Origin: Gammaproteobacteria bacterium | GTDB taxonomy: Bacteria; Pseudomonadota; Gammaproteobacteria; Xanthomonadales; SZUA-36 | DNA length: 37,344 nt | Reading direction: 5' to 3' | NCBI GenBank assembly: GCA_021772935.1 | Contig: JAJFLA010000022.1 | Coordinates: 1 to 37,344 of the forward strand | Shown here: positions 1 to 37,344 of the stretch, one piece after another | Position numbering within the stretch: position 1 is the first letter of the stretch | How the letters are laid out: each line of letters begins with the position of its first letter | Position numbers and translations under genes: made by a program | Notes under the pieces: model-generated | The model's input: only the letters and a program-made list of their open reading frames with translations | What the model was told of the DNA's origin: nothing | Database searches by the model: none

Positions 1-38
1 GTTTTAGTAACTGATGAAATGCGGTGTTATTATGTGAC

Positions 39-108
39 AAAGCCTGAATCCCTTGTTGCTCAATAGTTTCTTCGCAGACCTATTGTAACAATAGAGATTC
101 GGGCTTTC
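39..108 (+). terminator. Long stem-loop, likely terminator of a gene left of the window
   Basis: AAGCCTGAATC near 40-51 pairs with GATTCGGGCTT near 95-106 (one G-U pair), enclosing a loop of about 45 nt that can itself fold. The right arm runs into CTTTCTTATTT, so the U-rich side suits rightward transcription. No gene of that orientation is visible inside the window. The desaturase on the other strand also ends nearby at 177, so the stem may serve both directions. Confidence 0.45.
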
Positions 109-176
109 TTATTTATCCCAACTGTGGGACAGCAGTGGCCGACCGGCTCCTTTGTACAAATCATATTTCAGTAATT

Positions 177-1313
177 TTACCCGACATACTGCGCTGTCAG
201 CATCATTACGCGCTTGCGCTGCATTTTCAACTCCCACTCCAGTTCCCGGTAACGAGCCGTGAGGGCACTTTGATCAATGGCATCAACCAGTTTTTGCCGG
301 CTTTGTTGCATACGATCCATCTGTAGCTGCTGCCACTCGGCGATGGTTTGTTTGAACTGTGCATACTCGGTTTCAAATAATTCACGCCAACGGGGGTTTT
401 CAACCGAGCCGTCAATTTTTGCCTGGGCCCGCTTAAACACCATCGCCAGGCGGGCACGCTGGATTTTAAAGTCTGGTGTGCGTTTCAGATTATTAGCCAG
501 ACCTATCCATGCACAAGTGGAAATAAACCACTTGTTGATGTCGTACTGCCACCAGCGAATGCCATTACGGTAATCGCTCTGAAACAAGTGGTGGAAATTG
601 TGGTAGCCCTCACCGTAAGTAACAATGGCAAGCACCCAGTTATCCCGTGCCGAGTTCTCGTCGGTATAAGGTCGGCTACCCCACATATGCGCCAGTGAGT
701 TGATAAAAAATGTTACATGATGACTAATAACCAGTCGCAATATACCAGCCAGCAGAAATACGCCCCAAACGTCATTAACCACCCAACCCAATAGCAACGG
801 TACGGCAATATTGGTAACCAGCACCAGCGGCCAATAGTACTTGTGCTGCCAGGCAACGATCCGGTCACGTTCAAGATCTGGTACTACACTCCAGTCCAGC
901 TTGCCACTTTCGTAGTCTCTCAACATCCAGCCAACATGTGCGAACCAGAAACCACGACCGATTGAATACGGGTCTTTATCATTGTTATCTACATCCCGGT
1001 GGTGAAAGCGATGCCGGATACACCAAACCAGAATGCTGTTCTGAATCGCCATGCCACCAACGATCGCCAGATACAAACGCATGATCCAGTGTGCTTCGTA
1101 GGCCCGGTGTGACCACAGGCGGTGGTACCCACTACCGATTCCGATGCCGCTCGCCACCAGTAAAACTGCGAAAAACACCCAAGCCCAGCCGCTAAAGCCG
1201 TAAACAATGCCATACCAGGGCACGATGGTCACTGCAGCCAAAAAGGTCAGGCCAAGTACCAGGGTAACAGGCCAGTTGATATCGGGCTTTTCGGTTTTAT
1301 CATTAATCGTCAT
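177..1313 (-). CDS. Membrane fatty acid desaturase, acyl-CoA delta-9 type
   Basis: 378 residues. This is an integral-membrane di-iron desaturase that would introduce a cis double bond into saturated acyl chains and so tune membrane fluidity. All three histidine boxes are present: HRLWSH at residues 64-69, HRFHH at 101-105 and HNFHH at 238-242. They are separated by hydrophobic segments at about 15-57, 75-97 and 163-208. The DPYS motif following the second box is typical of the stearoyl-CoA desaturase/DesC group. The last 100 residues are polar and helical (many Gln, Glu, Arg) and go beyond the minimal domain. The start is an ATG, with 86 nt to the next gene upstream. Exact substrate and regiospecificity are inferred from the family, not seen. 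Confidence 0.93.
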   Translation of the reverse strand: MTINDKTEKPDINWPVTLVLGLTFLAAVTIVPWYGIVYGFSGWAWVFFAVLLVASGIGIGSGYHRLWSHRAYEAHWIMRLYLAIVGGMAIQNSILVWCIRHRFHHRDVDNNDKDPYSIGRGFWFAHVGWMLRDYESGKLDWSVVPDLERDRIVAWQHKYYWPLVLVTNIAVPLLLGWVVNDVWGVFLLAGILRLVISHHVTFFINSLAHMWGSRPYTDENSARDNWVLAIVTYGEGYHNFHHLFQSDYRNGIRWWQYDINKWFISTCAWIGLANNLKRTPDFKIQRARLAMVFKRAQAKIDGSVENPRWRELFETEYAQFKQTIAEWQQLQMDRMQQSRQKLVDAIDQSALTARYRELEWELKMQRKRVMMLTAQYVG

Positions 1314-1399
1314 TAAAAATCACTCAAGATATGGGTATATAAGAACGTAGCATTCTATCGCAGACCGATATACAAGTCGTTAAAATTTCAATAAGAATA

Positions 1400-2173
1400 T
1401 CAGCTTCGTAAGCCTATCCCCCGATGCAAAAGCCACAAACACAAACTGGCCAACAACACAGCAAATATTCCCATAATGATATACGCGTAGCCTATTTCGA
1501 CATCCGATACACCCAGTATCCCGTAGCGAAAACCATTAACCATGTACAAAATTGGGTTAAGTGTCGAAACCTTCTGCCAGACTTCCGGCAACAGGTTGAT
1601 AGAATAGAAGACTCCACCCAAGTAGGTCAACGGTGTCAGGATAAAGGTTGGAACAATCGCTATATCATCAAATTTATTGGCAAATATGGCATTGACCATG
1701 CCTGCCATAGCAAACACGACAGAGGTCATCAACAAGACCGAAACCATGATTAACGGGTGCTGAATCTCGACTCGTGTGAACAACAAAGAAACCAACATCA
1801 CCACCAAGCCAACCATGATGCCTCGGGCCATTGCGCCGGTCACATAACCGGCCAGGATGACCCAACTCGGCAGCGGTGAAATCAATAATTCTTCAATATG
1901 TCGGCCGAATTTGGCACCAAAAAAGGATGAAACCATATTCCCGTAGGAGCTGGTTATTACGGACATCATAATCAGCCCTGGAACGATGAACTGCATATAA
2001 TCGAACCCACCCATTTCGCCGATGCGACGACCAATCAGGTTGCCAAAAATAACAAAATAAAGTGTCATGGTTATTGCTGGAGGAACCACGGTCTGGGCCC
2101 AGATGCGCAAAATGCGCGTGACCTCCTTGCGCACGATGGTTTTATATCCCACCCAGTTCACTGCCTCACTCAT
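1400..2173 (-). CDS. ABC-2 type exporter permease, YadH-like
   Basis: 257 residues with six hydrophobic segments in the ABC2_membrane arrangement: a short cytosolic N-terminus, two helices, the conserved stretch around residues 90-130, then four helices. It would form the membrane channel of a two-component exporter together with the ATPase encoded just upstream, whose stop codon overlaps this start by 4 nt. The segment FILTPLTYLGGVFYSINLLP near residues 177-196 is characteristic of the YadH/NodJ/DrrB type of permease. The transported substrate cannot be told from the sequence. Confidence 0.9.
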   Translation of the reverse strand: MSEAVNWVGYKTIVRKEVTRILRIWAQTVVPPAITMTLYFVIFGNLIGRRIGEMGGFDYMQFIVPGLIMMSVITSSYGNMVSSFFGAKFGRHIEELLISPLPSWVILAGYVTGAMARGIMVGLVVMLVSLLFTRVEIQHPLIMVSVLLMTSVVFAMAGMVNAIFANKFDDIAIVPTFILTPLTYLGGVFYSINLLPEVWQKVSTLNPILYMVNGFRYGILGVSDVEIGYAYIIMGIFAVLLASLCLWLLHRGIGLRS

Positions 2174-3090
2174 ATGACGCTACCTTTGTCGACCAAACGC
2201 AAAAACAACTCTTCAAGGCGGTTGGCCTTATTGCGCATACTGAGCACACGTACACCCAAATGATCCAGCGCTGAAAACAAAGCATTCAATGATTTCTTTT
2301 TTGGCAGTGAGGCCTCAAGCGTGAACTCGTCACGCAATTTGAAATGCATGCCTTCGACCTGTGGTTCCACCAACAAAGATTCTCGCAGGTCGAGCACAAA
2401 CGTTTCTACATCCAAAGTTCCCAATAATGTTTTCATATCGGTGTTACGGACGATTTCCCCGTGATCGATGATAGCAATATTGCGACATAGCTCCTCCGCC
2501 TCCTCTAAATAGTGCGTGGTTAAAATCACGGTGGTTCCGTTCTCATTGATCTCACGGACAAACTCCCACATCGATCTTCTGATTTCGATATCCACACCTG
2601 CTGTTGGCTCATCAAGTATCAACAGCTTTGGTTCATTGACCATCGCGCGGGCAATCATCAACCGCCGCTTCATACCACCCGACAACTCCCGTGAAACCTT
2701 GTCACGCTTGTCCCATAACTGTAACTGCTTAAGGTATTTTTCAGCTCGTTTCAGGGCCGTTTTACGGTTGATGCCGTAATAACCCGCCTGGTTAACAATG
2801 ATCTCAAGCGGTTTCTCAAACTGGTTGAAATTCAGCTCCTGTGGGACTAAGCCAATATACGACATGGCCATTGAACGTTGTTGCTGCACACTGGCACCAA
2901 AAACACGCACTTCTCCCGAGCTGGCGTTAACCAGTGAGCTGATGATGCCGATCAAGGTCGATTTGCCGGCACCGTTCGGCCCTAACAGTGCAAAAAAACT
3001 ACCTTCTTCGACATGTAGAGAAATGCTTTTCAGTGCCTCGACACCATTGGCATATGTTTTGGTCAGATTGTCGACTTGTAATGCATACAT
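2170..3090 (-). CDS. ABC exporter ATP-binding protein, YadG-like
   Basis: 306 residues from the ATG at 3090. A longer open frame exists to 3171, but homology-like sequence (MYALQVDNLTKTY) begins only here. Walker A is GPNGAGKST at about residues 37-45, the signature is LSGGMKRR, Walker B is LLILDEPTAGVD, and the H-loop is LTTHYLEEAEEL. The C-terminal 70 residues are the accessory domain seen in YadG/DrrA-type ATPases. It energises the permease encoded by the overlapping downstream gene. The upstream region to 3245 is a divergent promoter region shared with the peptidase operon. Confidence 0.92.
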   Translation of the reverse strand: MYALQVDNLTKTYANGVEALKSISLHVEEGSFFALLGPNGAGKSTLIGIISSLVNASSGEVRVFGASVQQQRSMAMSYIGLVPQELNFNQFEKPLEIIVNQAGYYGINRKTALKRAEKYLKQLQLWDKRDKVSRELSGGMKRRLMIARAMVNEPKLLILDEPTAGVDIEIRRSMWEFVREINENGTTVILTTHYLEEAEELCRNIAIIDHGEIVRNTDMKTLLGTLDVETFVLDLRESLLVEPQVEGMHFKLRDEFTLEASLPKKKSLNALFSALDHLGVRVLSMRNKANRLEELFLRLVDKGSVI

Positions 3091-3245
3091 ATGCAGGCTG
3101 GCCCGGAGTCTGTGAGCGGTTATTATACGGGTGAAAACTACCGTTGCGGGGTTTCGGTATTCGTCTTGCACGCCGTGACGATTAGCCTATAGACTGTGAA
3201 GAGTTGACTCACTACCCTGATCTCCGGTCAGAAGATATTAGCAAG

Positions 3246-4712
3246 ATGAAAACTTTTTTAATGCACTCAATGATAGTGTTGTTAATCACACTGTCACCGC
3301 CAGCTTCAGCCCTGCCAGATTCGAATCAAGTCGAGTTCAGCAACTGTATGCTTGCCCTTCCCGGCACAAATTTGTCTGCTGGTGCTCGGTGTGGCTCGAT
3401 TGATGTTCCCGAAAACCCGGCAGAGCCTGAAGGCCGGAAAATCAAGCTGAAAATTGCCATGGCACCTGCAACCGGTAAGACCACTGAACCCGACCCGGTT
3501 TTCTTTTTTGCAGGCGGCCCGGGACAGGCGGCCAGTGAAACATGGGTCATGCTGCGGTCAGTGTTGAATAAAATACGCAAGAGCCGCGACATCGTGATGA
3601 TCGATCAACGTGGCACTGGTCAGTCCAACAAACTGACATGCAAATCTGAACTTGAAGAGGACCTTAATCAGGAAATTGATCTTGATCTGATCCGAACCGA
3701 AACCGAAAAATGCCTGGCCGAACTCGATGGTGATCCTCGTTTTTACACCACTACCATCGCTATGGGTGACTACAACCAGGTCCGCGAAGCTATGGGCTAT
3801 GACAAAATTAACCTTATGGGCGTTTCCTACGGCACACGCGCCGCGCAGGTGTACCTTAGGCTGTTCCCGGAGAGCGTACGAACGGTAACCCTTGATAGTG
3901 TGATACCGATGCAGTTAGCACTGGGTCAGGAACATGCACCCATGCTGGATCGCAGTGTGAAATTTGTGTTCGAAGATTGTGCAAATGACGAGGTCTGCAA
4001 CTCCCTCTATCCACACCACGCTGAAGAGTTGAATACTTTGTTCATGCAGCTACGCAAGCAGCCCAGACAAATCGCGATCATCAATCCGGTCAGCGGTGAG
4101 CCACAAGCTATACGCCTGACAGCCGACACGCTGGCTGTTGCCATCCGTTTCCTCAGTTACGCCAGTGAAACCCAGGCCCTGATTCCATTGCTGGTACATG
4201 AGGCCTTGACCACCGGGAATCTGTCACGCCTTGCCAGTCAGGCCACGCTTGTCATGACCGGGCTAAACGAGATGCTGGCCCGTGGCATGGAGCTATCAGT
4301 GCTGTGCAGTGAGGATTACCCCTTCATCGACCTGTCCGTTGATCATAGCAACACGCTCATGGGCAACCTGTTTTTAGAAATTATCGGTTTGCAATGTGAT
4401 GTCTGGCCACGCGGTGAAGTGCCAGAAGACTTTCACCAGCCAGTAGTGTCAAACGTTCCTGTTTTGTTGATGTCTGGCGAACGCGACCCGGTCACTCCAC
4501 CGCATTACGCAGCTACGGCGGCTGAATCTTTTTCTAACAAGTTGAACCTGGTTGCTCGTGGTCAAGCCCATTCTGTCATGGCAAACGTCTGTTTGCGTGA
4601 CATCACCACGGCATTTATCGCTCAAGGTAGTATCGAAGGTCTGGACACAGCTTGCGTGGAAAACATCCGGCCAGCCCCATTTTTTACCAGTCTTCTTGGC
4701 CCCAACCCATGA
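3246..4712 (+). CDS. Secreted alpha/beta hydrolase, tripeptidyl aminopeptidase-like
   Basis: 488 residues from the ATG at 3246, chosen because a standard signal peptide starts there (MKTFLMHSMIVLLITL then SPPASA). The frame is open from 3204, which would put 14 extra residues before it. This is an alpha/beta hydrolase of the SCO7095/TAP group: oxyanion loop GGPGQAA at about residues 90-96, DQRGTGQS at about 120-127, and nucleophile elbow GVSYG with Ser at about residue 194. Near the C-terminus, SGERDPVTPP carries the acid and GQAHSV the histidine. Proteins of this family release short peptides from substrate N-termini outside the cytoplasm. It is the first gene of an operon with an ABC exporter (4-nt overlap), so it may act on an exported peptide, but that is inference. 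Confidence 0.88.
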   Translation: MKTFLMHSMIVLLITLSPPASALPDSNQVEFSNCMLALPGTNLSAGARCGSIDVPENPAEPEGRKIKLKIAMAPATGKTTEPDPVFFFAGGPGQAASETWVMLRSVLNKIRKSRDIVMIDQRGTGQSNKLTCKSELEEDLNQEIDLDLIRTETEKCLAELDGDPRFYTTTIAMGDYNQVREAMGYDKINLMGVSYGTRAAQVYLRLFPESVRTVTLDSVIPMQLALGQEHAPMLDRSVKFVFEDCANDEVCNSLYPHHAEELNTLFMQLRKQPRQIAIINPVSGEPQAIRLTADTLAVAIRFLSYASETQALIPLLVHEALTTGNLSRLASQATLVMTGLNEMLARGMELSVLCSEDYPFIDLSVDHSNTLMGNLFLEIIGLQCDVWPRGEVPEDFHQPVVSNVPVLLMSGERDPVTPPHYAATAAESFSNKLNLVARGQAHSVMANVCLRDITTAFIAQGSIEGLDTACVENIRPAPFFTSLLGPNP

Positions 4713-5443
4713 TAAAAGTAAAAAACCTGCATAAGTCGTTTGGCAAAATCAAAGCTGTCAGAGGGATTTCATTTGAAGTCCATGATGGTGAAATCACCGG
4801 CTTGTTAGGCCCCAATGGTGCTGGCAAAACCACTACGCTGAGGATGTTGTACTCATTACTGCCTCCTGATGAAGGTGAAATACGCATTGACGGTCTGGAT
4901 CCCGCTAAAGACGCTATGTCCATCAAGCGCACCCTGGGTGTCGTGCCGGACAGCCGCGGCTTGTATACCCGAATGAGTGCACGCGAAAACATTGTGTATT
5001 ACGGTGAGTTACATGGTATGTCTTGCAAAGATATCAACACACGTGTTGAAGAACTGGTCGGCACCCTGGACATGACAGATTTCATTGACCGCCGTACTGA
5101 AGGCTTTTCTCAGGGACAACGGGTCAAAGTCGCGATTGCTCGCGCCATGGTGCACAAACCACAAACTGTCATGCTGGACGAGCCCAGCAACGGGCTTGAT
5201 GTGATGAGCACCCGGGCCTTGCGACGATACATTCTCGGTCTGAAGAATGCCGGTCATTCCGTTATTCTGTCGACCCATATCATGCAGGAGGTTGCGGCCT
5301 TGTGTGACCGCATTATCATCATCGCCGATGGACAGATAGCGGCTGACGGAAGTGCCCAGGATCTACTACAGAAAAGTGGTTGTAACACGCTTGAAGATGC
5401 TTTTGTGCACTTGATCGGTTCGGAAGAAGGTTTGCTGGCATGA
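4709..5443 (+). CDS. ABC transporter ATP-binding protein, NatA-like
   Basis: 244 residues from the ATG at 4709, which overlaps the upstream stop codon as ATGA. A longer frame starts inside the peptidase gene and is not needed. Walker A is GPNGAGKTT, the signature is FSQGQRVKV (SQGQ instead of SGGQ, as in NatA-type proteins), Walker B is VMLDEPSNGLD, and the H-loop is LSTHIMQEV. It pairs with the permease encoded by the next, 4-nt-overlapping gene. NatAB of Bacillus extrudes sodium; the substrate here is unknown. Confidence 0.91.
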   Translation: MIKVKNLHKSFGKIKAVRGISFEVHDGEITGLLGPNGAGKTTTLRMLYSLLPPDEGEIRIDGLDPAKDAMSIKRTLGVVPDSRGLYTRMSARENIVYYGELHGMSCKDINTRVEELVGTLDMTDFIDRRTEGFSQGQRVKVAIARAMVHKPQTVMLDEPSNGLDVMSTRALRRYILGLKNAGHSVILSTHIMQEVAALCDRIIIIADGQIAADGSAQDLLQKSGCNTLEDAFVHLIGSEEGLLA

Positions 5444-6615
5444 GTGGTCTGATGACGGTTTATAAAAAAGAGGTGCGTGAAAACCTGCGCGACCGACGCT
5501 CGCTTTTCAACTCTGTACTACTTGGGCCTATCCTGTTTCCAATACTGTTCATCGGTTTGGCCTACTTCGCTGGCAACAAGCAACAGGAACGTGCCGAAAA
5601 GATTCTGGAAGTGCCCGTGGTGGGAGCACAACACGCTGCCAACCTGGTGAGTTTTCTTGAACAACAAGGCGTCATGATCCAGCCGGCACCAGAAGATCCA
5701 GAGGCTTCTGTCAGGGCCCAGGAGGTGCAGGTCATAATTCGTATTCCTGAGCAATTTCCTTCGCAATGGAAAAGCGGTAAACCGGCAGTTGTTGAATTAA
5801 TCGCCGACCCCTCACGAAGGGAGTCTGATATTCCGATGCAACGGATAAGAGGTCTTTTGAATGCCTATGGCGCCCAAATCGGACAATTACGCTTACAACT
5901 ACGAGGGGTTTCACCGAACCTTCGCTCCGCTATCATGGTCAAGGACGTTGATTTATCCACACCACAAAGCCGCGGCATGCTTGTTATGATTATGCTGCCC
6001 TACGTACTCATGATCACCGCCTTCACAGGTGGTATGCATTTAGCCATTGATTCGACAGCGGGTGAAAAGGAGCGCAAGTCGCTAGAGCCTTTATTGATCA
6101 ACCCGGTTCCGCGTTGGCAGATCATGTTGGGTAAAATGTCAGCTACAGCGACCTATGCGTTTGCATCGCTGTCACTGACTCTGTTGGCCTTTCGGTTTGC
6201 TTTTCCATTGTTACCGACAGGTGCTCTTGGTGTCGACCTGAATCTGGGCATCAAGGCAATCAGTGGCATATTGCTCGCGGTTGCGCCCGTGGTTGTTTTG
6301 GCCGCCGCCATGTTAACCACATTGGCCTCGCTTGCAAAAAGCCTGCGGGAAGCCCAGTCTTATATGGGCCTGGTTTTCATGATCCCGATGATCCCCAGTT
6401 TGATTTTTATGGTTAACCCGATGAAACCAGAAACCTGGATGATGGCAATCCCCATGTTTTCTCAGAACCTGTTGATCGGTGAGTATGTGCGGGGTGAATC
6501 GGTCAGCCTGCTATGGTTGGCCATGTCGATGGGCAGCACATTATTGCTTGGGTTTGGCGTTGCCGCAATTGCCGCCACCTTGTTTAGCCGGCCAAGAATT
6601 GTGTTTTCTAATTAG
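5440..6615 (+). CDS. ABC-2 exporter permease, NatB-like, with large extracytoplasmic loop
   Basis: 391 residues. One N-terminal helix at about residues 24-44 is followed by an extracytoplasmic domain of about 140 residues and then a bundle of five or six helices from about residue 178. This is the ABC2_membrane_3 layout of NatB and of YhaP-type permeases. The motif STAGEKERKSLEPLLINPV around residues 205-223 is the conserved coupling region of this subfamily. The start overlaps the ATPase stop (ATGA), so the two are translationally coupled. Confidence 0.9.
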   Translation: MSGLMTVYKKEVRENLRDRRSLFNSVLLGPILFPILFIGLAYFAGNKQQERAEKILEVPVVGAQHAANLVSFLEQQGVMIQPAPEDPEASVRAQEVQVIIRIPEQFPSQWKSGKPAVVELIADPSRRESDIPMQRIRGLLNAYGAQIGQLRLQLRGVSPNLRSAIMVKDVDLSTPQSRGMLVMIMLPYVLMITAFTGGMHLAIDSTAGEKERKSLEPLLINPVPRWQIMLGKMSATATYAFASLSLTLLAFRFAFPLLPTGALGVDLNLGIKAISGILLAVAPVVVLAAAMLTTLASLAKSLREAQSYMGLVFMIPMIPSLIFMVNPMKPETWMMAIPMFSQNLLIGEYVRGESVSLLWLAMSMGSTLLLGFGVAAIAATLFSRPRIVFSN

Positions 6616-6627
6616 GAACAGTACAAC

Positions 6628-7158
6628 ATGAAAAATATCCTGCTTTTACTTCTCTTCACTGTATTGTCAGCCCCGGTGATTGCTGGCGAACCACCTGCGC
6701 TGGGCTCCGATGCCCCGCCTTTTAATCTTCAGGATCAAAATGGCGAGTGGCATCAACTCTCGGACTACCATGGACAATGGCTGGCTGTTTATTTCTATCC
6801 CCGTGACGATACCCCTGGTTGCACCACTGAGGCTTGCAACTTCCGCGACAACATTTATGCATTCAAAGCCATTGGCGCAGCGATCATTGGTATCAGTGTT
6901 GATGATGTCGAGTCACATAAAAAGTTTTCTGATAAATACAAAATTCCATTTACAATTCTGGCAGACGAAGACAGTGATACCGCAGCAGCTTATGGCGTGT
7001 TACGGGACTATAAATTAATCAAACTGGCAAGCCGTCAGTCATTTCTGCTTGACCCTGAAGGAAAAATCGCCAAACACTATGTCGACGTAGACCCGGATAC
7101 TCATACCGATCAGGTACTTGCAGATATTAAGGCCTTAATGGCTGAAGCCACATCCTGA
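6628..7158 (+). CDS. Exported peroxiredoxin of the PrxQ/Bcp type
   Basis: 176 residues. The protein opens with a signal peptide (MKNILLLLLFTVLSAPVIAG), which is unusual for Bcp proteins that are normally cytoplasmic. The AhpC/TSA domain holds the peroxidatic Cys65 in DTPGCT and a second Cys at 70, the CxxxxC spacing of atypical two-cysteine PrxQ. It would reduce hydroperoxides in the periplasm and needs a thiol donor there. It lies 12 nt after the ABC permease gene and probably ends that operon. No lipobox is seen. Confidence 0.9.
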   Translation: MKNILLLLLFTVLSAPVIAGEPPALGSDAPPFNLQDQNGEWHQLSDYHGQWLAVYFYPRDDTPGCTTEACNFRDNIYAFKAIGAAIIGISVDDVESHKKFSDKYKIPFTILADEDSDTAAAYGVLRDYKLIKLASRQSFLLDPEGKIAKHYVDVDPDTHTDQVLADIKALMAEATS

Positions 7159-7193
7159 CTTACCCAAGAAAGCCGCAGTCACACACTTTACCA

Positions 7194-7220
7194 GCGGCGC
7201 CGGGGGCAACCCCGGGCGGC
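7194..7220. terminator. GC-rich hairpin between convergent genes
   Basis: CCGGGG at 7200-7205 pairs with CCCCGG at 7210-7215 around a GCAA tetraloop, and the flanks can extend it with a bulge. It sits between the converging peroxiredoxin and amidohydrolase genes. There is no U tract on either side, so termination is inferred from position and stem strength. Confidence 0.4.
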
Positions 7221-7232
7221 ACTAAACCCGTC

Positions 7233-8795
7233 TTATTGGTCACCCAGTCCGCCACTTTCAGCCTTGGCATCGCGTACGATCTTTCGCACGTCTGATAACA
7301 GCTCTTTGGCATCAAATACGATGCCATCCTTGATCGTGTACTTCACACCACCCACGCGCGTGGGTTTGTTGTCTGCGCCCAGCTTAAAGTGACCAGTGCC
7401 ATACAAGACTTTGAAATTGGCAATCGGGTTTTCTTCCGTTATCACCAGATCAGCGAGTTTTCCAGAACGCACAGAGCCAAGCTGATCATCCATGTTCAGG
7501 ACTTGTGCCCCGAGAAACGTAGCCGAGCGTAACACTTCAAGTGGGTGGAAGCCGGCTTCTTGCAATAACTCCATTTCCCTTATGTAACCAAAACCATAGA
7601 GCTTCCATATATATCCGGCATCGGAACCCAGTGTGACCCGACCACCGTGGTTTTTATAGTCGTTGAGAAATCGCATCCAGATCTTAAAGTTGTTTTTCCA
7701 GGCGACTTCGTCAGCTGTGGTCCAGTCATGCCAGTAGGAGCCATGTGATATCAGTGACGGTTGAAAAAAATGCCACAATGAAGGTGGTGTATATTCTTTC
7801 TGCCAGTCAGCATTCATTTCGCGCATCAGGTCACGGCTGGCTTCATAAATGGTCAATGTGGGATTGATCGTGAAATCCAGTGCAATGAGTTCATCACGTA
7901 CCTGATTCCACTTTGACGAACCCGGTTTAGCCGTCTGTGCCCACAAACGACCGGCTTCACCAAAGCGGTGCTGCTCATTCGTGTAGTTATAGCCCGGCGG
8001 GTAATCCTGGATAACCTGATTGGTAAACATAGCCTCCGGCAATCCGTACCAATGTTCCATCGTAGTCATACCGGCGCGGGCAGAATCCAGCACATTCCAG
8101 CTCACGACATCCAGTTGGGCGTGGTGCATAGCTGAACCCAGACCTTGTTTGTTTGCCTCGTCCAGTGCAGCCTGCATAATCCTTGCCGATGCACCGAAGA
8201 ATTTGATGCCCACCGCACCTTTTTTAGCAACCTTCCTGACCCAGCGACGGGCGTCTTCTTCGGTAAGGAACGGCCCTTTTTCACCCTGACCAAACACCAC
8301 ATATGGGAAAATTCTTGGTGAAGTTATTTCATTTTTTTTGCTGCGCGCCTGCTGTGCCAGCACCCAATCCAGTCCATTGCCACTGCCGGGCTCACGGATA
8401 GACGTGATGCCATGACCCAGCCAGAGTTTGGCGACATACTCCGCTGACACTCCCTGTGCATCCCCACCAAAATGCGCATGTAAATCAACAAAGCCAGGCA
8501 GTAAGTAATGCCCATCCAGTTCCATTACACGATCACCCGGCAGGGCCGTGATGCGTTTGGCCTCGGGTACCGGTTGGTATAAACCCAGGTTTTTGATCTG
8601 AGCGATCCGGTTGCCTTCGATGAGTACATCCATAGGTCCGACGGGTGGCGCACCCTCACCATTTACGACGATAACCCCACGTAGAATCAGGCGTTCAAAT
8701 GGTCCTTCCCCACGCTGCCGATCCGGGATAAATTGCGGTGCCGCGTATACGTTCAACGATAGTATAACGATCAGAATTTTTATTAAACTTTTCAT
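7233..8795 (-). CDS. Exported amidohydrolase family protein
   Basis: 520 residues with a signal peptide (MKSLIKILIVILSLNVYA). It belongs to the metal-dependent amidohydrolase superfamily: the first metal motif HAHFGG has His106 and His108, then GIKFFGAS (candidate bridging lysine), HHAQLD, and LGSDAGYIW carrying the final aspartate. The C-terminal composite beta-sandwich closes with the common LADLVI segment. Such exported enzymes hydrolyse cyclic amides, or act as prolidase-like enzymes on short peptides. The substrate cannot be named. It is transcribed divergently from the CDGSH gene. Confidence 0.88.
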   Translation of the reverse strand: MKSLIKILIVILSLNVYAAPQFIPDRQRGEGPFERLILRGVIVVNGEGAPPVGPMDVLIEGNRIAQIKNLGLYQPVPEAKRITALPGDRVMELDGHYLLPGFVDLHAHFGGDAQGVSAEYVAKLWLGHGITSIREPGSGNGLDWVLAQQARSKKNEITSPRIFPYVVFGQGEKGPFLTEEDARRWVRKVAKKGAVGIKFFGASARIMQAALDEANKQGLGSAMHHAQLDVVSWNVLDSARAGMTTMEHWYGLPEAMFTNQVIQDYPPGYNYTNEQHRFGEAGRLWAQTAKPGSSKWNQVRDELIALDFTINPTLTIYEASRDLMREMNADWQKEYTPPSLWHFFQPSLISHGSYWHDWTTADEVAWKNNFKIWMRFLNDYKNHGGRVTLGSDAGYIWKLYGFGYIREMELLQEAGFHPLEVLRSATFLGAQVLNMDDQLGSVRSGKLADLVITEENPIANFKVLYGTGHFKLGADNKPTRVGGVKYTIKDGIVFDAKELLSDVRKIVRDAKAESGGLGDQ

Positions 8796-8875
8796 TAAGA
8801 CCTTGTATTTATTGATAGAAAGTGTATTCTGGTATTCCTAGTATAAAAGGATAAGGACATCCTGGAGGACTTGTC

Positions 8876-9481
8876 ATGGGCTCTGCAACCAAGGCATATA
8901 TCAAGCCACACCGTCAGTCTGATTCAGATCAACTCTCTGCGGCACCGGAATCAAACTCCAACCCGAACAGCCCCACTGTACCAGAAACAGTAGTTAAAAA
9001 ATCGGAGTCCACGGATGAGAAGGCTCTTGATCGCTGGTTCCTTGAACAACGTGGCAACAAACGTGTTCCCAAGCGTCTGAACATACCAAATGAGCTACTG
9101 GTTACGACTGCTGGTCAGCTGAAGTTAATAGGCAACATTACATTAATCAATGAAGACGGCAGTGTCACACGTGCAAATAACCTTAACCTGTGTCGCTGCG
9201 GGGCTTCAAACAACAGGCCATTTTGTGACGAACAGCATCTGGAAGTAGAGTTTTTTGATGGTGGAGCTGTTACGCGACCCTCCGATTGCATGCCGGTGAC
9301 TCAACCCCAGTCCCTTACCGTAACCTGTGTAAAGGACGGTCCGTTAAAGTTTCGCGGTTACCTGCGTATTTACAATAAAAAAGGCCAGGAATGTATCACC
9401 ACGAGTGGCGCGCTGTGTCGTTGTGGAAAATCCAGCAAGAAGCCATTTTGTGACAATGGTCAGAGCTGCGAAGGCGGCTGA
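8876..9481 (+). CDS. CDGSH iron-sulfur domain protein with two motifs
   Basis: 201 residues, with a strong Shine-Dalgarno (GGAGG) ahead of the ATG. The first 60 residues are polar and low complexity. Two CDGSH-type motifs follow. The first is CRCGASNNRPFCDEQH, with Cys106, Cys108, Cys117 and His121, the full 3-Cys/1-His set for a [2Fe-2S] cluster. The second is CRCGKSSKKPFCDNGQ, with Cys181, Cys183 and Cys192, but Gln at the ligand position (196) and an extra Cys198 nearby. A region between them resembles the DUF1271/YjdI-like part found in bacterial tandem-CDGSH proteins. A role in electron transfer or redox sensing is inferred from the family. Confidence 0.88.
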   Translation: MGSATKAYIKPHRQSDSDQLSAAPESNSNPNSPTVPETVVKKSESTDEKALDRWFLEQRGNKRVPKRLNIPNELLVTTAGQLKLIGNITLINEDGSVTRANNLNLCRCGASNNRPFCDEQHLEVEFFDGGAVTRPSDCMPVTQPQSLTVTCVKDGPLKFRGYLRIYNKKGQECITTSGALCRCGKSSKKPFCDNGQSCEGG

Positions 9482-9505
9482 AACAGAAAGCTGGGCAAAG
9501 AGGCG

Positions 9506-9862
9506 TTATTCCCCGTAATAAATACAACCAGCGTTGCAGGTCTCCTGAACAGTGATTTTGCTTAGCCCCTCAAGTTCAGGCTTCAATTGCAGCCAAATCC
9601 ATCGAGCCAGGTTTTCACTGGTAGGATTTTCAAGCCCCCTGATCTCGTTCAGGTAATGATGATCAAGTTGCTCAAACACGGGTTGGAAAATTTGTCGTAA
9701 CTCGGCAAAATCCATCACCCAACCTTCCTGCTCATGGACAGGACCAGACACGTGCACTTCAATACGAAATGAATGGCCATGCAGACGCGCGCATTTGTGC
9801 CCTTCAGGCACGTTGGGCAGCCGATGAGCTGCTTCTACCTGGAAAATCCTAAAAATATCCAT
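9506..9862 (-). CDS. queD: 6-carboxy-5,6,7,8-tetrahydropterin synthase
   Basis: 118 residues, the usual length for QueD. Zinc ligands are His13 (AAHRL), His28 and His30 (LHGHSF); the catalytic cysteine is Cys24 in [10 protein letters not shown]; the C-terminal [10 protein letters not shown] and [12 protein letters not shown] segments match the family. It converts dihydroneopterin triphosphate to 6-carboxytetrahydropterin in the queuosine/preQ1 pathway. It lies downstream of hemH on the same strand with a 55-nt gap, and converges with the CDGSH gene. Confidence 0.93.
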
Positions 9863-9917
9863 AGTTGAATTCTGACCTCAGCCGAGGCTTCGTGCAATGC
9901 CCACGTAGTGACTTGAT

Positions 9918-10889
9918 CTATTCATCAGCCAGGTCAAAGAGTTTTTCACAAACAGAGGCAAGCAGTTTGATGTGCTCGTCCGAGTCGTTAAGGGCCGGGA
10001 TGTATTCAAACTTTTCGCCGCCGGCAGCGATAAATATTTCCCGGTAGCGAATCGCAATTTCCTCGAGTGTTTCAAGGCAATCTACCGAAAAACCTGGGCT
10101 GATAACCTGAATGTGCCTGGTTCCAGATTCTGCCAGATTCTTGATGACCTCATCCGTATAAGGCTGAAGCCAGGGTTCGCGACCAACCCGTGACTGGAAA
10201 GTGATCTGACAGTCTTTTTCCAACTTCAGAACTTCGGCCACAGCTGAAACACTTTGTCGACACTGTTGTTCATAAGGATCACCTGCATCAACCAGCCGCT
10301 TGGGTATGCCATGCATTGAAAACAATAGCTTATCTGCCTTGCCATGCTGTAACTGGAAGTTGCGAATCGAACTCGCAATAGAATGAACCCAGCCAGGGTT
10401 GTCGTAGTAATGGCTGACACGATATATTTCAGGCTGCCAATCCAGCGCCTCCAGTGTTGCAGTCACTGCATCAAAAACAGATTCTGTCGTCGTCACCGAG
10501 TACTGGGGGTAGAGTGGCAATACGACCAAATTTTTTACGCCTTCATCGCGTAGTGAAACCAGTTCGTTACGGATGTCCGGTGCACCGTAACGCATTGCCA
10601 GCCTGACATTTACCCGGCGGCCCAACATGCGCTGCAAACCCGCAGACAATGACTTTGAGTACACCATCAATGGTGAACCATCTTGCACCCAGATTTTTTT
10701 ATAGGCTGCAGTGACCCTTCCTTTGCGCAGTGGGATGATGAACAGCCTCAACAATGGAACCCAAAACCAGCGAGGCAAGTCCACCACGCGGGGATCCGAT
10801 AGAAATTCAGTCAGAAATCGCCCGACAGGTCCTTTTTCCGGTACAACCGGTGTGCCAAGGTTAACCAGCAATACACCTCTATTAGTCAT
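9918..10889 (-). CDS. hemH: Ferrochelatase
   Basis: 323 residues from the ATG at 10889, chosen because GGGGAG stands just before it and homology begins at once (MTNRGVLLVNLGTP). The open frame runs further up to 11027 without recognisable sequence. Family motifs are GVLLVNLGTP, VRLAMRYGAPDI, LVVLPLYPQYS, the catalytic histidine in LFSMHGIPKR, and QSRVGREPWLQPYTDE. It inserts ferrous iron into protoporphyrin IX, the last step of haem synthesis. There is no C-terminal iron-sulfur cysteine cluster, in line with the E. coli type. Confidence 0.95.
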   Translation of the reverse strand: MTNRGVLLVNLGTPVVPEKGPVGRFLTEFLSDPRVVDLPRWFWVPLLRLFIIPLRKGRVTAAYKKIWVQDGSPLMVYSKSLSAGLQRMLGRRVNVRLAMRYGAPDIRNELVSLRDEGVKNLVVLPLYPQYSVTTTESVFDAVTATLEALDWQPEIYRVSHYYDNPGWVHSIASSIRNFQLQHGKADKLLFSMHGIPKRLVDAGDPYEQQCRQSVSAVAEVLKLEKDCQITFQSRVGREPWLQPYTDEVIKNLAESGTRHIQVISPGFSVDCLETLEEIAIRYREIFIAAGGEKFEYIPALNDSDEHIKLLASVCEKLFDLADE

Positions 10890-11181
10890 CCAACTCCCCA
10901 GTAAAGTAACATCTCTGTGTGTTGCCAAAATACGACACCGGATGTGATTTTGCAGCTTGTAGGCGCTGTGTTCAAGCTTGTTTCTATCTGTCATTGTTGC
11001 TAAAGCCCTGTTGTCATGTACATTCAACTGCTATCTCACGATTTTTATCCAATCTCCCATCTGATTCCGGCGTGTTGCGGTTTTGCAACAGTCTCTTGCC
11101 GTGACCACAAAATCCGATATAAGGCTTTGTAATTGTTGTTTTTTCTGATAGCATTGTTTTCCAGTTGCTAATGCAACAAGG

Positions 11182-12156
11182 ATGGATGCTGCCCGTATGA
11201 CCGGAATATTTCGTAATGCGCTGTTAACGCTTGTTTCACTGTTCGCTATCAGTGCGAATGGTGCGCCTGTGGCATACAGCGTCAATTCCGACAGCGGCAA
11301 TATTTTGACCGAAGACAGCCTGTATCAGATTGATCTTGCCACTGGCAACGACCAACGCAGGGGTGAATTGTTTACGGGTTTCGAAACCCGCCTCGATACA
11401 GAGGGTCTTGCGATTGCACCCGATGGTACTTTATGGGGTATCGATGACGAGTCCCGTACCTTGTTCCCGATCAACAAGGAAACCGGTAGCATCAAGTTTC
11501 AGGACGAAATTCCACTCGTCGGCTTCCAAGCCAATGGTGGTAATGATTTTGGCATGACGTTCAGCTGCGACAGTTCTCTTTACATCGCCTCCGTACTGAC
11601 TCGTACTCTGTACCATCTGAACCTCGATGGCAGCAATGAAATAATCGGGGCAGCGGGTGCCCTTGGTGAAAACATCAGCGCAATAGCAGCTTACGGTAAT
11701 CCGACACAACTGTACGGGCTGGGTAACGGACAGTTCGCGAATGGCAACACAGATTCACCCAACCTGTATAGCATTGACTTGAATACGGGTGTCGCCACCT
11801 TGATAGGCCCATTGGGTGCCGAGGCTGGTGAATATAATCAGGCGGGATTAGCGTTCGACAGTGAAGGCATTTTATGGGCTATAACTGACCGGCGCATCAT
11901 CAATAATGTCATTGCCGAAGAACCCAGCCAGATACTGCGTATTGATATAACAACCGGCACAGCAACGCTAGTCAGCACGACCACGGAGGTCGGGTTCGAG
12001 AGCCTGGCAATAGCACCCCCAAGCGGCTGTGAAATACAGAGTGATACGGGGAGCAATACAACGCGTATTCCCACACTCAGCTCGACAGGTCGCTTGCTTA
12101 CAATATTTATTGTATTGCTTACCGGGATGAGCATCCTGCGCCGACGTTTTTTTTAG
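11182..12156 (+). CDS. Exported beta-propeller-like protein with IPTL-CTERM sorting tail
   Basis: 324 residues. An N-terminal signal peptide (to about ISANGA) is followed by repeated blades that alternate hydrophobic strands with turns such as GTLWGIDDESRT, TQLYGLGNG and GILWAITDRR, resembling DUF4394-type or SMP-30-like propellers. The C-terminus reads IPTLSSTGRLLTIFIVLL... then RRRFF: the IPTL motif, one hydrophobic helix and a basic end, as in IPTL-CTERM proteins processed by an exosortase-like enzyme. No exosortase gene is seen in this window. Two in-frame ATGs (11182, 11197) are possible starts. Confidence 0.8.
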   Translation: MDAARMTGIFRNALLTLVSLFAISANGAPVAYSVNSDSGNILTEDSLYQIDLATGNDQRRGELFTGFETRLDTEGLAIAPDGTLWGIDDESRTLFPINKETGSIKFQDEIPLVGFQANGGNDFGMTFSCDSSLYIASVLTRTLYHLNLDGSNEIIGAAGALGENISAIAAYGNPTQLYGLGNGQFANGNTDSPNLYSIDLNTGVATLIGPLGAEAGEYNQAGLAFDSEGILWAITDRRIINNVIAEEPSQILRIDITTGTATLVSTTTEVGFESLAIAPPSGCEIQSDTGSNTTRIPTLSSTGRLLTIFIVLLTGMSILRRRFF

Positions 12157-12181
12157 ACCGTTTCCCAAGTTGGATTTTTCG

Positions 12182-12204
12182 AGCCAAACCGTCTGGTTTG
12201 GGCT
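12182..12204 (+). terminator. Short stem-loop between the IPTL-CTERM gene and tatA
   Basis: AGCCAAACC at 12182-12190 pairs with GGTTTGGGCT at 12195-12204 with one bulged G. No U tract follows. It may terminate or attenuate transcription into tatA. Confidence 0.3.
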
Positions 12205-12243
12205 AAACTGCGTAATCTCAGAAACTACCGGAGTTGAAATATT

Positions 12244-12489
12244 ATGGGTATTAGCCCCACACAGCTCGTGATCCTGCTGGTGATAGTCTTGCTGGTCTTC
12301 GGCACCAAGCGCCTGCGCAACATTGGGTCCGACCTCGGCAATGCAGTCAAAGGTTTCCGCAAAGGCATCGAGGACGAACCCGAAAACAAAGAGCCTGAAA
12401 AAATAACAACTGAAGAAAAAGAATCCGCAGAGCCGCAAAATACAAAGGAAAACGCTACGGCTTCACGCCCAACCGATACAGATGTTTGA
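12244..12489 (+). CDS. tatA: Sec-independent translocase subunit TatA
   Basis: 81 residues. A single N-terminal transmembrane helix ([20 protein letters not shown]) is followed by the [10 protein letters not shown] hinge and an amphipathic helix ([15 protein letters not shown]), then an acidic, Lys/Glu-rich tail. TatA oligomers form the pore that carries folded proteins with twin-arginine signals across the inner membrane. It is first in a tatABC operon and overlaps tatB by 8 nt. Confidence 0.95.
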
Positions 12490-12841
12490 TGTTGGTTTTG
12501 CCGAGCTATTTCTTCTGGCCCTGATCGGCCTGCTGGTACTCGGCCCTGAACGCTTACCGGGTGTTGCGCGCACCCTCGGTGGGTTTATGCGTAAGGCCAG
12601 GGCAAGCTGGACCAGTTTGCGTAACACCATTGAAACTGAACTGGCTGAAGCAGATATTGCAGAGCCCATCAGGCAAGCAAGCGAAGAACTGAAACAGATC
12701 GGCAAGGATCTGACGGACGTACCAGGCTTCAAAGCAGACAATCAGGCATCCAGCGCTATTGACCCAAAGCCAGAGACCGCGGACTCCCAACAGACTGACA
12801 TGGCACAAGGCTCCGTCAGCGGAAAGAGTGAAAATGTCTGA
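12482..12841 (+). CDS. tatB: Sec-independent translocase subunit TatB
   Basis: 119 residues. [20 protein letters not shown] forms the helix, then [13 protein letters not shown], the TatB version of the hinge, and a long amphipathic helix. The start overlaps the tatA end (ATG inside the last codons), and the end overlaps tatC by 8 nt. With TatC it forms the twin-arginine signal receptor. Confidence 0.95.
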
Positions 12842-13595
12842 AATACCTGAAGAAGATCACGAGTTAAGCTTTCTTGAACACCTGGTTGAACTGCGCAGCC
12901 GCCTGCTCAAAGCCTGCATGTCCGTTTTTATTGTGCTGCTCGCACTATTGCCATTTTCACGCCACTTATATGAGACCCTGGCATCACCGCTGATGGCGCA
13001 AATGCCAGAAGGTACCAGCATGATTGCCATCGATGTAGCATCACCGTTCCTTACACCATTCAAATTGACACTTCTTATCTCGATCATGATATCGGTGCCG
13101 GTGGTGTTGTACCAATTGTGGGCTTTTGTTGCGCCGGCACTATTCAAACGTGAGAAAAAACTGGCCCGTCCGCTGCTGCTGTCTTCGGTGTTCCTTTTTT
13201 ATGCCGGCTGCGCTTTCGCCTATTTCGTCGTCTTTCCATTGGTTTTTGGCTTTTTGACCCGCGTTGCACCAGAAGGTGTGGCCGTGATGACAGACATTAG
13301 CAAATACCTGGATTTTGTCATGACACTGTTTCTCGCGTTTGGAATCACCTTTGAAGTACCGATCGCAACTATCATTCTGGTGGCCAGTGGCGTCACCACA
13401 GCCGATAAACTGGCAAGCTGGCGACCCTATATCGTCGTTGGTGCTTTTGCCTTGGGAATGGTCCTGACCCCACCGGATGTGATATCGCAGACCTTACTGG
13501 CACTGCCAATGTGGCTGCTATTCGAAATAGGAATTGTTTTTGCTCGCATACTGGTTCCGGAAAAAGAAACAGAGACAGATCAGGCCACCAACTGA
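12834..13595 (+). CDS. tatC: Sec-independent translocase subunit TatC
   Basis: 253 residues from the ATG at 12834, inside the tatB tail; a longer open frame from 12759 lies within tatB and is not supported. Six transmembrane helices, the N-terminal signature LSFLEHLVELRSRLLKA, the FYAGCAFAYF region, and GITFEVPIATIIL all match TatC. It recognises the twin-arginine signal. Its last 16 bases overlap the last bases of the converging membrane protein gene. Confidence 0.95.
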   Translation: MSEIPEEDHELSFLEHLVELRSRLLKACMSVFIVLLALLPFSRHLYETLASPLMAQMPEGTSMIAIDVASPFLTPFKLTLLISIMISVPVVLYQLWAFVAPALFKREKKLARPLLLSSVFLFYAGCAFAYFVVFPLVFGFLTRVAPEGVAVMTDISKYLDFVMTLFLAFGITFEVPIATIILVASGVTTADKLASWRPYIVVGAFALGMVLTPPDVISQTLLALPMWLLFEIGIVFARILVPEKETETDQATN

Positions 13596-14431
13596 TCTTC
13601 TCTGGTTTTACCAGAGCCGACGTCCGCGCCCACTTCATCCAGACCAAAAATATCCCTGAATGCCAGGTATTGCGTAGCAAACAGTATTAGTTGGAACATT
13701 GGGCCAAGCAACAGTAACAGGAAGGCCATCCACGCAGACCCGGCCCCACCACTGAGTGCCGACAAGTAAAAAGAACCAAGCAACAGGGCAATTGGGATCG
13801 CCAGCAAACCAAGCAACGCACCCAACACCAGCAATGGCTTCCAATTTTGCCCAAGTGCCTTCAAACCTATTACTACAGCCTTACCAAGGCTGAGTTGTTT
13901 AAACCAAATCAATGGTACTGAGAAATAAGTGATACAACCACTGAGGGCGGCACCTATTGCCATCGCTACGACGGCGGCTTGCATAATCTGCGGGTCGATA
14001 AGTTGTATTGCATCCAGGTCACCCTGTTCTATGCGACTTAGTATGTCTGGGTCAATATCAACCATTTGCCCGGCCAGCACCAGCGATACAACCAACAATG
14101 CCAGCACCAGAACCAGCCCACCCAACAACAATAACTGGCTGACACCTTTTTTGGCGATAAATGGCATGAACAGCACTGCCAGCATCGGCTTTTCGCCCCG
14201 TGCGACGAGATAGAAGGCGTGTAACATGCCTGCACTCAGCACAGGCAAACAAAGAATAACCAATAAACCCAGGGCATCAGCTTGTGAAAAACTCAGAAAA
14301 AATTGAAAAAACAAGCTGATCAGCAGCAAGCGCAACGGCTGTCTTCTAAGCAGGCTCCAGCTATGCGAAACCCAGACCAGACCGCGTGCAGCAGGTAATC
14401 TACGAGCAGGCTTCAATGGTTGATCACTCAT
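13580..14431 (-). CDS. BPSS1780-type multispan membrane protein
   Basis: 283 residues with about six hydrophobic segments (40-60, 62-76, 93-115, 150-175, 195-220, 225-255) and a basic N-terminus. The N-terminal RGLVWVSHSWSLLRRQP and the LARGEKPMLAVLF segment match the BPSS1780 family of uncharacterised proteobacterial membrane proteins. No function is established. It overlaps the upstream LOG gene by 4 nt (ATGA) and its tail overlaps the tatC tail by 16 nt on the opposite strand. Confidence 0.8.
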   Translation of the reverse strand: MSDQPLKPARRLPAARGLVWVSHSWSLLRRQPLRLLLISLFFQFFLSFSQADALGLLVILCLPVLSAGMLHAFYLVARGEKPMLAVLFMPFIAKKGVSQLLLLGGLVLVLALLVVSLVLAGQMVDIDPDILSRIEQGDLDAIQLIDPQIMQAAVVAMAIGAALSGCITYFSVPLIWFKQLSLGKAVVIGLKALGQNWKPLLVLGALLGLLAIPIALLLGSFYLSALSGGAGSAWMAFLLLLLGPMFQLILFATQYLAFRDIFGLDEVGADVGSGKTREDQLVA

Positions 14432-15054
14432 GCATTTGCTGCCGTGACATTGGCAAAATGAAGTGCATCACTACCCCAGGCATGGGCATTCTCAATAGCC
14501 TCCAGAACCTGTTCTGGTTGGTCAACGACGGACCACATCTTTAAATGACTGCTCGCCATGAAGCTTTCATCGATACTGTGTTTCAGGAACTGTAGCAAAC
14601 CATCATAAAAACCATTCGTGTTGACCAGAATGATGGGGCCCACCCATAGACCCAATCGCTTCAGGGTCAGCGCTTCAAAAAGCTCTTCATAAGTACCCGA
14701 ACCTCCGGGCAACGTCACCACGGCATCTGACCCTTCCAGCATAAGCTGCTTGCGGATACGCATATCTTTGACGACCTTCAAGCCGGTCAAGCCACGATGT
14801 GTCAGCTCCAGGTCTTGTAGGAATTTTGGTACCACACCATAAACCTTACCATTTTGACTGAGGGCACCATCAGCCAGTGAACCCATCAGGCCACCACCTC
14901 CAGCGCCATAAGTAATCGATTTTCCAGCCTTGGCCAGAACTTCGCCCATGCGTCTGGCAGCGTCATAGTAAACAGGTTTGAGTGCGGCACTGGAGGAGGC
15001 GTATACAGTCACCATCGTTACATGATTTGAGTCAAGCGGATTATTTTCAGTCAT
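14428..15054 (-). CDS. LOG-family Rossmann-fold protein (nucleotide 5'-monophosphate nucleosidase type)
   Basis: 208 residues from the ATG at 15054 (MTENNPLDSN). The frame is open to 15129, but that extension has no family sequence. The defining motif PGGSGTYEELFEAL is present, together with GGGGLMG near residue 56 and the N-terminal VTVYASSS strand. Members cleave nucleoside 5'-monophosphates to base and ribose phosphate; in plants and some bacteria this activates cytokinins. It is translationally coupled to the BPSS1780-type gene. The substrate here is unknown. Confidence 0.88.
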   Translation of the reverse strand: MTENNPLDSNHVTMVTVYASSSAALKPVYYDAARRMGEVLAKAGKSITYGAGGGGLMGSLADGALSQNGKVYGVVPKFLQDLELTHRGLTGLKVVKDMRIRKQLMLEGSDAVVTLPGGSGTYEELFEALTLKRLGLWVGPIILVNTNGFYDGLLQFLKHSIDESFMASSHLKMWSVVDQPEQVLEAIENAHAWGSDALHFANVTAANA

Positions 15055-15097
15055 TGTAATATTGTAAACCAGCACCACGCATCTCTGGAGAGTAAAT

Positions 15098-15725
15098 TTG
15101 AACCAGCAGCCAAGACTGCAGCGGGTCACTCAGCCACCACTATCTATCGGTATTATCATCGCCTGCGTTGCGATATTTTTGATGCAGAACATTTCTGCGC
15201 AACTGGCATTATGGCCCTTACACAGCATTTACTTTAAGCCCTGGCAATTATTTACATACGCTTTTTTGCATGGTAGTTTCAACCACCTGTTTTTTAATAT
15301 GTTTGCTATATGGATGTTCGGCCTGCCCGTTGAAAGAATGTGGGGCAGCCGAAAATTTGCCGAGTATTACTTCATTTGCGTGCTGGGCGCAGGCTTGATT
15401 CAATTGCTCGTACAACACATCAGTGGCGATGTCTATCCGACCATTGGAGCATCCGGTGCCGCTTTCGGTCTGCTACTCGCATACGGCATAATGTGGCCTA
15501 ATAATAAGTTGATTCTTATTTTTTTCCCAGTACCGATCAAGGCGAAGTGGTTTGTACTGATTTATGGTGGTGTTGAATTGATTTTTGGCGTCACTGGTGC
15601 GATGCCGCAAGTCGCGCACTATGCGCATCTCGGCGGTCTGTTTTTTGGTGCCGATTATTATGGCGATGGGGCTGGAGGCCTGGCATGACCTGGAAGTAGC
15701 CCCTTTACAGAACCCAAGCAAGTAG
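15098..15725 (+). CDS. Rhomboid intramembrane serine protease, probable 1-base frameshift near 3' end
   Basis: The start is probably TTG at 15098, eight bases after GGAGAG; the first in-frame ATG lies inside the first helix. Family signatures are HGSFNHLFFNMFAIWMFG, the catalytic Ser in GASGAAFG and the catalytic His in YAHLGGLFFG. The uninterrupted frame stops at 15688 with a hydrophilic tail (GADYYGDGAGGLA). If one base is dropped near 15648, the last helix continues as GAIIMAMGLEAW and ends at the TAG at 15723-15725, just before the acs ribosome site. That gives about 208 residues, normal for this family. I read the gap as a recent mutation or a sequence error. Confidence 0.82.
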
Positions 15726-15734
15726 AGAAGGATT

Positions 15735-17678
15735 ATGAGCAAAACGTATCCTGTTATCCCCGCAGCAAGCAAACGCACACACGTCGATCAACAGCGTTAT
15801 CAAGAAATGTACAAGCAGTCGGTTGAAGACAATACCGGCTTTTGGTCTGAACAGGCACGTCGAATTAACTGGATAAAACCTTTCAGCAAGATAAAGGATG
15901 TATCCTGGGACCGTGATGATGTACATATCCGCTGGTTTGAAGATGGCACTCTAAACGCCTGTTACAACTGTATCGACCGCCATCTCGAGACACGTGCTGA
16001 TCAAACCGCCATCATCTGGGAAGGTGATGACCCAAGCCGTGACCTGCACATCAGTTATCGTGAACTTCATCAACGCGTATGTCGCATGGCCAATGTACTC
16101 AAAAAGCTGGGTACACAACGCGGGGATCGAGTCACACTCTACATGCCGATGATTCCAGAAGCAGCGGTGGCGATGCTGGCTTGTGCTCGTATCGGAGCCG
16201 TCCATTCAGTCGTGTTTGGCGGGTTTTCGCCGGACGCACTGGCAGGTCGAATTGTTGGCTGCCAATCAAATATTCTGATTACGGCAGATGAAGGTTTACG
16301 TGGTGGCAAGGCCATTCCGTTGAAAAATAATGTCGATGCTGCCTGTGAACGTGATGGCGTCATGGACGTACTGGAATCAGTGCTGGTGATTCGCAATACG
16401 GGTAACAATATCTCCATGGAAACTGGCCGTGACCACTGGCTGCATGAAACTGAATCCGATGTCTCTGATGATTGTCCATGCGAGGAAATGGGTGCAGAAG
16501 ACCCGTTGTTTATACTTTATACATCAGGCTCAACGGGACAACCCAAGGGGGTGTTGCACACCACTGGCGGTTACATGGTCTTTGCATCATTTACCCATGA
16601 ACTGGTATTTGACTATCAGGATGGTGACATTTACTGGTGTACAGCAGATGTAGGCTGGGTCACAGGCCACAGCTATATTGTTTATGGCCCGTTGGCCAAC
16701 GGTGCGACCACCTTGATGTTTGAAGGTGTACCGAATTACCCTGACACCAGCCGCTTCTGGCAAGTGTGTGACAAGCACCAGGTCAATATCTGTTATACCG
16801 CGCCCACCGCCATCCGTGCGCTGATGCGTGATGGCGATGAACCCGTCAAACGCACATCAAGAAAATCCCTGCGCCTGCTGGGCACTGTCGGTGAACCGAT
16901 TAACCCGGAAGCATGGGAGTGGTATTTCCACGTCGTCGGCGAAGACCGCTGCCCCATCGTCGACACTTGGTGGCAAACAGAAACCGGCGGTATTATGATC
17001 AGTCCATTACCGGGCGCCACGCCAATGAAACCGGGTTCAGCCAGCTTCCCCATTCCGGGTATACAGGTGGCCATCGTTGACAATGAGGGCAAGTCACTTA
17101 ACGGAGCCGTCGAAGGCCAGTTGGTGATCACCGACAGCTGGCCAGGACAAATGCGTTCAGTGTATGGCGATCACCAGCGTTTCGTAGACACCTATTTTTC
17201 CACCTTTGAAGGCCGGTACTTTACCGGTGATGGCTGCAAACGAGATGAAGATGGTTATTACTGGATTACCGGTAGGGTAGATGACGTGCTGAACATTTCC
17301 GGTCACCGCATGGGAACCGCTGAGGTTGAAAGTGCATTGGTATCACATCGCTTAGTTGCAGAGGCAGCGGTCGTGGGCTACCCACATGACATCAAAGGTC
17401 AGGGTATTTACGTTTACGTAACCCTGGTCGCTGATGCGACACCCAGCGATGAATTAAGAATTGAGTTGCGCAACTGGGTACGCAAGGAAATCGGCCCAAT
17501 CGCTTCACCCGACCTGATTCAATGGGCACCGGGTTTGCCCAAAACACGCTCCGGCAAGATCATGCGTCGTATCCTGCGTAAAATTGCCGAGAACGATTAT
17601 TCAAACCTGGGTGACACCTCAACACTGGCCGAACCAGAAGTAGTCGAGTCGTTAGTCGCAAGCAGAATGAACCGCTAG
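15735..17678 (+). CDS. acs: Acetyl-CoA synthetase
   Basis: 647 residues, full length for AMP-forming Acs. Motifs in order: [13 protein letters not shown] near the N-terminus; the P-loop [11 protein letters not shown] at about residue 260; [10 protein letters not shown] in the adenylation core; the hinge [13 protein letters not shown]; and [11 protein letters not shown], with the catalytic lysine that is the usual acetylation target. It activates acetate to acetyl-CoA through acetyl-AMP in the cytoplasm. GAGAAGG precedes the ATG. A perfect hairpin follows the gene. Confidence 0.97.
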
Positions 17679-17691
17679 CTGCTGATGTCTA

Positions 17692-17727
17692 CAACCCGTG
17701 TACAAAATCAAACTTGTACACGGGTTG
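17692..17727 (+). terminator. Perfect 14-bp inverted repeat after acs
   Basis: CAACCCGTGTACAA at 17692-17705 is perfectly repeated in inverse at 17714-17727 with an 8-nt loop. It starts 14 nt after the acs stop. No U run follows, so termination is inferred from position; a protein-binding site is possible too. The rest of 17728-17976 shows no gene I can support. Confidence 0.55.
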
Positions 17728-17976
17728 CCGTCAAGCAACGAAGGAAACTGCGAAGTGGACGTCTTTTCGCGGTCTGTACCTATACATCTGTGCTGTTCAT
17801 TTCATCTTCAGTGTTTTGATTTTGCCCAACTGCTACATCACCACACACCAAGCATAGTTGCTGACTTATATTTTTGCTTGCAGAGGGCTCGATCATTGAC
17901 TTCTGCCTTTCCTGTCTTGACCCCGATACGGATATACTGCGTTTGAGGAAAGTATATAAATCAAAGGAAACCTTTC

Positions 17977-18258
17977 ATGGAATGTTCTGTTGTTCGCTCC
18001 AGCCTGAAGGACTTTACCTATATCTATTTATTGGTAGGGTACGACTATGCTGATTTGCCAATAGCGTTAAGGAAGGTTTTCGGTGAGCCTGAGTTTGTCA
18101 TGCATCTGGAGCTTACACCGGAGCGCGCACTGGCCTACGAAGATGTCAACCTGGTCATGCAAAACCTGGCCGCACAGGGATATCATCTGCAAATGCCCCC
18201 GCAAGAAGACACAACGGGATTACTGGAATTACCTGATAAAAAGGAAACATTGTTATGA
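17977..18258 (+). CDS. YcgL domain protein
   Basis: 93 residues. The order matches the YcgL family: a short N-terminal Cys-containing strand, KDFTYIYLLVGYDYADLP, LRKVFGEPEFVMHLELTP, LAYEDVNLVMQNLAAQGYHLQMPP. YcgL proteins are small, cytoplasmic and of unknown biochemical role, and occur mainly in gammaproteobacteria. An AAAGGAAA Shine-Dalgarno lies before the ATG. The stop codon overlaps the start of the next gene (ATGA). Confidence 0.85.
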   Translation: MECSVVRSSLKDFTYIYLLVGYDYADLPIALRKVFGEPEFVMHLELTPERALAYEDVNLVMQNLAAQGYHLQMPPQEDTTGLLELPDKKETLL

Positions 18259-18551
18259 AAGAAAAAACACTGATCGGCGTAATATTTGGTTTATTGGTCG
18301 GAATCGTGCTTGCACAAAGCGGTAATCTCTCGGCACAAGCGACTCCGGCCGCAAGCTGCCAGGAATCAAAAACCATTTTCAAGGATGTTTCACGTTTCAG
18401 CCGTAAGAAGAATGGTGCGGAAAACATGAACGATGAACACGATAAGTATACCCGTGCGGGATGGAAATTCGTGGACATGGAAACCTATGTCGAAAATGGT
18501 GATCTGGAAGGTTTTTTTCTGACCTACAGCCGTGATATTGCATGCAATTAG
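18255..18551 (+). CDS. Small exported protein of unknown function
   Basis: 98 residues. The N-terminus (KEKTLIGVIFGLLVGIVLAQSG) looks like a signal peptide or anchor. The mature part is polar with two cysteines (in ASCQ and at the end, IACN) that could form a disulfide. I do not recognise a family. It is translationally coupled to the ycgL-like gene through a 4-nt overlap, which is the main support for its being real. Confidence 0.65.
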   Translation: MKEKTLIGVIFGLLVGIVLAQSGNLSAQATPAASCQESKTIFKDVSRFSRKKNGAENMNDEHDKYTRAGWKFVDMETYVENGDLEGFFLTYSRDIACN

Positions 18552-18573
18552 CTAAAAAAACATCACCCCATAC

Positions 18574-18690
18574 TTATACCACCCGGTTGATAGGCTGACC
18601 ATGCTGAAACGCCAGGATAACTTCGGCTAACTGATCAAGACAGGCCTGGCGGGCTGCTTTGCTGGCCCAGGCGTTATGCGGCGTGATGCT
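18574..18690 (-). pseudogene. 3' remnant of a D-2-hydroxyacid dehydrogenase
   Basis: Reading leftward from 18690, 38 codons encode SITPHNAWASKAARQACLDQ and then LAEVILAFQHGQPINRVV before a TAA at 18574-18576. TPHxAW(A/G)S followed by AR...DQLAENI...G.P.NRV is the C-terminal end of glycerate dehydrogenase/HprA-like enzymes and includes the catalytic histidine. The 5' nine-tenths of the gene are absent: the fragment begins exactly where the exbD stop codon sits. It is therefore a truncated relic. Confidence 0.8.
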
Positions 18691-19093
18691 ATTTCCTGGT
18701 TGTGGCGACACTGACGCTACCTACTCCAACCGCTTCCGCCGCATCGAGTATGGTAACAAGCGCATCGGTTTCCGCATCCGGATGAGCAGCAATAATCAAT
18801 GGTGAATCGGGTTTCTCGGCTTTTTCCCGCTCAAGATTTGCCTGCACGGCCTTGCGCTCCAGCATGCGCCCCTTCATCATTATATTTCCATTAGCATCAA
18901 TCTTGACCACGATTGGCCCTTTGTTTTTCTTGACTTCTTTGGGCGGTGAATTGGAAGGTCTGGACACTTCAAGACCCTTTTCCTTAACAAAGGAAGTGGT
19001 CACGATAAAGAAGATAAGCATAATGAAGACGATGTCTAGCATGGGTGTAATGTTGATCTCGGCTTCGTCATTTGCCCGATTTTTTCTACGCAT
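18689..19093 (-). CDS. exbD: ExbD/TolR-family energy-transducing protein (orphan)
   Basis: 134 residues. A basic N-terminus precedes the single helix MLDIVFIMLIFFIVTTSF with the essential proton-pathway Asp20, then a periplasmic domain ending GVGSVSVATTRK, as in complete ExbD proteins. GAGG precedes the ATG. ExbD works with ExbB and TonB to drive outer-membrane uptake, but neither partner gene is in the window: a dehydrogenase relic follows directly and a transposon end lies 58 nt upstream. It may be left over from a broken ton cluster, or may use partners encoded elsewhere. Confidence 0.9.
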   Translation of the reverse strand: MRRKNRANDEAEINITPMLDIVFIMLIFFIVTTSFVKEKGLEVSRPSNSPPKEVKKNKGPIVVKIDANGNIMMKGRMLERKAVQANLEREKAEKPDSPLIIAAHPDAETDALVTILDAAEAVGVGSVSVATTRK

Positions 19094-19151
19094 TAAATAA
19101 ACCTCTTTAAATACCTGTCCATAACAGTTGCATCAACCGAGGCAACAGCTT

Positions 19152-19156
19152 ACTCA
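19152..19156. repeat. Left target-site duplication of the Tn7-like element
   Basis: ACTCA stands directly outside the left inverted repeat and is repeated directly outside the right one (24946-24950). Five bases is the duplication length made by Tn7-family transposition. Confidence 0.8.
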
Positions 19157-19303
19157 TGTGGTCGAGTAATAAAGTTTCATACTAGAATCCCCTGAAGGCT
19201 AGGTTTTTCGGTCATGAAAGCTGGTGGCTGAGAAATACAGTATCATACTGAATGAGCATTACTAATGAAAAATCACGATATAATTAGGAATAGAGTTTCA
19301 CAC
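19157..19303 (+). repeat. Left transposon end with three TnsB-like sites
   Basis: Site 1 is GAGTAATAAAGTTTCATAC at 19164-19182. Site 2 is GAGAAATACAGTATCATAC at 19230-19248 (3 differences). Site 3 is TAGGAATAGAGTTTCACAC at 19285-19303 (4 differences). All point the same way. Three dispersed sites within about 150 bp is the known layout of the Tn7 left end. Confidence 0.75.
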
Positions 19304-19410
19304 CGACCCTCAACTGCCAGGTATTCACCATGTCCTAGTCTTGGCTTGGTTTACCCCGTTTCTGCGTACACTTCGGAGTTGTTATGTGACTTCAGAAATT
19401 GTCAAACTAT

Positions 19411-19443
19411 GTGCGCCGCCCACTCTGCTGGGCGGCACTTTTT
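19411..19443 (+). terminator. Intrinsic terminator pointing into the element
   Basis: GCCGCCCA at 19415-19422 pairs with TGGGCGGC at 19429-19436 around CTCTGC, followed by ACTTTTT. The U run lies on the right, so it would stop rightward transcription coming from the left end, antisense to the protease. It lies 31 nt past the protease stop and may also trim that leftward transcript. I see no gene in 19304-19473. Confidence 0.6.
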
Positions 19444-19473
19444 ACCAGAAACCAATTCACACTTAACTCACTG

Positions 19474-22391
19474 TTAATCAGGTATAAACATGATATCCAC
19501 CTGTCCAAGCATATCTTGCAAGTGAGTGTTCGTGGGCATCATAAGAGGATTATAGGTGAATAAAACAGTTGTGCCGAGAATCGTGATGTCCCCGAATGTC
19601 TGCGGAAAATAATTCAACGGACTAAATTGCTTATGTGCCCCTCCAAAATTAGTAAAGTAAACTGAAACCGTGTATGTTTCACCAGCCACCACTTGTATTG
19701 GAGGCACTGAAACGTAAGCCCAATTGTTATTGGAAGCAACAGGTATTTGTCTCAATAATTGACCTGTTGTATTGTTAAATAGAGTAATATTATAGGTACC
19801 GTTAAAATAACCTCCTAGCTGCGTAACAGACCCATTGACTAGTGGTGAAAAATGGTAGCCTGTTGCGAAGGTTAACCACCATTGATTTATAAGGGTCATA
19901 GCGCCAGCGTTACTTCCCCAGGGCGTTTGAGCGCCACCACCACCGCCACACGAGCCATTCATGGGGTCCGATACTGGCGAACTTGTGAGTGGGTATTCGG
20001 CACCGTCAGAAAGCCCATCGCAATCAGAATCCATCGTCAAGCGATCCGTGCCCAATATATGCTCCATGCCATCAATGACGCCATCTGAGTCTGAATCCAG
20101 GTTGGGGTATGCATAGCCAAGTTTTTTCAGATTGTTGGTATAACTGATGGATTGCATAAGGGTTATTTTGGATTCTGGGAATATTGCATGATCATCTCTC
20201 GAAGGGTGGTAGGCACGATAGACTTTTACTGCACCGGCCGGTATGCAAGATGGCTCTGGCGAGCACACTGTATAGATATATCCTTCTATCCCATCCATCT
20301 CATATCCTTCTGACCTGAAACTTGAGCTTCCTGAGATTTCAGTATCGAGTGCCAGTAACCAATCGGCATTGTTCGGACTTGGGTTTCCATTCTTAGGCCC
20401 AACAAATCGAAGGCGATAAAGCGGAGTTACTGGTCCTCCGTTTGCAGGCTGTCGATGGGTTGTCAGAATAAACAGGTCTGCTCGTGGGGCAGCTGGTGTT
20501 GGGTTTAATGGTGACTCTGGAAAAGTGTATCCATTAACCACAGCTTCAGAAGAATATGGTGTGTAGCCCCAAACCATATTCAAATTGTACGCCATTGCAA
20601 CTTGGGGCTTTGTTGTATGTACAATATCGTCAGCAACACTACTTTCCATTGAAAAAAGTGGGGTAACTCGATTCAAGACTTGAACCCCAGCGGATTTACC
20701 AAGCATTTCTTTCACGGCAACGTCGGCTCTTGGTGTACCCCACCCCAGTGTATTGCTATAGCTTGATTGGCCGGTTGAGTTCTTCATGACCTCTATGACC
20801 TCATTGACAGTCGCTAAAGGATTGGTTGATCTGACCAATCCTGCGACACCAGAAATAAAAGGTGCGGACATCGATGTACCCGTACAGTATCCGTAGTCAT
20901 CTTCTACACCGTCACTCAGGTCATCACAGCCCACATGAGGAACATATTTCTTGCCCTTATACATAGTGGAATAGACATCCCTTGCGGGCGCAGAAAACGT
21001 TGGGCCATTGGTTGAGTTGGTCCCAAAACTTGAACCGTGTTCTGGTCCCCATGCTGTATCTTCTGTCCAAAACAATGCCCCATTGATTCCATTTCTAGTC
21101 CCAGAAACTCCGATGACGTGGGGATCTGCTGCAGGAAAATGCAATTCATCATCAGAGTAGTTACCCGCAGAAGCTACCCAAAAAACGTCCCTATCTTGAG
21201 CATACTGAATTAACAAGCATCGAGGATCACTTAAATTTGAAGCGCAAAATCCACTGTTGTTATCAGCATCAGGAGCCTTTACTCCAAGTATTTCAGGCTC
21301 GCCACCGCTCATATTCAAAATTTGAACACCTGTATCAATTTGAAACCCCACACCGGTATAAAAGCTCGCAAAGCTGTTCCAGGCCTTGGACTCAATTGGA
21401 CTGATCTCATCTGGATGAAACAAAGGAGGGTTGGCGTTGATACAGGTAACTTTTGGATAAATAAATTGAGACATCGATATCGCACAATGTCTGCAAACTC
21501 CGCTGACATTGGTACCGTTAGTTGCGTTCGCGGCTATAATCCCTGTCACATGTGTGCCATGACCAGCAATATCTCGTTCAACAGTGCCATTGTTATTGGT
21601 ATCACAGCCTGAGTTGTCACCAGGAACGATTGGCAGATGATATTCATCGACACTCCCCATAACGACGCTCGAAAAATAAGGATTCGCGTACGAAGGGTTA
21701 GATACTGCCGCAGCGTTAGAACCTATACTAAACGAGAGCGCGGGGTGAAAATTTCCACCTTTCCAAGTACTGCCGGAATAATCAACGAAGTCGATATGGT
21801 TTGGATTCAGCCCTTGGTCGTTAACACCGATATAGGCATGCCCATGCTGAAATCCTGACGTTCCATTTATTCCGTGCGCTGCACCCGCTCTTACTGCATT
21901 AAACCCCCAATATCTGTCTTCTTGCACTAGCTCCCCAGCCCTGCTGTCCAGATGATTCGATAGATTATAGCTCGAGTCATCCACACCAAAATAGGCAACA
22001 TCGGTATCTGTTTTTAGCTCTTCAAAATTTCTTGTAAATTCACACCATCAGGATAGCTTATGATCAAATACCGTCCGAGTTTAGAGCGAGCGTCCTCTTC
22101 AATGTTATTATTTTTCTTACCTTTGGTTAAAGGTAAGAGAGTCGAAACAGAAACTGGTAAGTGCTTCTTAAGAGTACCGAGTGGCATACCCAAAATATCT
22201 TTTGCAATTATCTTTTCTATAGTCTTTTGAGTCTTTTTTGCGCTTGCGTCATCTTCCAGGAGGACATAAAAGCTATTTCGCCATAATTTTGGGTCATTTG
22301 ATGGTTGTTTGAATTTTTGCTGTTGGGCCGCCAAAACTGTTGAGAATAAAACAGAAACGACCAGAAAGGTAATAATATTCATTATTTTCAT
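19474..22391 (-). CDS. Secreted subtilisin-family (S8) protease, split by a frameshift
   Basis: Two frames make one preproprotease. The 5' part (22391 to 22014) encodes a signal peptide (ITFLVVSVLFSTVLAAQ) and a propeptide ending GRYLIISYPDGVNLQEIL. The 3' part has no start of its own; read upstream it begins EELKTDTDVAYFGVDD, the usual propeptide continuation. Adding one T to the run at 22024-22027 joins them. Catalytic residues, numbered from the codon at 21984, are Asp56 (GVNDQG), His142 (GHGTHVTG), Asn275 (SAGN) and Ser371 (GTSMSAP). Then come calcium-binding thrombospondin-type repeats (DSDSDGVIDG, DSDCDGLSDG), a poly-Gly linker and a C-terminal beta domain resembling DUF4082. It follows the 442-residue exported protein gene by 4 nt. 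Confidence 0.85.
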
Positions 22392-22395
22392 TGGT

Positions 22396-23724
22396 TTACT
22401 CCTTCATTGTGGACAGTTCAAATGCATTGCCATAATTGGCTTGAATTAATTGGTCGTTATCATTGGTGAGTTGGCCATTCTTGAATTCTTGAAGTACAAC
22501 TCCAATAACTGGGTTTCCGGTATATGCTCTGGAATTGCTGGTAATTGAGTGACCGAACTGGCTACCCAAGTAGACCTCAAACTGCCCACTTTCGGGGATT
22601 ATCGGGAACTCCGGTGATGGAAAAAAGGAAACATGTTCTTCCGATAGTATGTTTGAAGTAACAGTTGTATTGTGGTTGGAGACCGCGTTATTGAACGATA
22701 GAATACGCATGCTAGGTAAATTTGAATCTTGATATGGAGCCTCACATTTTGATAGCACCGGCGTGATACAGATAGTATTTTGCCGCTGACCAAATCCGGT
22801 TCGATCGTAAACAAATAAGCCTATGAAAGTTATACCTTGATCGAAATTATTTTCGTCAAAATAAAACTTCTGTAACGGAAAGGTTAAAATAACTTCTGTA
22901 CTACCTCCAATGTTTGGCTCGATAGAGAACTCACCACTAAGCCTACGTGACAACAAGGTCGCAGCTACCGCGTCTACAGGCCGCTCCCAGGTATCTTCAA
23001 TGCACTCTCCGTTGATGCAAAGAACACTGATTGTTGCATTTGCCTCAGTGCCTGCATCGTGTGCCGAGGTCAAATTGGGTAAAAGCTCGCCTGGGGCAGT
23101 ATGCTGTTGAATATCACTAAATGCTGATAAGGCCGTGGCCACGAATGAATACATGGTTCCATGTCCAACGTTGATTAACGAAGCGGACCCCCTCACACCA
23201 CCCACTGGCGGCCCCAGACCAAAGGAAGGGTCATCCAGCCACTGTCCATTTTCAGCCCACAGTGCATTGAGCGCCTCACAGTCGGGTTCCTCGATCAACC
23301 TTAAGATGTCCAGATCGATGATGGTTCCCATTTCGATAACTTCCAGATAACCAGAGGTTGCTGGTACAACGACCGAGCCGGAGCCATCATTGAGGTCTGG
23401 AGAAATGCAACTGGTATCTGGCAGGCTCAGGTGCGTTTCGCCATTAACCTGCCCTAATCCAGCCACCCAACTGCCGTTATCTTCAAGATACAAATTAAAT
23501 GAAAGCACAGCTTCGCCCTGACGGTCTCGAAAGTGTACTTTTAGCGCCTTCGAACCGGAACTTTGTGAGGAAATCGTGATGGCAGTCGTATTACCACCTA
23601 ATGTGCCAAAGTATGGAAAAATCAGTACCTGACCTCGTTTATCCGAGCTCAACATCACCGCCGATATCGAGCTGGATACCATTATGGCCAGGCTGGCTAA
23701 AACTACAGTTCTCGTTAAGTTCAT
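22396..23724 (-). CDS. Large exported protein of unknown function
   Basis: 442 residues with a signal peptide (NLTRTVVLASLAIMVSSSISA). The rest is beta-rich with few charged runs; it begins RGQVLIFPYFGTLGGNTTAI followed by KALKVHFRDRQGEAVLSFNL, a pattern I associate with uncharacterised surface or exported gammaproteobacterial proteins. Eight or so cysteines in the mature part occur in close pairs (for example CINGEC), suggesting disulfides. It is the first gene of the transposon cargo, 4 nt before the protease gene, so it may be a substrate, partner or surface anchor of the protease; that is inference. Confidence 0.75.
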   Translation of the reverse strand: MNLTRTVVLASLAIMVSSSISAVMLSSDKRGQVLIFPYFGTLGGNTTAITISSQSSGSKALKVHFRDRQGEAVLSFNLYLEDNGSWVAGLGQVNGETHLSLPDTSCISPDLNDGSGSVVVPATSGYLEVIEMGTIIDLDILRLIEEPDCEALNALWAENGQWLDDPSFGLGPPVGGVRGSASLINVGHGTMYSFVATALSAFSDIQQHTAPGELLPNLTSAHDAGTEANATISVLCINGECIEDTWERPVDAVAATLLSRRLSGEFSIEPNIGGSTEVILTFPLQKFYFDENNFDQGITFIGLFVYDRTGFGQRQNTICITPVLSKCEAPYQDSNLPSMRILSFNNAVSNHNTTVTSNILSEEHVSFFPSPEFPIIPESGQFEVYLGSQFGHSITSNSRAYTGNPVIGVVLQEFKNGQLTNDNDQLIQANYGNAFELSTMKE

Positions 23725-24919
23725 GGTTAATATTCCTTAGAAAGTCACGGTGTTTGCGATATAACTAGAACTAACATTGTGATGCTTACAGCAGTACTTT
23801 CTCACCTTAATAAATACCTCCGGCAAAATTGGGGGCGCGAATTTGTGAGCCGCTGAAAACGGCTTGTGATTGGGAAGTACGAGCAACGAGCTTGAGAATA
23901 CAAACGGATGTGATACTGCAACTGGGAGAATTGCAGTAGTTGGAGCATAAGAAAGAACCAAAATCTGTAGAATCAAAAAGCATCACAAGTCCTCTATTCA
24001 AGCCGGTGTCTGAGGTACACCAGAACATCCACCGTTTACCAACGGTCCATCTTGAAAAACTCATTTCCCTTCTGTTCAACAGAAGTGCGACACTTTTTAT
24101 GCTTTGATAATTTTTTGAGCGTTCTGGGGACGCCTGTAATTTTGAAACTATTGTTACTCCGATTTCTTTTATTTGTCAATGGCATAACTATATAATTATA
24201 TTAATAAACTACGAGTTACAAGCACTATAGTGGTGCACGTAATCACTGAAGCTCTATCTTTTGAAAGGAGTTTTCCTGGAATCTAGTTTAGGTGAGAAGA
24301 TTATTTACTTGAACCCACGCAATAAAGTTGAAACTTGCATATTTAGGAAGATCAAACTACTAATCACTATAGTGCTGAACATCAGCACCGAAAATTGGTG
24401 GATTTATTTTGGTTTTTTTTGATTGATCTCTTTTTTTGGCCTTTCCTGGCGCAGTCACACTAATTCGCGCTTCGGCACAGCGCCTAATTTCAACATTCAC
24501 TTCCACATGCTGTTTCTGGATGGTGCTTACATTGACAGTAAGCACAGAACTTCACGGTTTGCTGGCGAACAGAAAATATAGCGGGAATGGTGATGGAATC
24601 ACCGTAACCGTTATCAATTTCCAGGAGGTATTACCATCTATGAGTGCGGGAGAAACAGTCCGGTTCGTATTCTCTGTTGTACATTCGCGCTGCCTTTTGT
24701 AATTCACACAGCCGATCGTAAATTTGAGTGTTGCGCTGATCGTAGATCGTGAGACCTATAGTCACAATCATACCAAGTAGAGTTAGAGCAAATGTATTTG
24801 TCGGATTGAGATCTTCAACTGTCGGCCACATCAAATGATTGCAAACTGAGCGGGGAAAACTTAGTTATGACCTATGGGAACCTAAAGCGGACGGTATCAG
24901 TATGAAACTATATTACTTG
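23725..24919. other. Gene-poor right arm of the element, AT-rich
   Basis: About 1.2 kb with no convincing complete gene. It holds the promoter region of the cargo operon, AT-rich stretches around 24160-24210, two copies of the palindrome CACTATAGTG (24223-24232 and 24365-24374, each extended to AGCACTATAGTG or its inverse), and scattered short frames. In autonomous Tn7 elements the tns genes would start here; nothing recognisable as tnsA is present. Confidence 0.5.
24631..24831 (-). pseudogene. Short frame with a membrane segment, possible gene fragment
   Basis: From the ATG at 24831, 66 codons include NPTNTFALTLLGMIVTIGLT, a good membrane helix, followed by IYDQRNTQIYDRLCELQKAA, which looks like genuine protein. 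It has no clear Shine-Dalgarno and ends abruptly in a non-natural tail. I do not recognise the family. It may be a scrap of former transposon cargo. Confidence 0.3.
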
Positions 24920-24945
24920 GTATGAAACTTTATTACTCTCCCACA
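24900..24945 (-). repeat. Right transposon end with two adjacent TnsB-like sites
   Basis: On the minus strand, read inward from 24945: TGTGGGA, then GAGTAATAAAGTTTCATAC (24938-24920, identical to left site 1), then AAGTAATATAGTTTCATAC (24918-24900). The sites repeat every 20 bp. Closely packed sites mark the Tn7 right end; Tn7 itself has four, and I find only two clear ones. Confidence 0.75.
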
Positions 24946-24950
24946 ACTCA
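24946..24950. repeat. Right target-site duplication
   Basis: ACTCA, identical to 19152-19156, lies directly outside the right end and 21-25 nt beyond the glmS stop codon. Confidence 0.8.
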
Positions 24951-24970
24951 AACTGATGGTTTACCGCCAG

Positions 24971-26803
24971 TCATTCCACAGTCACGGACTTGGCAAGGTT
25001 ACGGGGTTGGTCGACATCCGTTCCACGCTGTACAGCCACGTGATAGGCCAATAATTGCAGCGGGATTGTCATCACAACCGGAGCCAATAGTGGCCCACCC
25101 GTATCCAGACCGATAACCCGACCATGCCGCTGCTGAAAACTTGAAAGTACCTCAGAGTCCGCGATCACATATAGCTCTCCGCCTCTCGCATTGACCTCTT
25201 CTATATTGCTGATCAATTTTTCCAACAATGTATTGTTCGGTGCCACTGCAAATACTGGCATCTCAGCATCCACCAGGGCCAACGGACCGTGCTTCAACTC
25301 ACCCGCAGCATAGGCTTCGGCGTGGATGTAGGAGATTTCTTTGAGCTTGAGCGCGCCCTCCATTGCAATCGGATAATGACTGCCTCTGCCCAGGAAAAGC
25401 GCATGGTTTTTGTCCTTGAACGCTGCCGACAGTGCTTCAAACTCACCATCAAGTCTGAGTGCTTCATTTAATAATTCTGGTAGATGATTTAAATCACCCA
25501 CATATTTGGCGTAAATAGCTTCATCAAGACCATTCAGGCGGGCCAGTTCCAGCATCAGCAGTTGTAATGCAACCAGCTGAGTAGTAAATGCCTTGGTTGA
25601 TGCTACACCGATCTCGGGACCCGCCCGGGTCATCAACACCAACTCGGCCTCACGCACTATAGAACTCTCTGCAACATTACAAATCGCCAGTGTGGTTATA
25701 TAGCCAGCTTGTTTTGCATGTTTCAAAGCAGCTAGCGTATCTGCCGTTTCACCAGATTGTGATATGGCGACAAACAAGGTGTTTTCCGGTACAACCGGCC
25801 TGCGGTAGCGGTACTCACTAGCGATTTCAGCCTGGCATGGAATGCCAGCTAATTGCTCGATTTGGTACCTGGCAACCAGGCCCGCATGGTAACTGGTGCC
25901 GCAAGCTACGATGTGAATTTGCCTGACCTGTTTCAGCAGATCATCCGCACCGACACCAAAAATATTCGGCAATACCGTGTTGGCGCTGAGTCGTCCCTCA
26001 AGGGTTTCAGCCACCGCTTGCGGTTGCTCGAATATCTCTTTCAGCATGTAGTGTGGATAGTCCCCTCGTTGTACTGCATCGGCCCTGGTGTCAACCTGCT
26101 TGACCGGCCTTCGTACCGGTTGATCGTTCATATCAACAACCGCGTAGCTTTGTGCATCCAGCCTGACCACGTCACCTTCCTGCAAAAAGACAAACCGATC
26201 AGTCTCGCCCAATAGTGGATAAATATCAGATGCCAGGAAATGTTCCCCATTGCCAACACCCAGAACCAAAGGGCTGCCTTTACGCGCACCAACAACGACA
26301 CCAGCCTCAGCGGCACTGACCACGGCAATGGCAAATGCACCACGCAAACGCTCAACGGCTTGACGCACAGCAGCGAACAAATCCAACCCGGACTCCATCA
26401 ACCAGGCGATCAAATGAACCATAACTTCGGTATCTGTATCAGAGCTGAAGCAGCTGCCAGACTGCTCAAGCTCCTGTCGCAATTCTTCGTGATTTTCGAT
26501 AATGCCGTTGTGAACTAACGCAAGTTGGTCACTCGATGTGTGCGGATGAGCATTTTCTGTGTTGGGTGCACCATGGGTGGCCCAGCGCGTATGAGAGATA
26601 CCACAGTGGCCATCAATGGGTGAAGATTGCAGCAAGGCTTCCAGGTCTTTAACCTTGCCCGCTGTGCGCCGTCGTGCCAGGCAACCATCCTGTTGCAATG
26701 CGATACCGGCTGAATCGTACCCTCGATATTCAAGCGTATGCAACCCTGCAATCAGGATGTCCCGGATGTTTCGCCCAGCACAGGCAGCAACAATTCCACA
26801 CAT
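24971..26803 (-). CDS. glmS: Glutamine--fructose-6-phosphate aminotransferase (isomerizing)
   Basis: 610 residues. Cys2 of MCGIVAAC is the glutaminase nucleophile; HTRWATHG, the two SIS domains (CGTSYHAG, SQSGETADT; LGRGSHYPIA) and the C-terminal NLAKSVTVE are all present. It makes glucosamine-6-phosphate for cell wall and lipopolysaccharide synthesis. AGGAAGGTG precedes the ATG, 16 nt after glmU. The conserved 3' end is the recognition site of TnsD in Tn7-type elements, and such an element sits immediately downstream. Any native terminator has been displaced by the insertion. Confidence 0.98.
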   Translation of the reverse strand: MCGIVAACAGRNIRDILIAGLHTLEYRGYDSAGIALQQDGCLARRRTAGKVKDLEALLQSSPIDGHCGISHTRWATHGAPNTENAHPHTSSDQLALVHNGIIENHEELRQELEQSGSCFSSDTDTEVMVHLIAWLMESGLDLFAAVRQAVERLRGAFAIAVVSAAEAGVVVGARKGSPLVLGVGNGEHFLASDIYPLLGETDRFVFLQEGDVVRLDAQSYAVVDMNDQPVRRPVKQVDTRADAVQRGDYPHYMLKEIFEQPQAVAETLEGRLSANTVLPNIFGVGADDLLKQVRQIHIVACGTSYHAGLVARYQIEQLAGIPCQAEIASEYRYRRPVVPENTLFVAISQSGETADTLAALKHAKQAGYITTLAICNVAESSIVREAELVLMTRAGPEIGVASTKAFTTQLVALQLLMLELARLNGLDEAIYAKYVGDLNHLPELLNEALRLDGEFEALSAAFKDKNHALFLGRGSHYPIAMEGALKLKEISYIHAEAYAAGELKHGPLALVDAEMPVFAVAPNNTLLEKLISNIEEVNARGGELYVIADSEVLSSFQQRHGRVIGLDTGGPLLAPVVMTIPLQLLAYHVAVQRGTDVDQPRNLAKSVTVE

Positions 26804-26819
26804 GGTTAGTACACCTTCC

Positions 26820-28196
26820 TTAACTGGGTTTTTTGTCTTTTACAGGCCGTTTCCAGCCGCGAATCGTAAGCTGTTTAGCCCGGCTAATGGTCAACTGACC
26901 GGCCGGTGCATCCTTGGTTATAGTGCTGCCCGCACCAATATCGGCACCTTTGCCAACCGTCACCGGTGCAACCAACTGGGTATCGGAGCCAATAAAAACA
27001 TCATCTTCGATAACCGTATGATGTTTATTAACACCATCGTAGTTACAGGTAATAGTGCCAGCACCGATATTGACCCGATCACCAATGCTGCTATCACCCA
27101 GGTAGCTTAAATGGCTGGCCTTACTGTTTTGGCCAAGTGAGACGTTTTTGATCTCTACAAAGTTACCTACTTTGCTACCTTCTGCCAATTCCGTACCGGG
27201 ACGTACGCGGGCAAAGGGACCGATATCACAAGCACCCAGGCTGCGCATTCCTTCAAGCACGCTGTAGGCATGCACGCGGGTGCCAGCAGCCAACTGGCAG
27301 TTTTTCAGCACACAGCCCGGACCGATATGCACGTTGTCACCAAGGCTGACTTCACCCTCCAATATCACGTTGACATCAATAAAAACATCACTGCCCGCCT
27401 CCACCTTGCCACGCACATCGAGTCGCTTCGGGTCAGCCAGCTGAACCCCCGCTCGCATCAGTTCTGTAGACATTTTCATACGATACCGTCGCTCCAGTGC
27501 TGCCAGTTGAATTTGGTCGTTTGCCCCTCCCAGGTCAGCAGGGACCGGCGCAACAACGCCGTTAATCTGTATTCCTTTTTGGTACGCAATGAAAAATACA
27601 TCCGTCAGATAATACTCGTCCTGAGTGTTCTCGCAGCTTATGTCTTCCAAACAGGCCTTAAGTACTGAATACGGCGCCATGATAATACCGGAGTTAACCT
27701 CGGTAATGGCTCTTTGTGTTTCACTGGCATCACGTTCCTCAACAATGCCGGTGACAGCGTCATTTTCATCACGAATGACACGCCCATAACCTTTTGGTTC
27801 GGCGATGTTCATCGTCAACACTTTTAACCCCACTGACGGCAATTCAACCAACTTTTTCAATACACTGGCTTCAAGCAATGGTATATCGCCATACAGCACA
27901 AGCACATGGGCGTTATCAGGAACACCCGGCATAGCCTGCATCACTGCGTGACCTGTGCCCTTCTGCTCCACCTGTGCTGCCCAGGTGACGTCATAGGAAC
28001 TACAAACCTGCAGCGCTTCGTGTGCAGCCGGGTTAAAAACCAGGTGAATACCGGCCGGGTGCAGTTGCGTGGCGGTATCGAGTACGTGAATAATCATCGC
28101 TCGTCCAGCGACTGTTTGTAATACTTTCGGCAACCGTGACTTCATGCGGGTCCCTGCACCGGCAGCAAGTATTATGATATGAAGGGGTTTAGGCAT
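26820..28196 (-). CDS. glmU: Bifunctional N-acetylglucosamine-1-phosphate uridyltransferase / glucosamine-1-phosphate acetyltransferase
   Basis: 458 residues. The N-terminal nucleotidyltransferase has LAAGAGTRMKSRLPKVL; GTGHAVMQA and LYGDIPLL follow. The C-terminal left-handed beta helix has hexapeptide repeats from about residue 250, with VGNFVEIKN and NYDGVNKHHT forming the acetyltransferase active site. It makes UDP-GlcNAc. It is first in a glmU-glmS operon, divergent from the S9 peptidase. Confidence 0.97.
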   Translation of the reverse strand: MPKPLHIIILAAGAGTRMKSRLPKVLQTVAGRAMIIHVLDTATQLHPAGIHLVFNPAAHEALQVCSSYDVTWAAQVEQKGTGHAVMQAMPGVPDNAHVLVLYGDIPLLEASVLKKLVELPSVGLKVLTMNIAEPKGYGRVIRDENDAVTGIVEERDASETQRAITEVNSGIIMAPYSVLKACLEDISCENTQDEYYLTDVFFIAYQKGIQINGVVAPVPADLGGANDQIQLAALERRYRMKMSTELMRAGVQLADPKRLDVRGKVEAGSDVFIDVNVILEGEVSLGDNVHIGPGCVLKNCQLAAGTRVHAYSVLEGMRSLGACDIGPFARVRPGTELAEGSKVGNFVEIKNVSLGQNSKASHLSYLGDSSIGDRVNIGAGTITCNYDGVNKHHTVIEDDVFIGSDTQLVAPVTVGKGADIGAGSTITKDAPAGQLTISRAKQLTIRGWKRPVKDKKPS

Positions 28197-28341
28197 AGTA
28201 TTCAGTCGTTGGTTTGATCAGAGATTATACCGGTAACACCTTGCAGGCTCTATGCAAAGAAGTGGGCGAAAATATGTTTGTTCCGGGGCATTTTCCGGGT
28301 CTCAAGTAAGGCAAATAGTATCCAGACTTTAAGGATTAGCA

Positions 28342-30312
28342 ATGCGTACACTGTTAACCAGTATATTTTTACTACTGTTGGCCGGCTCTGGTTCAGCGGC
28401 TGAAGTCCAGCGTTGGACAGCCAATAACGGTCAACTACTCATGGAAGATATACCACCGATTCCAACGTCTCTGCCGCAAACCTTAAACCGTTACCAGAAT
28501 ATTCGCTCAGCCAGGTTCGCAGCTTGGTCAAAAAATAGCAAAAACATCTATATCAAGACCCGCTTTGGTCATGTCACACAACTCCACCGTGTCAATGTGC
28601 CGGGTGGCGCACGCTATCAATTGACCTTCGACGAAGAGCCGATCGGCGAGGTCTTACGTCAACCGAACAGCAACCTGTTAGCCCTGACTCGCGACAAAGG
28701 TGGCGACGAATTTGATCAGGTTTTTCTACTCGACCCCCGGGATGGTCTGATCCGCAGGTTGACTGATGGGTTTGCACTCAACAACCGAATGACCTGGGAT
28801 CGGCAGGGACGACGTCTGGCTTTTCGTTCCACACGAAGGAACGGCCGTTCAAATGATATCTGGATACAAAACACACGCTCTTCTGAGCCGGCCACTATGC
28901 TACTTAAAACAGAAGACGGCACACTATGGAAACCCATCGATTTCAGTCGCGATGGGAAAAAACTTCTGATCCAGCAATATGTCAGCGTAGTTGATTCCAG
29001 GGTTTATGTAAAATATTTACCCGCTGGAGAGTTGCGTCTGCTCGCTGGTAGTGCCGAGAATCCATCGAGCAATATTGTCACCGGCTTTGACCGACACGAC
29101 AGCAGTGTCCTGTTTGTCACCAACCAACGTAATGGTGCGGCTGAGCTTGCTAAAGTCAGTCTGGATGAAGCACCACTCATCACTTTTGTACCCAGTATTT
29201 CAGACTGGGATATCACCCAGTTTGTTTTAAGCCCGGATCGTAAGCGCGGTGCGTTTGTTACCAATGAGGGAGGCATCAGCCGCCTCTACCTGTTTGACCC
29301 TGAAACGCTCACTTACAGACTTGTAGAGAAAATTTCACTGGGCCTGATAAGCGGTTTGAGTTTTAGCCCCAATAACAAAAAGCTGGGAATGACGCTGAAT
29401 TCGCCACGCAACCCAAACGATGCCTTTGTGCTCAACCTCGGCCGCAGACCGCTGGCCGCAAAAAAACTTACACGCTGGACCTTTAGCGAAGTGGGAGGAC
29501 TTGATACAGGTAAATTCTCAAAACCAATTCCAATTAAATACCCCTCACTCACCGAAGATCAGGACCACTCATTGCCCATTCCTGCCTTTGCCTACCTGCC
29601 ACCTGGCGATGGTCCTTTTCCCGTTATCATTCACATCCACGGAGGCCCTGAAAACCAGTTTCGTCCGCGTTTTAACAGTAATTTTCAATTATGGATCGAC
29701 CAGCTTGGTGCGGCTGTCATTGCACCGAATATTCGTGGTTCACTGGGTTATGGTTCTTACTACATTACACTGGATGATGATTACAAACGGGAGGCTTCAG
29801 TACAAGACGTCGGCGCTTTACTTGACTGGATAGCGCTGCAACCACAACTCGACAAAGACCGGGTGGCGGTGATTGGTGCCAGTTATGGTGGTTATATCGC
29901 ACTTGCATCAGCAGTCCATTACAGTGACCGCTTGGTTGCCGCAGTGGACCGAGTGGGTATTAGCAACTTTGTTACCTTCCTGGAAAACACCCAGGACTAC
30001 CGTCGGGAATTGCGCCGGGTTGAATACGGCGATGAGCGCGACCCGCAGATGCGCGCTTTTTTGGAGCGCATCAGCCCACTGAATAATGTGGATAAGATAA
30101 AAATTCCACTATTTATCCAGCAGGGCCGTAATGACCCTATTGTGCCTTGGTCGGAGTCAGAGCAAATGGTCAAGGCCCTGCGTGCCCAGGGTCAAACAGT
30201 CTGGTACATGAATGCCCTGAATGAGGGCCATGGTTATGATAAAAAACAAAACCGTGACCTGAATCAACAGGCCACATTTTTGTTTCTACAGAAGTACTTA
30301 TTGGGTGAATGA
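28342..30312 (+). CDS. Secreted S9-family prolyl oligopeptidase-like peptidase
   Basis: 656 residues with a signal peptide (RTLLTSIFLLLLAGSGSAA). The N-terminal two thirds is a WD/TolB-like beta-propeller (repeats such as SPDRKRGAFVTNEGGISRLY). The C-terminal alpha/beta hydrolase has GASYGGY with Ser514, NDPIVP with Asp598 and NEGHGY with His630; HIHGGPE provides the oxyanion region. These enzymes cut short peptides, often after proline, or act as dipeptidyl peptidases. TTAAGGA precedes the ATG. Confidence 0.92.
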   Translation: MRTLLTSIFLLLLAGSGSAAEVQRWTANNGQLLMEDIPPIPTSLPQTLNRYQNIRSARFAAWSKNSKNIYIKTRFGHVTQLHRVNVPGGARYQLTFDEEPIGEVLRQPNSNLLALTRDKGGDEFDQVFLLDPRDGLIRRLTDGFALNNRMTWDRQGRRLAFRSTRRNGRSNDIWIQNTRSSEPATMLLKTEDGTLWKPIDFSRDGKKLLIQQYVSVVDSRVYVKYLPAGELRLLAGSAENPSSNIVTGFDRHDSSVLFVTNQRNGAAELAKVSLDEAPLITFVPSISDWDITQFVLSPDRKRGAFVTNEGGISRLYLFDPETLTYRLVEKISLGLISGLSFSPNNKKLGMTLNSPRNPNDAFVLNLGRRPLAAKKLTRWTFSEVGGLDTGKFSKPIPIKYPSLTEDQDHSLPIPAFAYLPPGDGPFPVIIHIHGGPENQFRPRFNSNFQLWIDQLGAAVIAPNIRGSLGYGSYYITLDDDYKREASVQDVGALLDWIALQPQLDKDRVAVIGASYGGYIALASAVHYSDRLVAAVDRVGISNFVTFLENTQDYRRELRRVEYGDERDPQMRAFLERISPLNNVDKIKIPLFIQQGRNDPIVPWSESEQMVKALRAQGQTVWYMNALNEGHGYDKKQNRDLNQQATFLFLQKYLLGE

Positions 30313-30340
30313 CACTACGGTATCCAATAAAAACACTACA

Positions 30341-30721
30341 TCATTCTTTAGCCTTGTTTGCCTTATATGCACGTACCGCTTCATTAAACATACTGGCAAC
30401 ACGTTCTTCCATGTCTACCGTATAATTATGTGCGTTGGAGATCGCCTGACGGTTACCTGCCGACAGTTCAGCGCTATCACGATCCTCGTTGATACAAGTG
30501 CGGTAGGTTTCCATCTCCGACTGGAACAGCTTGACGTGTTTTTGTGCCTTCAACAAATCACCCTTGACCGGAACTTCTGGTATCGGTGCCGGGGCAGAGG
30601 GCAAGTTGCACTGTTGCGCTTGCAGCGGCAATATTACTCTACTGCCATCATCCATCACTTCCTGGGCCATTGCTGACATTGAAACCATCAGTACCAGACC
30701 TATAAAAACAACTCTCTTCAT
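30341..30721 (-). CDS. Small exported protein, helical
   Basis: 126 residues from the second of two adjacent ATGs (30721), which has better spacing from AGGTGA. A signal peptide (MKRVVFIGLVLMVSMSAMA) precedes a mature part with Pro-rich PSAPAPIPEVP and a long charged helix with many Glu, Lys and Ala. Two cysteines (QQCNL, RTCIN). No family recognised. Confidence 0.65.
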   Translation of the reverse strand: MKRVVFIGLVLMVSMSAMAQEVMDDGSRVILPLQAQQCNLPSAPAPIPEVPVKGDLLKAQKHVKLFQSEMETYRTCINEDRDSAELSAGNRQAISNAHNYTVDMEERVASMFNEAVRAYKANKAKE

Positions 30722-30931
30722 CATTTCACCTGCTTTGATTTAATCTCTAGTTTCGGGCGACGCTGCATTACTGTTTACATCTGCCGCAAGCTTATTCCCC
30801 TTCCCTGTATTCAGCCATTCCTGCCTGATCACGTATGATATAGTGCATCACAGTAGGTTTTCCATCCCCTACAGAAAAAAATTCTGCCATTACACCTACT
30901 TATTCTGGGTCTCGGTATTCAGCTAATAACC

Positions 30932-31242
30932 CTACCCATGCAATTCAAATGCTTTGAATGTCATATCTGCGGCCGGACTTGAAGCATAGTCAGCTGTGAA
31001 TAAACTCCAGACCATCAAATCACAGATTCCACCTTCCGAATCTAAGACCCGTTTTTTTTAAAGTGGCCTCATGGGTGAACCCCAGCCTTTTTCATAAAGG
31101 GAATCATGGGTCGGAGATGGGTATCACAAATATCCAGTGCCGCCCTCAGGCGTGGTGCATCCCCAGGCGACCAGCACCTAAGCACCAGACGCTGTGTTTC
31201 CACACGATATGCCGTTCGATTTGGAGGCAGACATTCAGGCAT
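30932..31242 (-). pseudogene. Decayed GNAT acetyltransferase, RimJ-like, with internal deletion
   Basis: The ATG at 31242 overlaps the stop of the methyltransferase-like gene (TGATG). It reads ...YRVETQRLVLRCWSPGDAP, then LRAALDICDTHLRPMIP, the start of RimJ/RimL-type acetyltransferases. It then jumps to FMKKAGVHP and a stop at 31069, followed in shifted frames by DSEGGICDLMVWSLF and TADYASSPAADMTFKAFELHG ending at 30932, which match the C-terminal end of the same family. The central acetyl-CoA-binding half is missing and there are frameshifts near an 8-base homopolymer at 31052-31059. Confidence 0.75.
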
Positions 31243-31700
31243 CAGATCCAGCGCCTTACTTTCAGTTTGTAGTCAAGGTATTGCTGACCAAAAGCCGCTT
31301 CAAGGAAGCGTTCTTCTCCCAAAATGAAGCAGTTGCGAATAGCCAGACAAAAGATCGGAATGGGGAAAAGTGCACCGACATTTCCAAACAACACCGCCAC
31401 TCCAAGCAACATCAAAACCATACCGATATACATCGGATTGCGGCTTATGCGGTAAAAGCCACTAGTAAGTAATACGGTTGCATCATCAAAAGGCTCAAGA
31501 CCCGTTTCAGCCCTGATAAACAATCCTGCTGAAATGGTCGCCATGGTAACCCCGAACAGCACCAGAACTATTCCAAGGTAAGTCACGGGCGGGTGGGTAT
31601 ATTGATATACCGGAAAGTAGCGTTGCAACAGCCAGACAAACAGTAACCCCACTAACAGGTAAACGGGTGGGTTAATTTTGCGTTTTTTTTCTATAGACAA
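31242..31700 (-). CDS. Isoprenylcysteine carboxyl methyltransferase-like membrane protein
   Basis: 152 residues from a TTG at 31700; no in-frame ATG is available. Four hydrophobic segments precede or surround TSGFYRISRNPMYIGMVLMLLG, and EERFLEAAFGQQYLDYKLKVRRW closes the protein: the ICMT/PEMT signature for SAM binding. Bacterial members methylate lipids or unknown substrates. It lies 22 nt after the upstream membrane protein gene and is coupled to a decayed GNAT gene. Confidence 0.85.
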   Translation of the reverse strand: MSIEKKRKINPPVYLLVGLLFVWLLQRYFPVYQYTHPPVTYLGIVLVLFGVTMATISAGLFIRAETGLEPFDDATVLLTSGFYRISRNPMYIGMVLMLLGVAVLFGNVGALFPIPIFCLAIRNCFILGEERFLEAAFGQQYLDYKLKVRRWI

Positions 31701-31722
31701 AACTGAATGGTTTCCCTTTGCT

Positions 31723-32160
31723 TCATCTCGTCCAGCGCTTGGACTTGGCCGTCACCGCCAGCATCACAAGATAACCAGCAATCACAATTACCATAACCGG
31801 CATAATCATACCGCCAGGGCCAAATACTGCAAAAGAATTGCTCATGAAAAAGGAGTGGAACATCTGTACCAAAACACCAGCGAGTGAAAGTTTCAGAAAC
31901 AATCCAGCCAGGTTTCTTTTCAATAGCAACAGCAAGCAACCCAGCACACCACCATTGACCGCGATCGCAAACGCTGCCGTCGCCCAATCTGGTGTGTTTT
32001 CAAGTAGCTGTCGCTGCGCATCAGGCAATGCAGCAAGCGCTTCCGGAGTCATTGTAACCTGCATGATATAAGCCATCACCCCCATCAGATTCCAGCATAA
32101 CAAAATAGCGACCACGACCATGAACCAGGCCGGGGGATTACTTTTTGTGGTGTCAGACAT
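31723..32160 (-). CDS. Four-helix membrane protein of unknown function
   Basis: 145 residues from the ATG at 32160, eight bases after GGAG (the frame is open slightly further through a TTG). Helices at about residues 13-33, 61-80, 86-108 and 112-133, with the conserved-looking loop PDAQRQLLENTPDWATAAFA between the first and second. Similar proteins are annotated only as hypothetical or, without evidence, as sugar transporter. Operon with SirB2 and ICMT-like genes. Confidence 0.75.
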   Translation of the reverse strand: MSDTTKSNPPAWFMVVVAILLCWNLMGVMAYIMQVTMTPEALAALPDAQRQLLENTPDWATAAFAIAVNGGVLGCLLLLLKRNLAGLFLKLSLAGVLVQMFHSFFMSNSFAVFGPGGMIMPVMVIVIAGYLVMLAVTAKSKRWTR

Positions 32161-32210
32161 ACTGTTCTCCAAAGTTATCTAATGGCCCCTGTTACCCATA
32201 GATACCAAAG

Positions 32211-32594
32211 CTAAATAAATGTGAACCACGCCATGGTCGACTTGGTGAGAGCAACGGACACAATATATAAATATATCACAAGGCCAAACAGCCAAGCATA
32301 CAGGCGTGTACTTTTGTTACGGCCAAAACGTAACGCAATCAGTCCAGCACCAATGTACACCAGCAAGGCGATGATTTTCACCATCAACCAAGTCTGCTCC
32401 ATCGGCGAAAACCGAAATTGAATTGCAAGTGTTACAGCACTTACCAGCAATACCGTATCAACAATCTGCGGGCTTACTTTAACCCAGCGTTGCTGTAACA
32501 ATTTTGAGTCCTTCAACATCCAGATGCCACGAATAAAAAAGCCCACAAAAGACAGCACCACACAGGTGACATGAATGATTTTGATAATTGCCAT
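32211..32594 (-). CDS. SirB2 family membrane protein
   Basis: 127 residues from the ATG at 32594. Four hydrophobic helices; IIKIIHVTCVVLSFVGFFIRGIWML, with its early histidine, followed by PQIVDTVLLVSAV and LMVKIIALLVYIGAG, matches SirB2 (first noted as a regulator of invasion genes; the biochemical role is unknown). It is the first gene of the small membrane-protein operon. The 180 nt upstream (32598-32777) show no gene. Confidence 0.85.
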   Translation of the reverse strand: MAIIKIIHVTCVVLSFVGFFIRGIWMLKDSKLLQQRWVKVSPQIVDTVLLVSAVTLAIQFRFSPMEQTWLMVKIIALLVYIGAGLIALRFGRNKSTRLYAWLFGLVIYLYIVSVALTKSTMAWFTFI

Positions 32595-32777
32595 CAATCA
32601 CTACTTCTTATCATTAGGGAGTCTCTGATTTTTCTGAGCGAAGTAAATTGTGATTCAAAATGTTTTGATTCACACCGAGAGTAAGCGCGTGAAACGACGA
32701 GAAGCTGGGCATTTTGCACGCACCAAGAGAAGGCACCCTTAGGCGAGATTCGGAATCTTCAATAGAGCAGGGGTTCC

Positions 32778-33248
32778 TTATATTTTTTCTGAAGTTAATT
32801 CGGATAAGCGTTGCAATCTAGCCTCGGACAACTGCTCTGAACGCTGGTAGTACTCCTCAAACACAGGCGTATCCAACGACAATATCACCCATGGCTGTTT
32901 CGATCCGGTATAGATATGGACATCAGGTGGTAAGGCATCCGGGTCATCAAGTGTGCCAACGCGAACAAAACTCAACACTTCTCCTGCGCCGGCATAGTGG
33001 CTCCATAACGCAATACGACAGGATGGACAACGTACTATTTTTTGGCCTCCGCCACTATTGGAAGGTATCTCAACCTGCTCTGTGTCACCACAAAGCAGGC
33101 TGACACAAGCGGTCTCGATCATCGCGTTAAGGGCAAAGGCTGTTCCAGTTTCACGCTGACACCAGCGACAGTGGCAGCAATGAATTATTATCGGTGACCG
33201 GGTCAGACGGTAACGCACCGCACCACAGGTGCAGCCGCCTTCTCGCAT
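32778..33248 (-). CDS. GFA-family (CENP-V/GFA domain) zinc protein
   Basis: 156 residues from the ATG at 33248, preceded by GGGAAGA; a GTG at 33269 would add seven residues. Zinc-binding motifs are CTCGAVRY near the N-terminus, HCCHCRWCQRETG, and CPSCRIALWSHY. The family is named for glutathione-dependent formaldehyde-activating enzyme, but most members, including this one, have no tested activity. Confidence 0.88.
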   Translation of the reverse strand: MREGGCTCGAVRYRLTRSPIIIHCCHCRWCQRETGTAFALNAMIETACVSLLCGDTEQVEIPSNSGGGQKIVRCPSCRIALWSHYAGAGEVLSFVRVGTLDDPDALPPDVHIYTGSKQPWVILSLDTPVFEEYYQRSEQLSEARLQRLSELTSEKI

Positions 33249-33374
33249 GATATCTTCCCGTTTGTTCACTGGCGCTCCAATTATTTTTCCGGCCTTGTGG
33301 GTAATGTAGCATGTTTTAGAGGGTGTGATTTCAACAGGACTTCATCAAGTTTTATTATTGCGCGAACTTGTCTA

Positions 33375-33473
33375 ATAGACACTTTGGCATTCTGGCTATA
33401 GACACATTGGCATTCTGGCTATAGCCATTTTGGCACTTTGGCTATAGACACTTTGGCATTTTGGCTATAGACA
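33375..33473. repeat. 23-bp tandem repeat, four copies plus a partial fifth
   Basis: Unit ATAGACACTTTGGCATTCTG followed by GCT, at 33375-33397, 33398-33420, 33421-33443 and 33444-33466, then ATAGACA. Copies differ at one to four positions. There are no spacers. The array lies about 170 nt before the IPTL-CTERM gene; the rest of the 33249-33639 gap holds an AT-rich stretch at 33480-33520 and no gene. Confidence 0.85.
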
Positions 33474-33639
33474 AATTTGTTGATATATTTATATATTATA
33501 ATCATATAGTTATGTGTTTTTACTATAATTCACCTTGTAAGATAAGGATTGAATCTGATAGGCTTGCGCCCGAACAATAGTGGGCCGAATTTGGGCCTTC
33601 TTTTTTTTGTCCGAGATAAAATCTTATGGGTAAACCAGC

Positions 33640-34419
33640 ATGACCAAGAGCACCTCCATCATCATTATGCTCTTCATGCTGACACGACCCGCCCTCGGTA
33701 TTGCGTCCGGTATTATCATCCAGCCCGGCGCCACCATGTCGCTTGGAAATAGCAAGGTAGACATGGGCTGCACTGATGCATCCATTATCGGTAGCCTTAA
33801 CATCCAATCCAGCACCATTGTCAATACTCGCCATTTCAATATACCCGGTGGTAACGTCAACGCTGGTAATGGAGAGGTAATGCTTTCTGGTAACTGGTCC
33901 AATACTGGTACATTTATACCCGGAACCAGCCAAGTAAATATCCAGGATGGTTGCTCCACGAACCTATCAGCTATGACTGGTAGTACCGACTTTCACGCCT
34001 TTTCAACCAGCACCGCCAACGGCAAAATCTTGCAAATAGCTGCTGGCTCACGCCAGGCGTTCGATAAAAGTCTGGTGCTTCATGGTGCTAGTGGAAACCG
34101 ACTACTGTTACGCAGTAGCCGGACAGGTAGTCAGGCATTCTTTTTACTCGACCCTGCAGGCAAGCAGGATATTTTTGACATTAATGTCAAGGATAACAAT
34201 GCAAGGGATGGCCAGACGCTCATCCCTGACTCAGCGGTAGATTTCAACTCTCAGGATTTGGGTAACAACATAAACTGGTTTTTGCCCCTGACTGGATACG
34301 CTCCAATACCCACGCTGTCCCGGTGGGCACTGGTAGTGTTGGCCTTGATGTTGGTGACGACCGCATTCCGACGACACAGGATTCCCTCAACCGAAGAAAG
34401 TAATATTTGTGGAGATTGA
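33640..34419 (+). CDS. Exported protein with IPTL-CTERM sorting tail
   Basis: 259 residues. A signal peptide ([17 protein letters not shown]) is followed by a beta-strand-rich body with repeated NxGNG/TG turns ([20 protein letters not shown]), resembling right-handed beta-helix or adhesin-like folds. The end reads [19 protein letters not shown] followed by RRHR: IPTL motif, helix and basic stop. It would be sorted by an exosortase-like protease and is likely extracellular or envelope-linked. Its last 11 bases overlap the collagen-like gene. Confidence 0.8.
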
Positions 34420-35794
34420 TAACACCGTGACAAACCTATACCCAACCCGTAGTTCTAATTTCTTCTGTCTGAGAAAATTGTGGCTAAGCAGTTACTGTAT
34501 CGCCTTGTTATGGCCATGTCTGTTGCTGGCACAAAATGTTGAAATAGAACCAGACACCGGTGGCGCTGTCATCATCAACGGTGAAGTACATTTACCTGAT
34601 CTAAGCGGAACGGGTACCAACCCAGAGCCTGTCTGTTATGACACTGCTACAGGTCAACTAACCAACTGTATTGATAATAATACCGGGATGTCAGAACCCG
34701 GCGTCACTGGTCCTGCTACTGGACCTGTTGGACCCGCCGGTGCAGATGGGCCTGTTGGACCTGTTGGACCCGCCGGTACGGATGGGGCTATTGGACCTAC
34801 CGGACCTGCTGGTGCGGATGGGGCCGTTGGGCCTGCCGGACTGGCCGGACCCGCCGGTGCAGATGGAGCGATTGGACCTACCGGACCTACTGGTGCGGAT
34901 GGAGCTGTTGGACCTGCCGGTGCGGATGGAGCCACTGGACCTGTAGGACCTGCTGGTACGGATGGGACTGTTGGACCTACCGGACCCGCTGGTGCGAATG
35001 GGGCTGTTGGACCTACCGGACCCGCTGGTGCTGTTGGATTAACTGGAGCTATTGGACCTGCTGGCGCGACAGGTGCCGTTGATGTCTATAACCAGATCCA
35101 GGGCACCCCGGAAATCCCTGCCGTGAACAGGACGATCACAGGCGGCGGGAATGATGACTGGAACTCAAAGCCCAATAGGTGGGTTGGATTAGGCCAGACC
35201 TGCGACAAGAACAAACAAGGGGATTGCACCACACTGGTGGGAGATGCTGGCAACCTGAGCGACGCCACGTTTGATTTCGGACGAACCGTGCCCAATTCAA
35301 ACGGGTATACCATCACACTTCGGAAGAACACCACGAGCGGCTTTATCGGCGAGAGCTTGGGGAGTTGCGCCATCAGCGCGGGCAATTTAAGCTGCGGTCC
35401 GTTCGCGCCATCCCCTTCGGTGGTGCTAAATACGGACACGCTCGTTTTCCAAGTGGAATGGACAACGCAAAGTGGTTCAGACCCCTGGGACAAGAAGACC
35501 ACAGCGACCACTTCAGTGGATCTGGACGCAACCACTATCCCCGCCGTACCCGGTGCCGTGACACGGTTAACCGGTTCACACATGGTTGCGGGATCGTCGC
35601 CAACCTCATCCGCGGGCGTGTCTGTATTTCTGATGGGCTCCGCAGTGTTTACCGACGAAACCACCTACGTTTGCACTGCGAACTACACAACTGAACCCGG
35701 CGCACCCCAGGTGAGCTACACGAGTGGATCGGTGTTTATATTAACATCGCCCTCCGACACACCAGATGCAAATTATATCTGCGTTGGGAATTAA
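34409..35794 (+). CDS. Secreted collagen-like protein
   Basis: 461 residues from a GTG at 34409 (a second GTG at 34427 is also possible). An N-terminal hydrophobic segment ([16 protein letters not shown]) would export it. From 34721 to 35080 there are 40 uninterrupted Gly-X-Y triplets, mostly [12 protein letters not shown] and GPV, with Pro usually at X, able to form a triple helix. The C-terminal 230 residues are a beta-rich globular part with paired cysteines, perhaps for trimerisation or binding. Bacterial proteins of this sort sit on cell surfaces, appendages or biofilm matrix. Confidence 0.85.
34721..35080 (+). repeat. Collagen-type Gly-X-Y coding repeat
   Basis: 360 bases, 40 triplets, built from variants of GGACCTGCTGGTGCGGATGG in 18- to 36-base blocks. 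Such repeats change length readily by slippage or recombination. Confidence 0.9.
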
Positions 35795-35796
35795 TG

Positions 35797-35843
35797 TGGC
35801 GTATTAGCCCGGATACTTAACCAGAGATCCGGGAATTGCGCCA
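35797..35843 (+). terminator. Two-part stem-loop after the collagen-like gene
   Basis: An inner stem CCCGGAT/ATCCGGG (35808-35814, 35827-35833) is closed by an outer TGGCG/CGCCA (35797-35801, 35839-35843). It begins 2 nt past the stop codon. No U run, so termination is inferred. Confidence 0.45.
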
Positions 35844-35898
35844 TAAAGGCAAAACAGTTTTGTCGGTCACTCGATCAAGCATGGTGGTAGCTATAGGT

Positions 35899-36480
35899 TT
35901 AACCCGATTTCTTGACGAACTGGCTAAGAATTACAATTTGCTGACCATTCACGCGGCCCTCAATATGTTCAGGGTTGTCTGGAACCAGTGAAATATTGCG
36001 CACTGCACTGCCACGTTTGGCCGTAAAACCGGCTCCTTTTACATTTAGATCCTTAATCAAGGTGACGGTATCCCCCGCTTCAAGAACCGCACCATTACTA
36101 TCCATGTGTTTGACAACGGACTCCATCTCATGCCCCTCACCAGTAGCTTGTGCCCAGTCCAGAGTTTCATCATCCAGATAAAGTAAATCGAGCAGGTCCC
36201 GAGGCCAACTCTCGGCACTCAAACGTGTCAGCATACGCCAGGCCATCACTTGCACAGGCGGTTCCTGGCTCCACATGCTGTCATTCAAACAGCGCCAATG
36301 GTTGGCATCCATCTTTTGCGGATCTTCAATTTGCTCACAACAAGTCGCACACAACAAAATGCTCTGATCCGCACTGCCATCAGGGTCCGGTGGAATGTCA
36401 TAAACGGCCAGGTTGTCCTTATCACCGCACAATTCACATTTTGAATCGCTTCGTTTTAGTAGATTTGTTTTTGTATTCAT
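35899..36480 (-). CDS. PhnA-domain protein (YjdM-like)
   Basis: 193 residues. An N-terminal zinc ribbon (CELCGDKDNL then LLCATCCEQI) and the C-terminal PhnA fold with GDTVTLIKDLNVKGAGFTAKRG and RNISLV ... GRVNGQQIVILSQFVKK. Named after the E. coli phosphonate region but with no proven role in phosphonate use. It is longer than YjdM because of a middle segment of about 70 residues (WRCLNDSMW...LDWAQATGEG), as in other PhnA-type proteins. It lies 6 nt after the upstream gene. Confidence 0.88.
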   Translation of the reverse strand: MNTKTNLLKRSDSKCELCGDKDNLAVYDIPPDPDGSADQSILLCATCCEQIEDPQKMDANHWRCLNDSMWSQEPPVQVMAWRMLTRLSAESWPRDLLDLLYLDDETLDWAQATGEGHEMESVVKHMDSNGAVLEAGDTVTLIKDLNVKGAGFTAKRGSAVRNISLVPDNPEHIEGRVNGQQIVILSQFVKKSG

Positions 36481-36486
36481 TGTCGT

Positions 36487-37212
36487 TTACTCAGCAGCTG
36501 CGACCGGAACCTCAAACCAGGTAGCGGAACCAACAGCCCGTAATGAACCGGACTCACCAAACAAGGCTGTACCGGTGAAATGTTTACGACCTTCCTGCTT
36601 GATTTCCCATCCAATCAGGACACACTTTTCTTCGGCCAGCACAAGCCCTTTAACGGCTACGGCAAGCTCCCCCAGAAGAATGGCACCTGTCACCGGCTCG
36701 GGAAAAGCGTATGCACCAGGACAATCCAGGACCGCCCAAAGATATTCTGTCGACACCACGCCTGATGAATCCGCGAGCGAATGGTCCGGGACCCAAGTTG
36801 CTGCCACCATGCCCTCAGGCCCACTACCGGGCTCGACAGGGCCAGCAAATACCCTTAATCCGTCACCATGCTCACGCTCCGGACCACAAACAAAACAACT
36901 CGGGTAAAAATGTGAATCAAACCCCCGGTAACGCCCAGACGCCGCTTGAGCAGCCGTAAAACCCGGAGCGTCTGGAACCTTGATGTTTACTGTGGCCGGC
37001 TCGCCTGAAGCCACCAATTCTTCATTGTAAAACAGCTCTACACCCGCATCTTTCGTGCGCACTTCCAACGCAACATCAAGTGGTGGTGGAATACGTAAAC
37101 GCACGACTGCAGGTCCCTTCAAAAACTGCCCCACAAGTCCGCAGGAATAACCTCCATTTCCAGATCCTGGTGGGCCATGAAAGCGCTGCTCAATAATTAC
37201 CGAATCGGACAT
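36487..37212 (-). CDS. Hotdog-fold thioesterase-like protein
   Basis: 241 residues. The segment RFHGPPGSGNGGYSCGL, the middle CFVCGPEREHGDGLRVFAG and the later ALDCPGAYAF-like region (LWAVLDCPGAYAF) are arranged as in two-hotdog thioesterase-like proteins of unknown substrate. I recognise the pattern but cannot name a reaction. It is upstream of and probably co-transcribed with the PhnA-domain gene. Confidence 0.6.
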   Translation of the reverse strand: MSDSVIIEQRFHGPPGSGNGGYSCGLVGQFLKGPAVVRLRIPPPLDVALEVRTKDAGVELFYNEELVASGEPATVNIKVPDAPGFTAAQAASGRYRGFDSHFYPSCFVCGPEREHGDGLRVFAGPVEPGSGPEGMVAATWVPDHSLADSSGVVSTEYLWAVLDCPGAYAFPEPVTGAILLGELAVAVKGLVLAEEKCVLIGWEIKQEGRKHFTGTALFGESGSLRAVGSATWFEVPVAAAE

Positions 37213-37344
37213 TGGTCTACTCTCATGGTTTTACCGCTGAAGAAGAAACACTTTTAACACTATCCTGGTAAATTGCACAAGCCATGGATCGCGAGGCGAG
37301 CCTCCACGGTGGCCGCGCAGATTGCGATAGAGCTGTCTCTGCAC
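37213..37344. other. Window edge, no gene supported
   Basis: Leftward frames here are open from the edge to stops (for example to 37229), so this could be the 3' end of a gene running in from the right, but too little is visible to name it. Confidence 0.3.

Follow-up and report, generated by a model that had tools for sequence, protein, structure and literature searches.

A Tn7-like element without detected tns genes beside glmS in a gammaproteobacterium, probably a natural mini-Tn7

Introduction

The ends of transposon Tn7 begin with TGTGGG, and the transposon duplicates 5 bp and inserts just downstream of glmS with its right end toward that gene. The ends, site, orientation, and duplication of such insertions are made by TnsABC together with TnsD. 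In laboratory mini-Tn7, the ends enclose foreign cargo, the transposase is supplied in trans, and insertion takes place at attTn7.

TnsD recognises the 3' end of glmS, as described in sections of a published report (PMC11406308). At least one large survey takes a TnsC tree as its starting point for Tn7-like elements; the sections concerned deal with elements that may obtain target selectors in trans and not with transposase-less ones (PMC10293859). No word beginning with 'autonomous' occurs in the available portions of these two papers, and in those of a review on miniature inverted-repeat transposable elements (MITEs) Tn7 is mentioned only for its attTn7 targeting and in a reference (PMC10969869). 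A literature keyword search, with most subscription journals outside its scope, found no description of natural non-autonomous Tn7 elements; their novelty is therefore tentative.

In this study, a locus at glmS was analysed in a 37,344-nucleotide stretch of DNA, hereafter the window (positions 1 to 37,344 of contig JAJFLA010000022.1, assembly GCA_021772935.1), from a gammaproteobacterium of the SZUA-36 lineage. Its genome is a draft of 3.96 Mb in 56 contigs, 98.02% complete with 2.29% contamination.

Results

Boundaries and ends of the element

The element is 5,789 bp long and abuts glmS (Table 1). Its 26-nt inverted ends match at 24 of 26 positions (92% complementary) and it is flanked by a perfect 5-bp duplication, ACTCA. 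Both features had been reported in the initial annotation and were recovered at the same coordinates on recomputation. Since the glmS stop codon lies at 24971-24973 on the minus strand, the duplication falls 21-25 nt and the element end 25 nt past the stop, and the right end is the side facing glmS, as had been annotated. Separated 26-nt inverted pairs with at least 24 matches number one in the window and none in 20 first-order Markov randomisations, by a script that would miss pairs lacking an exact 8-nt match; a chance repeat was rejected on this ground as the origin of the ends.

The element is single-copy: a search of its own genome for further copies of the end motif, which the initial annotation had suggested, returned two occurrences at up to 3 mismatches, and these are the two ends themselves. 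An 18-nt inner site is present in five copies within the element; elsewhere in the genome it has one match, with 3 mismatches, and the control gave 4 matches. These copies form putative TnsB-like site arrays at both ends, a feature absent from the initial annotation. As in glmS-targeting Tn7-like transposons, the termini end in TGT, and the putative TnsB sites are dispersed at the left end and abutting at the right end, where two clear sites lie at a pitch of 20. In many TnsA-bearing relatives, tnsA lies about 118 nt inside the right end; the counterpart in the window is the region listed in Table 1 as lacking a convincing gene.

Table 1. Features of the element and its flanks in the window
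Feature	Position	Strand	Basis or remark
exbD	18689..19093	-	glmS neighbour at the empty site of relatives
Target-site duplication ACTCA, left copy	19152..19156	.	sequence and empty-site alignment
Complete element	19157..24945		5,789 bp
Left terminal inverted repeat, TGTGGTC...	19157..19182	+	holds putative TnsB-like site L1 (19165-19182)
Putative TnsB-like site L2	19231..19248	+	3 mismatches; 66 nt after L1; same columns in autonomous relatives
Putative TnsB-like site L3	19286..19303	+	3 mismatches; 55 nt after L2; same columns in autonomous relatives
S8 subtilase ORF, 836 aa	19474..21984	-	Peptidase_S8 E 9.7e-30; DUF4082 match below cut-off
125-aa ORF	22014..22391	-	signal-peptide-like start (by eye)
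442-aa protein	22396..23724	-	signal-peptide-like start (by eye); no Pfam, NCBIfam or PADLOC match
Region without convincing gene	23725..24898	.	90-aa ORF without Pfam match
Putative TnsB-like site R2	24900..24917	-	
Right terminal inverted repeat, TGTGGGAG...	24920..24945	-	includes putative TnsB-like site R1; faces glmS
Target-site duplication ACTCA, right copy	24946..24950	.	sequence and empty-site alignment
glmS	24971..26803	-	attTn7 target gene

The empty site in relatives

GlmS was matched in all 41 genomes searched, although three of them (G008, G009, and G013) showed short-fragment or paralogue-level matches only. Thirty glmS loci (L009-L038), the window's own included, were read; 13 of them have ExbD in their flanks, at a distance of about 0.95 kb in one (L019) and close by in the rest. 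The gap between the glmS stop and exbD was 278, 100, 87, 148, 103, and 77 nt in six of the twelve loci tried by script (the other six gave no start by its rule), and it is 5,877 nt in the window. When the window flanks were joined with one ACTCA, they aligned through the join with four genomes of the same genus (L010, L012, L014, and L015), the window reading TGAGT-AAGCTGT and the congeners TACGT, TAAGT or TCAGT followed by AAGCTG. Two further loci in the alignment (L016 and L028) are too diverged at the join to inform. Because the alignment runs through the join, the boundaries are placed at 19157 and 24945, where the initial annotation had predicted that such a comparison would put them, and one copy of ACTCA suffices.

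Absence of tns genes

No tns remnant was detected in the element by tblastn with seven TnsA, seven TnsB, and five TnsC queries, the best match having an E value of 0.81, and TniQ/TnsD was likewise undetected there. The lack of a transposase noted in the initial annotation is thus supported, and the genome-wide search that it had proposed, run for TnsA, TnsB, and TniQ/TnsD, revealed none of them in the element's own genome. TnsA_N was positive in 12 of 101 genomes, among which the own genome and its nine congeners were negative and a single genome of the own family (G042) was positive. With a TnsB query from locus L108, 5 of 61 genomes were positive and none of the 37 of the own family, own genome included; TniQ was undetected in the own genome by a search that was positive in 9 of 16 genomes. 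A helper resident in the own genome, sought through TnsA_N, TnsB, and TniQ, was not found. Since tns genes are undetected both in the element and, for these three, in its genome, the element is classed as a non-autonomous derivative rather than as a Tn7 transposon. A CRISPR-associated Tn7 element was also considered and rejected, in agreement with the initial annotation: the four scanned ORFs have no cas-type Pfam match, and no array occurs among the repeats listed.

The family member with TnsA_N, G042, belongs to another genus (g8). In it, an end that is related to that of the window but not the same, TGTCGGAGAACAATGAAG..., is located 25 nt beyond the stop codon of glmS; tnsA follows immediately on the inner side, and the contig stops about 1.6 kb after the TnsA_N match. 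Neither TnsB nor TniQ was found in this genome, which is 85% complete. This glmS-side element is possibly part of a partner for the window element.

Family of the ends and glmS targeting

A scan with the end motif TGTNGGNGAGTAATAAAGTNNCATAC retrieved 66 stretches in genome contigs and 10 in viral contigs. Class-wide, the motif occurs in 6 of 369 genomes, own genome counted, and among 101 relatives in the own genome and G042 only. GlmS lies directly outside the end in 25 of 83 motif loci (L058-L140; 24 distinct loci, L091 and L128 being apparently the same record), and TnsA similarity was found by tblastn in 16, that of L067 spanning only 38 residues. The distance from the glmS stop to the end is 25 nt in 15 of the 25 glmS-adjacent loci, 24 nt in eight, and 23 nt in one; the remaining locus (L068) was not parsed by the script and appears similar by eye. 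The window element, at 25 nt and with its right end toward glmS, lies within this range of 23-25 nt.

Complete autonomous elements of 11.7-15.7 kb were found at glmS in seven loci (L150, L154-L157, L159, and L160). They have the same end motif, perfect 5-bp duplications, TnsA, TnsB, and TnsC, and GlmS beside one end, and TniQ is present in all seven genomes. Two of them (L150 and L160; 14,456 and 14,455 bp) share the same duplication and may represent one insertion event. Pfam identified TnsA, TnsC, TniQ/TnsD, and TnsE in L154, from Oceanisphaera psychrotolerans, in which TnsB matched Mu-transpos_C just under the cut-off. The left-end sites are spaced 66/55 in the window, 66/54 in L156, and 67/55 in L154. 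At the right end, L154 and L156 have three sites at a pitch of 20 against two in the window; two are also present in the TnsA-bearing L111 and in four short elements (L063, L084, L087, and L116). Among the blastn matches listed, the window resembles other members over roughly the first 50 nt at the right end and over up to 97 nt at the left end.

Judging from the sequences compared, the end motif is that of a glmS-targeting Tn7-like family; the Tn7 assignment of the element holds, since autonomous relatives share its end motif, glmS distance, and three-site left-end layout. The Tn7-family ends and glmS targeting proposed in the initial annotation are therefore backed by both the family-wide comparison and the empty-site alignment.

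In ORF clustering, no TnsA ORF was seen in 12 of the 25 glmS-adjacent loci, L067 with its 38-residue match among them; the stretches of L088, L103, L095, and L091/L128 hold little of their element. Five glmS-adjacent loci (L083, L068, L089, L075, and L096) were extended as L141-L146. One proved autonomous: it is an eighth such element, of about 24 kb, which spans L142-L143, is flanked by AAATT on either side, and contains TnsABC. No complete cargo-only element at glmS was shown among the five. One of them, L141, was considered as a 7.9-kb cargo-only element at glmS and not counted, its flanks having no matching duplication; L148 was set aside likewise.

Transposase-less members of the family

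Besides the window element, eight complete members with perfect 5-bp duplications and without TnsABC similarity were found, so that transposase-less copies recur in the family. They are elements of 2,426 bp in Shewanella (L063; a PDC-S26/PDDEXK_4 protein), 1,195 bp in Aeromonas (L071; borderline cargo matches only), 202 bp in G042 (L084; window-type ends with ATTGC on both sides), 3,676 bp in Shewanella (L087; a Mrr-type protein), 336 bp in Pseudovibrio (L116), 1,201 bp in a phage contig (L138; a D12 methylase), 1,438 bp in Alteromonas (L147; a D12 methylase), and 2,887 bp in the same Shewanella genome as L087 (L210; two proteins without Pfam or PADLOC match). The 202-bp and 336-bp members have no ATG ORF of 40 aa. 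The cargo-only members measure 1.2-3.7 kb, several carry nuclease or methylase genes, and one lies beside a phage portal gene. A second copy of the Pseudovibrio element, 92% identical over its length, is present on another contig of the same isolate (L077), with flanks that do not match each other.

Four members (L063, L087, L147, and L210) have 153-200 nt of the left end in common at 77-82% identity, and their middle parts show no nucleotide match to one another. In the stretches read, glmS adjoins the window element but none of these eight. In a TniQ search that covered the five genomes of the members other than L116 and L138, TniQ was present in G485 and was not found in G467, G474, G495, and G042. 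Two other candidates were not used as main evidence: L131, with one mismatch in its duplication, and a second pair in L147 (224 bp), with weak ends. The loci are mostly of 8 kb or less, a bias toward short pairs, and only chosen loci were extended, so these counts do not measure how frequent non-autonomous members are.

Cargo of the window element

All three cargo ORFs are on the minus strand. On a single contig of G047, relatives of the three follow one another as in the window, those of the first and third being incomplete; G050 also has relatives of the 125-aa ORF and the subtilase. Both genomes belong to genus g8. Since the 125-aa part is in frame with the subtilase start in both, the window subtilase gene is either broken between a putative pro-region and the catalytic part or affected by a draft error there. 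The subtilase of G050 has a frame change of its own, near residue 152. Among the nine congeners, subtilase searches gave weak generic matches in three and none in six, and we infer that the subtilase may have arrived from a related lineage. The family of the 442-aa protein as such is not foreign to the lineage, since relatives occur in 47 of 61 genomes and another is in the own genome on contig C52; the closest outside the window is in G047 (47%). A Tn7-bearing source of the cargo was sought at five loci of genus g8 (L185-L189, of which L185, L186, and L189 are cut by contig ends), and no end-site cluster was found beside the cargo. A lone end site with 3 mismatches was seen in L188.

Discussion

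It appears probable that the element is a non-autonomous member of a glmS-targeting Tn7-like family, that is, a natural mini-Tn7 carrying secreted-protein genes that was moved in trans. As it contains no tns genes, the Tns proteins must have come from another element, unless its own genes were deleted later. In the proposed scheme, TnsB and TnsA encoded by an autonomous member of the family present in the same cell would bind and cut the ends of the element, TnsD of that member would bind the 3' end of glmS, and TnsC would bridge the end-bound and glmS-bound proteins. The element would then be inserted 25 nt beyond glmS, right end facing the gene, and the helper may later have been lost or may never have been resident in the own lineage. 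The failure to find a present-day helper, TnsB being undetected in all 37 own-family genomes searched, speaks against this scheme. Also to be weighed against it are the element's single copy, the draft state of its genome, and the two clear right-end sites in place of the three of L154 and L156, although two sites are likewise seen in L111 and the four short elements.

A less likely history is that the element arrived as an autonomous Tn7-like transposon and subsequently lost its tns genes by internal deletion. The sequence ACCGTC just inside the right-end sites resembles, by eye, the tnsA leader of several TnsA-bearing members, which suggests an ancestor made by internal deletion, either before or after insertion here, and the broken subtilase frame may be a sign of ageing. 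Such deletions do happen in the family. Next to glmS in Candidatus Methylobacter oryzae lies a 4,184-bp element flanked on either side by CTTGC (L149); it shows a full-length match to tnsA, but its match to TnsB ends at residue 462 of 694. Abutting it is a second, tns-bearing element. The 4,184-bp element is a clear deletion intermediate; internal loss thus occurs in the family, which lends support to this history for elements such as that of the window. The window element, however, retains no tnsABC remnant, its two ends and its duplication are intact, and the family includes complete small members without tns genes, one of them in two copies. Mobilisation in trans is favoured because the family repeatedly includes complete members that are non-coding or hold only cargo and yet have clean duplications. 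Of the initial proposal of a non-autonomous or decayed element moved in trans, the non-autonomous state is upheld; movement in trans is preferred over decay, and both are kept as alternatives.

Other origins are far less probable. As no transposase is present to prove its kind, the element could be imagined as a different transposon or a genomic island that is Tn7-like at the tips only, yet its end sequence, site arrays, glmS spacing, orientation, and duplication length all match those of Tns-encoding relatives, and this origin is very improbable. Equally hard to credit is an artefact in which misassembly or contamination joined the element to glmS: the assembly is a draft with some contamination, but the boundaries fall at the bases expected for Tn7, the duplication is perfect, and the flanks match congeneric genomes.

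Beyond this locus, the case is evenly balanced as to whether Tn7-like transposons support a widespread class of satellites: natural mini-Tn7 elements of 0.2 to about 6 kb that would keep ends recognised by a helper TnsB, exchange cargo (in many cases one nuclease or methylase gene; in the window, secreted-protein genes), and spread among chromosomes, the glmS site, and phages through helpers in other cells or lineages. Should such a dependent class exist, Tn7-like systems move more cargo than is now counted, parasites of Tn7 are able to occupy attTn7, and the matching of each TnsB to the ends it recognises can be tested directly on natural end pairs. At least the large survey built on a TnsC tree (PMC10293859) would miss elements that have ends and no tns genes.

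Comparison with known systems

Like Tn7 and other glmS-targeting TnsABCDE transposons, the window element has TGT...ACA ends with arrays of sites of about 20 nt that are asymmetric between left and right, a 5-bp duplication, and a position immediately beyond glmS, which its right end faces. Its ends presumably resemble the end sequence of prototype Tn7 as well. It differs from these transposons in having no tnsABC, with TnsA, TnsB, and TniQ undetected in the genome. The arrangement of ends and cargo at attTn7, with a transposase presumably supplied from elsewhere, is that of laboratory mini-Tn7; unlike the latter, the element is natural and carries bacterial secreted-protein genes. As described in parts of the respective papers, MITEs (PMC10969869) and the Tn3-derived TIMEs (PMC4133298) also keep their ends, lack a transposase, and are mobilised in trans, whereas the window element combines Tn7-type ends with site-specific targeting.

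Attachment site and element interior

In the window, the reading frame of the subtilase is broken at 21984-22014, between the pro-region ORF and the catalytic ORF, unlike in two genus g8 relatives, where both parts lie in a single frame at that point. From the cargo to the right end, about 1.2 kb (23725-24898) contains no convincing gene. Among the genomes compared, G027 carries a glmS C-terminal fragment (C1:3807644-3808216) about 2.9 kb from glmS, and G035 holds two full glmS copies; this fragment and the second copy in G035 are possibly duplicates of the attachment site.

Small and abutting elements

Coordinates of the other features are listed in the table. The two non-coding elements, both within one Pseudovibrio isolate, are 92% identical; a perfect TTATG duplication surrounds one of these 336-bp copies, and the flanks of the other are unmatched. 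In the Pseudovibrio axinellae genome (G500; loci L111/L117), the end motif occurs nine times with up to three mismatches, and TnsA similarity is present in L111 despite the lack of a TniQ match in that genome.

The phage-contig mini-element is flanked on both sides by ATCGC and carries a D12 DNA methylase as cargo, and its right end is formed by six TnsB-like sites in a doubled array. A phage portal gene adjoins it.

In five loci, two Tn7-family ends abut with a gap of 4-5 bp, which suggests that one site was hit by insertions in succession.

Coordinates of Tn7-family features in the fetched loci
Feature	Locus	Remark
Non-coding element, copy 1	L116:299-634	336 bp
Non-coding element, copy 2	L077:2283-2619	
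Back-to-back ends	L149:7542-7548	
Back-to-back ends	L150:14920-14925	
Back-to-back ends	L079:2807-2812	one end a weaker match
Back-to-back ends	L100:6971-6977	one end a weaker match
Back-to-back ends	L062:609-614	one end a weaker match
Mini-element	L138:8754-9954	1,201 bp; IMG/VR contig IMGVR_UViG_3300024947_000004

Cargo-only elements

Four cargo-only elements, from Shewanella (L063, L087, L210) and Alteromonas (L147:730-2167), have 153-200 nt of left end in common, and their middles are unrelated to one another. Judging from these common ends and differing middles, it appears as if cargo is exchanged between retained ends.
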